Part shown: positions 1 to 38,569 of the stretch, one piece after another | Layout of the letters: the number at the start of each line of letters is the position of its first letter | Position numbering within the stretch: the first letter of the stretch is position 1 | Origin: a virus | Virus record (IMG/VR): IMGVR_UViG_3300038591_000004 | Span: 1-38,569 of that record | DNA length: 38,569 nucleotides | Strand: one strand, 5' to 3' | Notes under the pieces: model-generated | What the model was told of the DNA's origin: nothing | Database searches by the model: none | The model's input: only the letters and a program-made list of their open reading frames with translations | Position numbers and translations under genes: made by a program

Positions 1-1741
1 GCTCCTCACCGGCTGAGGGGAGCATGCCCTCACGCTTGGCCTGTTTTACCAGTAGCTTGATGGTGCCGTCTTTGCGGTTGCGGGCTACGATCACGTCGCG
101 CAGCTGGGCGTTGCGGGCAGCTTCTACAGCTTCTTCGACACTGGCGAAGTTGGCTGGAGCGGTGCCGTAGTCAGTGAGCGTGCCTGGAACTGGCATGGCC
201 TCGTAGCCCACGAAGCTTAGCTGGAAGCCAGCCAGCGTCATGATGGGGCCTTGCGGCTTCTTGAAGGGGATGCCGTGGTCCTCACGCTCCAGGCGAGAGG
301 GTGGGCCTTGGCCGAATTCCTGAGACTTGCCCCAGGCACGGAGCTTGTCGGCAGCCTCACGCCAGCCCAGGCCAGTGATCTTGTCGCCGGTGATGCCTTC
401 AGCAACGATCCAGGCAGCCCGCTTGATGCCTTCACCACCCTTGGAACGCTCGATGGCCTGGATCATGGCGTTCACGAAGTCCAGGTCTGTGATGTCGAAC
501 TTGCGCAGGATGCGACGGCCCAGGTCGGTGATCTTGGCTTTGGCGGTGCCAGGACCTTCGTAGCCAGGGATCTCTGGTGTCTGCCAGTTGACCTTGGGCT
601 CACCCAGTCCGGGCGTGGGTTCGGTGGGGAAGAAGCCAGGGTACTTGCGCGTACCACGGTTTGTGAATTGGTTGGGATCAACCCACGCGAACTCCATCTG
701 CTTCATGTCCGCTGGAGGCATGGATTCGGTGAGGGGGGGTTCGTGTTGACCGATGCGGGCAGCATCAGCTAGCACGGTTTGTTTGGCATCGGGAGGGAGA
801 GCTTCGATGCTGCCTCGTGGGAGCATCAGCTGAGGCTTCTTGGGCACCAGCTGTACATCGTATTCCAGATGAGGTTCCGCGCCAGAGAGGGTGGTGCGTA
901 GGGCATCCACCCGCTTGGCGCTCGCCTGATCAGCACGTGCAACGCGTTCAGTGTAGTTGATGGGTTCTTCGCCACCCAGCACGCCCAAGCCAGCAAACAC
1001 GGCAGGAAGCGTGGCAGCTTTGATGTGCTCTAGCTTCTCTAGCGGACTCTCGGCTTGGCTGGCTTGGATGACTTCAGGGGTAGCTTGACCAGCCATCTGT
1101 GCAGCGAAACCAACACGGGCAGCGCGCTGCAGCGGGCGCGCTACCGTACCAAGGCGGCTGAGGTAGGAGGCTGCACGGGTGGGAGGGCCAATGACCCCTT
1201 TGGGAAGAACGGCACGCTCGGCAGCACCTTCAAGCAAGAAGGGCCACATGCGTGGGTCAGCAACGGTTGAGCCCATGAACTGACCGATATCAGCTTGGGT
1301 CTGGCGAGCACCACCAACCATCGCGGCGATGTTGGGATGCTGTTCGAGGAACTGTGAAGAGAGGTTCTGTGTGGCAATATCTGTGGGAGCGGTGGCTGCC
1401 CATGCTCCAGCCTCGCCACCCTTCTCAGCCATCCAGTCGAAGGGGTCTACACCGTACTTCTTGATGGCACCTAGCAGCTCGCTGGGAGTGGTCTTGACGG
1501 GGTACGGGATGCCTGTGGGGAGAGGAACACGCATGGGCTTCTGCCACAGCGCTTCACGGCTGGGACCCACATCGCGCATCTGTGCTTCTTCGAGGGAGAT
1601 GGGTTGCTGGCCAGCAGCACCAGCGTAAGCTTGGGGAAAGTCACGAGAGATGAGCGAGCGGATCTCTTGGTCAGTCTGGTTGGCACGGAAGCGTCCGTAG
1701 CTTCCATCGGGAAGCTTCACGTATTGGTATTGCTGCGGCAC
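1..1741 (-). CDS. Large virion protein, C-terminus cut by window edge
   Basis: An open frame of 580 codons runs from a GTG at 1741 to the window edge with no stop, so the C-terminus is missing. The GTG shares a base with the TAG of the upstream gene (TAGTG), which fixes the start. I recognise no domain. The N-terminal third has short Ala/Gly-rich, weakly hydrophobic stretches. The rest is a soluble-looking Lys/Glu/Pro-rich chain. It is the last and longest gene seen in the virion block, after the tail hub and three probable internal virion proteins. In T7-like podoviruses this slot holds the large internal core proteins (gp15/gp16 type), so an ejected or internal virion protein is the best guess, from position only. 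I saw no lysozyme or transglycosylase motif in the part present. Confidence 0.8.
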   Translation of the reverse strand, partial: MPQQYQYVKLPDGSYGRFRANQTDQEIRSLISRDFPQAYAGAAGQQPISLEEAQMRDVGPSREALWQKPMRVPLPTGIPYPVKTTPSELLGAIKKYGVDPFDWMAEKGGEAGAWAATAPTDIATQNLSSQFLEQHPNIAAMVGGARQTQADIGQFMGSTVADPRMWPFLLEGAAERAVLPKGVIGPPTRAASYLSRLGTVARPLQRAARVGFAAQMAGQATPEVIQASQAESPLEKLEHIKAATLPAVFAGLGVLGGEEPINYTERVARADQASAKRVDALRTTLSGAEPHLEYDVQLVPKKPQLMLPRGSIEALPPDAKQTVLADAARIGQHEPPLTESMPPADMKQMEFAWVDPNQFTNRGTRKYPGFFPTEPTPGLGEPKVNWQTPEIPGYEGPGTAKAKITDLGRRILRKFDITDLDFVNAMIQAIERSKGGEGIKRAAWIVAEGITGDKITGLGWREAADKLRAWGKSQEFGQGPPSRLEREDHGIPFKKPQGPIMTLAGFQLSFVGYEAMPVPGTLTDYGTAPANFASVEEAVEAARNAQLRDVIVARNRKDGTIKLLVKQAKREGMLPSAGEE

Positions 1742-2649
1742 TAGCCAGGACCACCACGACCTACATCAGCGTAGTTACGAATCTTCGCTCCTGGGGGTGG
1801 TGTGGTGCCACCAGCACCCGGCTTCTGCTTCGTGCCACCACCCTGGTAGGCAGCCAGGATCTGCTCCTGCTGCTGCTCGATCTGCTGGATGGCTTGGGTC
1901 CAAGTCTGGATGTGGCTCATGATCACCTGCTGCTGTTGTGGGTTGGACACTAGTGTGGGATCGGTGTCTGCCTTCACCTGCTCGGCTTGGATCATGCGCT
2001 GGATACCCTTCTTGCGCTCCTCCAGGGATTTGTAAGCCAGCTGCTGTGCCATGGGAAGTTTGCCCAGGATGGCAGCGATCTGTGCGGATGTACGCCAACC
2101 ACCACGACGAGTGCGCCAGTTCTCCGGGAAGTATTCGCGGCCCGCAGGTCCGTACAAGCTACCCATGACTTCCTTCCAGGCGCGCTGGCCGTAGGCTTCT
2201 TCAGTCTCCTTGACACCCTTCGGGTTGTACTTCTTCCACTCCGTGATCATGGCCTCGGTGTCTTCGGTGCGTGTCTGCTTGGGGGTGGCGGCAGGCTCCA
2301 AGCCCAGCTGGATGCGTGCGAACTTGGCACGGTCTTCAGGCGTCATCTTGCCGAACTCGCCTTGCAACCAGTCCTGCGGAGTCTGCTCCGGAGTGAAGCC
2401 CTGGACTTCCTCCGTGGTCATGCGACCGGTGGAGGGGTCAATGAATACCTGATACATCTTGCCATCAGCACCACGCTGCGGGCCACCAAGAGGTTGACGG
2501 GCACCAGCTTGCTGCAAGCCCAGCTTCTCGCGGGCCTGCTGCAGCTTGAACTCCTCGTTCTCCATGGACTCTTTGCGGGTACGCTCGCGCAGGTTCTCCC
2601 GCGCCTCGCCCATGCGACCTACGCCGAGTGCGAATCCACCGAAGCCCAT
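1741..2649 (-). CDS. Hypothetical virion-block protein (302 aa)
   Basis: An ATG frame of 302 codons that starts two bases after the preceding stop. The N-terminal 60 residues are charged and helical, with a Gly/Phe-rich first dozen residues. A Gln-rich coiled-coil-like segment lies at about 210 to 270, and a Gly/Pro-rich flexible tail ends the protein. No enzyme motif is visible. It lies between the GNAT-like and membrane/coiled-coil genes upstream and the very large gene downstream. That is where podoviruses encode internal or ejection proteins, so a virion role is inferred from position. Confidence 0.8.
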   Translation of the reverse strand: MGFGGFALGVGRMGEARENLRERTRKESMENEEFKLQQAREKLGLQQAGARQPLGGPQRGADGKMYQVFIDPSTGRMTTEEVQGFTPEQTPQDWLQGEFGKMTPEDRAKFARIQLGLEPAATPKQTRTEDTEAMITEWKKYNPKGVKETEEAYGQRAWKEVMGSLYGPAGREYFPENWRTRRGGWRTSAQIAAILGKLPMAQQLAYKSLEERKKGIQRMIQAEQVKADTDPTLVSNPQQQQVIMSHIQTWTQAIQQIEQQQEQILAAYQGGGTKQKPGAGGTTPPPGAKIRNYADVGRGGPG

Positions 2650-2651
2650 TG

Positions 2652-3344
2652 TTAGTAGCTCCCACCGCTAGTATCGGCTGGGTTCAAGAATGGCGTACCA
2701 AAGTTACCACCTTCAGTGATCCCTGGATTGTCGAAGGGGGAGGGGAGAGTCTGTCCAGGTATGGTGCCAGGGGCGGTTGGAGCTGGTCCCATGGGTACGC
2801 CGGGGACAGGTTGAGATGCTGTGGGAGTGCCCACAGGGTTGGTAGTGGTTGCAGAGGGGCCACCACCAAAGCTTGCACCACCCTGGAGTTGCGTGCTCTG
2901 GTCAGGCATGCCTAGGCCCAGCGAGGCGGCTTGATCTCCGAAGACCTGCTGTAGAGCGGTCTGTGCCATCTGGTAGCGTTGGGCTACGAGAGGGGAGAGA
3001 GCCTGTGCTAACACCTGATCGAGGATCTGTGGTGATGTAGTGAGCCCGTGCTCACCTGCCCACGCCTGGACTTGGTTCTGAATCATCGCCGTCTCACCAG
3101 CAGTGAGCGGCATGACCAGCTCTTTCATCTTCTGCGCGTAGAGGGCAGGGTTGTTGGCAAGCGTGGCCATCTGCTTCTGGAAGGCGACCACGCGGTTCTG
3201 GTACGCCTTCCGCGCCATCCCCTGGATGAAGTTGTTGAGCTGGGAAAAGATGTTCATGCCGCCAGTGATGGCACCGGCAATCCCACCCTGGCTCGTTTGT
3301 CCACCACCTAACGCTCCACCGATCTTAGTCAGTGTGTCCGTCAT
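2652..3344 (-). CDS. Hypothetical virion-block protein (230 aa)
   Basis: The ATG at 3344 overlaps the stop of the upstream gene (TAATG). The first 35 residues are Gly/Ala/Ile-rich and resemble an amphipathic or membrane-seeking segment. A helical Gln/Ala-rich middle follows, to about residue 145. The last 80 residues are a low-complexity Gly/Pro/Thr tail with no predicted fold. I do not recognise the family. Its place after the tail hub and GNAT-like gene suggests a minor or internal virion protein. Confidence 0.78.
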   Translation of the reverse strand: MTDTLTKIGGALGGGQTSQGGIAGAITGGMNIFSQLNNFIQGMARKAYQNRVVAFQKQMATLANNPALYAQKMKELVMPLTAGETAMIQNQVQAWAGEHGLTTSPQILDQVLAQALSPLVAQRYQMAQTALQQVFGDQAASLGLGMPDQSTQLQGGASFGGGPSATTTNPVGTPTASQPVPGVPMGPAPTAPGTIPGQTLPSPFDNPGITEGGNFGTPFLNPADTSGGSY

Positions 3345-3778
3345 TAGGCGATCCCCATGTCAGCACTCACGTTCTGCTCGACTGGACCCCACAGAGATGG
3401 GTTGCTGCCACCACCACCGATGCCTTGGAATGCTTGCCATGCTTGTTGGCCGATGCTACCACCGCCACCCCCGGCACCAGCAGACCCAGTAGGCAACCCT
3501 GCCATGGTGCCCACTTGTGCCATGAATGCGGAAGGGTCTACGAGGGAACCTCCCACAGCTTCCTGGGCTTGAGGAGCAGCGTGGAGCATAGCTTGGACGC
3601 GCTGCTTGTTGAGCGCGTCAGCTTCCTGCTGCTTGAGCTTCTGCTCGTCGGCTTGCTGTTGGGCGAGCATAGCTTTGGTAGGGTCACCGGGCTTGGAGAC
3701 TGCGGAGTAGATGGTTTCGCCTACGGTAGCGGCGGCACCGATCAGGGCGGCGATCACAACAGGAGCTAGTTGAGGCAT
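3344..3778 (-). CDS. Small membrane/coiled-coil protein, gp14-like internal virion candidate
   Basis: The frame could open further upstream at 3805, but that start lies inside the preceding gene. The ATG at 3778, two bases after that gene's stop, is preferred and gives 144 residues. Residues 5 to 25 form an Ala/Ile-rich hydrophobic helix. Residues 38 to 75 are a Lys/Gln/Glu coiled coil, and the rest is a Gly-rich flexible tail. T7 internal core protein gp14 has a similar plan of hydrophobic N-terminus then helical region, and sits in the same slot after the tail tube genes. The comparison rests on architecture and position, not on sequence identity. Confidence 0.75.
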   Translation of the reverse strand: MPQLAPVVIAALIGAAATVGETIYSAVSKPGDPTKAMLAQQQADEQKLKQQEADALNKQRVQAMLHAAPQAQEAVGGSLVDPSAFMAQVGTMAGLPTGSAGAGGGGGSIGQQAWQAFQGIGGGGSNPSLWGPVEQNVSADMGIA

Positions 3779-3780
3779 GG

Positions 3781-4215
3781 CTATTTGATCCTCGCTGCAC
3801 CCCAAGAGCCTGTGACTGGCTCTATCGCGCCACCATATCGCAGCACGATATTAGCCAGCTTCTGCTCCATGGGCTTGGAGTCGCTGAGTAGTACCAGGAA
3901 TCCCTGGCACCCGCGTTGTTTCAGGTCACTCAATGCACGCCTGAGCAGTACCACTGCCCACATGTGAGGGGCGTCTTTGGTTGCGGCGATGCGCAGGAAC
4001 ACTGCTAGCTCGTGCGCGATGGCCGTCACCAGGAACGCACACACACGTCCCTCAGATTCTGCAACCCAAACTTGTGAGAAATCAAGGGTATACGGTGGGT
4101 CAGGCGGAAATACTTGCGTGCGTAACTCCTCGGGCAGTACCTCGAAGGGAGAGAGCTGACGGGCACTAACCGTGGTTTCACCGAGCAACAAATCGTTTCC
4201 GCTGTGTTGACTCAT
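3781..4215 (-). CDS. GNAT-like acyltransferase-fold protein in the tail block
   Basis: The ATG at 4215 overlaps the TGA of the upstream gene (ATGA) and gives 144 residues; a longer frame from 4257 would overlap that gene. The order of elements fits a GNAT fold: a strand with WVAES at about 52, a hydrophobic strand ending in AVFLRIAAT, a helix rich in LRRAL where acetyl-CoA usually binds, then FLVLLSDS. The typical Q/RxxGxG/A acetyl-CoA loop is not clear, so activity is doubtful. Small GNAT-like proteins are often found beside tail tube genes in podoviruses. A structural or ejection role is as likely as acetyl transfer. Confidence 0.7.
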   Translation of the reverse strand: MSQHSGNDLLLGETTVSARQLSPFEVLPEELRTQVFPPDPPYTLDFSQVWVAESEGRVCAFLVTAIAHELAVFLRIAATKDAPHMWAVVLLRRALSDLKQRGCQGFLVLLSDSKPMEQKLANIVLRYGGAIEPVTGSWGAARIK

Positions 4216-5138
4216 ACGTACACCGGCACCCCGACTTCGAGGGGCTCGACCATCCACTCGATGGCGTTTAGTTCCATGTGACCAGCGCCTGAGAAGGTGG
4301 CGTGAGCGCTGTTACCCACAGTGCCGATGTCCAACTGCATCTCGTACTGACCAGTTCCTTGTGTATACACAATCATCTGTTGTGAGGGTTGGTCGTTGCC
4401 ATCCACAGTCATCACGCAGTTCACCGTGGGCATGGGCTGGACGCCTGCTGAGTTGGCGGTGGTGCCATGCACGGTGACCCGGCGAAAGTAGATGCGTTGG
4501 GAGTTGTTAGGAGCTACGACTTCTGCGGTGCGTACCGACCAGCTCACAGGGGTGGTCCCGGCAGATCCAGTGGTCGTTGACCCATCCCAGTTCAAGTCTC
4601 CAGCTTGAATACGGCGAAGTATGCCTCCCGTGTTAGGCGAAGTAGCGCCAGCAACGCTAGAGGTATCGAAGCTACCAAGCACTGTGATGGGGATAGAGCC
4701 TGGGGTACGTACCTGCTTGAGCGTAGCAATGTTGAAAGGCAGGTCCATGACGGTCCATGCCTTGAGTACGAGGTCGTAGCACAGCAAGCGCGTCAAAGCA
4801 CCACGCGTTCCTGGAGCTGGGTTGGCAAGCCGAATTGGATAGAGTGTGCCGCCGAGTCCTGGTGGAGAGCCCCCAGGATTGTAGGTCACGGTGCCGATGC
4901 CTGCTGGGACGGTGAATGCGACTGTGCCAGTGAGCAGAGATCCTGTAAAGGCAGTAGCTGTCAATGTCACAAAGTAGATGCGGTACTGTGTGATGCCTGT
5001 AGCAGCTACAAGACCTGTGACCTGGAAGCCATGGTTGGTCGGAGGCTGGGTCGAGCCAGCATTTATGGGAGCTGAGATGGCTACCTCACCTCCCAGGCTG
5101 ATCGCCGCAACTTGCACGAACATGAATGATACGGCCAT
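4212..5138 (-). CDS. C-terminal part of the tail hub/stabilisation protein, after an in-frame TAA
   Basis: This 308-codon frame is in the same reading frame as the gene before it; only TAA and TCT separate them. Residues 1 to 60 are the back half of a beta-sandwich domain. Residues 118 to 135 (core CYDLVLKAWTVMDLPF) look like the beta-propeller repeats seen in tail hub proteins of P22 gp10 and T7 gp12 type. The C-terminal half is beta-rich and ends in a short hydrophobic strand. No Shine-Dalgarno sequence precedes the ATG at 5138. I read it as the second half of one 911-codon gene. It may be made by readthrough, by re-initiation, or not at all if the TAA is an error or a lesion. Confidence 0.75.
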   Translation of the reverse strand: MAVSFMFVQVAAISLGGEVAISAPINAGSTQPPTNHGFQVTGLVAATGITQYRIYFVTLTATAFTGSLLTGTVAFTVPAGIGTVTYNPGGSPPGLGGTLYPIRLANPAPGTRGALTRLLCYDLVLKAWTVMDLPFNIATLKQVRTPGSIPITVLGSFDTSSVAGATSPNTGGILRRIQAGDLNWDGSTTTGSAGTTPVSWSVRTAEVVAPNNSQRIYFRRVTVHGTTANSAGVQPMPTVNCVMTVDGNDQPSQQMIVYTQGTGQYEMQLDIGTVGNSAHATFSGAGHMELNAIEWMVEPLEVGVPVYV

Positions 5139-5141
5139 AGA

Positions 5142-6947
5142 TTATAAGGTGCTCGCGCCAATCCCACCTAGCGCCGCAAGTGTACCTCCACCGGACTGGA
5201 TAGGGATAGCCAGCATGTACATAGGTGGGATGGCACACTGGGCTCCCTTAGAGAACCATGCGTAGTTCCAGTCCAAGGGTACGATGTCAGGCTCACCACC
5301 AAACAAGTAGGGCCGGATCTCCTCGCTGATCAGGCGGTCACGTACACCGTCGAACAGTGCGATGCCCAAGTGCGTGAGGCGCACGATCCCGAACCCTGGT
5401 AAGAACTGGATGCTGCGGGAGGCGATGCAGCCCATGTCTGTCTGTGCTTGTTGGATGGAGAAGTCTGTGGCACCAAACACGCCAGTGACCTGATACGTAC
5501 TGAAACTCTTGAACACGACGAGCGAGCCGGTGGGAGCGATGCCGGTTTCTGCGATGGTGAAGGTAGCGAGGCCCGTAATTTGGTCACCATCATCCTTGCC
5601 CACAAAGGCGGTGTTGAGCGGGTTCCAGCTGTTGGGGTTGTTGATGTCGCTCATCTTGATGCAGCTGGGGCCATCGAAGTTGTCGCTGGTGGTCGTGGGT
5701 TGGGTGTTGCCAAGCCACAGCGAGCCAGCGTAGACGATGCCGTGAGCAGCGCCACGCGGTGCTGGGGTGGAGCTGACGTTGCCTACGTTCTTCCAGATGA
5801 TTTGGTTATCGGTTACAGTCTGACCGAGCGTGGCAGGGAACGCGGGTGCACCACCGCCTGATGTTCCACCTTGGATGGCTGTGAATAGGTTGCCGCCGCT
5901 GGCAATCTGGTCACCTTGCGTGTACACAGTAGTGGCTTGCCACGCGGGAAAAGTGGCTGTGAAGGTGTTGGTGATCTGTGCAATCGTTGAGGGGTCGGTG
6001 AACACCTGTGGCGGGAAGCCGTTACCCAGGCACAGGATCATCTTGTTGGTGTAAGGCACGAACTGCGGGATGGGAGAGGTGTTCCCCAAGACACCACCGA
6101 AAGGCGTGACTGTGGGGCCAGTCGCGCCTCCTGGCGGGCTGCCACCACCACCAAAGCCGCCAGGAGTTTGGTCTACGGAGACGAGCTCATCTGCCGGGAA
6201 CACGGCTAGTTCTGTGGTGTCGTCCCACTGGTAGCGTGGCAGGAACCCACTTGGCGAGCGATTAGTAATCTTGTAGAAGGTGTGACATTGCGTGTTGTTA
6301 GTGGTGGGGACGGTCACACCAGCGAACAGCGCGTTAGCGTCAGAGAGGTTGTCCACAAACGGGGTGCCTACCGTACCTTGTGGAACACCGTTGCCCACGA
6401 TCAGCGACTCGTTACCTGCACCTCCACCCACTACGGTGCGGTACACACGGTAACCTCCAGCAGCATTGACGGAGGCATTCCAGTTCAGGTTCACTTTGTG
6501 GTTGACCAGAATGGTGATGGTAACTTCGTTCGAGGCGGTGGTTTCCCCACCGGCACCATCCAGGGCTGTGACTACGTAGAAGTACGTACCAGCCGCGAGG
6601 GTGCCACCAGCCCCGCCATCAGCGATGGCTAGTCCGGTAGGTGCAGCGACCTGAATGGTCGTATCTTTCTGCGTGAGGATGTAGTACTGGTTGACGCCGA
6701 TGGGTAAGAATAGCGCCAGTTCTGTGATGGGACCTGCGAAAGTATGAGTGTCGGCGTTGTTGGCGACTATAGCGGAGCCATCGAAGACATCCAACCCACC
6801 ACGCTTGGTGTAGAGAAAGTTCGAGATGCGCGGGACGGTGCCGGGGGCCTGGGACCAGATGGGCGAGGTTGCGTTCAGCCCACGGATGAACTTACGCTGT
6901 GGGACGGTGGTGAGGGTGCGACCGCGTTGGCCCTGTTGTGGCGGCAT
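5142..6947 (-). CDS. Tail hub/stabilisation protein with Fn3-like domain, N-terminal part
   Basis: 601 residues from an ATG at 6947 that overlaps the previous stop (TAATG). The N-terminus has the pattern of podoviral tail tube/stabilisation proteins, with a conserved-looking TKRGGLDVFDGS near 48 to 59. An Fn3-like beta-sandwich occupies about 102 to 172, including TYFYVVTALDGAGGE and GGYRVYRT. From about 290 on, repeated beta blades (SLVVFKSFSTYQVTGVF, FGIVRLTHLGIALFDGVRD) suggest a beta-propeller like P22 gp10 or T7 gp12. The protein would sit at the distal end of the head-to-tail stack. The frame stops at a TAA (5142 to 5144) in the middle of a second beta-sandwich domain, and the following gene continues it in frame. 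Confidence 0.82.
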   Translation of the reverse strand: MPPQQGQRGRTLTTVPQRKFIRGLNATSPIWSQAPGTVPRISNFLYTKRGGLDVFDGSAIVANNADTHTFAGPITELALFLPIGVNQYYILTQKDTTIQVAAPTGLAIADGGAGGTLAAGTYFYVVTALDGAGGETTASNEVTITILVNHKVNLNWNASVNAAGGYRVYRTVVGGGAGNESLIVGNGVPQGTVGTPFVDNLSDANALFAGVTVPTTNNTQCHTFYKITNRSPSGFLPRYQWDDTTELAVFPADELVSVDQTPGGFGGGGSPPGGATGPTVTPFGGVLGNTSPIPQFVPYTNKMILCLGNGFPPQVFTDPSTIAQITNTFTATFPAWQATTVYTQGDQIASGGNLFTAIQGGTSGGGAPAFPATLGQTVTDNQIIWKNVGNVSSTPAPRGAAHGIVYAGSLWLGNTQPTTTSDNFDGPSCIKMSDINNPNSWNPLNTAFVGKDDGDQITGLATFTIAETGIAPTGSLVVFKSFSTYQVTGVFGATDFSIQQAQTDMGCIASRSIQFLPGFGIVRLTHLGIALFDGVRDRLISEEIRPYLFGGEPDIVPLDWNYAWFSKGAQCAIPPMYMLAIPIQSGGGTLAALGGIGASTL

Positions 6948-7228
6948 TAGCTACGACGACCACGCGAGCGCTTGCGACCCATCACCTTCTTCTCGTACTT
7001 CTTGTTCTGCTTGGCGGTGAGCACACGCTCGCCTACGTGGGCCTTGATGACCTTGGATTTGCCGCGCTTCTTGCCGCGCACCTTGCCACCCTTCTTGAAG
7101 ACAGACATGCGGAAGGGCTGGCGCTCGCCACCAAAGACACTGCTTGAACCGGCAAAAGGTTCAACGCTCTCGCCGCCAGGACCACCACCGTGTCCGTAAC
7201 CACCCAGCCCTACAAATTCACGTGGCAT
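6947..7228 (-). CDS. Small basic virion-block protein (93 aa)
   Basis: The ATG at 7228 has an AGGAGA ribosome site six bases upstream. The first 35 residues are Gly-rich and flexible. The remainder is strongly basic, with KKGGKVRGKKRGKSK, then HVGERVLTAKQNKKYEKK, and an RKRSRGRRS end. Short proteins with the HVGERVLT-type core occur between adaptor and tail genes of podoviruses, but their role is not known to me. The Lys/Arg tail could bind packaged DNA or nucleic acid during assembly. It shares this charge pattern with the tiny peptides at 8487 to 8618 and 13108 to 13579. Confidence 0.82.
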   Translation of the reverse strand: MPREFVGLGGYGHGGGPGGESVEPFAGSSSVFGGERQPFRMSVFKKGGKVRGKKRGKSKVIKAHVGERVLTAKQNKKYEKKVMGRKRSRGRRS

Positions 7229-7238
7229 GTGTTATCTC

Positions 7239-8477
7239 CTACGGCAGCAGCCAGCCACCACCCAAGCCTGAGCCATAAGCTTCGTTCTGCATGAAGGCTC
7301 CGACTTGGCCAGCAGTGGCTACTGCCTGTTTGGATGCAGAGGCGAGCCGCTGCATCTCGGTTTCAAAGCCACCACGAAGGCCAGCGGCTTCCTGGAATAG
7401 ATGTTCCATCTCGCGGGCGCGGCTCTCAACGAATACTGGGAGCAAGGTTTCCCAGGCGCTTGGGACTTGGAGGGTCTTTGCAGCGTCACCCACGTTGTAC
7501 TTGGTAGCGTAGCGGAAGCCAGCAAACCGTAGATTGAGTTCGACCACAGCAGAGCCGTTGGCTTGGGTGGAGGCTACGGTGCCCCCGATGCCACGCTGTA
7601 GCCCGATCATGGTGGTGGGTCCGCTGAAGCCTGAGTAGGCCACAATCTCTGTGCCGAGCAATGCCAGCCCATAAGGTAGGGTGAAAGTGTTGGCAGCAAT
7701 GGTGGCGGTGGTGTCGGTGGGATTGAGCTGGGCAGTAAGTGTGGTTTGCCCGGAGGTGCGGTTGGGTAGTGGGTAGACCTCGACCAGCTGGGCTCCACCC
7801 AGTAGGCGGAGGTTGCAAACGATGTTCGAGATGCCAGTCACGATGGAGCGACGGAAGACATCGCTTGACCGGCCCTTGTCCATGGCCCAGCCATCGTACC
7901 AAGCGTAGGTGAACTTCACCCAGCTGTTGGTCAGTTGGTAGACAGGCTGGTTGACAATGGTGCCTACGCCGGTGGCGTCGTAGATACCCCCTGTAGCTTT
8001 CGAGGCGACATCCAGAGCTTCGTTCAGCCAACGATAGATGTTGTATGCACCCACGAACGCACCATCGCTGTCAGGGAGCCAGCAGCGATTGCGGGTGGGT
8101 GGAGCAGCTGTGCCAATCGTACCGGGAGTACTGATGACTCCAGGAAGCGTGGTTAGTAGGATGGTCTGATTTTCTAGGCCAGCACCCAAGGTGCCGAAGT
8201 AGCATTTGACGCCGGTGGTGCCACTAGGCAATACACCAGCTACCTGGATGCCTTGGTTCGCACCTACGTTGAGTCCGCTGAATTCCGGTCCGGAAGTTGT
8301 CTCACCCCACTGATTCACCAAGGTGAACTTCATGAAGTAGCTACCAGCGGGCAGCGTGGAGCCACCAGCTGCTACCACAGATGGTGTGAAGGTAGCATTC
8401 GTGGGAGGCGTTACTGCCTGGGGAACGTCAGGGATCAATTCCCGCGCACTGATGATTACGTCGCCAACCAAGGACAC
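7239..8477 (-). CDS. Head-to-tail adaptor-like protein with inserted beta-sandwich
   Basis: 412 residues from a GTG at 8477, preceded by AGAGGTGA. The beginning (VGDVIISARELIPDVPQ) resembles the first helix of podoviral adaptor proteins (P22 gp4 and T7 gp11 slot), and RWLNEALDVASKATGG at about 145 fits their second helical part. A beta-sandwich domain is inserted at about 35 to 105, with the pattern STLPAGSYFMKF, GET, and KCYFGT. The same domain type appears in the tail hub. The C-terminal 80 residues are helical. Gene order (after capsid, before tail hub) supports the adaptor call; the sequence match alone is weak. Confidence 0.65.
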   Translation of the reverse strand: MSLVGDVIISARELIPDVPQAVTPPTNATFTPSVVAAGGSTLPAGSYFMKFTLVNQWGETTSGPEFSGLNVGANQGIQVAGVLPSGTTGVKCYFGTLGAGLENQTILLTTLPGVISTPGTIGTAAPPTRNRCWLPDSDGAFVGAYNIYRWLNEALDVASKATGGIYDATGVGTIVNQPVYQLTNSWVKFTYAWYDGWAMDKGRSSDVFRRSIVTGISNIVCNLRLLGGAQLVEVYPLPNRTSGQTTLTAQLNPTDTTATIAANTFTLPYGLALLGTEIVAYSGFSGPTTMIGLQRGIGGTVASTQANGSAVVELNLRFAGFRYATKYNVGDAAKTLQVPSAWETLLPVFVESRAREMEHLFQEAAGLRGGFETEMQRLASASKQAVATAGQVGAFMQNEAYGSGLGGGWLLP

Positions 8478-8486
8478 GGCTCACCT

Positions 8487-8618
8487 CTAACGGTAGTAGC
8501 GGTATCTCTGGCCACGAAGGATACCACCTTTGTGCTTCTGTGGACGGCTGTGAATGTAGCCACCACCACGTGTGGGACGGCGGTTGGGCTTCTTCACGCG
8601 CTTTATACGAAGGCTCAT
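8487..8618 (-). CDS. Tiny Arg/Lys-rich peptide (43 aa)
   Basis: ATG at 8618 with GGAGGTAAC directly upstream, an excellent ribosome site; TAG at 8487 to 8489. Of 43 residues, 16 are Arg or Lys, with several Gly and Tyr, ending in RGQRYRYYR. No acidic residue is present. It lies between the capsid-associated gene and the adaptor gene, so it should be made late with virion proteins. Protamine-like DNA condensation or RNA binding is a fair inference from charge; no family is recognised. Confidence 0.75.
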   Translation of the reverse strand: MSLRIKRVKKPNRRPTRGGGYIHSRPQKHKGGILRGQRYRYYR

Positions 8619-8637
8619 GTTACCTCCAAACGGCGAT

Positions 8638-8671
8638 GGCCGAAGCCGGGTTGGTAGTCCCGGCCCCGGCC
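8638..8671 (-). terminator. Strong hairpin between capsid and tail genes
   Basis: On the minus-strand transcript two 13-base arms pair fully if two G.U wobbles are allowed, around an 8-base loop. The arms are almost all G and C. No U-run follows, so it may be a pausing, processing or attenuation element between the capsid and tail genes rather than a full terminator. Confidence 0.55.
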
Positions 8672-8701
8672 ATTCGGGTCAGTCACCCCAGCTGTGGGCG
8701 A

Positions 8702-9136
8702 TTACGGGTTGCCCACAACCTCTACGTCATGTACCGAGTTCTGCGTACCGGCAATGACCGTGATGGTGATGGAAGTCAGGTTCAGGTCGGTACGGAACGG
8801 CACCACCATGTCAATGAAGGTGTTGGCGGCTAGGGCGGTCTGCTGCGGGATGAGTGCCACGGTGGTTGAGCCATCCGTAGCGGTACACACACCCAGCTGG
8901 ACGGTGCCGCCAGCCACGATAGAGACAGTCTTCACGCGGAAGTAGCCAGAGGAGAGGGTCGAGTTGGTGCCGAAGACCGTCTGGCCAGCCGCAGCGGTAG
9001 GGGTCTGAAAGCTGCCAGCCGAAGGCACGGTGATGGTCACGGTGCCTACGTTGGTGGCCACACCTTCACGCTTGATGGCGACGGTAGGTGTGCCCCAGCT
9101 GGGGAGGTTCTTGGTCAGTGACTGTAGAAACGCCAT
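8702..9136 (-). CDS. Capsid-associated/decoration-like protein (144 aa)
   Basis: ATG at 9136 preceded by GAGGAGC. The chain is Thr/Val/Ser-rich and alternates in a beta pattern throughout, with no long helix and few charges after the first 25 residues. That is typical of decoration proteins, head fibres or small beta-barrel virion proteins. Its place two genes after the major capsid protein supports a head role. There is no direct family match that I can name. Confidence 0.7.
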   Translation of the reverse strand: MAFLQSLTKNLPSWGTPTVAIKREGVATNVGTVTITVPSAGSFQTPTAAAGQTVFGTNSTLSSGYFRVKTVSIVAGGTVQLGVCTATDGSTTVALIPQQTALAANTFIDMVVPFRTDLNLTSITITVIAGTQNSVHDVEVVGNP

Positions 9137-9151
9137 ACTCGTAGCTCCTCG

Positions 9152-10114
9152 TTACAGGACGTTGTTGGTGAAGTGGATCTCTGCTCCGCACAACTGTAAG
9201 ACTGTGGCGGTGGTGCCCGCTGTGGTGAATACTTGTTCCAGGGAAACACGCGTGCCGTCAGGGTTCCAGGCAAAGGCCGTACCGAAAGCTACGTTCTCGT
9301 GGAAGCACTGGCCAGCCGTGGTAGTGGTCAGCTGGAGCGAGCCGGGTGTCACTGTCAGTGAACCACCAATCGTGGCTACCGTACCAGCCGCAGCACCACC
9401 AGCAGCAGGAAGCGTGATGCTCGATGGTGTCAGAGCAGCGATGCTCGACATGGCCGTGGTCTGGATACCGTAGTAGACATCCACGCTGGTGATAGTAACA
9501 CCCTTTCCAGCGGTGGTACGGGTCAAAAGTTCGGTCAGGTCACAGGTCAAGGTGATGGTGCCAGCGGTGGTGTTGGTGGTGCCGCTTAGTACCACGTTGC
9601 CAGCAGCTGCGCGCGTCAGGGTTGGGCCAGCAGTGAAGGCTGTGGTGGTTGGCGTCATGATGCAGTTGCCGGGAGGCACCATGATGAAGGCGTCGGTCTG
9701 GATACCGGTTCCGGTCAGGATCACCGAAGCGGCAGTCAGCGTGGTTCCTACAGCTTGCGAGGCACCGGTGACCGTGATTAACGTGGTGAAGCCGGTGGTG
9801 CGGGCTGCGTTCTGCACGTTGAAACGCCACTGCGAGCCGACGCAGACTTGGTTGTTGTCTGCCACCACTACACCTGAGGGGATGGCACCAGCCGTGGTCA
9901 GCACGAAGCCAACCGTGGTCTGGAACACGGAGCCCTGAAGTAGGGGTAGGCCGCAGCCAGCACCGTTGACGTAGGAGGCGCTAACGAAGCCGTTGGCGTA
10001 GGGCGAACCAGTTGGATCGTTGACCGTGCCTGTCAGGGTGGTGTACTGCGCCATCGCTGGCAGGCAGGCCAGCATGAGGAGTGCGGCGACTGTAGCGAGT
10101 TTTTTGAAGTGCAC
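9152..10114 (-). CDS. Signal-peptide protein with carboxypeptidase-regulatory-like start, inside capsid operon
   Basis: The GTG at 10114 has GGAGG five bases upstream. It starts just after the capsid gene's stop and gives 320 residues; a longer ATG frame from 10183 would run into the capsid gene. Residues 1 to 22 are a textbook Sec signal: basic FKK, a Leu/Ala core, and cleavage after AMA. The mature start (YTTLTGTVNDPTGSPYANG) resembles the carboxypeptidase-regulatory-like beta-sandwich found in many secreted Acidobacteriota and Bacteroidota proteins. The remainder is Thr-rich beta sequence with several spaced Cys. A cleavable signal is unusual for a head protein. It may alter the infected cell surface (superinfection block) or be exported at lysis. 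Confidence 0.75.
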   Translation of the reverse strand: MHFKKLATVAALLMLACLPAMAQYTTLTGTVNDPTGSPYANGFVSASYVNGAGCGLPLLQGSVFQTTVGFVLTTAGAIPSGVVVADNNQVCVGSQWRFNVQNAARTTGFTTLITVTGASQAVGTTLTAASVILTGTGIQTDAFIMVPPGNCIMTPTTTAFTAGPTLTRAAAGNVVLSGTTNTTAGTITLTCDLTELLTRTTAGKGVTITSVDVYYGIQTTAMSSIAALTPSSITLPAAGGAAAGTVATIGGSLTVTPGSLQLTTTTAGQCFHENVAFGTAFAWNPDGTRVSLEQVFTTAGTTATVLQLCGAEIHFTNNVL

Positions 10115-10125
10115 CGTATCCTCCG

Positions 10126-11124
10126 TTACAGGATGTTCGTGATCTTCACGTTCATACGCGGTGAAACGCAGCTCACCTGCCAAGTCAGGTACATGGTGCT
10201 AACCACAGTGCGCTGGTTCGACGGCTTGATGAACGGGTCTACGTTGAAGTAATCCGCCTCGTGGAACACGGGGAAGATGTACTTGGTGTTGACAATGTAG
10301 CAGCTGTTGGCGGGAGTGAAGCGGTCCGCCATGACTACTGCGTTGTTGTACAGGAAGTGGTAGCGGAAGCCCGCCTGCAGAGCTTCAGAGTCCTGGTCGA
10401 GGGCGGTGAAGCGAATCAGGCCCACGAACTGGTTTTTGAAGTTGGCGAAGCGGGTGTTGTCCATGATCATCAGGTCGGGCTCGTCGTAGCCGAAGACCGT
10501 GGTGATATAGGCAAGCTCAGCGTTCTGCTGGGAGAGAGCCACACCGCCGCCAGGGAAATTGGCCTGCGGCAACCACCAAGAGTTGGCAGCCACCGAGCGG
10601 TCAATACCGGCGATGACGTTGGTGGTCTGGCCGATCCAGGCGTCCAGATCGTCCACGTCAAGCGTGGTGTTCTGAGGCGCGGTGTGCCAGAGGGCGCGGG
10701 ACAGCTTCATAAGGAAGCTACCAGCAGCGATCTGGAACTTGGTCTTGATCAGATCCAAGCTGCCAGCCCCGCCACGGTTGAGGATGACTTCGGTGATGGG
10801 CAGCGCGATGGTCTGGCGGTAGAACTTCCAGACCTGATCGGCAGGCGACACCGAATCAATCACCGTGGTGTCCAGGAGCTGGTCACCGAAGTAGGCACCA
10901 CCGGTGAGTTCTTCCTGGGTCAGTACGGGGTAGACCAGTTCGCCACCTGAGAACTTCTTGCCTAGGCGTGTCAGTGCCCAAAATGCGGGCGAAGGGATGA
11001 GCACCTCGTCACCCAGCACCGGCACGATGTACTTCTGCGTGATGGCATTGGTGGTGTTGAGCAGTTGTACGGGGGGCTGAGCTAGCCCTGTACCCTGTGC
11101 ACCGGCAGCGCTGACAGCTGGCAT
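10126..11124 (-). CDS. Major capsid protein (HK97-fold type)
   Basis: 332 residues from an ATG at 11124 with AGGAGA upstream. Length, position directly after the scaffold-like gene, and residue pattern fit a phage major capsid protein. The N-terminal 40 residues look like an arm (NTTNAITQKYIVPVLGDEVL). A central helical stretch follows (FQIAAGSFLMKLSRALWHT, residues about 131 to 149), then a beta-rich C-terminal half ending in RMNVKITNIL. No long N-terminal scaffolding or delta domain is present, which agrees with a separate scaffold gene. I cannot name the closest relative. Confidence 0.85.
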   Translation of the reverse strand: MPAVSAAGAQGTGLAQPPVQLLNTTNAITQKYIVPVLGDEVLIPSPAFWALTRLGKKFSGGELVYPVLTQEELTGGAYFGDQLLDTTVIDSVSPADQVWKFYRQTIALPITEVILNRGGAGSLDLIKTKFQIAAGSFLMKLSRALWHTAPQNTTLDVDDLDAWIGQTTNVIAGIDRSVAANSWWLPQANFPGGGVALSQQNAELAYITTVFGYDEPDLMIMDNTRFANFKNQFVGLIRFTALDQDSEALQAGFRYHFLYNNAVVMADRFTPANSCYIVNTKYIFPVFHEADYFNVDPFIKPSNQRTVVSTMYLTWQVSCVSPRMNVKITNIL

Positions 11125-11143
11125 GGTTATCTCCTGTTAAAAG

Positions 11144-11968
11144 TTACGCGTTACCACCACTCCATATGGCTACATCTTCTGCGGCCTTGGCGATGGCTTG
11201 GTCTAGATTCTTGGGCAGATCCTTGGCGGCGCTACCTTTACCCACCTGACCCACTGGGCCTGTGGGACGAGGTAGGATGGCGGCGCGCCGGGACTCCTCC
11301 ATGGCATCCTTGCGACCCTGCTCACGCGCTTCCTTGAGCTGGTGCTCGTGGCGCTGCGGAGCGGTCATCTGGTCGTAGGCGTTCTTGATGGAGGGGATCT
11401 TGGTGCGAGCGTCCCGGATGTTGTTGTCTACGGCGTACTTGTAGAGCGATTCGAGCGAGAGGTCCTTGGGCTTCACCGGGTCCTCGCGGCTCATCAGCTC
11501 ATCGAACTCGCGCGCGGCACGGTCGGTCATGTAGGTGGTGCCCATGTCCACCAGGGATTTGTTGATGGTGGCGAGCTTCTCGTTCTCCAGCTTGTCCAGC
11601 CGGTCGAGCACAGTCTGGTTGGCAGACTTGAGGTACTTGGCCAGAGGGCCGATCACTGGGTCATCGTCGTAGTCGGCCAGCGGGTCGGTGTTCTTGGCTT
11701 CGCGGGCAGGAGGATTGGTGAGCATCTTCTTGCGCTCGTCTTCCATCTGCACGTACATCTGCGTCACGGTGTCAGCGGCCTTCTGCACTTTGGCCCGCTC
11801 CACGTCGAGGGCCTTGCGATCTGCTTCGAGTGAGCGTTGGACGGCACCAGCGTTGGCCAAGTCCCAGGCGCGGACATCACCAAGCGTTACTTTCTGATCG
11901 CCCACCTGGACTTCCAGATCGTCTGCGAACTTCGTTTTGTCCTTCAGCACGCTACTAAGATCGAACAT
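11144..11968 (-). CDS. Scaffold-like protein (274 aa)
   Basis: ATG at 11968 with GGAGGAGG upstream. The protein is highly charged and mostly helical. Residues 40 to 85 form a coiled coil (SLEADRKALDVERAKVQKA), followed by an acidic patch (DYDDDP near 100) and more helices to about 230. The C-terminal 45 residues are basic to mixed. Helical charged chains directly before the capsid gene are the usual form of capsid assembly scaffolds, whose C-terminus contacts the coat protein. The family is too divergent to identify further. Confidence 0.78.
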   Translation of the reverse strand: MFDLSSVLKDKTKFADDLEVQVGDQKVTLGDVRAWDLANAGAVQRSLEADRKALDVERAKVQKAADTVTQMYVQMEDERKKMLTNPPAREAKNTDPLADYDDDPVIGPLAKYLKSANQTVLDRLDKLENEKLATINKSLVDMGTTYMTDRAAREFDELMSREDPVKPKDLSLESLYKYAVDNNIRDARTKIPSIKNAYDQMTAPQRHEHQLKEAREQGRKDAMEESRRAAILPRPTGPVGQVGKGSAAKDLPKNLDQAIAKAAEDVAIWSGGNA

Positions 11969-11984
11969 TTCAGCCTCCTCCTAG

Positions 11985-12464
11985 TTACACCATTCCACCG
12001 GGCATGCCGCCTGCAAGAGGCATGGCCCCACCACCACCGGCAGGTGGAGCGGCAGGGCCAGCCTCGCCAGGGGCACCACCCGGCTGCGCTATCGAGAGTC
12101 CTATGGGGGACTGCTCAACGGTTTGTTGAGTGCTCAGGCCCTGCTGAGCTTCCTTGATAGCGCCGTCGAGAGCTTTGAGCAGTGGGACAAGATGCTTGGT
12201 CACACCGGGTAGGCGGAACGCGGTCTGTGGGATCAGGTCCACCACGTTCTTCTTCATCTGCTCAAGTGATTTCACCAGAGCGCCAGGGTCGGAACCACCC
12301 AGTTCGGCCATGCGAGCACCGAGGGTGTTGGCACCAGCTTCGGCAGGTTGGGCACCAGAGACACCTCCACCGGGCTGCTGCGAAGGTGGCTGACCACGCT
12401 TCGACAGCATGTCAATGATGCCTCGGGACATCATGCCAGCCATCGGGTTGGGAGCGCCTGCCAT
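11985..12464 (-). CDS. Hypothetical Gly/Pro/Met-rich protein (159 aa)
   Basis: ATG at 12464, a few bases after the stop of the 59-aa gene. Low-complexity Gly/Pro/Ala-rich ends flank one helical core at about 55 to 110 (LGARMAELGG, LVKSLEQMKKNVVDLIPQ). There are no Cys. It sits just before the scaffold gene in the head block. It could be a minor head protein or part of assembly, but nothing specific is visible. Confidence 0.72.
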   Translation of the reverse strand: MAGAPNPMAGMMSRGIIDMLSKRGQPPSQQPGGGVSGAQPAEAGANTLGARMAELGGSDPGALVKSLEQMKKNVVDLIPQTAFRLPGVTKHLVPLLKALDGAIKEAQQGLSTQQTVEQSPIGLSIAQPGGAPGEAGPAAPPAGGGGAMPLAGGMPGGMV

Positions 12465-12468
12465 GTGC

Positions 12469-12648
12469 TTACTTGGTGTCGGTGATCTTGCCCTTCTTGG
12501 TGCCGCCTGGGACTAGCTTCAGCGGGTCTTCGGGACCGAGCACGGGGACGTTGAACACGTCCGGACCGGGCTCATCCTTCAAGCGTTGCTCGCTGATGGG
12601 AGAGATGAAGCTGTCGTCAAACGTCTTGGGACCGAATTTCTCAGGCAA
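12469..12648 (-). CDS. Small hypothetical protein with TTG start (59 aa)
   Basis: The only good start is a TTG at 12648, seven bases after a perfect GGAGG; no in-frame ATG or GTG lies near. The protein begins MPEKFGPKTFDD and ends in a Lys-rich tail (GGTKKGKITDTK). It has no recognised motif. Its first four residues are the same as those of the homing endonuclease immediately upstream, which may reflect how the endonuclease inserted. Confidence 0.7.
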   Translation of the reverse strand: MPEKFGPKTFDDSFISPISEQRLKDEPGPDVFNVPVLGPEDPLKLVPGGTKKGKITDTK

Positions 12649-12664
12649 AGTTCTACCTCCCGCG

Positions 12665-13096
12665 CTACGCGCGTTTGAGCTGCATCAGATTTTGTTTCAA
12701 AGATTCACGTGCATCACGCTCAACCACAGTCAGCCGCTTACCAACACTGCCAACGTGGAATCTCAAGGCAATCTCAGCTTGCTCACGCTTGATGACAAAG
12801 TGAGACAAACAAGCGCGCAAAATCGCTTGCGCAGTTCTGCCTGCCACTTCCCAAAAGTACACAGGACGTGGCCCTGTGCCACGGTTCACATACACGTGCC
12901 CAACTCCAAAAGTTTGAATTACCCAGTGGGGCAAGCGGGCATCAGTGTTAGCAACTTGGATGCGAACACGGTGCACCGATCCAGCACTTCCTTTGTACGA
13001 GGTGTGGATGTTGATGCACCCCTCACCATCAATGAACGCAGCAAGTCGCGCCCAGTCCGACTGGGTTGCGTTCGGGTTGATGGCTTTCTCTGGCAT
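12665..13096 (-). CDS. Free-standing LAGLIDADG homing endonuclease
   Basis: 143 residues from an ATG at 13096 with AGGAGG five bases upstream. Residues 18 to 26 read LAAFIDGEG, the single LAGLIDADG helix with its acidic metal ligand at the end. CINIHTSY then opens the beta-saddle that contacts DNA, and SHFVIKREQAEIAL fits the later helices of this family. With only one motif it should act as a homodimer and cut a site of about 20 bp. No intron or intein border is visible: it lies between complete small genes, so it is a free-standing mobile gene. Its own spread is the expected role. Confidence 0.88.
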   Translation of the reverse strand: MPEKAINPNATQSDWARLAAFIDGEGCINIHTSYKGSAGSVHRVRIQVANTDARLPHWVIQTFGVGHVYVNRGTGPRPVYFWEVAGRTAQAILRACLSHFVIKREQAEIALRFHVGSVGKRLTVVERDARESLKQNLMQLKRA

Positions 13097-13107
13097 GGTG
13101 CCTCCTG

Positions 13108-13236
13108 TTAGCCGCGACTAGAGCGGCGATTTACGAGCGGACGGGAGATGGCGATGTGACGTGAACGTGCCTGCCCGACCTTGGTGTATGCCTTGAACAT
13201 CCCTTTCTTACCTTTACGACCACTCTTGCGGGCCAT
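13108..13236 (-). CDS. Tiny basic peptide (42 aa)
   Basis: ATG at 13236, overlapping the stop of the 23-aa gene (TAATG), with GGAGG upstream; TAA at 13108 to 13110. It begins MARKSGRKGKKGMFKAY and ends NRRSSRG; about a third of the residues are Arg or Lys and there is no Asp or Glu. It is a member of the cluster of protamine-like peptides between the portal and scaffold genes. Confidence 0.75.
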   Translation of the reverse strand: MARKSGRKGKKGMFKAYTKVGQARSRHIAISRPLVNRRSSRG

Positions 13237-13307
13237 TAGTACTTACCTCCACGGCGGCGCGTCTTGATACCTTTGCGGCTGCGCGTGCCACCTGCTCGGT
13301 TAGCCAT
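13236..13307 (-). CDS. Tiny basic peptide (23 aa)
   Basis: ATG at 13307 preceded by GAGGAGACGTGAC; stop TAA at 13236 to 13238. It begins MANRAGGTRSRKG and continues with TRRR. Nine of 23 residues are basic and none is acidic. The paired ribosome site and TAATG coupling to the next gene argue that it is translated in spite of its size. Confidence 0.65.
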   Translation of the reverse strand: MANRAGGTRSRKGIKTRRRGGKY

Positions 13308-13333
13308 GTCACGTCTCCTCGAAATGTGTTGGT

Positions 13334-13359
13334 GGGTGGCCCCCGTTAGAGAGCCACCC
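13334..13359. repeat. Inverted repeat between tiny basic genes
   Basis: GGGTGGC at 13334 to 13340 pairs with GCCACCC at 13353 to 13359 around a 12-base loop. No U-run follows on either strand. It may mark a processing site or weak terminator in this operon. Confidence 0.4.
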
Positions 13360-13379
13360 GGTTACTGCGGTGGGGCTAA

Positions 13380-13439
13380 TTACTTACGCCGCCCACGACC
13401 GCGATGACGGCGACCGCCACGCTTTCCACGCTTAGCCAC
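13380..13439 (-). CDS. Tiny Arg-rich peptide (19 aa)
   Basis: GTG at 13439 with AAAGGAG six bases upstream; TAA at 13380 to 13382. The peptide reads MAKRGKRGGRRHRGRGRRK if GTG is read as Met: 12 of 19 residues are Arg, Lys or His, with Gly between them. It is the most extreme of the basic peptides here. The strong ribosome site supports translation, but a product this small needs proof. Confidence 0.6.
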   Translation of the reverse strand: MAKRGKRGGRRHRGRGRRK

Positions 13440-13462
13440 GTTTGCTCCTTTCTGGTGGCCAC

Positions 13463-13479
13463 GGTGCACGTAGTGCACC
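13463..13479. repeat. Perfect 7-bp hairpin
   Basis: GGTGCAC, a 3-base spacer, then GTGCACC. It lies between two of the tiny basic genes, about 25 bases from the ribosome site of the next one. It could be a protein-binding site or an RNA hairpin. Confidence 0.45.
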
Positions 13480-13516
13480 AGAGCAAATCTGCCACCGGTT
13501 CAACAAAGTCTCGCGC

Positions 13517-13579
13517 TTAGTACGCGCGTCTACGAGAGCGTTTGCCGCCCTTCTTTCCTTTACGTCCGCGCTTGCGCAT
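13517..13579 (-). CDS. Tiny Arg/Lys-rich peptide (20 aa)
   Basis: ATG at 13579 with AAGGAG six bases upstream; an in-frame ATG at 13585 touches the ribosome site and is less likely. The peptide starts MRKRGRKGKKGG and ends RSRRRAY; 12 of 20 residues are basic. Its start overlaps the last 20 bases of the upstream 84-aa gene in another frame. Confidence 0.62.
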   Translation of the reverse strand: MRKRGRKGKKGGKRSRRRAY

Positions 13580-13814
13580 ACGCATCTCCTTCGTAGCAGT
13601 GGTAACGAGCATCCCCGTAGGTGTCTACCAGCCCTACCGCTTGGCGGACTAGGAACTGGATACGGGCTTCGTCGTTGGGGTAGTTCTGCCAGTCCGCTGC
13701 ATGCACATCAAAAGGAGTAGCCAGCACACCGTCAATTGCGATTTCGACATGGTGCCACTCGCCTTCCTTGCGACCGTAGCAGAGTAGCTCAACGTGATGT
13801 CCGTTCACTCGCAT
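13560..13814 (-). CDS. Hypothetical protein (84 aa)
   Basis: An ATG frame of 84 codons with a normal mixed composition: alternating strands at 1 to 35 (VELLCYGRKEGEWHHVEIAI) and a helix near 50 to 65. No motif is recognised. It is the first gene after a promoter-like element at 13826 to 13856, so it may start the transcript that carries the tiny basic peptides. Confidence 0.65.
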   Translation of the reverse strand: MRVNGHHVELLCYGRKEGEWHHVEIAIDGVLATPFDVHAADWQNYPNDEARIQFLVRQAVGLVDTYGDARYHCYEGDAYAQART

Positions 13815-13825
13815 GCTTCGCAGGG

Positions 13826-13856
13826 AGTATGCAGGCTAGGGGTAATGTGGTGTCAA
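13826..13856 (-). promoter_or_regulatory. Sigma-70-like promoter (TACTTGACA type)
   Basis: On the minus strand TTGACA (13856 to 13851) is followed after 19 bases by CATACT (13831 to 13826). The -35 box is exact and is preceded by CTAC, as at other minus-strand promoters in this window. The -10 is four of six. It would drive the 84-aa gene and the basic peptide cluster. Confidence 0.5.
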
Positions 13857-13869
13857 GTAGGGGGTTACG

Positions 13870-14082
13870 CTAGTTAGCGCGCATGCGGCTCATGCGGTGG
13901 TCACGTACCCACCACCGTCCACGCGCATCACGGTAGCCCATGAGGGTTCCGGTGGCGCAGCGGTGTTGGACGCCGCGCAGGGAGATGGAATGTTGGCGGG
14001 CGTATTCGCGGGCGGTGAGCCAGCTCCACGGATCATCCAGCCAGAGCGTGGCCGGATCACTTGTTTTTCTTGAGTCGAGCAA
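13870..14082 (-). CDS. Small HTH_17/excisionase-like DNA-binding protein
   Basis: The frame stays open far into the portal gene, but coding there belongs to the portal. I place the start at TTG 14082, just after a GGAGG inside the portal end, which gives 70 residues. Residues 20 to 58 (core WLTAREYARQHSISLRGVQH and GYRDARGRWWV) match the winged-helix plan of the HTH_17/MerR-like excisionase family: LT-x-E-A in the first helix, a recognition helix, then a wing with W. The tail is basic. A small DNA-binding protein between portal and head genes could regulate late transcription. Excisionase activity is not implied, as no integrase is present. Confidence 0.6.
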   Translation of the reverse strand: MLDSRKTSDPATLWLDDPWSWLTAREYARQHSISLRGVQHRCATGTLMGYRDARGRWWVRDHRMSRMRAN

Positions 14083-15760
14083 GTGCCTCCAGTGCCTTCT
14101 CAGTTTCCATGTTCTGTGAGATCTCAGTCGCGCCAGGGAAGTCAATGGCTTCGAGCGCGGTGCGCGCATCAATCAAGCCCTCCTTGCGGAGTTCAGGGAC
14201 GAGCTTGCGCATGGCGGCGACGGAGATGGGACGGATCGAACCTGGGTCGAGATAGATGTTCCATTGTGGAACGCCATCAGGACCGATGCGCTTCCAGTCT
14301 ACGAGCTGGAAGTCTTGGGTGTAGTCAGGGAACTGGGAGTCGTTGTAGTACGCGGCCATCAGTTGGAAGACTTGGACGGCGAGCTTGTGCACGCTCTCGA
14401 CCATCATCTTGGCACGAAGGCGCGTGAGCGACTGGGATTGGAACACAGCGTCGTTGAACAGTTCTGGACCCACGTTGCCAGCGGGCTGCTGGCCTTGGCG
14501 TGAGGGTGGGAAGCCCTGCAGCTCCTTCTGAAACTGCAGCAGGAACTTGGGGTATTCGAGCATGTGTGGAGGGAAGGGGCGAGGGAGCTTGAGTTCAGGG
14601 TAGCGGGCGTTGGCGTTGATCACGCGGATCTCGGCAGGGATGCCGCCGAAGTCTTCTGCGGTAAGGCCGGTGGCTTCGTCAATGAACCAGACACCGTTGT
14701 TCAGGCGGACCGCGTTCTCGAAGACTTGGGTGAGCATGCGGGCAGCAAGCTCTTGGATGGAGCGTGAGATGCGGATGGGTGGAGGAGCGAAGAAGCTACC
14801 GATGGCTGGCAGACCTTGGACGCGGATCAGCGGGAAGGCTTTGTTGGGATGCGGGTTGTCACCGTCGAACAGGATCTCGCCTTCAGCTTCGATGATGAGG
14901 CGACCGTTGGGATACATCTTCTCGAAGCGGGCAGGCACGAGCTCGTCTACTTCGGACTTCGAGCCCAGCTCCTCCTGCTTGATCTCACGCACGGTAGGAT
15001 CTTTGATGTAGATGTAGCGAACGAGAACGCGGCCATCGCCGGGGCCGATGCGTTCTTGCGGGAGGTTGCCCACGGTGGACATCGGACCGGAGGGCATTTG
15101 AAGACCATGGAAGGTGTCGCCACTGGGCTTCACACCGGAGGGGGGTTGAGCTTTCACGAAGCGGCCACGCTCCGGGAATTGGTCGTGGATCTGGTCAGGG
15201 TAGAGGCGGTCGGTGAGGATAAGGTAGAACCATTCCTCGTCGTCTACGCAGGCTGGGTCCGGGTAGACGGATTCTGGATCGCGCATCTTGGCCCACACCC
15301 GACCACGACCGTTGCGGTCCATGGGATCGAAGCCAGGTTGGATGTAGCCGTTGCCTGAGAGTAGGGACCAGAGCGAGGCCAGCATGAGTTGCTGGTTGAA
15401 GTGACCGTCACGCCACTCTGCGTTCAAGCCTTTTTCGTGAGCTTGGGAGCGGCCACCCTTTTCGTTGGTGATGTAGATGCGGGGCTGGGCGTCAGCTAGG
15501 TCGCTGGCTTCAGAGAGCATCAGCACCTGGAGCTGGGTGATGTTGATTTGGGGGCGGAAGGATGGCGCGCGTACTGGGGAGAGCACCATGTTGTAGAAGT
15601 CACGGGTTTCCTGGAACCACGTCTCGCCGTAGAACTCGCGTCGGAAGTCAGCGCTCAGCTTGTGCAGATCATCAATCTGGCGGACGAGCTTATCTTCCGG
15701 ACGGGAGATAGGCTCCTTGCGTGAGACGCTGCCACGGTTGACGCGCTGGATGATGGCCAC
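14057..15760 (-). CDS. Portal protein
   Basis: 567 residues from a GTG at 15760, two bases after the preceding stop. The N-terminal region (KLSADFRREFYGETWFQETRDFY) and NITQLQVLMLSEASDLADAQPRIYI fit the wing and clip-side helices of phage portals. A charged DPESVYPDP turn near 163 and a later long helix (SIQELAARMLTQVFENAV) are also usual. The size is normal for podoviral portals. It should form the dodecameric DNA gate at one capsid vertex, docking the terminase and then the adaptor. The last bases overlap the HTH_17 gene. Confidence 0.88.
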   Translation of the reverse strand: MAIIQRVNRGSVSRKEPISRPEDKLVRQIDDLHKLSADFRREFYGETWFQETRDFYNMVLSPVRAPSFRPQINITQLQVLMLSEASDLADAQPRIYITNEKGGRSQAHEKGLNAEWRDGHFNQQLMLASLWSLLSGNGYIQPGFDPMDRNGRGRVWAKMRDPESVYPDPACVDDEEWFYLILTDRLYPDQIHDQFPERGRFVKAQPPSGVKPSGDTFHGLQMPSGPMSTVGNLPQERIGPGDGRVLVRYIYIKDPTVREIKQEELGSKSEVDELVPARFEKMYPNGRLIIEAEGEILFDGDNPHPNKAFPLIRVQGLPAIGSFFAPPPIRISRSIQELAARMLTQVFENAVRLNNGVWFIDEATGLTAEDFGGIPAEIRVINANARYPELKLPRPFPPHMLEYPKFLLQFQKELQGFPPSRQGQQPAGNVGPELFNDAVFQSQSLTRLRAKMMVESVHKLAVQVFQLMAAYYNDSQFPDYTQDFQLVDWKRIGPDGVPQWNIYLDPGSIRPISVAAMRKLVPELRKEGLIDARTALEAIDFPGATEISQNMETEKALEALARLKKNK

Positions 15761-15761
15761 G

Positions 15762-16208
15762 CTAGTTCACTTTTCCTTTGTGCTCGCTCAGATCCACGCT
15801 CAAGTATGCGGACAACACCTCGATGGGAGAGCTACCCGTCTCGCTAGTCTTACCTTTGAGGAAGGTTTCGATCTCCATGATCAGCCCTAGCAGGTCCTTG
15901 AGCGAGACTACGTTGGGTACGAGTACATCCATGTTGTCGGCCAGATCGCGCTGCAGCTTCTGGAACGCTTTGACCTTGGCGTGCGTGATCTCGGTAGAGA
16001 AGCCGGTGCCGATCTCGCGCAGCAGGTCACGAGCACGCTTGACTATTGCCGCGTCTGGAACAGCGGTTCCATCCGCTTCTGGCGCGCTGCCTTCCGCAGT
16101 TCGGTAGCTCGGTTCGTCCGATCCTCCAGGTCCGCTAGTTCCGCGTCCGTGGGAATGTGAGCCGTTACCGCGCGCTCGGCGGGGGTCTGTGTTTCCTGGT
16201 CCGTCCAC
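15762..16208 (-). CDS. Small helical protein before portal, start uncertain
   Basis: The frame opens at a GTG at 16208, but its first 55 codons lie inside the 132-aa gene in another frame and look non-coding (Gly/Ser/Arg/His-rich). Coding quality begins near 16043, at the overlap with the upstream TAG, where no ATG, GTG or TTG exists. From there a helical protein of about 93 residues follows (KRARDLLREIGTGF, FQKLQRDLADNMDVL). Translation may begin at a rare ATA or CTG codon, or the two frames may be joined by frameshifting. Function unknown. Confidence 0.6.
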   Translation of the reverse strand: MDGPGNTDPRRARGNGSHSHGRGTSGPGGSDEPSYRTAEGSAPEADGTAVPDAAIVKRARDLLREIGTGFSTEITHAKVKAFQKLQRDLADNMDVLVPNVVSLKDLLGLIMEIETFLKGKTSETGSSPIEVLSAYLSVDLSEHKGKVN

Positions 16209-16441
16209 CCTGATGTCTCCTTGACTACGTACATCTCGGTGTAGATGGGGCTGGCGCGGAGCACCAGCTTGTCACCTTCGATGTGCGATACCACAGTCTC
16301 ACCGGACTCTACGGCAAGAAGTTCGCGTATATCAAGTTCCAATGTGCCACCAGCTAACTTGGTGGCGGCAGTGAGCATGGTTAGTAAGCGTTTCTCCGGG
16401 CTGGTCGTTTTCCATTTGCGAATGAAATTGTCGGCGCTCAT
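16043..16441 (-). CDS. Hypothetical protein between terminase and portal (132 aa)
   Basis: ATG at 16441, overlapping the terminase stop (ATGA). Residues 40 to 85 are beta-rich (LELDIRELLAVESGETVVSHIEGDKLVLRA), and the C-terminal third is a charged helix (ADLEDRTNRATELRKAARQKR). No family is recognised. Coupling to the terminase suggests a packaging or head-assembly role. It ends in a long overlap with the next frame. Confidence 0.75.
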   Translation of the reverse strand: MSADNFIRKWKTTSPEKRLLTMLTAATKLAGGTLELDIRELLAVESGETVVSHIEGDKLVLRASPIYTEMYVVKETSGWTDQETQTPAERAVTAHIPTDAELADLEDRTNRATELRKAARQKRMEPLFQTRQ

Positions 16442-18249
16442 ACACCCTCCAAAGGATCGGTGCGGCCCTTGCGGGCCATGTAGCTTTGTACGCGGCGGAA
16501 GTGCTTGATCAGCGAGGTTTGAACATCATCGCGCCACGTGAGGTTCTGGATCTCATCGTCACCACCGTCAGGACGGTAGCCACCAAGGGAGCGTGGAGGA
16601 GCCCACTGTTCGCGGGCGATCCAGCCTACGAGTGCGGCCATGAGCAAGTCGTCGTGACCGCGCTCCACGTCCCAGCGCATGCCGTCTTTGCGGGTAGCGC
16701 GTTCCATCTGTTGGAGCAGGGCTTCGTCGTAGACGGTGAGGCGCTTCTCACGGAGAGCGCAGCGGTAGGCATCCATGGCCAGGACGCGAGTGCGCATGGT
16801 AGTTTCCCAGCCGATGGAGGAGCGTGCCTTCACGTCGCGGATGCGGTCGTCACGACCACGCCAGCGGTAGAGGTTACTGTATTTGTGGCGGTCGCGGAGG
16901 ACAGACTGGGCCCACAAGCCAAGGTTGCCGGTCAGCTCGATGTTGACCATGGCCTTGTTGTAGTAGCGGCCCAGCATGTCGCACATGTCGGCTAGTACTT
17001 CCGGATTAATGCGTTCGGCGTAACTAGCACACTGTTCGCCCGTATCACCGTCCCACACGATGATAGCGGCGAAGTCGCCTTCGTCCGTCCCGCGCGCAGC
17101 GTCCGCGCCAACGTAGTAGTGATGATTGGGTAGAGGTTTGCGCCAGAGCTTGAGCAGGCCGCTCTCGGTAGCTTCAAACTCAGGGGTGTCGGACGCTCCT
17201 CGGTGTAGTGCTCCACAGTACTCAGGTGGCGTGACGGTAGATTCCGCATATGCGACTTCTCCTTGATCGAACGCTGGGTCGCCGGTCGAGATGAACGCAG
17301 AGTCGGCGGTGTGTGGATATTCTTGGTGGAACAGCGGCAGGTAGCCTTTGCATTCGGTGTTGAGCGTGACCCGACGCCACGCGAGCTGGGACTTCGAGCA
17401 CTTGAACTCTTTGATCAGCATGCGTTCTTCGTCGTCTACAGGGGCGTCATCTGCGAGGTGTGGGTCAGCTACGCAGGTGGGATCATCCATCCAAGGGATG
17501 AAGACAGGGACGAATTCGGACTGGCGTTCCACAGCATCGCACCAGTAGTCGTAGAACAACTCACCATCGAAGGCGCGACCGTTGGCGGTGGATTCGATCA
17601 CGATGCAGGTTTCTGGATCGCGCGGGACGGTGGGCAGGAGAGCGCCGAAAGATTCGATGCCGCCGTAACGGGCAGCCTCAGAGAGATGAAGGAAGCTGAG
17701 CGAGAGGCCGCGACCACCGGAGAGGTTACCAGCGGTGGCGATCTCCAGTGTGGATTCGCCGTGCGGGAAAGGGAAGCGGATCTCGTGTTTGTTGGGGGCT
17801 GGGATACCAAGCACGCTTTGTAAGGTTGGCTGGCCGGTCACGGCTTTGGTCACCAAATTCATGGGGACCTCGATCAGACCAGCGGAAGACTTGTATTCGT
17901 GGGAGACGATCATGGCCTTCTTGCCATCGGAGGCGAGGCAGTGGGTGACCATGAGAGCGTCGGTGAGTGAGCTGATACCCACGCGGCGAGCCTTGAGCAC
18001 GATCAGACGGAGCAGCTTCTTCTTGCGTTGTAGTTCTTGGAGCTTGCGCAGGACGATCTTCTGGTTGTGGTTGAGGTGGAAAGGGACCAGAGTGCGAGCA
18101 AAGCGGTCGCGGATGGGCAACCGGTTGAGCAGCTTCTCGGCTTTGGTGAAGTCTAACGTGGTAGGGCCGACTCCAGCGGCAGCTCGTCTTTGCCCAAGCG
18201 CTCGGCTTGGCCGCGTTTGTTGCGGACAGCTACGCAGCGCTGGCTGCAA
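16438..18249 (-). CDS. Terminase large subunit (TerL)
   Basis: 603 codons if the TTG at 18249 is used; the first 30 or so overlap the upstream zinc-finger gene and may not be translated. ATPase domain: a Walker A variant KARRVGISS at 86 to 94 and a Walker B strand ending HLSEAA near 188 to 193 with E191 as likely catalytic acid. RNase H-like nuclease: D383 in YVGADAARG, E438 in IELTGN, and D533/D534 in GHDDLLMA. All core parts are present, so it should translocate and cut DNA during packaging. No small terminase is evident; one of the small upstream genes may serve. The true start is unclear because no ATG, GTG or TTG follows the upstream stop until residue 44. Confidence 0.9.
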   Translation of the reverse strand: MQPALRSCPQQTRPSRALGQRRAAAGVGPTTLDFTKAEKLLNRLPIRDRFARTLVPFHLNHNQKIVLRKLQELQRKKKLLRLIVLKARRVGISSLTDALMVTHCLASDGKKAMIVSHEYKSSAGLIEVPMNLVTKAVTGQPTLQSVLGIPAPNKHEIRFPFPHGESTLEIATAGNLSGGRGLSLSFLHLSEAARYGGIESFGALLPTVPRDPETCIVIESTANGRAFDGELFYDYWCDAVERQSEFVPVFIPWMDDPTCVADPHLADDAPVDDEERMLIKEFKCSKSQLAWRRVTLNTECKGYLPLFHQEYPHTADSAFISTGDPAFDQGEVAYAESTVTPPEYCGALHRGASDTPEFEATESGLLKLWRKPLPNHHYYVGADAARGTDEGDFAAIIVWDGDTGEQCASYAERINPEVLADMCDMLGRYYNKAMVNIELTGNLGLWAQSVLRDRHKYSNLYRWRGRDDRIRDVKARSSIGWETTMRTRVLAMDAYRCALREKRLTVYDEALLQQMERATRKDGMRWDVERGHDDLLMAALVGWIAREQWAPPRSLGGYRPDGGDDEIQNLTWRDDVQTSLIKHFRRVQSYMARKGRTDPLEGV

Positions 18250-18530
18250 TAGAAGATGTTGTAGAGCACGCCAGTGTGGGGATCGCGGGTAGCACTCTGC
18301 ATGGCGTGACGGCCAGGGATGATGGTGGCATCACAGATCACACATTTGATCTGGTCCTTGGCACGTTCGGTGGCTAAGCGCTGTTGCAGGATGACTGCGC
18401 CTTCTTCGGCTTGCTTGCGCAGGTCGGCCAGCTTGCGCTCAGCCTCAGCGAGTTCCATGGTGTACCAGTCCTTGGACTGTTCTTTGGTGCGTTTCCAGCG
18501 GGCAAGGGCGGCTTCACGTTGTTGGCTCAT
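18153..18530 (-). CDS. Zinc-finger protein with helical N-terminus (125 aa)
   Basis: ATG at 18530 overlaps the previous TGA (ATGA). Residues 1 to 60 form a charged helix (ARWKRTKEQSKDWYTMELAEAERK). A treble-clef-like zinc site follows: CVIC near 63 to 66 and YCSQRC near 94 to 99. It precedes the terminase and overlaps its frame. A small-terminase or HNH-derived role is possible, but no HNH catalytic triad is visible. Confidence 0.72.
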   Translation of the reverse strand: MSQQREAALARWKRTKEQSKDWYTMELAEAERKLADLRKQAEEGAVILQQRLATERAKDQIKCVICDATIIPGRHAMQSATRDPHTGVLYNIFYCSQRCVAVRNKRGQAERLGKDELPLESALPR

Positions 18531-18781
18531 GCTTTCCCTCTCAGTCCGGGCATTAGGAAGTATTTGGGGCGGGCACGTAGTTGGCGTAGCCGTTCGGTGG
18601 CGGCTTCGCTGCGGCGGCGCAGGACTTCAGCTTTAGCGGCGAGTGTGGCACGGCGTTTGGTGTAGACGCGGATGCAGCCACAGACGAGGCAGACGAACTG
18701 CCAGCTGTGATCATCGTCACCTGCGAGGTGCATCTCGCGCTTGCAGTACTGGCACGGAGGTTTGGGTAGTGTCTCAGCCAT
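18527..18781 (-). CDS. Zinc-ribbon protein (84 aa)
   Basis: I choose the ATG at 18781 (MAETLPKPPCQYCKREM); an ATG at 18802 would lie within the promoter-like element. Cys pairs CQYC (10 to 13) and CLVCGC (about 30 to 35) form a zinc ribbon. The C-terminal half is an Arg/Ala/Leu helix (LAAKAEVLRRRSEAATERLR). Function unknown; likely nucleic acid or protein binding. Confidence 0.7.
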   Translation of the reverse strand: MAETLPKPPCQYCKREMHLAGDDDHSWQFVCLVCGCIRVYTKRRATLAAKAEVLRRRSEAATERLRQLRARPKYFLMPGLRGKA

Positions 18782-18791
18782 GCTGAGCGGG

Positions 18792-18821
18792 ACACTACGC
18801 ATCCGCGCAACTACTTGTCAA
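18792..18821 (-). promoter_or_regulatory. TTGACA promoter-like element
   Basis: TTGACA on the minus strand at 18821 to 18816, with TAGTGT 18 bases downstream (three of six for a -10). It lies at the end of the Cys-rich gene and before the zinc-ribbon and terminase genes. Support for the -10 is weak. Confidence 0.35.
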
Positions 18822-18984
18822 GAGGGGCTAGCAAACATTTCTCCTGCAGGCATCTGCCGCAGCGGGTGCAGTGCATGCAGGTGCGCAGCAGGCCACCTTG
18901 GAACCACACCTTTACAGGGTGAGGTGTGTGAGGTTGAGTGTACTTTCCGACGCTGTTTATGCGGTCTTGAGCGTAGCAGATCAT
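18811..18984 (-). CDS. Small Cys-rich protein (57 aa)
   Basis: ATG at 18984 (MICYAQDRINSVGKY); a longer frame from 19020 includes a hairpin and is less likely. The C-terminal part holds CMHCTRCGRC plus one more Cys, enough for one zinc knuckle. The middle (PVKVWFQGGLLRT) looks like a short beta hairpin. The ribosome site is poor, so I am only moderately sure it is expressed. Confidence 0.5.
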   Translation of the reverse strand: MICYAQDRINSVGKYTQPHTPHPVKVWFQGGLLRTCMHCTRCGRCLQEKCLLAPLDK

Positions 18985-18995
18985 GATGGAGAGGG

Positions 18996-19060
18996 GGTGG
19001 AGGTGGCTGAGAACCTCCACCCATTAGGAGGCGTCTGGAGCCGACAGGGAGCCAGACGCC
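18996..19060. terminator. Two tandem hairpins
   Basis: GGTGGAGGT at 18996 to 19004 pairs with ACCTCCACC at 19013 to 19021 (8-base loop). GGCGTCTGG at 19030 to 19038 pairs with CCAGACGCC at 19052 to 19060 (13-base loop). Both are perfect 9-bp stems between two minus-strand genes. Lacking U-runs, they may stop or pause transcription or protect RNA ends. Confidence 0.5.
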
Positions 19061-19069
19061 ACCACCATA

Positions 19070-19588
19070 TCATATGCCATCCAAGTTGCCGTAGGCATAC
19101 CGAGCGCTACCTTGCGTGCGTGCGCGAGTCTCGATTAGCTGTTGGCGCTCCAGGAATTTACTTCGCCAGTAGCGGCGGGCCACCTTCATGTGGATCAGGT
19201 GGGAGTGCCACTTTCGGCGGGAGCCGTAACGCGCAATCGTGGAAGCAGTAGCAGCGATGCGGCTGGCTGACATTTGTGGATGAGTGCGCCGTAGGCGGGA
19301 GATCTCGCGGGCCCGAACCATCTCTTGTTCAGGGGAGAGGGGAGCTTTAGGGCGCTTGAGTTCGTGCCAAGCTTGCTTGTTGGAGTTGGCTTGCGGTTCG
19401 ACGGTCATGGCCCAGCGCATGCGTGAGAGCTTCCAACGCTCGTCCCAATCGCGCTTGAGACGGCGTTTGTGAGCACGGTAGTGAGATTTGCACCATGTCC
19501 GGATGCACCAGACGCCACGAGAGAACTGCCGCACCTCGGCTGGGGAACCACAGATGCGGCAGGCTGGATGAGGGAGCTTAGGCGGCAT
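19070..19588 (-). CDS. Basic zinc-finger protein (172 aa)
   Basis: The start at ATG 19588 overlaps the end of the 60-aa zinc gene by 11 bases; the longer frame from 19684 runs through that gene. A zinc site is formed by CRICG near 10 to 14 and two Cys near 27 to 33 (WCIRTWC). The remainder is very basic (AHKRRLKRDWDERWKL, VARRYWRSKFLERQQLIETR) with an HTH-like stretch near 90 to 115 (LRRTHPQMSASRIAATAS). A DNA-binding role is likely. Function otherwise unknown. Confidence 0.72.
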   Translation of the reverse strand: MPPKLPHPACRICGSPAEVRQFSRGVWCIRTWCKSHYRAHKRRLKRDWDERWKLSRMRWAMTVEPQANSNKQAWHELKRPKAPLSPEQEMVRAREISRLRRTHPQMSASRIAATASTIARYGSRRKWHSHLIHMKVARRYWRSKFLERQQLIETRARTQGSARYAYGNLDGI

Positions 19589-19760
19589 CGTCGGTGGGTG
19601 GGGTAGGAGGTGTGGGAGTGGGCAGAGGGTCAGGGATAGTGATGCTTCCGGTGCCACCACAAGCAGGGCAGGCACCGTAGTCACGGATGTTGTTGTTGGT
19701 CACATCAACTACCAAGCGGTGGCAAGAGCCACTACAGGCGGGACAAGTTGCGAGAGCCAT
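19578..19760 (-). CDS. DnaJ-type zinc finger protein (60 aa)
   Basis: ATG at 19760, immediately after the stop of the 85-aa gene. CPACSG at 7 to 12 and CPACGGTG at 31 to 38 are the CxxCxG pairs of the DnaJ central domain. The tail is Pro/Thr-rich and disordered. No J domain is present. It is paired with a similar gene next to it. Such isolated CxxCxGxG proteins are common in phages, with unknown clients. Confidence 0.78.
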   Translation of the reverse strand: MALATCPACSGSCHRLVVDVTNNNIRDYGACPACGGTGSITIPDPLPTPTPPTPPTDDAA

Positions 19761-20018
19761 TTATTTCCTCCGGGAGGTGCGGGTTGAACTGACGGTTTGG
19801 ACTCCATCTGCGAACTGCCGCTCGACGGGGAGATCGCGGCGGATGACTGCACCACGGTTAGCTCCATCGAAGTAGCGCGAGTAGCCTGTGCCTTTGCAGA
19901 TGGGGCAGATAGCAGAGCCGTAGTCTGTAGCGATCTCACCCTGACCACTACAGCGACCACAGTAGTCACCGACTTCACGGACCATGGGAACTGGAGGCTT
20001 GCGATCAATAATCGCCAT
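19761..20018 (-). CDS. DnaJ-type zinc finger protein (85 aa)
   Basis: ATG at 20018 overlaps the previous gene by 14 bases. CGRCSGQG near 20 to 27 and CPICKGTG near 38 to 45 form one DnaJ-like zinc site. Downstream there is a basic segment (GAVIRRDLPVERQF). It looks like a diverged copy of the 60-aa neighbour, by tandem duplication. Function unknown. Confidence 0.78.
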   Translation of the reverse strand: MAIIDRKPPVPMVREVGDYCGRCSGQGEIATDYGSAICPICKGTGYSRYFDGANRGAVIRRDLPVERQFADGVQTVSSTRTSRRK

Positions 20019-20178
20019 CGCGGATGCTCCGTAGTTCGGGGTTGCGGCGGTAGAGAGCTTTCAGGGCACGGGCACGTTCCAGGTTGGCACGCACGGCATC
20101 GAGCTTGCGAGTAGAACGTGAGCTGCCACCTTTCGAGGCAATCTCAGTGCAGTGTTCGCGTAGTGTCTTCTCACTCAT
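20005..20178 (-). CDS. Small charged protein (57 aa)
   Basis: I choose ATG 20178 (MSEKTLREHCTEIASKGG), with GGGAG seven bases upstream; it overlaps the end of the previous gene. The KGG-SSRST stretch is followed by a helix (DAVRANLERARALKALYRRN). No family is recognised. Confidence 0.6.
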   Translation of the reverse strand: MSEKTLREHCTEIASKGGSSRSTRKLDAVRANLERARALKALYRRNPELRSIRDGDY

Positions 20179-20566
20179 CGTGGGGCTCCCAAGGTTTAAG
20201 CGGATTGCCGTCTTCATCAACGGTGTTAGCAAAGGATTCCAGATCGTGTGGGGTGAGAGGGTCGAACATGGACTGACCAGCGGCGATGTTGAAGGCGTGG
20301 AGGTGAGCGCGCTGCAGAGCTTCAGGAACGCGAGAGGCTAGAGCTTGAAGGTGGGTGGGGCGACCGCGTAAGTCTTTGTCGTCAGCTGGTGTGATCACAG
20401 CGTGGCCTTTGGTGAAGGGACGTTTCAGCTTGGCGGGGCCTTCCAGATATTTCTCAGGCTGTTCACGCGCCATGACTTCAGCGTGAGCCTCCCCAGCCCA
20501 ACGCCTACAATTCTCTGTCACCTGCTCCAGGTCGTCGTGGCGTATGCTCCACCAGTTCGTCGGCAT
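20171..20566 (-). CDS. First gene of the late minus-strand block (131 aa)
   Basis: ATG at 20566 with GGGAG seven bases upstream, facing the divergent control region. Helical and charged; HDDLEQVTENCRRWAGEAHAEVMAREQ opens the chain, and the C-terminus is acidic. No domain is recognised. Being first in the block it could be a regulator or the small terminase, but the sequence does not show this. Confidence 0.72.
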   Translation of the reverse strand: MPTNWWSIRHDDLEQVTENCRRWAGEAHAEVMAREQPEKYLEGPAKLKRPFTKGHAVITPADDKDLRGRPTHLQALASRVPEALQRAHLHAFNIAAGQSMFDPLTPHDLESFANTVDEDGNPLKPWEPHDE

Positions 20567-20657
20567 CTTCAGCTCCCTCTAAGGGTGGGCTGGAGGCTGC
20601 TCTTGCCAACAACCCCCAGCCCTTCGCCAGTCCGCATCCGTTCGTTCCACCCACACC

Positions 20658-20686
20658 CTACCACACACCCCCTCCCCCCATGTCAA
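20658..20686 (-). promoter_or_regulatory. Leftward late-block promoter candidate
   Basis: TACTTGACA on the minus strand (-35 at 20686 to 20681). The best -10 at 17 bases is TGGTAG, which is poor, and the spacer is almost all G and T. A second TACTTGACT lies at 20780 to 20775. The -35 type recurs before other minus-strand genes in this window. The weak -10 may mean that an activator is needed. Confidence 0.45.
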
Positions 20687-20840
20687 GTACCACGCTTACA
20701 CAGATACACATAAACTGCTTGTGCCATACCACGCTTTGTGAGATATTCCCTACGCAATGTGCGCGAAGACCAGGAGTCAAGTATTGCGCGCGTAGGCGTT
20801 GAGGCTCGCGCCCGTGCTCGCACATCACGCGCTTGGAGTC

Positions 20841-20935
20841 CTCACGCGCGCGACACACACGCCTTGCACACGTGACGCACGTGACGCACGCACGCAAGCG
20901 AGTGCACGCACCACGCGCACACACGCACGCGCACG
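20841..20935. repeat. ACGC/CACA low-complexity tract with Z-DNA potential
   Basis: Short imperfect repeats of CACG, ACGC and CACA, including two tandem CACGTGACG units near 20869 to 20886. Bases 20912 to 20935 alternate purine and pyrimidine without a break for 24 bases. Such tracts can adopt left-handed or melted DNA under supercoiling. Confidence 0.6.
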
Positions 20936-20953
20936 ACCCCGGCGACCGTCTCA

Positions 20954-20988
20954 GTCTCAATTTGAGACGGCTCAATTTGAGAATTCTC
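20954..20988. promoter_or_regulatory. Paired palindromic operator-like sites
   Basis: CTCAATTTGAG occurs at 20956 to 20966 and 20971 to 20981, with centres 15 bases apart. The first is extended to a 15-base palindrome, GTCTCAATTTGAGAC. The second overlaps the perfect palindrome GAGAATTCTC at 20979 to 20988. This layout is typical of tandem operators for a dimeric repressor. Confidence 0.6.
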
Positions 20989-21139
20989 ACCGGCGAAAAA
21001 AATGCGAAAGCCCGTGTTTTCAACGACTTAGCCTGTGGAAAACTTTTGGCAAGCGCCGTGCACTATGTCGCCGCAGTTCGCCACGCCGTGCCCTGACGGG
21101 TTGCTCTTGAGTGTGGCGAGCTACTCACGGAGGTTTCAC

Positions 21140-21364
21140 ATGGCAGCTAACAAGACTCAGAGCATCACGGTTGTGCAGGGGGAGAGTCATGTCCACATCG
21201 TGGACGGCATGGTGGTGATTGTGCTCCCTCTGGAGGAACAGAGGGCTTCCAAGAGCGGCAAGACCGACATCGTGGCCAGCACTCGTGGTTTCACGAGTCT
21301 GCCGGGAGATTCTCTGGCGGGCAAGGCTCTCCGGGTGTCTGTGAACGTCTGTCTCCCAAAGTAA
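21140..21364 (+). CDS. First gene of the rightward block (74 aa)
   Basis: ATG at 21140 with CGGAGG six bases upstream. The protein is beta-rich (SITVVQGESHVHIVDGMVVIVLPL) with a basic middle (EEQRASKSGKTD) and a second beta pair at the end (LRVSVNVCLP). It is followed by three hairpins, so it may be a single-gene transcript. The fold looks like a small beta-barrel. I do not recognise the family. Confidence 0.72.
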   Translation: MAANKTQSITVVQGESHVHIVDGMVVIVLPLEEQRASKSGKTDIVASTRGFTSLPGDSLAGKALRVSVNVCLPK

Positions 21365-21369
21365 CACCG

Positions 21370-21511
21370 CTCCCGGCAGGATACCACCTGCCGGGAGTGC
21401 TCTTGTTCCCGCACAGGTAGCCACGGGGCTGCCTGTGCTGGGGGCATCCCGTGGTAGGCATCACCCCTGCTCGTCATGTGCACGTGAGTGGGGGTGGTGC
21501 CTATCAGGGGG
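21370..21511. terminator. Three successive stem-loops after the first rightward gene
   Basis: CTCCCGGCAG (21370 to 21379) pairs perfectly with CTGCCGGGAG (21388 to 21397). GCACAGGTAG (21411 to 21420) pairs with CTGCCTGTGC (21429 to 21438) with one G.U. A third pair has 15-base arms near 21454 to 21468 and 21496 to 21510 with two wobbles. The first is a likely terminator. Together they may form a small structured RNA. Confidence 0.5.
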
Positions 21512-21516
21512 TGCAC

Positions 21517-21780
21517 ATGAGAGCACAAGCAATACGCAAACTCACAGCAGCAGAGCGCTCAGTCTACTGGGCGCAAAAGACGTACAACAAGCGGCCTCTG
21601 TCGGATTTGTTCCGCCAGAGCTGGAAGCTCACCAAGCAGCAGCAGCCATCCACGCCCTTGGAGCTGTGCGCGTTCATGAACGCCATGCACGAACACATGG
21701 GGACAGCGTGGACAGAGAACAATCCCAGCGGGGTGCCGTTCCTCACCCCGTACAACATGCAGCGCATCTTGGGGGTGTGA
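21517..21780 (+). CDS. Hypothetical protein (87 aa)
   Basis: ATG at 21517; a longer frame from 21451 would cover the third stem-loop. Helical at the start (MRAQAIRKLTAAERSVYWAQK), then polar with NNPSGVPFLTPYNMQRIL at the end, a pattern seen in small phage proteins. The ribosome site (GGGGG) is weak. It starts a chain of overlapping genes. Confidence 0.65.
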   Translation: MRAQAIRKLTAAERSVYWAQKTYNKRPLSDLFRQSWKLTKQQQPSTPLELCAFMNAMHEHMGTAWTENNPSGVPFLTPYNMQRILGV

Positions 21781-21781
21781 C

Positions 21782-21985
21782 ATGGCGCATGGACAGCGCA
21801 AACGGCGCAAGGCAAGACTCTACGGGCTGTTTGAGAGACAGCCTGACGGGAAGTGGCTGCGCATCTACGACAGCCTTGCTTTCCGCAAGCCGGATGCAGT
21901 ACGCATCTTCCAAGGCTCTCTGCTCTCTAGCTGCTTTGGTGCTCCAGAGCGGAGACTCAAGCCAGTGGAGGTGCGCCGTGGCTGA
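21782..21985 (+). CDS. Small basic protein (67 aa)
   Basis: ATG one base after the previous stop. The start is basic (MAHGQRKRRKARLYGLFE), then QPDGKWLRIYDSLAFRKPDAVRIF, which looks like a small beta-beta-alpha unit. It ends in a basic tail overlapped by the next GTG start. Function unknown. Confidence 0.65.
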   Translation: MAHGQRKRRKARLYGLFERQPDGKWLRIYDSLAFRKPDAVRIFQGSLLSSCFGAPERRLKPVEVRRG

Positions 21986-22091
21986 GAAGCTGCTCAAGGC
22001 ACTGCTCAAGTCCAACAGCGCATACCTGCAACACCTGGGTGAGCACAGTGAACCGGGGTGGCGGGAATGGCGCAAGGTACAGGCACTGTGA
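21978..22091 (+). CDS. Micro-gene (37 aa)
   Basis: GTG at 21978 with GGAGG upstream; the frame overlaps the previous gene by eight bases and stops at 22091. Starts MAEKLLKALLKSNSAYL and ends WREWRKVQAL. One amphipathic helix with two Trp near the end. Confidence 0.55.
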   Translation: MAEKLLKALLKSNSAYLQHLGEHSEPGWREWRKVQAL

Positions 22092-22093
22092 CC

Positions 22094-22156
22094 ATGCGCA
22101 AGGATAGGGACGGCTCGCATACCACCACATTCGAGCGCATGGGGGGTGCACAGTGA
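22094..22156 (+). CDS. Micro-gene candidate (20 aa)
   Basis: ATG two bases after the previous stop; the TGA overlaps the next GTG (GTGA). The peptide (MRKDRDGSHTTTFERMGGAQ) is polar with no motif. The ribosome site is poor. It could be translated by re-initiation or simply serve as a coupling frame. Confidence 0.35.
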   Translation: MRKDRDGSHTTTFERMGGAQ

Positions 22157-22287
22157 TCCGCATAATCGTGTTAGCTGTGCTGTACGCCATGCTGGTACAT
22201 GCACAGGCAGTGAAACAACCACCACCGCCACAGCCCAAGTGTGGTGGGCTGCCGGAGTGCAATCATCCCGGCCCGGTGGTGCCATGA
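22153..22287 (+). CDS. Small exported Pro/Cys peptide (44 aa)
   Basis: GTG at 22153 overlapping the preceding TGA. Residues 1 to 19 form a signal peptide (IRIIVLAVLYAMLVHAQA). The mature part has PPPP, then CGGLPEC, which could hold one disulfide or a loop. The stop overlaps the next ATG (ATGA). Export to the envelope or periplasm is likely; role unknown. Confidence 0.6.
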   Translation: MIRIIVLAVLYAMLVHAQAVKQPPPPQPKCGGLPECNHPGPVVP

Positions 22288-22439
22288 CACGCATCACGGA
22301 CATACAAGCCACCCAGCTGTACGTGCTGGATGTGATGTGTCTACACAGCGTGTTCCAGCCACTGCACACGCAGTGGTGGGAGCTAACCAGTCCCAAGTGT
22401 GCAGGAACTCCCACGTTGGAGGTACGCCATGAGCGGTAG
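22284..22439 (+). CDS. Hypothetical protein (51 aa)
   Basis: ATG overlapping the previous TGA. Mostly helical at the start (ITDIQATQLYVLDVMCLHSV), with a WW pair and a Cys in the second half. The next gene begins inside its last codons with its own GGAGG. Not recognised. Confidence 0.55.
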   Translation: MTRITDIQATQLYVLDVMCLHSVFQPLHTQWWELTSPKCAGTPTLEVRHER

Positions 22440-22728
22440 CCACAAAGCGAGTGTGCTGTTGTTTGCCGCTGCCCAGCGAAGTAGTGTGGCGGAGCGCCAG
22501 AGTGCAACAAACCAGCCCCGGTGCAGCCGTAAGAAAAGAAAAGGAGGAATCGCCTATGTCGTATTTTGGCTGGCAGCGTGGCTGATGGCGATGCTGGTGT
22601 GCATGGGTACGGTTGGTCGGCACACGAGTTTCAGGAAGGACCGAACGGCAAGTGCCTGGCTTGCCCACATTTGCGTGGAGTGCACCCGGTTCCGTCAGGG
22701 CATCTTTAGGAAAGGAGAATCGTCATGA
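22429..22728 (+). CDS. Single-pass membrane protein (99 aa)
   Basis: ATG at 22429 with GGAGG six bases upstream. The N-terminal half is polar and basic (CSRKKRKGG). One transmembrane helix follows at about 43 to 63 (IAYVVFWLAAWLMAMLVCMG), and the tail has CVEC. The Lys/Arg stretch before the helix suggests the N-terminus is cytoplasmic. The stop overlaps the next ATG. Confidence 0.62.
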   Translation: MSGSHKASVLLFAAAQRSSVAERQSATNQPRCSRKKRKGGIAYVVFWLAAWLMAMLVCMGTVGRHTSFRKDRTASAWLAHICVECTRFRQGIFRKGESS

Positions 22729-22910
22729 AATTGGTCAAAGCGAAAATCAAGAAGGGCTTGACGCCAGAATTGGCTACCCAGTTCGGGACGCTCAAAGCCA
22801 AGCGGAAGCAGTTCCAGGCTCAGGTCATCTGCTCCATCTGGCGTAACTATGAACGCGCCAAGAAGGGTGAGGAACTGCTGGCTGGCTGGATACCAGACCA
22901 GAGGGTGTGA
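22725..22910 (+). CDS. Small helical basic protein (61 aa)
   Basis: ATG at 22725 with AAAGGAG upstream. Lys-rich start (MKLVKAKIKKGLTPELA), then an amphipathic helix (LKAKRKQFQAQVICSIWRNY). Possible nucleic acid binding by charge. Not recognised. Confidence 0.68.
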   Translation: MKLVKAKIKKGLTPELATQFGTLKAKRKQFQAQVICSIWRNYERAKKGEELLAGWIPDQRV

Positions 22911-22929
22911 CCAAGAGGGGAGGCAACGC

Positions 22930-23250
22930 ATGAAACGCATACCGCTCAAGGTCATCTGGCTCAAGGCACGGTACGGAGTGGCGATGCTGGTGTGCACTCA
23001 ATCCTTCTACATCGGTGGAATCTCACTCACCAACATGGAGCACGACCATCTGGTGTGGTGGGTAGCCATACCGTGGATACTCGCCATCCTTGTGGGTGGC
23101 TGGATGGCTGGCAGCGTGGCTGGTATGGCCATGACCACGGATAAGTACCAGCAAGTCGCCAAGATGTGGCGTGAGACTTGTGAGTGTTGGGCGAGTACAG
23201 CTAGAGAAGCTGTGTCAGCTCTGGAGCGTTGCTCCAAGGGGGACGCATGA
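22930..23250 (+). CDS. Two-helix membrane protein (106 aa)
   Basis: ATG at 22930 with GGGGAGG upstream. A hydrophobic segment at about 15 to 35 and a stronger one at about 42 to 66 (WWVAIPWILAILVGGWMAGS) indicate two membrane passes. A soluble helix with three Cys follows. No lysis motif is recognised; a holin is possible from size and the two helices, but no lysin gene is near. Confidence 0.65.
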   Translation: MKRIPLKVIWLKARYGVAMLVCTQSFYIGGISLTNMEHDHLVWWVAIPWILAILVGGWMAGSVAGMAMTTDKYQQVAKMWRETCECWASTAREAVSALERCSKGDA

Positions 23251-23552
23251 GCAAGCTGCCCAAGCCGAAGCAAGTGGTGAAGCTCCCACTGGGTGAGGGA
23301 CGCAGTGTGTCTCTCGAAGTGCATGAGGAAGCCGACATTGTGGCTGCTGGTGCAGTCATTGTCACCATGCGAGTGGCGGATTGCAGCGGCCCCTCAGTGG
23401 TGGAAGGCAGCGTGGAGACAGAGAAATGCTCTGTTTGCGGTGAGCTTGTGCGCTTGGCTCCCTCATCGCTGCGGCTGATAGCGCAGGGATTGACTACGAT
23501 TCTGTGTGCACATTGTGTGCAGCATGTGAAGGAAGCGGGAGGGGAATCGTGA
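23247..23552 (+). CDS. Zinc-site protein (101 aa)
   Basis: ATG overlaps the previous TGA (ATGA). The first 55 residues are beta-rich (VVKLPLGEGRSVSLEVHEEADIV is one block in the N-terminal part). CSVCG near 62 to 66 and CAHC near 88 to 91 form a zinc site in the second half. Function unknown. Confidence 0.68.
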   Translation: MSKLPKPKQVVKLPLGEGRSVSLEVHEEADIVAAGAVIVTMRVADCSGPSVVEGSVETEKCSVCGELVRLAPSSLRLIAQGLTTILCAHCVQHVKEAGGES

Positions 23553-23743
23553 GCGGCTGGACGCACAGCATCTGTGACTCATGCTGGCAGGAGCGCAACC
23601 CTGAGCGAGGGCCAGTGCGCTTGAAGCATCCAGACTGGGACAAGTGCTGCTTCTGTGGGCGGCACACCAAGAGTGGGATTTATGTACGCCATGACCCTAC
23701 AGCGCTGTGCTGCAAGGGAAGTCATGAGCCACCGATTCACTAA
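23549..23743 (+). CDS. Cys-rich zinc protein (64 aa)
   Basis: GTG at 23549 overlaps the preceding TGA (GTGA). CDSC near 9 to 12 and CCFCGRH near 33 to 39 with a later CC pair give one or two zinc sites. Starts MSGWTHSICDSCWQERN. It is one of the many zinc microproteins here. Confidence 0.65.
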   Translation: MSGWTHSICDSCWQERNPERGPVRLKHPDWDKCCFCGRHTKSGIYVRHDPTALCCKGSHEPPIH

Positions 23744-23764
23744 CTCACACTAGGAGGTGTGCGT

Positions 23765-23872
23765 ATGAAGCTGACAGTCAACCGGGCCAAGCTGGTGAAG
23801 GCCATCGAAGCCGCGAGGGACAGAGGATTGCTCTGCTGCTGGGGCAGAGCTACAGAGCCACACGCTACGTGA
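23765..23872 (+). CDS. Micro-gene (35 aa)
   Basis: ATG with AGGAGG eight bases upstream. Begins MKLTVNRAKLVKAIEAARD, one amphipathic helix, then a Cys/Trp turn. The first residues resemble the start of longer phage and sliding-clamp proteins, so this may be a truncated remnant. Its last codons fall inside a structured region. Confidence 0.5.
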   Translation: MKLTVNRAKLVKAIEAARDRGLLCCWGRATEPHAT

Positions 23873-23937
23873 GGGCGTGTGACAGAACGCGGGCTGCTTG
23901 AGACACGCACACCCCCTCAGCAGCCTGCGTAGCTCTG
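23845..23937 (+). ncRNA. Structured leader-like region before the AAA+ gene
   Basis: CAGAGCTAC (23845 to 23853) pairs perfectly with GTAGCTCTG (23929 to 23937). Inside it GCTGC-T-TGAG near 23893 pairs with CTCAGCAGC (23916 to 23924) with one bulge. It lies upstream of the AAA+ gene's ribosome site. A regulatory RNA, terminator or processing site is possible. Confidence 0.4.
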
Positions 23938-23985
23938 TAACAACCGTGTGGGTGTCACAACTCAGCAACTAGGAGGCAGTGAGCT

Positions 23986-25482
23986 ATGGCAAAGTCAATT
24001 GCGGAAACACAAGCCATCGCCCGCAAGGGCAAGGTGGTAGTGGCTTCCGTTGAGCGGTTCGGTGAAAAGCTCATCGTGCCCGATGGCATGCGCTTGCAGG
24101 ATGCGATGCAGGTCATCCAGAGGGCGATGGATGCGGAGGAGACAATCGTTGCGCTGGTCGAGGACTTCGATTGCTTCCCGCAGGAAGGCGCTTACGCGCT
24201 TAAGCTGGCGCTGGAGGAACTGTACGGGTGGGTGGACATCCAACCCACGCCCAGTTTCTTCGGTGACGTTCCCCCCATGCTCATCGGGGTGACAGTCAAC
24301 GAGCGGGGAGACACGGTGCAGGTGCCGTGGGGCATGTTCCTGTGTCCCGCGATTCCCAAGGCAGACGGGCATCTGGAGTCGGGTGCGAAGCTCAACAACG
24401 ACAAGATGTACCAGTTCTATCTCGCTGGTGAGCTGAAGCAGAAGTACGCACCGGAGTTCAAGAAGCTCTGTGCCTGTGTGCGTAAGCATCTGGTGGAGCA
24501 CTCGCTCTACCGTGCCAAGGCGCTCTCACTGGTGTTCACCGGAGCCGATGGCAAGCCGCTCAAGATGCCGGAACCCAAGTTCATCAAGCTGGACAAGGTG
24601 GACTTGAGCCAGCTGGTGTTTCCTGCCGATGTCGAGGCAGCGGTGAAAACCAACCTGTTCGCTCCCGTGTTGCACACGGAAGCGGTACGCAAGGCGGGCA
24701 TCCCGCTCAAGCGTGGTGTGCTGCTCGCGGGAGACTACGGCGTTGGCAAGACGCTGGTAGCCTTCGTCACGGCGAAGCTGGCGATAGAGAACGGCTGGAC
24801 GTTCATCTACTGCCGCAACATCAGCGAGTTCCAGCAGATGGTGCGCTTTGCCGCGCACTACCAACCCAGCATCGTGTTCTGTGAGGACATTGACAAGGTG
24901 CTGGACGGCAACCGGGATGTGACGATGGATCACATCCTCAACGTACTGGACGGCGTGGACTCGAAGCGCAACGACATCATGGTGATTCTGACCACGAACG
25001 ATGTGGCCAAGATTCATCCGGCTGCGTTGCGTCCGGGCAGGCTGGATGCTGTCATCCATGTGGCACGACCGGATGCCGACGCTGCGGAACGGCTGGTGCG
25101 GTTGTACGCTGGCGACCAACTGGCAGCCAGCGAGGACTTGAGCACCGTGCGTGAGGTGCTCGCGGGCCAGATTCCTGCGGTGATTCGTGAGTGTGTGGAG
25201 CGTTCCAAGCTCTACGCAATCTCTCACGGCGTCACCGACAGGCTGACGGCAGTGGCCATTCTGGAGTCGGCCAAGACGATGGAGATGCAGCTCAACCTGC
25301 TGGCGGGCAAGCGTGAGGAACCGGAGAACGCCATGCTCACGTTCGGCAACGCCTTGGGCAAGCACATCGCCTGTGCTGCCATTCGAGTGGTGGATGCGTG
25401 GGAGCAGACGCAACCGGAGAAGCTGGCTGCGGCACGGCTCGCACTCAACAGTGGCAGCGGCTCCAACGGGAATCGCAGCTAA
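23986..25482 (+). CDS. AAA+ ATPase of Cdc48/FtsH type
   Basis: 498 residues, ATG at 23986 with AGGAGG nine bases upstream. The N-terminal 200 residues are an unrecognised mixed domain, with no membrane helix and no zinc protease motif. AAA core: Walker A GDYGVGKT at 249 to 256, Walker B IVFCEDID at 296 to 303, sensor 1 asparagine N338 in LTTND, and the second region of homology ALRPGRLD at 347 to 354 with arginine fingers R349 and R352. The classical fold is complete, so ATP hydrolysis in a hexameric ring is expected. It probably unfolds or remodels a protein target that the N-domain selects. It heads a run that continues to a MoxR ATPase and a VWA protein. Confidence 0.88.
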   Translation: MAKSIAETQAIARKGKVVVASVERFGEKLIVPDGMRLQDAMQVIQRAMDAEETIVALVEDFDCFPQEGAYALKLALEELYGWVDIQPTPSFFGDVPPMLIGVTVNERGDTVQVPWGMFLCPAIPKADGHLESGAKLNNDKMYQFYLAGELKQKYAPEFKKLCACVRKHLVEHSLYRAKALSLVFTGADGKPLKMPEPKFIKLDKVDLSQLVFPADVEAAVKTNLFAPVLHTEAVRKAGIPLKRGVLLAGDYGVGKTLVAFVTAKLAIENGWTFIYCRNISEFQQMVRFAAHYQPSIVFCEDIDKVLDGNRDVTMDHILNVLDGVDSKRNDIMVILTTNDVAKIHPAALRPGRLDAVIHVARPDADAAERLVRLYAGDQLAASEDLSTVREVLAGQIPAVIRECVERSKLYAISHGVTDRLTAVAILESAKTMEMQLNLLAGKREEPENAMLTFGNALGKHIACAAIRVVDAWEQTQPEKLAAARLALNSGSGSNGNRS

Positions 25483-25517
25483 TTGACACATTAACCGAAC
25501 GCTCAAGCTGCGAGGTG

Positions 25518-25545
25518 GGGGGAGCATAGCTGACTGTGCTCCCCC
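25518..25545 (+). terminator. Perfect 9-bp hairpin after the AAA+ gene
   Basis: GGGGGAGCA (25518 to 25526) pairs with TGCTCCCCC (25537 to 25545) around a 10-base loop. GCTGCG before and CGCAGC after it could extend the structure. TATAA follows rather than a U-run. It is likely a partial terminator that lowers expression of the following genes. Confidence 0.55.
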
Positions 25546-25575
25546 TATAACTCACGCAGCAGAGGGAGAGACATC

Positions 25576-25944
25576 ATGTTCAAGAATGATTCGGTAGCAT
25601 CGCCAGACTCACCGGAGTACCAGACGGAAGTGCAGGAGCTGAACGTCAAGGTTCCCAAGGTGGAGGGCGTGATGCAGCAGGAGATTGCCCACCACGTTGG
25701 CATCGCTCATGCCTACATGCACAACTGCATCGAGAGCTTGGAGCAGGTGAAAGCTCTGGCTGCCACGCTGCGCAACCCGGAGAACGCCACAGAGGAAGCA
25801 AGGCAGGAACTGGTGGAGTTTCAGAAGGTGTGCGATGTGACGCTGAAAGTCACCAGCGCCACTTGCAAGCTGCTGCTCTGCGGCATGCTGGAAACGATGG
25901 CAGAGCACGGCATCCCTGGTGCCAGGGATGTCCAGACCAACTAA
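25576..25944 (+). CDS. Helical hypothetical protein (122 aa)
   Basis: ATG at 25576 after GAGGGAGAG. Mainly helical, with acidic and Gln-rich segments (EGVMQQEIAHHVGIAHAYMHN, ENATEEARQELVEF). Three Cys lie in the second half. It lies between the two ATPase genes and may be an adaptor or substrate for one of them. Not recognised. Confidence 0.72.
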   Translation: MFKNDSVASPDSPEYQTEVQELNVKVPKVEGVMQQEIAHHVGIAHAYMHNCIESLEQVKALAATLRNPENATEEARQELVEFQKVCDVTLKVTSATCKLLLCGMLETMAEHGIPGARDVQTN

Positions 25945-26032
25945 CGGCAGGGATGTGGTGCTCCAATGGCTGGTACTGGCGGGACTCACACTGACCGCAT
26001 TACTGCTCTTGAGCTTGCTGCTCAAGTGGTAA
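25928..26032 (+). CDS. Micro membrane peptide (34 aa)
   Basis: ATG at 25928, overlapping the previous gene by 17 bases. After a polar start (MSRPTNGRDV) the remaining 24 residues are one Leu-rich hydrophobic helix ending in KW. This is a typical single-pass micro-membrane protein. No good ribosome site is present, so translation would be coupled to the upstream gene. Confidence 0.5.
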   Translation: MSRPTNGRDVVLQWLVLAGLTLTALLLLSLLLKW

Positions 26033-26094
26033 GGAAGCTGCGTGGTGCGTACTACTACGCATGCTGGAGGGTGTGGCTGTGGTGGCACAAGTGA
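26026..26094 (+). CDS. Aromatic micro-peptide candidate (22 aa)
   Basis: GTG at 26026 within the end of the previous gene. The peptide contains AYYYACWRVWLWWHK, with four Trp and three Tyr in 22 residues. The next gene starts inside it. Translation is unproven, and this could be a shadow frame. Confidence 0.3.
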   Translation: MVRKLRGAYYYACWRVWLWWHK

Positions 26095-26240
26095 TAGGTG
26101 CAGCGTGGCGGGTGGCGTGGTGTGTACAGCAGATGCTGAACACACACCACGACCCGCTACGGCTGCGGTGGTTCAAGCTGTACACATGGCTGGCCAGCCA
26201 GAGGCTCTACAGGCTGCCAGCGGGAGGACTGGGGTGGTGA
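26079..26240 (+). CDS. Small Trp-rich protein (53 aa)
   Basis: GTG at 26079, eight bases after GGAGG; an ATG at 26061 is in frame but lacks a ribosome site. Helical with Trp and Arg at regular spacing (VAQVIGAAWRVAWCVQQML, LRLRWFKLYTWLASQRLY). It looks like an amphipathic membrane-surface helix. The TGA overlaps the next GTG. Confidence 0.5.
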   Translation: MVAQVIGAAWRVAWCVQQMLNTHHDPLRLRWFKLYTWLASQRLYRLPAGGLGW

Positions 26241-26785
26241 CAACTGAGCAGATTCTGGACTTTGCAGGGAGCGTCGAGCAGACCACCAAGAGCATCTTGC
26301 TGGGCTTAGACCCGGACAAAGAGCTGACGCAAGTTGCCTTCGTGCTGACGAAGAAGATGCGCGAAGTGGACGGCAAGCAGCAGCATGAGTCTCGCCTGAT
26401 TCCCATGTCGTGGGAGAACGAAGCGGGCAAGGCTGGGATGATTGCTGCGCTCCATGCCTACATCAAGGCGCAGGATGGCGTGGCGTTGGTGCTGGTGCTC
26501 GATGCCCGGTTCAAGTCCATGCCGAACGATGCGCAGAGTGAGGAATACCTGAACAACTACGAGCCGGGGCAGCTTACGGACGACGAGAGCAACCCGGAAG
26601 CTCTGGTCATCGTGGCTTGTGGGGAGCGCATGATTCCGTGGGTACGCATCACGCCATACCGCCGTGGTATGGACGGCAAGGTGGTGAAGTTCGATGAGCC
26701 AGTCGTCAACGGCTATCAAAACGGCAACTTTGAGTCACGGTTCATTCCGCAGTTCTGGAAGCAAGAGGCACCGAAACACGCATAA
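26237..26785 (+). CDS. Hypothetical acidic protein between two AAA+ genes (182 aa)
   Basis: GTG at 26237 overlaps the preceding TGA and has GGGAGG upstream; the same frame is open from 26042, but the part before 26237 looks non-coding. An alpha/beta chain, with GMIAALHAYIKAQDGVALVLVLDARF in the middle and WVRITPYRRGMDGKVVKF near the end. No catalytic motif is recognised. Its place suggests a partner of the AAA+ or MoxR proteins. Confidence 0.72.
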   Translation: MTTEQILDFAGSVEQTTKSILLGLDPDKELTQVAFVLTKKMREVDGKQQHESRLIPMSWENEAGKAGMIAALHAYIKAQDGVALVLVLDARFKSMPNDAQSEEYLNNYEPGQLTDDESNPEALVIVACGERMIPWVRITPYRRGMDGKVVKFDEPVVNGYQNGNFESRFIPQFWKQEAPKHA

Positions 26786-26886
26786 CAACTCGACAGGGAG
26801 GTAACTCCAACTTGAAAACAACTCGCAAGTGACTCCGCAGCCGTACTCTCACGGAGACGGAGCGCAAGGCACTCTGGAGGAAAAAG

Positions 26887-27606
26887 ATGTCTGCTCATGG
26901 GCACAACTGGTGGGAAGTTCTAGGGGCGCTGTTCAAGGCGGTGCCGTTCCTGCGCATCATGCTGATTGGCCCGCCCGGAACGGGCAAAAGCACCACTGCC
27001 GTGCTCGAAGGCAAAGGCGCGAAGCGGGATGTATACCGCATCACGCTGACTGAGGGCGCTGGCATCGAGGACTTGCTGGGCATGTATCACTTGGTAGACG
27101 GCGAAACCAAGTGGGTGGATGGCCCTGCTGTCCGTGCGCTCAAGACTGGCAGCCTGTTGCTGCTGGACGAGATTGATCGGCACTCACCGGAAGTGATGTC
27201 GCTGCTCTATGCGCTGCTCGATGACGACCCGCAGGTGACGCTGCCTTCGGGGGAGGAAGTCACGGCGGCAAAGGGTTACGGCGTGATTGCCACCAGCAAC
27301 AACGCTGTGAGTGCGTTGCCGGATGCGATTCTTGACCGCTTCGAGGCTGTGCTCATCGCCAACAAGCCGCACCCGGACGCGATGAAGCACTTGTCGCAGG
27401 CGGCGCAGGCAGCGGTACGCAACTACTACGCGAGCGTGAGCTTGACCACGTGGAAGTGGAAGGCGAATCCCACGCTGCGGCGCATGCGGGCCTTCCAGAA
27501 GTTCAGCCCGCACCACGACGAAGCCGTGATTGCTGGCGCGGTGTTCGGGGAGAGCGGCGCAGAGATTCTTTCTGTGCTGGTCACGGCAGGACTGGGGAAG
27601 GAGTAG
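26887..27606 (+). CDS. MoxR-type AAA+ ATPase
   Basis: 239 residues, ATG at 26887 with GGAGGAAAA upstream. Walker A GPPGTGKS at 28 to 35, then GIEDLLGMYHLVDGE (the insert typical of MoxR/CbbQ ATPases), Walker B LLLLDEID with D94 and E95, sensor 1 in VIATSNN near 137 to 143, and ALPDAILDRFE with the arginine finger region. It is shorter than cellular MoxR proteins (about 300), mainly at the C-terminal lid. MoxR ATPases act with VWA-domain partners to remodel or activate protein complexes. A VWA gene lies four genes downstream, so the pair is likely functional. Confidence 0.85.
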   Translation: MSAHGHNWWEVLGALFKAVPFLRIMLIGPPGTGKSTTAVLEGKGAKRDVYRITLTEGAGIEDLLGMYHLVDGETKWVDGPAVRALKTGSLLLLDEIDRHSPEVMSLLYALLDDDPQVTLPSGEEVTAAKGYGVIATSNNAVSALPDAILDRFEAVLIANKPHPDAMKHLSQAAQAAVRNYYASVSLTTWKWKANPTLRRMRAFQKFSPHHDEAVIAGAVFGESGAEILSVLVTAGLGKE

Positions 27607-27611
27607 AGCAC

Positions 27612-27791
27612 ATGGCACAACCCAAGGTCGTACCCACGAAGGCTGAGACAGTCATCGCAGAAGCGTTAGAGAGCTACTGGTTCCTGACTGATGACGAGCA
27701 GAAAGAACTGTCGCTCGAAACCTACGTGACCAAGAAGCTGAATGAGGCTGGCTGCCTCTCTGTGGTAGCCAGGATGGGGGGAGGCGCGTAA
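27612..27791 (+). CDS. Small acidic protein (59 aa)
   Basis: ATG six bases after the MoxR gene's stop. Helical (ETVIAEALESYWFLTDDEQKEL), with a short Gly-rich tail. The stop overlaps the next ATG (TAATG). Its closeness to the MoxR gene suggests a partner role; nothing else can be said. Confidence 0.62.
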   Translation: MAQPKVVPTKAETVIAEALESYWFLTDDEQKELSLETYVTKKLNEAGCLSVVARMGGGA

Positions 27792-28078
27792 TGAGCGGCA
27801 CGATGAAGCAGAAGCGTTACCGTGAGGAGCTGCGGCGTCGTGCCGCAGAGGGAACCGGACATGATGCGGCGGGTGTTCAGCAGACCTTGGACACCCGCAC
27901 TGGCATGGCTCGTTGCTTGGCAGCGGGCTACAAGGTGGGAGAGTTTGAGAGGCGCAAACGCTCTCGCCGGGAGGATGTCGTACATCACCGGGTTGTAGTA
28001 GTAGTCGTAACCGCTACCACCGATGAGCTTCGTGTCTGGAGGCGGGGCTGCCGTGGACTGACCCGCGCACCGGAGTGA
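27791..28078 (+). CDS. Basic hypothetical protein (95 aa)
   Basis: ATG overlaps the previous stop. The first 60 residues are basic and helical (MKQKRYREELRRRAAEGTG, VGEFERRKRSRRED). After residue 64 the composition changes (a run of Val, then Arg/Gly/Thr), which may mean that a real, shorter gene was extended by a frameshift or mutation. Function unknown. Confidence 0.5.
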   Translation: MSGTMKQKRYREELRRRAAEGTGHDAAGVQQTLDTRTGMARCLAAGYKVGEFERRKRSRREDVVHHRVVVVVVTATTDELRVWRRGCRGLTRAPE

Positions 28079-28111
28079 CGTACCAGCCCACAAAGAAGCG
28101 AAAGGTGAAAC

Positions 28112-28366
28112 GTGCTGCCACCAGAGTTCGAGCCATACAACCTCAGCGAGATTAAAGCTGGAGACATTGTGGTGCGTTGGCTTGCGGGGGAAATCCCGCA
28201 TGAGCTACGGGTGTCAGAGGTCACCGACGACCGCATCAAGTGTGGTGCGTGGGAGTTCTGTCGCAAGACGGGCGCGGAGATTGATGAGGACTTGAACTGG
28301 GGGCCACCACCCAAGTGGACTGGCAGCTTTCTTGCCAAGGGGATGCAAACGAAAGGGGAAGCGTGA
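28112..28366 (+). CDS. Small SH3-like protein before the VWA gene (84 aa)
   Basis: GTG at 28112 with AAAGGTG upstream. IKAGDIVVRWLAGEIPHELRV looks like an SH3-like beta-barrel start. One Cys pair (CGAWEFC) follows. The TGA overlaps the VWA gene's ATG (TGATG), so the two are translationally coupled. Confidence 0.65.
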   Translation: MLPPEFEPYNLSEIKAGDIVVRWLAGEIPHELRVSEVTDDRIKCGAWEFCRKTGAEIDEDLNWGPPPKWTGSFLAKGMQTKGEA

Positions 28367-29787
28367 TGGCAAAGCCGACTGAGAAGGAGAAGTACGGTGT
28401 AGCGATTGAGCTGTACCCATCGCGGCTCAAGCGCAAGCTCAAAAAGATTCTCACCACGGAGGACTACCAGCGAAACGCTCCCCCGGATGCGCAGCCCATG
28501 AAAGGTGGGGTTGACCCGGACAAGGGCATCGTGGTGGTGCCTGACGATGAGGATGGGTATGCCCGTGCCATCCGTGTGCACGAAGCTGCTCACATGGTGT
28601 ACAGCAAGAAGCTGGATGGCAGCTGCATCGAGAACATTCTGGAGGACATCAAGGTTCAGTTGCTGCTCAACCCGCAAGGGCTGGCACGGCGTGATGAGGT
28701 AGTGGCTGCACTCATCGAACTACGGAACGTGGCGCAAACTGACCCGGAGGCGCTGCGTCTTGACCCGGAGTGTTGGAACAGCGCCGTCAACATGGTGGCC
28801 CGCGCTCTAGCCATCCTGAAGGCAGACAGCGCTAACTATCCACGGCTGCTCAAGCAGGTCGAGCAGCAGTTCTGGCATGGCAAGGGCAAGCACATCAACA
28901 AGCAGTTGCAGGACATCATCCACGACATGCTGCTGCATGACCGGGATGCTGCCCGGAAGAAGTTGCAGAAGCTGTTGCAGATTGTGGACTCGACCGAGAA
29001 GGGGGGCTTTCAGTATGGCATGGCCAAGCCTGCCCGTGGGAAGCCAGAGAAGGGTGATGACATTGACATAGAACCCACCTCCAAGAAGCCAACCCACTAC
29101 CTGCCCTTGCTGGGTGAACCGTGGTACACGCCCTTCGACAAGGTGAGGGGGAGGCGCACGGTGATGCACGTTCACCACCTTGCGATGGAGGAAGGCAGGC
29201 CACAGAAGAAGTCTGACCGCTACGAAGTGACAGCCATGACGGGCATGAAGATTCGCAAGCGCAAGCTGGCGATGGCGCTAACGCCCTGTCCGCCACGGCT
29301 GTTCAACAAGGTGAGGCGGCGTCCCGGTGGCACGGTGCTGATTGATGCTTCTAGCTCGATGGACTTGGAGAAGCATCACCTGATTGAGGCTGCTGATGCG
29401 CTACCGGGTGGTACGGTGGCGTACTACTACGGCATGAATCATGACTCTTACACCGGGCACCTGTTCATCTTCGCAGAGAAGGGGCGCATGTGTGTGGCGA
29501 GTCAGCTGGTGCAGACGGATGGTGAGAACGTGGTGGACTTCCCTGCGCTCAAGTGGCTGCTCGACCAGCCCGCTCCACGCTGGTTCATGACGGACCGTGG
29601 CTTCTGTAGTGGGAGTTACAGCGAATCGAGGATGGCGCTCACGTTGCTGGGTGCTGCGGAGAACAGCGGGCGCGTCAAGGTGGTCAAGCAACTGGGTGTG
29701 CTCAAGCGTTCCATCAAGGACCGCCAGAAGCTGGATGCAGTGGAGCAGGAGATTCGCAAGCACCACGCCAAGCTGGGGGTGAAGTGA
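28366..29787 (+). CDS. VWA protein with HEXXH motif (DUF2201-like), MoxR partner
   Basis: 473 residues from the ATG at 28366. The N-terminal half has RVHEAAHMVY with H72-E73-x-x-H76, the HEXXH zinc site of metallopeptidase-like domains. The middle is helical and charged. The C-terminal third opens with TVLIDASSSMD, where D327-A-S-S-S is the MIDAS motif of VWA domains; a Gly/Tyr-rich strand and a later LLDQPAPRWFMTD fit the rest of the fold. This order (metallopeptidase-like, then VWA) matches the DUF2201 proteins that pair with MoxR ATPases. Peptidase activity is not assured; a third zinc ligand is not clear. Together with the MoxR gene it probably forms a protein-remodelling pair used during infection. 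Confidence 0.82.
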   Translation: MAKPTEKEKYGVAIELYPSRLKRKLKKILTTEDYQRNAPPDAQPMKGGVDPDKGIVVVPDDEDGYARAIRVHEAAHMVYSKKLDGSCIENILEDIKVQLLLNPQGLARRDEVVAALIELRNVAQTDPEALRLDPECWNSAVNMVARALAILKADSANYPRLLKQVEQQFWHGKGKHINKQLQDIIHDMLLHDRDAARKKLQKLLQIVDSTEKGGFQYGMAKPARGKPEKGDDIDIEPTSKKPTHYLPLLGEPWYTPFDKVRGRRTVMHVHHLAMEEGRPQKKSDRYEVTAMTGMKIRKRKLAMALTPCPPRLFNKVRRRPGGTVLIDASSSMDLEKHHLIEAADALPGGTVAYYYGMNHDSYTGHLFIFAEKGRMCVASQLVQTDGENVVDFPALKWLLDQPAPRWFMTDRGFCSGSYSESRMALTLLGAAENSGRVKVVKQLGVLKRSIKDRQKLDAVEQEIRKHHAKLGVK

Positions 29788-30047
29788 TGGCCGACGAACA
29801 CCAACACAACTGGAGACATCTAGGTGGTGCGCGCTTCGGCATGTACCGCTGTAGCGGGTGTCAATGCTTTGGGTACTCCAAGGTGTACCGGGGCATGCAC
29901 ACCCATCAATTCATCGTGCCTTACAAGTGTTACAAGTGCAAGGCATGGGCTGTAGCCAAGGAAGTACCAGAGAAGCAGCGATGGCGGCATGCTCCACCCA
30001 GTTATTGGGTGTGTGCCAAGCATCGCAGCAAGGGGGCAAAGAAGTGA
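29787..30047 (+). CDS. Zinc-ribbon protein (86 aa)
   Basis: ATG overlaps the VWA gene's TGA (TGATG). CSGCQC near 23 to 28 and CYKC near 48 to 51 form the zinc site. The N-terminus (MADEHQHNWRHLGGARF) has a His pair and resembles small phage zinc ribbons that start with an H-x-W. The coupling to the VWA gene makes it part of the same unit. Confidence 0.7.
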   Translation: MADEHQHNWRHLGGARFGMYRCSGCQCFGYSKVYRGMHTHQFIVPYKCYKCKAWAVAKEVPEKQRWRHAPPSYWVCAKHRSKGAKK

Positions 30048-30436
30048 AGTACATCGGCAAGCGTACACCCGAAGGCTGCACAGTGTCGGTGCAAGGTGAG
30101 ATTGGCCGTCACCCCTTGCCACGCTGTAACGCCATCCGTAACCATTCCCCGGATGGCTTCGAGTGGGGCTATGGGGGGAGTGGGCCAGCACAACTGGCTC
30201 TGGCATTGTGTGTCCATGCGTTGGGTGGGGAGAACGTAGGACGAGAGCGCGAACGTGCGCTCGCCATCTACCAAGACTTCAAGTGGAAGTTCATCGCCAC
30301 ACTGCCACGCGACACGGATTGGGAGTTCACCCTAGAGCAAGTGCAGAAGATGATTGCCATTGTGGAACTGGAACAAGAGCGAGCCAAGCGGATCGCTCAG
30401 GCTGAGGAGGAACGCGCACATGAAAATGGACGATAA
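30044..30436 (+). CDS. DUF6166-like protein (130 aa)
   Basis: GTG at 30044 overlaps the previous TGA (GTGA). The chain carries the features I associate with DUF6166: RTPEGCTVSVQG near the start, then NHSPDGFEWGYGGSGPAQLA near 35 to 54, then YQDFKWKFIATLPRD. A charged coiled-coil tail follows (IVELEQERAKRIAQAEEERAH). The family is found in phages and mobile elements; its function is unknown. Confidence 0.7.
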   Translation: MKYIGKRTPEGCTVSVQGEIGRHPLPRCNAIRNHSPDGFEWGYGGSGPAQLALALCVHALGGENVGRERERALAIYQDFKWKFIATLPRDTDWEFTLEQVQKMIAIVELEQERAKRIAQAEEERAHENGR

Positions 30437-30746
30437 CATCAAGCAGTTCACGCCCGAGCTGTTGTCGGTGGTGGTGGACAACATTCGTAACCTACAGCTG
30501 AACACTGAGGGAAAGGTTCCAACCGTCAGCGATTTCTCTCACCAGATTCAGGACTCGAAGGGTTACCACACCATGATGGCCGCGCTATTCTCCATGCTAG
30601 CGGGCGGCAAAGATGAGCCTGCGGCAGCGGTGGAGCGGGCATTTCAGGCGGGGATGTTTGCAGGCTGGTGTGCCCGCGAGATGGCTGACCTTGACATCTC
30701 GATGGCCCGTGCTGATGTGGGTATTACCACGAACGACAACAAGTAA
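30420..30746 (+). CDS. Hypothetical helical protein (108 aa)
   Basis: ATG at 30420 overlaps the previous gene by 17 bases, with GAGGAG upstream. All-helical pattern (FTPELLSVVVDNIRNLQLNT, VERAFQAGMFAGWCAREMADL). The AGxFAGWCARE segment resembles a helix seen in other small phage proteins. Not recognised. Confidence 0.7.
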   Translation: MKMDDNIKQFTPELLSVVVDNIRNLQLNTEGKVPTVSDFSHQIQDSKGYHTMMAALFSMLAGGKDEPAAAVERAFQAGMFAGWCAREMADLDISMARADVGITTNDNK

Positions 30747-30799
30747 CCGACTGGTAACGGGGCTTGACAAACCACGCTTAGGAGCGTAAGGAGTTGAAT

Positions 30800-31063
30800 A
30801 TGGCTGAGGAAATCCAGAGCATGAGCATCCACGGTGAAGTCACCGAAGAACCCGATGGAACGTACTGTACGCTGAAAGCTGGCCCGTTCCAAGACGACAA
30901 GACTGACCTGTATCTGTGGCAGGAGTTGATGGGTCAAGCGATGGACGAGTTTATGAAGCGTACCGGAGCCTGGGGAAGTACCACCGCAGACAACGAGCGC
31001 ACACGGGAGTTCGACTACTCCCCGAACGGTGGCGTGGAGACGCTCAGAAAGCTGTCCAATTGA
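30800..31063 (+). CDS. Hypothetical protein (87 aa), paralogue of the next gene
   Basis: ATG at 30800 with AAGGAG six bases upstream; an in-frame TTG at 30794 touches the ribosome site. A beta start (EVTEEPDGTYCTLKAGP) is followed by a helix (DLYLWQELMGQAMDEFMKR). The same plan occurs in the next gene, so they look like diverged duplicates. Role unknown. Confidence 0.7.
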   Translation: MAEEIQSMSIHGEVTEEPDGTYCTLKAGPFQDDKTDLYLWQELMGQAMDEFMKRTGAWGSTTADNERTREFDYSPNGGVETLRKLSN

Positions 31064-31064
31064 C

Positions 31065-31349
31065 ATGAAGAAACTATTTCGTACAGAGTGTCACTTCGGT
31101 TTCGAGCGTACCGATGAAGGACACCACGCTACCATCAACATCGGCCCGATGGGTGACGAAGCTGCCCGTCTGTTCAATGACATGTTCATCGAGCTGATGC
31201 GTGAGCTCACCAAGCGTGTGGAAGGTAGCTGCAAGCACTACAAGCTGGGTGTAGGAGAGCCAGAGGTCGTGGAGGCTGTGGATGCTTCTTGCGGCACCAT
31301 TGACTTCGAGGCTGAGGAAGCAAAGCACAAGCGTTACAAAGCCAACTAA
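31065..31349 (+). CDS. Hypothetical protein (94 aa), paralogue of the previous gene
   Basis: ATG one base after the previous stop. Beta part (RTDEGHHATINIGPMGDEA) then helix (LFNDMFIELMRELTKRV), as in its neighbour. C-terminus acidic then basic (HKRYKAN). Role unknown. Confidence 0.7.
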   Translation: MKKLFRTECHFGFERTDEGHHATINIGPMGDEAARLFNDMFIELMRELTKRVEGSCKHYKLGVGEPEVVEAVDASCGTIDFEAEEAKHKRYKAN

Positions 31350-31363
31350 GGAGGCAACACTGT

Positions 31364-31951
31364 ATGAGCATCACTGATCTGGCACTTCCACCTGCACCGA
31401 AGCGTGGCCATCCAGCCGACAAGACGCTGGAGAAGATGGCCACGGAACTGAGGGCACGACTGACGCGGGACTTGGATTCGCTGGCCGAAGCTTCACGGCA
31501 AGTCTCGCACGATGTGGACCAGATGAAGGCGTTTGCGGAGTTGCACAAGGCTGCTCTCGAAGCCCGTGCCACTCGCAAGCTACTCAAGGCTCCCGCCAAC
31601 AAGCACGAACTGAAGCGTACCTGTCCACACTGCTTCAGGGACGACATTGACCCGCGTGGGTTTGGTCGTCACCAGGAAGCGTGTGGTCGCAAGCATCACC
31701 CCCGGCGCAAGCTCAAGGGCGTAGCGGCTTCTCATGCTGCGGCCCCGCCCACCAAGCACTACACGGCCAAGGGCACGAGCGGACGCGGTTGCGTGATGTG
31801 TGGTGATGCACTCACCACCATGCAGCGCTTCCTGTGCTCCAAGAAGGAGTGCCGTGACGAGAACCGCCGTCGCTACCAGCGTGGCTGGGAGAAGCAGCGG
31901 CGCTTGGCTCCAGCACAGCCCTCAGTAGAGGCACCGAGTGAGCAAGCCTAA
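31364..31951 (+). CDS. Coiled-coil/zinc-finger protein (195 aa)
   Basis: ATG at 31364 after GGAGGCAACACTGT. Residues 20 to 72 form a coiled coil (LEKMATELRARLTRDLDSLA). CPHCF near 87 with a later H and C (RHQEAC) makes a C2HC-type finger. A second site is CVMCG near 144 with CSKKEC near 158 to 163. The C-terminus is basic. Two zinc sites plus a coiled coil suggest nucleic-acid binding as a dimer. Confidence 0.72.
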   Translation: MSITDLALPPAPKRGHPADKTLEKMATELRARLTRDLDSLAEASRQVSHDVDQMKAFAELHKAALEARATRKLLKAPANKHELKRTCPHCFRDDIDPRGFGRHQEACGRKHHPRRKLKGVAASHAAAPPTKHYTAKGTSGRGCVMCGDALTTMQRFLCSKKECRDENRRRYQRGWEKQRRLAPAQPSVEAPSEQA

Positions 31952-32186
31952 GAACATCATCGTGTGTGTCCCGGTAGCGACACACCCTGACTTCCCAAAG
32001 AAGGCTACCTACTCCCATTACTCTGAAGCTGAGTGTGATGGGTGCAAGCAGAAGGTATGGTTGGGGGAGCGGTCGAAGGCTCTGGCAGACTCAGGTGTGA
32101 CCAAGCTGTGTCCGCTGTGCTTGATGGACAGGCTTGGGAACAACCCGCTTCCCCCACTCAAGTCGCTGACCAAGAAAGACGCTTGA
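31938..32186 (+). CDS. Zinc protein (82 aa)
   Basis: GTG at 31938 overlaps the previous gene. CDGCKQK near 33 to 39 and CPLC near 58 to 61 form a zinc site. Starts MSKPKNIIVCVPVATHPDF. Function unknown. Confidence 0.65.
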   Translation: MSKPKNIIVCVPVATHPDFPKKATYSHYSEAECDGCKQKVWLGERSKALADSGVTKLCPLCLMDRLGNNPLPPLKSLTKKDA

Positions 32187-32189
32187 GCG

Positions 32190-32330
32190 GTGGCCAAGAA
32201 GGGTCACTCTTGTGCTCGCTGCCAGAAGCACAAGGCTGGGATGAGTGTGTTCCGCAAGCCCAATGGAAGGTTGTTCGTGCTGTGCCGTGACTGCTTGAAG
32301 GCAGTACGTGGGAAAGGTAGGTTGGTGTGA
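32190..32330 (+). CDS. Zinc-ribbon micro-gene (46 aa)
   Basis: GTG at 32190 just after the previous stop. CARC at 8 to 11 and CRDC at 32 to 35 with a beta pair between (FRKPNGRLFVL). The tail is basic (KAVRGKGRLV). The TGA overlaps the next GTG. Confidence 0.62.
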   Translation: MAKKGHSCARCQKHKAGMSVFRKPNGRLFVLCRDCLKAVRGKGRLV

Positions 32331-32494
32331 CATTGACTGGACTGTTCTGTTGTGGTGGTCAGGAGTTGCATGTGATCAGCTCCGTCCAGAGCGGGATGAA
32401 GCTGGCCAAAGCTGTGCTCAAGTGCTCACGCTGTGGAACCACGTTCATCGTGAAGCCAGAAGCACCGGAGTTCACCAAGCATGACGGAGAATGA
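32327..32494 (+). CDS. Zinc-ribbon micro-gene (55 aa)
   Basis: GTG at 32327 overlapping the previous TGA. A CC pair at 8 and 9, then CSRCG near 33 to 37, separated by a helical or strand segment (ISSVQSGMKLAKAVL). It overlaps the next ATG by 14 bases. Function unknown. Confidence 0.58.
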   Translation: MTLTGLFCCGGQELHVISSVQSGMKLAKAVLKCSRCGTTFIVKPEAPEFTKHDGE

Positions 32495-32753
32495 GCGCGT
32501 CAAGGCGAAGCTAGCCAAGGGATTGTGTGCGCGTTGCAACCGGAAGCGCGGGAAGTCACAGCAGTATTGTGACTACCACTTGATTGCGAACCGCCTCTAC
32601 CACCGCAAGCGCCAAGAGTGTATCGCATGGAAGCCGGGAGGCAGAGGTAGGCCACCACTCAACATCAACGTAGCAGGGCTGACGCCCCCACGGAGCAGCC
32701 GCATCGCAGACTACTTGGAGAGCATGTGCGCGAAATCCTCAAAGTGGCGTTGA
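32481..32753 (+). CDS. Zinc-knuckle basic protein (90 aa)
   Basis: ATG at 32481. LCARCNRKRGKSQQYCDYH near 15 to 33 is a compact zinc knuckle, followed by a basic helix (NRLYHRKRQECIAW) and a Gly/Arg-Pro segment. This plan is common in small phage proteins that may bind nucleic acid. Its end overlaps the next gene. Confidence 0.68.
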   Translation: MTENERVKAKLAKGLCARCNRKRGKSQQYCDYHLIANRLYHRKRQECIAWKPGGRGRPPLNINVAGLTPPRSSRIADYLESMCAKSSKWR

Positions 32754-32875
32754 TTGGTGGAGTAGGGGCGCTGGTAGCGCTCCCGTTTTGGTTGAGCATG
32801 CCGTTGCTGGGCATGTTCATTGTGGTGGGTGTGCTATTGATTTGGCTGCGGCTGACGCGGCCACGGAGACACTAA
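32726..32875 (+). CDS. Two-helix micro membrane protein (49 aa)
   Basis: GTG at 32726 inside the previous gene's end. Two hydrophobic helices (KVALIGGVGALVALPFW and LLGMFIVVGVLLIWL) and a basic end (RPRRH), consistent with a small inner membrane protein with its C-terminus in the cytoplasm. Translation would be coupled to the upstream gene. Confidence 0.6.
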   Translation: MREILKVALIGGVGALVALPFWLSMPLLGMFIVVGVLLIWLRLTRPRRH

Positions 32876-32876
32876 C

Positions 32877-33902
32877 ATGGGCAAAGCTGGACGACCCAAG
32901 GGAACCATTGATAAGCGGTTGGTGGAGCGCAACCAAGACATTCTCCAGCGCCGTGAGTGGGGCGAGACGCTGGAATCCATTGGTGTAATCTACGGGCTGA
33001 CGCGAGAGCGGGTCCGGCAGATTGAGAAGGCCACCAACACAGCCTTCGGCGATGCGGGCCTACGTCCAACAGATGTTGAAGGAGGAGGCCCCATGCCCGA
33101 AGAAGTGAGCCACGCCGACCAGCCGCTGTGTAAGTGCGGACATGAATGGGGATACCATAGCGCCGACAGATGCGCGATGTGTTCCTACGACCCGGTGCAG
33201 CCAGAAATGGGATGCGACGGCTACACTCCCCCGAGCGACAGCCCTGCCGCGCCCCCCAAGGGTCGGGAATGGCAGAATGACTTCCCGCAGTGGGAATGTC
33301 AGCACTGTCATCGTCGGGAACTAGGCGGAATGGGCAAGCCGACCATCTGCGCGACTTGCGGCTGGAATCTTTGGGAACAGACCGAACCACCCGCGCCCCC
33401 TGCCCCGGCCAGCGCCCGCGAGTGGTATCAGCAAAGTTACGATGGTGACGTGCAGTGTGAGATAGGGAAACTGAACGCCGCTTTCGAGTTTGCTGACGCC
33501 TACGCCCTCGCCTTCTCCCGCACCCGCTGTTTCGTTCCTGAGCACGACACCGTGGGAGACGCCAAGTTTGTCATCGCGCAGCAGGAGGAGCGCGTGAGCG
33601 ACATCGAATATGCGCTGTCGAAGTTTATGCGGGATTACGTTTCTACATATGTGGCGGAGCGCAACCGAGAACTGGCCCCGCATCAAGTTCCGCTTAATAT
33701 CCCGCTTTTGTGCGAAGGTCTGGCCAGGGCTTGTTCTGCCCGCTTCGCCGTGGAGGAGAAGAAGCCGCGCTGGACCGTCCATCGTGCCGCATTGGGTGAT
33801 GAGCTGCGGCGCGACGGTGAGTACGTGGGCAACGTGTTGCCAGAGTATACCGAGCTACTGCTGGAGATTGCCGCCTGGCTCAACTCCAAGGAGCCGCGAT
33901 GA
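32877..33902 (+). CDS. Sigma-70 region-4 HTH fused to zinc-binding protein
   Basis: 341 codons from ATG 32877. Residues 21 to 52 (core GETLESIGVIYGLTRERVRQ) match sigma-70 region 4.2, the helix-turn-helix that reads -35 boxes; no region 2 is present. From 78 on the character changes: CKCGHEW and CAMC near 84 to 101, CQHC and CATC near 139 to 160, then a helical half with no motif. An ATG at codon 73 (33093) has a perfect GGAGGAGG five bases upstream, so the zinc part may also be made alone. I infer a fusion of an HTH regulator with a zinc-binding gene. The HTH could redirect host polymerase or block -35 binding. Confidence 0.75.
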   Translation: MGKAGRPKGTIDKRLVERNQDILQRREWGETLESIGVIYGLTRERVRQIEKATNTAFGDAGLRPTDVEGGGPMPEEVSHADQPLCKCGHEWGYHSADRCAMCSYDPVQPEMGCDGYTPPSDSPAAPPKGREWQNDFPQWECQHCHRRELGGMGKPTICATCGWNLWEQTEPPAPPAPASAREWYQQSYDGDVQCEIGKLNAAFEFADAYALAFSRTRCFVPEHDTVGDAKFVIAQQEERVSDIEYALSKFMRDYVSTYVAERNRELAPHQVPLNIPLLCEGLARACSARFAVEEKKPRWTVHRAALGDELRRDGEYVGNVLPEYTELLLEIAAWLNSKEPR

Positions 33903-34093
33903 GCGAACTCGCAACCAAGTTCCAGAACGCTGTCCACGCAGGCGGTGCAGCCCTTGGCGCATCACTCGCCCTGGTTCTGGCTCTAGTGGCCGCTCTCGGG
34001 CTGGGCCTGGCGCAAGCCTGCCTATGGCTATCTGGCTACATTGACGCCGAGACGCAGCAGCTAACCAAGCGCGTTTGGCGAGAACTCCCGTGA
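33899..34093 (+). CDS. Single-pass membrane protein (64 aa)
   Basis: ATG overlaps the previous TGA (ATGA). One long Ala/Leu/Gly helix (about 16 to 46) with a polar tail (DAETQQLTKRVWREL). Composition is close to the zinc half of the preceding gene. Confidence 0.6.
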   Translation: MSELATKFQNAVHAGGAALGASLALVLALVAALGLGLAQACLWLSGYIDAETQQLTKRVWRELP

Positions 34094-34374
34094 AATCCCA
34101 TTTACTCATCAGCGCCGAGCCGGTTGACTTCGCCCAGTTCAAGGTCTTGGTGGCCGTCTGCGGGGCGACCGTGCTCAACCCGAAAGAGCAAGTCTTGTTT
34201 GGTGAGGGCGCAACGCTAAGAAGACTTGATGGACTTCCTCGGAACCTGTCCGCGCTGCTTGCGAATGGCGCTCGAAGAAAAGGGCAGAGAACGGGATTAC
34301 CTGTACGCAGTGGCGGAGGGCGAAGGAGCCTTCTTGAAGGGATTGGCACGGCGCGAAGCACCCAGCTTGGGTGA
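34090..34374 (+). CDS. Hypothetical protein, end uncertain (94 aa)
   Basis: GTG at 34090 overlaps the previous TGA. The first 45 residues look like a normal alpha/beta start (SHLLISAEPVDFAQFKVLVA). After about residue 46 the chain is Arg/Gly/Leu-rich and overlaps another frame, so the true gene may have been cut or shifted there. It runs head-on into the minus-strand gene ending at 34297. Confidence 0.45.
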   Translation: MKSHLLISAEPVDFAQFKVLVAVCGATVLNPKEQVLFGEGATLRRLDGLPRNLSALLANGARRKGQRTGLPVRSGGGRRSLLEGIGTARSTQLG

Positions 34375-34447
34375 TTCCGGGCGCGAAGCTTCTGGCTCTG
34401 GTGGTGGTTGTTTGGGTGTAAGTACAACTGGCTCCTCCTCACGATGA
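34229..34447 (+). CDS. Small zinc-site frame, possibly continuing the previous gene (72 aa)
   Basis: ATG at 34229. CPRC near 7 to 10, then a helical part (LRMALEEKGRERDYLYAVA) of good coding quality. The second half is antisense to the end of the minus-strand gene and looks low quality. It may be an independent small gene or the shifted end of its neighbour. Confidence 0.4.
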   Translation: MDFLGTCPRCLRMALEEKGRERDYLYAVAEGEGAFLKGLARREAPSLGDSGREASGSGGGCLGVSTTGSSSR

Positions 34448-34713
34448 AGGATCTTACGCAACTGACGTAGCAGGTCGTGGGCGCATTCCAACTGCATCTC
34501 ACAGAACTCGATGATGCCCTTGGGCATGTTCATGCGAGGTGGAAGTACCCTGGTCAAGTCGTAGTTAACGCGGAAGCCTTTGACCGCTAACCACGGCTTC
34601 TGCCCTTCAGCGTCCATGAAGAAGTGAATGGCGAACCGGTACATGTCCCCAATCAGGACACGCGGCTCACCTTGCTTGTCACGGTCAACTTTCACGGTCC
34701 AAAACACTGGCAC
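34297..34713 (-). CDS. Hypothetical protein under a strong promoter (138 aa)
   Basis: GTG at 34713 with AGGAGG seven bases upstream. Residues 1 to 90 are an alpha/beta domain (FWTVKVDRDKQGEPRVLIGD, then FFMDAEGQKPWLAVKGFR, then a helix with CEMQLECAHDLLRQLR). The last 45 residues are Pro/Glu/Lys-rich and disordered. It is separated from the ATPase gene by a good promoter. Function unknown. Confidence 0.75.
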   Translation of the reverse strand: MPVFWTVKVDRDKQGEPRVLIGDMYRFAIHFFMDAEGQKPWLAVKGFRVNYDLTRVLPPRMNMPKGIIEFCEMQLECAHDLLRQLRKILHREEEPVVLTPKQPPPEPEASRPESPKLGASRRANPFKKAPSPSATAYR

Positions 34714-34804
34714 AGTTCAGCCTCCTGTGTGTTGTTACCTTGAATTAACTTATGATGTATCCTTCAGTCCTCTTATTGGGGGAAGAGGAAGGAGGGATGG
34801 ATAG

Positions 34805-34833
34805 ATTCTATGGTGGTCACGTGTGGTTGTCAA
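34805..34833 (-). promoter_or_regulatory. Strong sigma-70 promoter
   Basis: TTGACA (34833 to 34828) and TAGAAT (34810 to 34805) with exactly 17 bases between, on the minus strand. The surroundings are AT-rich. A 7-bp hairpin (TCCTCTT/AAGAGGA near 34768 to 34789) lies in the leader. It should be read by host polymerase. Confidence 0.72.
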
Positions 34834-34872
34834 GCACTTTCTGTGAACTATATTTGCCGTGGAATCAGTGGG

Positions 34873-35739
34873 TTACTGGACGGTGGATTTGCCAGGGCTG
34901 TCTTCGGGCTTCTGGTCGCCCCAGCCGTTGAACTTGGCGCGAAGATCGTGGAAGTCTACGCGCAGGCGGAAGGGCAAGATGGGTTTGCCACGGCGTAGCA
35001 CTACTTCGACCATCACCCCGCCGGTATCGCGGGCTGTGGGGGTGACGATGAAGTAGGTGTCACCTTTGGCGAAGATGGTGCTTGAGCCACGTAGTAGGTC
35101 AGGACCGGAGCGGGTCATGGTGCCATCAAAGCTGGGTTTGCTGGTGTGGTGCGTGATGATGACTGCGACGTTGTTACGCTCCCGGATGAAGTCCAGATTG
35201 CGGAACACCGTCATCATGTCTTTGGCGCTGTTCTCATCACCGGTGTGGAATTCAACCAGGGGGTCGAAGGCCACCACGTCAGGCTTGCAGCTGGAGATGG
35301 CTTGCTGGATGCGCTGCTGGCCACCGACGGAGTTGAATTCTAAGGTGTGGTCGCAGCTGTGCAGGAAGAAGTTGTCATCTACCTTGGCCCGGTCGTAGGG
35401 GTTCAGGTGGTCGTAGATGGTCTGCAGGCGTTGCTGCATGTCGTGGAAGCCCACTTCCTGTTCGAGCAGCAGAACACGCATGGGGCGTGAGACTTTGAAG
35501 GCCATGTCCATGCCGTGCGATAGGGGGTTGACTCTGTAGTTACCAAACAGCGGTGTGCCAGTAACTAAGTGGTAAAGCAGGGAGGCCAGGATGAAGCTCT
35601 TGTAGGCTTTGGGTGGACCACCGATGAACATGAGAGAGTTGGGGTTGAGGATGCCTTCATCTATCAGGTAGTCGCCGTTGGTGAACGTCATGGCGCGAAG
35701 CTCGCGCACGGAGACAGGCTTGGGTGGGGGCGCGGACAT
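34873..35739 (-). CDS. RepA/AAA_25-like hexameric ATPase
   Basis: 288 residues from ATG 35739. Walker A variant GGPPKAYKS at 40 to 48, Walker B strand ending VVAFDP with D159, and ITHHTSK near 195 to 201, the histidine motif of the RecA-like RepA/AAA_25 family. The chain is one core domain with a short N-terminal lead and a C-terminal beta region. Relatives include plasmid RepA helicases and phage ATPases. It may be the replicative helicase or a recombination ATPase. It is transcribed against both flanking blocks. A leader hairpin (35766 to 35812) lies upstream. Confidence 0.8.
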   Translation of the reverse strand: MSAPPPKPVSVRELRAMTFTNGDYLIDEGILNPNSLMFIGGPPKAYKSFILASLLYHLVTGTPLFGNYRVNPLSHGMDMAFKVSRPMRVLLLEQEVGFHDMQQRLQTIYDHLNPYDRAKVDDNFFLHSCDHTLEFNSVGGQQRIQQAISSCKPDVVAFDPLVEFHTGDENSAKDMMTVFRNLDFIRERNNVAVIITHHTSKPSFDGTMTRSGPDLLRGSSTIFAKGDTYFIVTPTARDTGGVMVEVVLRRGKPILPFRLRVDFHDLRAKFNGWGDQKPEDSPGKSTVQ

Positions 35740-35765
35740 GAGGGATCTCAGCCTTTCAAAGTTAT

Positions 35766-35812
35766 CGGGGCCGTAGTGTTGTGCGTTTCAGGCACTGTAC
35801 CAAGCGGCCCCG
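35766..35812. repeat. Perfect 8-bp inverted repeat upstream of the RepA-like gene
   Basis: CGGGGCCG at 35766 to 35773 and CGGCCCCG at 35805 to 35812 around 31 bases. It would form a stem in the leader of the minus-strand ATPase mRNA, about 26 bases before the ATG. A TTGACG/TATAAG pair lies further upstream, but its spacing (13) is too short for a normal promoter. Confidence 0.4.
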
Positions 35813-35953
35813 TTGCGCGGTGCTCCCCAGCCGGAAGCAACTCGCGTCGTTGCCCGCTACCTTCTTATAGGGGCACACGGCGCGTCAAGTAGCAAGTTGT
35901 GTAAATCGGCGTGGGTGCGGGGTTTACGGATGCGTTACTAACTCACGAGGGAC

Positions 35954-35982
35954 TTGACAAAGGGTTTTGGCGGTTCTATGTT
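35954..35982 (+). promoter_or_regulatory. Sigma-70 promoter of the rightward block at 36 kb
   Basis: TTGACA (35954 to 35959) and TATGTT (35977 to 35982) with 17 bases between. It stands upstream of the zinc micro-gene, nuclease and ATPase genes on the plus strand. Confidence 0.68.
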
Positions 35983-36027
35983 GAGGGCTGCTGACCCGGA
36001 GTTTGCGCTCCCCGTAGCGAGGCTGAG

Positions 36028-36168
36028 ATGGCTGGCGAAGCACCCGTTCCCCACTTCCATGAATGCAGCATGTGCTCCCTGGAGCATGAGTGCTGGGAGG
36101 AATTCTGTGACTACTACTTCGACAAGGAGCAGGACTACGTGTGTCCTGAATGTGAGCTGGATGAGTAA
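36028..36168 (+). CDS. Acidic zinc micro-gene (46 aa)
   Basis: ATG at 36028 (MAGEAPVPHFHECSMCSLEH). Cys pairs CSMC and CPEC with two more Cys between could bind one or two zinc ions. Very acidic (DYYFDKEQDY, CELDE). Overlaps the start of the next gene. Confidence 0.58.
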   Translation: MAGEAPVPHFHECSMCSLEHECWEEFCDYYFDKEQDYVCPECELDE

Positions 36169-36427
36169 GGATAAGCCGACAGCAGAGAAGGTCATTGAGA
36201 TCGCAGACGAGCTGTACATCATCGTGCGCAAACTTACAGACAACCCACAGGTGGCGATGGGCGCGGCAGTAGCGCTGCTGCTTGTGATGATGGACAAGCA
36301 CTCGAAAGAGGGCCACCGCGATGCCACCTATCTCCACACCATCAAGCTGATTGAGAAAGTGTGGCATGACCCGGACGCGAACATTGTATCTGAGCTGGGC
36401 GGGACAGGGACTGAAACAGTGAACTGA
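36161..36427 (+). CDS. Helical hypothetical protein (88 aa)
   Basis: ATG at 36161 within the previous gene's last codons. Helix (TAEKVIEIADELYIIVRKL), then a hydrophobic Ala/Met/Leu helix (VAMGAAVALLLVMMD) that is short for a membrane span. The larger frame opening at 35954 includes the promoter and is rejected. Not recognised. Confidence 0.65.
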   Translation: MSKDKPTAEKVIEIADELYIIVRKLTDNPQVAMGAAVALLLVMMDKHSKEGHRDATYLHTIKLIEKVWHDPDANIVSELGGTGTETVN

Positions 36428-36428
36428 G

Positions 36429-36599
36429 ATGGCTGAGGGAGTCTGTTACTTCTGCAACAAGCAGGTCGAAGAGGACGCGTACTGCATGGGTTGTCATCAC
36501 TTCGTGTGTCCAGCCTGTGACGTACAGCGGTGGTTGGATGTTCCACATCAGGTAGAGGAGCACCGTAGGCCAGAGGAGGTACACGCATGGCCCGTTTGA
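36429..36599 (+). CDS. RING-like zinc micro-gene (56 aa)
   Basis: ATG at 36429. CYFC (6 to 9), CMGCHHFVCPAC near 19 to 30: a compact treble-clef/RING-like pattern seen in other phage microproteins. The tail is acidic and Pro-rich. It overlaps the nuclease gene start by 13 bases. Confidence 0.65.
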   Translation: MAEGVCYFCNKQVEEDAYCMGCHHFVCPACDVQRWLDVPHQVEEHRRPEEVHAWPV

Positions 36600-37828
36600 T
36601 TGTGTTTGATAGGTCGCGGCGTGAGGCGGCTGAGAACTGCTTGCGCAAGCGCTGGTGGGGATATGAGTACCAGGACGTTGGGCTGGAGAAGCGCGCGCAG
36701 AGTATTCATCAGCTGGTAGGGAAGGAGATCCACGAGGGGTTGGCTGAGATTCTTGGGCACGTGACTGCCAAAACTTCATCTACCTACCACTTCGTGCGTG
36801 GGTTGGCGCTTGGACATGCTATGAAATTTCGGGATGCGGTCAAAGCCAACGGGCTGCAGGTGTTCCCGGAAGAAGGCGCGATGGATGAGGCTGCGAAGCC
36901 TGCTTCAGACTACTTGGTAGAGCAGTACGCGGCCATGATTCAGGCGTACATCTTGGCGTGGTTCATGGTCAGGTACGAGAAGTTGCTATCCGAGTACGAA
37001 GTGGTGGCGGTTGAGCAGGAGGAGGAGGTGGTGTTGCGTGAGCAATTCTTGTTCCTGTCCCGGCCAGACGCGCTGCTTAAGCGGCGCGCCGATGGCAACC
37101 ACTTCGTGCTGAATTTCAAGACGGTGAGCGACCCCAACAAGTACTGGATGGCACAGTGGCGGTACGACCAGCAGGTGATTTCGGAAGTGCTGCCCATCGA
37201 GGCCCGGTTGGGTGAGAAGTTGGGTGGCGTCATCATCGAGGGCTTGAACAAGGGCAAACAGAACGTGCAGTTTCCCAAGGATTCAGGGCAGTGGGTGCAC
37301 AACTCGCCGCTCCTGTTGGGCTGGAAGAAGAAGGGTGGGGAGCCGTTTCCGGATGAGTACGCGGTGCGGTACGAATGGAAGGATGAGGAAGGGACGCACC
37401 GGCTGGGGAAGGGCTGGGAACGGTTTGCGGTGTGGAGTGACCCCATCGGGGTTGAGGGATGGGTGGAATGGCTGTACGAGCATGAGCGTGAGTTGATAGA
37501 ACAGCAGTTCATTCCGCTGCCACCCATCATCCGGACTGAGGCTGAGGTAGAGGAGTGGGTGGAGTCGGCTACTACTGGCGAGGAAACCATCCACATGTGT
37601 ACGGACCTTGTGCGGATGGCTCCTGATGAGGAGAAAGACCGGGCACTGATGCGGTTGTTCCCTAAGTCTACTGGGTCGGGGAACTGTATTAGTCCCGGTG
37701 TGTGTCCGTTCCATGACTTGTGCTGGGCGGTCACGGATGTGGATGACATGTACGTGGCGCGTACGCCCAACCACCCCAAGGAAGTAGACGTGCGACTAGA
37801 GGAGGTTACCAGTGGACGTAAAGACTGA
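36587..37828 (+). CDS. Cas4/AddB-like PD-(D/E)XK nuclease with Fe-S cysteines
   Basis: 413 residues from ATG 36587 with GAGGAGG upstream. C18 near the start and C367, C373 and C379 near the end are placed as the four iron-sulfur ligands of Cas4/AddB-type nucleases. H49 (KEIHEGL) fits the conserved early His. SRPDALL gives D161, and the strand FVLNFKTV holds N176-x-K178 where a (D/E)xK is expected. The YDQQ stretch near 193 fits the QxxxY region. The fold and cluster look complete, but the acid-to-Asn change may lower or abolish cleavage. Exonuclease/recombination functions are expected from the family and from the ATPases beside it. Confidence 0.8.
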   Translation: MARLIVFDRSRREAAENCLRKRWWGYEYQDVGLEKRAQSIHQLVGKEIHEGLAEILGHVTAKTSSTYHFVRGLALGHAMKFRDAVKANGLQVFPEEGAMDEAAKPASDYLVEQYAAMIQAYILAWFMVRYEKLLSEYEVVAVEQEEEVVLREQFLFLSRPDALLKRRADGNHFVLNFKTVSDPNKYWMAQWRYDQQVISEVLPIEARLGEKLGGVIIEGLNKGKQNVQFPKDSGQWVHNSPLLLGWKKKGGEPFPDEYAVRYEWKDEEGTHRLGKGWERFAVWSDPIGVEGWVEWLYEHERELIEQQFIPLPPIIRTEAEVEEWVESATTGEETIHMCTDLVRMAPDEEKDRALMRLFPKSTGSGNCISPGVCPFHDLCWAVTDVDDMYVARTPNHPKEVDVRLEEVTSGRKD

Positions 37829-38045
37829 CCATATCGGAGTGCCTGGGCTGATGAAGGTGGGTGACACGGTTCATCACAACTTCCAGGGCTTCAAGTTCGA
37901 CTTCACTTGTGAGGAGATCGTGCCGTCTTCTGAGGATGGGAAGGTGTGTTACAAGGGCACGTCGCGCACCGAAGCTGCCAATCTGGATGAATTCATCCAG
38001 GCCATCTTCAAGACTGGTGCAGTGTTCATGGGAGGTAACGCGTGA
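37812..38045 (+). CDS. Small hypothetical protein (77 aa)
   Basis: GTG at 37812 overlaps the nuclease gene by 17 bases. Beta-rich start (VGDTVHHNFQGFKFDFTCEEI) and a helix with Gly-rich end (LDEFIQAIFKTGAVFMGG). The TGA overlaps the next GTG. Coupling to the nuclease and ATPase suggests a shared pathway. Confidence 0.65.
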   Translation: MDVKTDHIGVPGLMKVGDTVHHNFQGFKFDFTCEEIVPSSEDGKVCYKGTSRTEAANLDEFIQAIFKTGAVFMGGNA

Positions 38046-38569
38046 TACGAGCATTCAAGGCTGATTTGTTGTATGGAGCGACCGGTACGCTCAAGACTTC
38101 TAACGCTGGGAAGGCTGCGCTCTACTACCACAACCTGAGTGGGAAGAAGACGCTGTGGGTTTCAGCGGATGGTGGTGGGTGGGAGCCGGTGCAGTCGCTG
38201 GTGGACGAGGGCATCATCGTGCCATGGGCCATCCGGGATAGATTCAACCTGCTGGAGTCGCTAGACTTTGCCTGTCAGGGGTATTGGCCGAAGAACATGG
38301 ACGATCCCAAGTCACCGGTCGTGAAGTACCCCATGGATGATGTGGCGCTGGTGGTGTACGAAGGGCTGACCAGCTTTGGGGATGCGATTCTGGCTTACAT
38401 GCGGGCCCACCACGACACCATGAAGACCTCGCAGGAGGCTAGCTACGTCATCCGGGATGGCGCTACCTCGTATGCGGGTGGGAACATCTCGCAGTTCGGG
38501 TTCGTGCAGGACCGGCTGTATGAGTTCGTGATGAAGACGCACATGCTGCCGGTGGAGAAGGTGTTGTGG
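38042..38569 (+). CDS. P-loop ATPase (AAA_24/Sak4-like), C-terminus cut by window edge
   Basis: GTG at 38042 overlapping the previous TGA; 176 codons to the window edge without a stop. Walker A GATGTLKTS at 12 to 20, and a Walker B-like strand ending VVYEGLTS with E107. This layout is typical of phage RecA-like ATPases of the AAA_24/Sak4 group, which anneal or load DNA in recombination. It follows the Cas4-like nuclease, a pairing common in phage recombination modules. Confidence 0.75.
   Translation, partial: MIRAFKADLLYGATGTLKTSNAGKAALYYHNLSGKKTLWVSADGGGWEPVQSLVDEGIIVPWAIRDRFNLLESLDFACQGYWPKNMDDPKSPVVKYPMDDVALVVYEGLTSFGDAILAYMRAHHDTMKTSQEASYVIRDGATSYAGGNISQFGFVQDRLYEFVMKTHMLPVEKVLW

Follow-up and report, generated by a model that had tools for sequence, protein, structure and literature searches.

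Organization of the locus

The analysed stretch (the window, 38,569 nt, from IMG/VR record IMGVR_UViG_3300038591_000004) carries genes for an AAA+ ATPase, a MoxR ATPase and a VWA protein with both HEXXH and MIDAS motifs. All three frames are open and are read rightward in a single run, interspersed with about seven small ORFs, which confirms the arrangement described in the initial annotation. The features are as follows.

23986..25482, + strand: classical AAA+ ATPase, 498 aa (phrog_10440, PF00004)
25507..25560, + strand: strong RNA hairpin without a T-run (inverted repeat I3; MFE -38.6 kcal/mol, z = -5.6)
25576..25944, + strand: small gene, 122 aa (ORF)
26237..26785, + strand: small gene, ~182 aa, probably starting at a GTG that overlaps the stop of ORF 26061-26240 (ORF and sequence reading)
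26887..27606, + strand: MoxR-type AAA+ ATPase, 239 aa (PF07728; PDB sequence matches)
27612..27791, + strand: small gene, 59 aa (sequence reading)
27791..28078, + strand: small ORF, 95 aa, doubtful as a gene, TAATG overlap (ORF and sequence reading)
28112..28366, + strand: small gene, 84 aa, stop overlapping the VWA start, TGATG (ORF and sequence reading)
28366..29787, + strand: VWA protein, 473 aa, N-terminal gluzincin-like signature and C-terminal MIDAS (motifs, family alignment)
29787..30047, + strand: small Cys/His-rich gene, possible zinc ribbon, 86 aa (ORF and sequence reading)

The overlaps of stop and start codons (TAATG at 27789-27793, TGATG at 28364-28368 and at 29785-29789) support the translational coupling that had been suggested for several genes of the run, and the ORF at 27612..27791 begins 5 nt past the MoxR stop and has a good Shine-Dalgarno sequence. 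Because of the TGATG overlap with the upstream stop, the ATG at 28366 is preferred over the GTG at 28315 as the start of the VWA gene. Since the hairpin is placed between the AAA gene and the remainder of the run, the word run refers here to gene order and does not imply a single transcript. Pfam and PHROG profile searches gave no convincing family match for the 122-aa product or for the Cys/His-rich one.

Sequence features of the MoxR and VWA proteins

The MoxR protein (PF07728, E = 3.3e-21) does possess the complete motifs ascribed to it earlier: Walker A GPPGTGKS (26968-26991), Walker B LLLLDEID (27154-27177), sensor-1 ATSN, the arginine finger DRFEA and sensor-2 TLRRMR. It is 61% identical to its counterpart in contig L013 and 50% identical to that in contig L084. 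Sequence matches in the PDB are midasin, NorQ and CbbQ; the E values against solved relatives are 1.7e-17 for NorQ, 2.5e-10 for CbbQ and 2.2e-4 for CobS, and NorQ and CbbQ are the nearest of these relatives that have a separate VWA partner. Profile scans of bacterial genomes yielded only NorQ/CbbQ-like cellular MoxR genes and no confirmed match to the VWA protein.

The VWA protein matches no Pfam model in profile searches and matches phrog_33218 with E = 1e-8, a family for which a search of related records gave no match. Neither tblastn over 50,697 phage records nor single-sequence scans of IMG/VR returned anything; the relatives were reached via the AAA gene neighbourhood first and by profile scans afterwards. 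Its zincin-like motifs are HEXXH (HEAAH, 28579-28593) and E-D-I-K (28642-28653), and its MIDAS motifs are DASSS (29344-29358) and T-D (29590-29595). In the alignment of the proteins from the window, L013 and L084, which are ~30% identical, 78 columns are invariant, among them H72, E73, H76, E93, D94, D327, S329, S331, T409 and D410. The signature is not a matter of chance, because all motif residues fall among only these 78 columns, and the initial reading of this protein as one combining HEXXH with MIDAS is thereby borne out; at the level of sequence, the metallopeptidase-like signature is genuine and conserved. The AlphaFold model, built from three sequences, has a pLDDT of 42.5, a quality at which the zincin fold and the finger are not visible.

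The protein also aligns in register with a large family found in IMG/VR (hhalign E = 2e-24 for the VWA halves), and this register includes the E-D-I-K glutamate downstream of HEXXH that may serve as the third ligand. HEXXH is intact in 87 of the 106 family members and decayed in register in seven; it is decayed in ANB28 too. Key residues, the loss of which in relatives would have counted against the initial reading, are thus all kept in L013 and L084, but HEXXH is decayed in some other relatives, and proteolysis therefore cannot be the sole function. The number of losses is rough, given the very long branches of the tree, which requires three changes without and four with L172, a locus initially scored as having lost HEXXH that in fact ends at a contig edge.

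Conservation of the MoxR–VWA pair

In 150 further IMG/VR loci, 106 distinct MoxR–VWA pairs were identified. In 127 of the 127 loci with both genes, these lie on one strand with MoxR first, the two ORFs usually touching (median gap of -13 over the distinct pairs); the proposed linkage of MoxR with VWA hence holds for every distinct pair (106/106). Fifteen VWA loci have no MoxR match, and in 14 of them the sequence starts within the VWA gene, at the end of a contig. The window shares with this family the HEXXH and third-Glu in register, the VWA homology and the MoxR gene linked upstream. The L013 contig belongs to a sister phage (TerL, MCP and portal matches with E < 1e-160), which keeps the AAA–MoxR–VWA order and every key motif and has no small gene recognisably kept; in particular, counterparts of 25576..25944, 26237..26785 and 28112..28366 were not found in it. 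The L084 contig and the window have only MoxR and VWA in common, none of their structural genes being shared, which indicates that the pair moves as a unit. Judged from these comparisons, MoxR and VWA appear to form the functional unit of the run.

The AAA+ ATPase

The AAA+ protein (phrog_10440, E = 7e-133; PF00004, E = 1.1e-14) consists of an N-terminal alpha/beta domain followed by a single AAA module with Walker A at 24730-24753, Walker B F-C-E-D-I-D at 24877-24894 and RPGR at 25030-25041. The second region of homology and the RPGR finger place it in the classical AAA clade (Cdc48, proteasomal ATPases, Bcs1). The sequence profile gives p97/Cdc48 as the best match, proteasomal ATPases also scoring, and in this respect the original label of a Cdc48-type ATPase stands. 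Cdc48/p97 proper is rejected, however, since there is one AAA domain instead of two in tandem and the Walker B motif reads E-D, not D-E, with E300 and D301 invariant across 51 relatives. A Bcs1-type protein was first suspected from this E-D; while the profile favours p97/Cdc48 and the proteasomal ATPases, Foldseek with the AlphaFold model (pLDDT 87.8) ranks Bcs1 first, and also finds proteasome ATPases and YjoB.

This gene is separable from the MoxR–VWA pair and is not its obligate partner. The complete phage KPP25 has the AAA family without the pair, 58 of 71 IMG/VR AAA loci have neither MoxR nor VWA within the stretch retrieved per locus, and the AAA gene is absent from nearly all pair-bearing IMG/VR loci. 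The initial idea of the ATPase as an integral part of a three-gene set is consequently not supported, although the three genes do co-occur elsewhere: in the same order in the sister phage and, in Schitoviridae, as the same AAA family together with a MoxR and a DUF2201-type VWA protein.

Gene neighbourhood of the pairs

Many family members keep the pair beside DNA-recombination rather than virion genes. An SbcD-like exonuclease lies just downstream of the pair in 84 of the 104 IMG/VR loci that reach far enough, most of them near relatives with few independent cases. Among the 76 neighbour proteins scanned, 16 PHROG families were represented, none of them structural or virion. The Kyanoviridae pair has gp46 upstream and gp45/gp44 downstream, and nucleotide, replication and rII genes occur near the pairs in N4, Pollock, Zooman, GMA2 and ANB28. 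An SbcD-like gene does not adjoin the pair in the window or in N4. Searches of the window and the sister phage found no exonuclease or annealing homologue, so the link with DNA metabolism is drawn from other lineages. In both of these phages the structural genes occupy another arm than the module and lie on the opposite strand.

Discussion

Such genes belong to the core set of N4-like phages, are frequent in T4-like cyanophages and occur in hundreds of contigs of uncultivated viruses; their role is disputed between virion assembly and vitamin B12 synthesis. Our comparison weakens both published proposals for the family and points to DNA metabolism, a question that is directly testable in laboratory phages such as N4.

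The pair of the window is very probably a MoxR–VWA remodeller, that is, a two-component, ATP-driven system for remodelling proteins. MoxR would form the ATPase ring, and the VWA protein would be the adaptor which plugs into this ring and grips the target complex via the MIDAS metal site, a mechanism modelled by analogy on NorQ/NorD. In most relatives, though not in all, the N-terminal gluzincin-like domain may cleave the target or handle a metal, the peptidase-like metal site being usually kept and able to decay. The pair would be made with early or middle genes, not with virion genes, and would most likely act on a DNA-replication or recombination complex, either viral or a host one that has been taken over; the Cdc48/Bcs1-like AAA+ protein may be a separate unfoldase whose gene shares the region of the pair in two lineages. 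The whole explanation, an early/middle remodeller with DNA metabolism as its arena, is advanced tentatively, its chances being somewhat short of even. We think it quite unlikely that the pairs serve specifically to remodel, or to load metal into, the viral DNA recombination machinery (an SbcCD/gp46-gp47-like nuclease, an annealing protein), which would be a use of MoxR–VWA not described before and would make the widespread viral 'cobS/cobT' and 'porphyrin biosynthesis' labels wrong.

The initial annotation had left three options: disarming a host complex, activating a phage enzyme or processing virion parts. The last has the weakest backing from gene context. A chaperone of virion assembly or maturation, folding or assembling head or tail parts and trimming structural proteins with its metallopeptidase domain, was put forward by Iyer et al. 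2021 for the metallopeptidase-vWA/MoxR pair of jumbo phages (PMC7824862); in the archaeal virus ATV, moreover, MoxR p618, a component of the virion, interacts with VWA p892 (PMC4124505), and roseophage RPP1 encodes four virion proteins near its gp24/gp25 homologues (PMC4193335). Such a role is nevertheless rather unlikely in view of the separate arm and opposite strand of the module in the window and the sister phage, the middle transcription of N4 gp24/gp25 (PMC4193335), the DNA and nucleotide genes, with none structural, next to the pairs of several lineages, and the loss of HEXXH in several relatives. The early/middle-type location apart from structural genes would also suit a weapon against the host, the trio stripping or degrading a host complex such as a polymerase or a defence complex at an early stage of infection, as would the combination of an unfoldase with metallopeptidase-like chemistry, and the AAA module weakly matches models of the defence ATPase IetA. 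This match, however, is limited to the shared AAA core, and pairs that belong to the core genes of Schitoviridae and are frequent in Kyanoviridae, next to replication genes, look more like a core viral function than a variable gene directed against the host; we therefore see an anti-host role as improbable, too.

Viral cobST pairs have been proposed by Liu et al. 2021 (PMC8651126) to act as a cobaltochelatase that, together with host CobN, raises cobalamin production, and this reading has been repeated in the literature for schitoviruses and CRP-810-type phages. The ANB28 protein does match CobT by sequence, and a weak alignment with CobT was obtained for the VWA half of the window clade (hhalign E = 3.5e-5), but the window protein does not match PF06213, its MoxR partner is nearer to NorQ and CbbQ than to CobS, and the three cellular CobTs examined have no HEXXH though the E-x-x-R column is kept; we deem this role very unlikely for the pair. 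That the three genes are unrelated and became neighbours by chance in an early region seems hardly credible: the AAA gene is separable and set apart by the hairpin, and the intervening small genes are not conserved, yet the order persists in the sister phage although those small genes do not, the AAA family meets a MoxR–VWA pair again in Schitoviridae, and for MoxR and VWA alone chance is excluded by the linkage counts.

Comparison with known systems

The cellular systems resemble the preferred remodeller in part. NorQ/NorD and CbbQ/CbbO have a MoxR protein of the same broad type and a MIDAS VWA partner, and the NorQ/NorD mechanism is solved: a 'finger' of the VWA protein inserts into the MoxR pore, and MIDAS is required for the target and dispensable for NorQ binding (PMC9976466, PMC13036017). 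In contrast to the window, HEXXH is missing from the VWA genes that adjoin the closest cellular MoxR genes. CobS/CobT is likewise a MoxR–VWA pair and shares the E-x-x-R helix column, while HEXXH sets the window protein apart from the cellular CobTs examined.

Among viruses, several phages were already known to have MoxR–VWA pairs, and that of the window is a member of a large family from uncultivated viruses, so calling the set unusual for a phage was too strong. In Kyanoviridae, the 'cobS'/'peptidase' pair (phrog_249/phrog_459) has a MoxR ~29% identical to ours and a VWA protein with a HEXXH..EDxRxE..MIDAS layout (hhalign E = 1e-4 for the HEXXH region against the window family), but the VWA gene comes first, encodes 700+ aa with a long acidic linker and has no adjoining AAA gene. 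N4 gp24 and gp25, which are core genes (PMC4193335, PMC7650795), are adjacent MoxR and HEXXH+MIDAS VWA genes, and Pollock and its relatives have a phrog_10440 AAA gene close to the pair; the N4-type gene order differs, however, and gp25 is a DUF2201_N + DUF2201 protein (PF13203, E = 3e-87; PF09967, E = 1e-46), neither of which the window protein matches. Its homology to gp25 was not supported, as profile comparison with hhalign gave no score above the control. The Group 2.2 pair of jumbo phages (PMC7824862), likened here by its published description, also combines a phage-encoded MoxR with a VWA protein bearing an N-terminal metallopeptidase domain, and differs in its jumbo-phage setting and in that no phrog_10440-type AAA is described for it.

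Layout of the Locus and Its Relatives

The terminase, portal, major capsid and tail-type genes of the 38,569-base virus record all lie on the minus strand, while the rightward gene arm starts at about 22.7 kb. The initial annotation had described an AAA+ ATPase, a MoxR ATPase and a VWA protein with both HEXXH and MIDAS motifs in this arm, and that observation holds, with the start of the VWA gene corrected:

23986-25482, plus strand: AAA+ ATPase, 498 aa (ORF and family searches)
25507-25560, in the gap that follows the AAA gene: very stable RNA hairpin without a T-run (-38.6 kcal/mol, z=-5.6)
26887-27606, plus strand: MoxR ATPase, 239 aa (ORF and family searches)
28366-29787, plus strand: VWA protein, 473 aa, HEXXH near the N-terminus, MIDAS-type VWA half C-terminal

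About seven small ORFs lie between these genes, and at least three gene junctions of the module have start/stop overlaps on reading the sequence. The hairpin is possibly a terminator, a processing site or a regulator, and because of it the AAA gene may form a separate transcript; we infer the expression timing of the module from gene position. Downstream of the module, 32877-33902 encodes a 341-aa protein with an N-terminal sigma-70 region 4 domain (E=5e-8).

The contig L013 (IMGVR_UViG_3300034819_000005), reached by searching with a profile built on the AAA gene, has the same order AAA-MoxR-VWA. The terminase, capsid and portal of this contig match those of the window phage at E below 1e-160, and it is a true relative; in both, the structural genes are opposite in strand to the module. 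None of the small genes between the AAA, MoxR and VWA genes of the window is recognisably kept in L013. Conserved there outside the module are a 413-aa protein without family match (36587-37828, strongly so, E=1e-72) and a minus-strand AAA_25 (RepA/KaiC-like) ATPase (34873-35739), which in both is oriented alike with respect to the structural genes. A second contig, L084, has only MoxR and VWA in common with the window. The three VWA proteins share no more than 78 invariant columns, including all HEXXH, third-Glu and MIDAS residues, and the MoxR motifs are likewise invariant across the relatives compared.

MoxR and VWA as the Unit

Profile scans of IMG/VR led by L084 gave at least 223 VWA-bearing and at least 296 MoxR-bearing stretches. 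Both genes were present in 127 of 150 loci, representing 106 distinct pairs, all on one strand with MoxR first and a median ORF gap of -13; of the 15 VWA loci without a MoxR match, 14 start within the VWA gene, at the end of a contig. The functional unit is MoxR plus VWA, and given the spacing of the pairs elsewhere, the three small genes between them in the window probably reflect a derived arrangement.

The AAA gene, grouped initially with the other two in one module, does not keep that place. Among the 150 loci it was seen in one only, again the L013 contig. The 71 IMG/VR loci of the AAA family contained MoxR and VWA in 10 cases, MoxR alone in 3 and neither in 58, counts that cover the retrieved stretch, many loci being without full flanks; in the complete genome of the Pseudomonas phage KPP25 the AAA gene is present and MoxR and VWA are missing. 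From these data the AAA gene is not an obligate part; it lies near the pair in two lineages, that of the window and the Schitoviridae. Its Walker B is E-D, not D-E, in all 51 relatives aligned (window 24877-24894), which we take to resemble Bcs1-like ATPases. A KPP25 gene within the structural block (L009:3772-4944) is annotated as 'photosystem II D1', almost certainly wrongly.

The Metallopeptidase-like Domain

The window VWA family has no Pfam match, and searches of 50,697 phage records with three of its members gave no relative. In a 53-member alignment the window HEAAH and E-D-I-K share columns with HELGH and E-E-V-R of others. The key residues of the initial annotation are only partly upheld in relatives: HEXXH is kept in 87 of 106 distinct full-length proteins, but it is decayed in register in seven members (HQLGR, KQLGY, TELAH, LQLGH; three changes by parsimony on a tree with long branches) and absent from the Stenotrophomonas phage ANB28 homologue, and a further set has an N-terminus of a different kind. 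Proteolysis by the zincin-like domain is plausible from these motifs; because HEXXH is decayed or absent in some relatives, it is not the indispensable function.

This metallopeptidase-like signature, combined with MIDAS, recurs in the Kyanoviridae 'peptidase', in Gordonia phage GMA2 and in DSL-LC01; the N4 gp25 family, a distinct one, likewise has both HEXXH and MIDAS. By profile comparison the Kyanoviridae protein is linked to the window family across the HEXXH region (E=1e-4), while N4 gp25 scores no higher than control. The latter (L007:1165-2307) has Pfam matches only to the DUF2201_N metallopeptidase and DUF2201 VWA domains, and its annotation as 'HNH endonuclease', also in PHROG 1314, looks like an error. 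In phage Pollock (L002:2566-4354) an HNH endonuclease gene splits the N4 gp24-like MoxR gene in two, which suggests an intron or insertion in a conserved ATPase.

Genomic Context and Comparison with Known Systems

An SbcD-like exonuclease lies downstream of the VWA gene, always on the same strand, in 84 of the 104 IMG/VR loci reaching far enough. By PHROGs, 11 of 76 neighbour proteins are single-strand annealing proteins, which, judging by position and count, we take to be the products of the conserved gene directly following the exonuclease. In Kyanoviridae the pair sits between gp46 and gp45/gp44, in ANB28 it adjoins DNA polymerase III alpha and guanylate kinase, and in N4, Pollock, GMA2 and Zooman it is surrounded by genes of nucleotide metabolism, replication and the rII type. 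In N4 itself, gp24/gp25 belong to the middle transcripts (PMC4193335). Since many IMG/VR loci are near relatives, the independent cases amount to a handful of lineages, not a hundred. This context favours a DNA-metabolism complex as the target of the pair.

MoxR/metallopeptidase-vWA pairs have already been described in jumbo phages by Iyer et al. 2021 (PMC7824862), who proposed a role in virion assembly with processing. The virion genes close to the gp24/gp25 copies of RPP1 (PMC4193335) would fit such a role; the 16 PHROG families found among the 76 neighbour proteins include none that is structural. Liu et al. 2021 (PMC8651126) name such viral pairs CobST, regard the peptidase annotations as mistaken and propose cobalamin synthesis. 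Three cellular CobT proteins keep the E-x-x-R column and are without HEXXH, and the window MoxR is closer by sequence to NorQ and CbbQ than to CobS. For the window family the evidence here makes both proposals less probable. The literature searched appears to hold no description of this family, of its association with recombination genes or of decay at its metal site.

A MoxR ring with a VWA partner has been solved for NorQ/NorD: the VWA domain inserts a finger into the ring, MIDAS being required for the target and not for ring binding (PMC9976466, PMC13036017). By analogy, the window pair would work in the same way, with the VWA finger in the MoxR ring and MIDAS engaging the target, and the zincin-like domain would be an added or ancestral effector of the pair.
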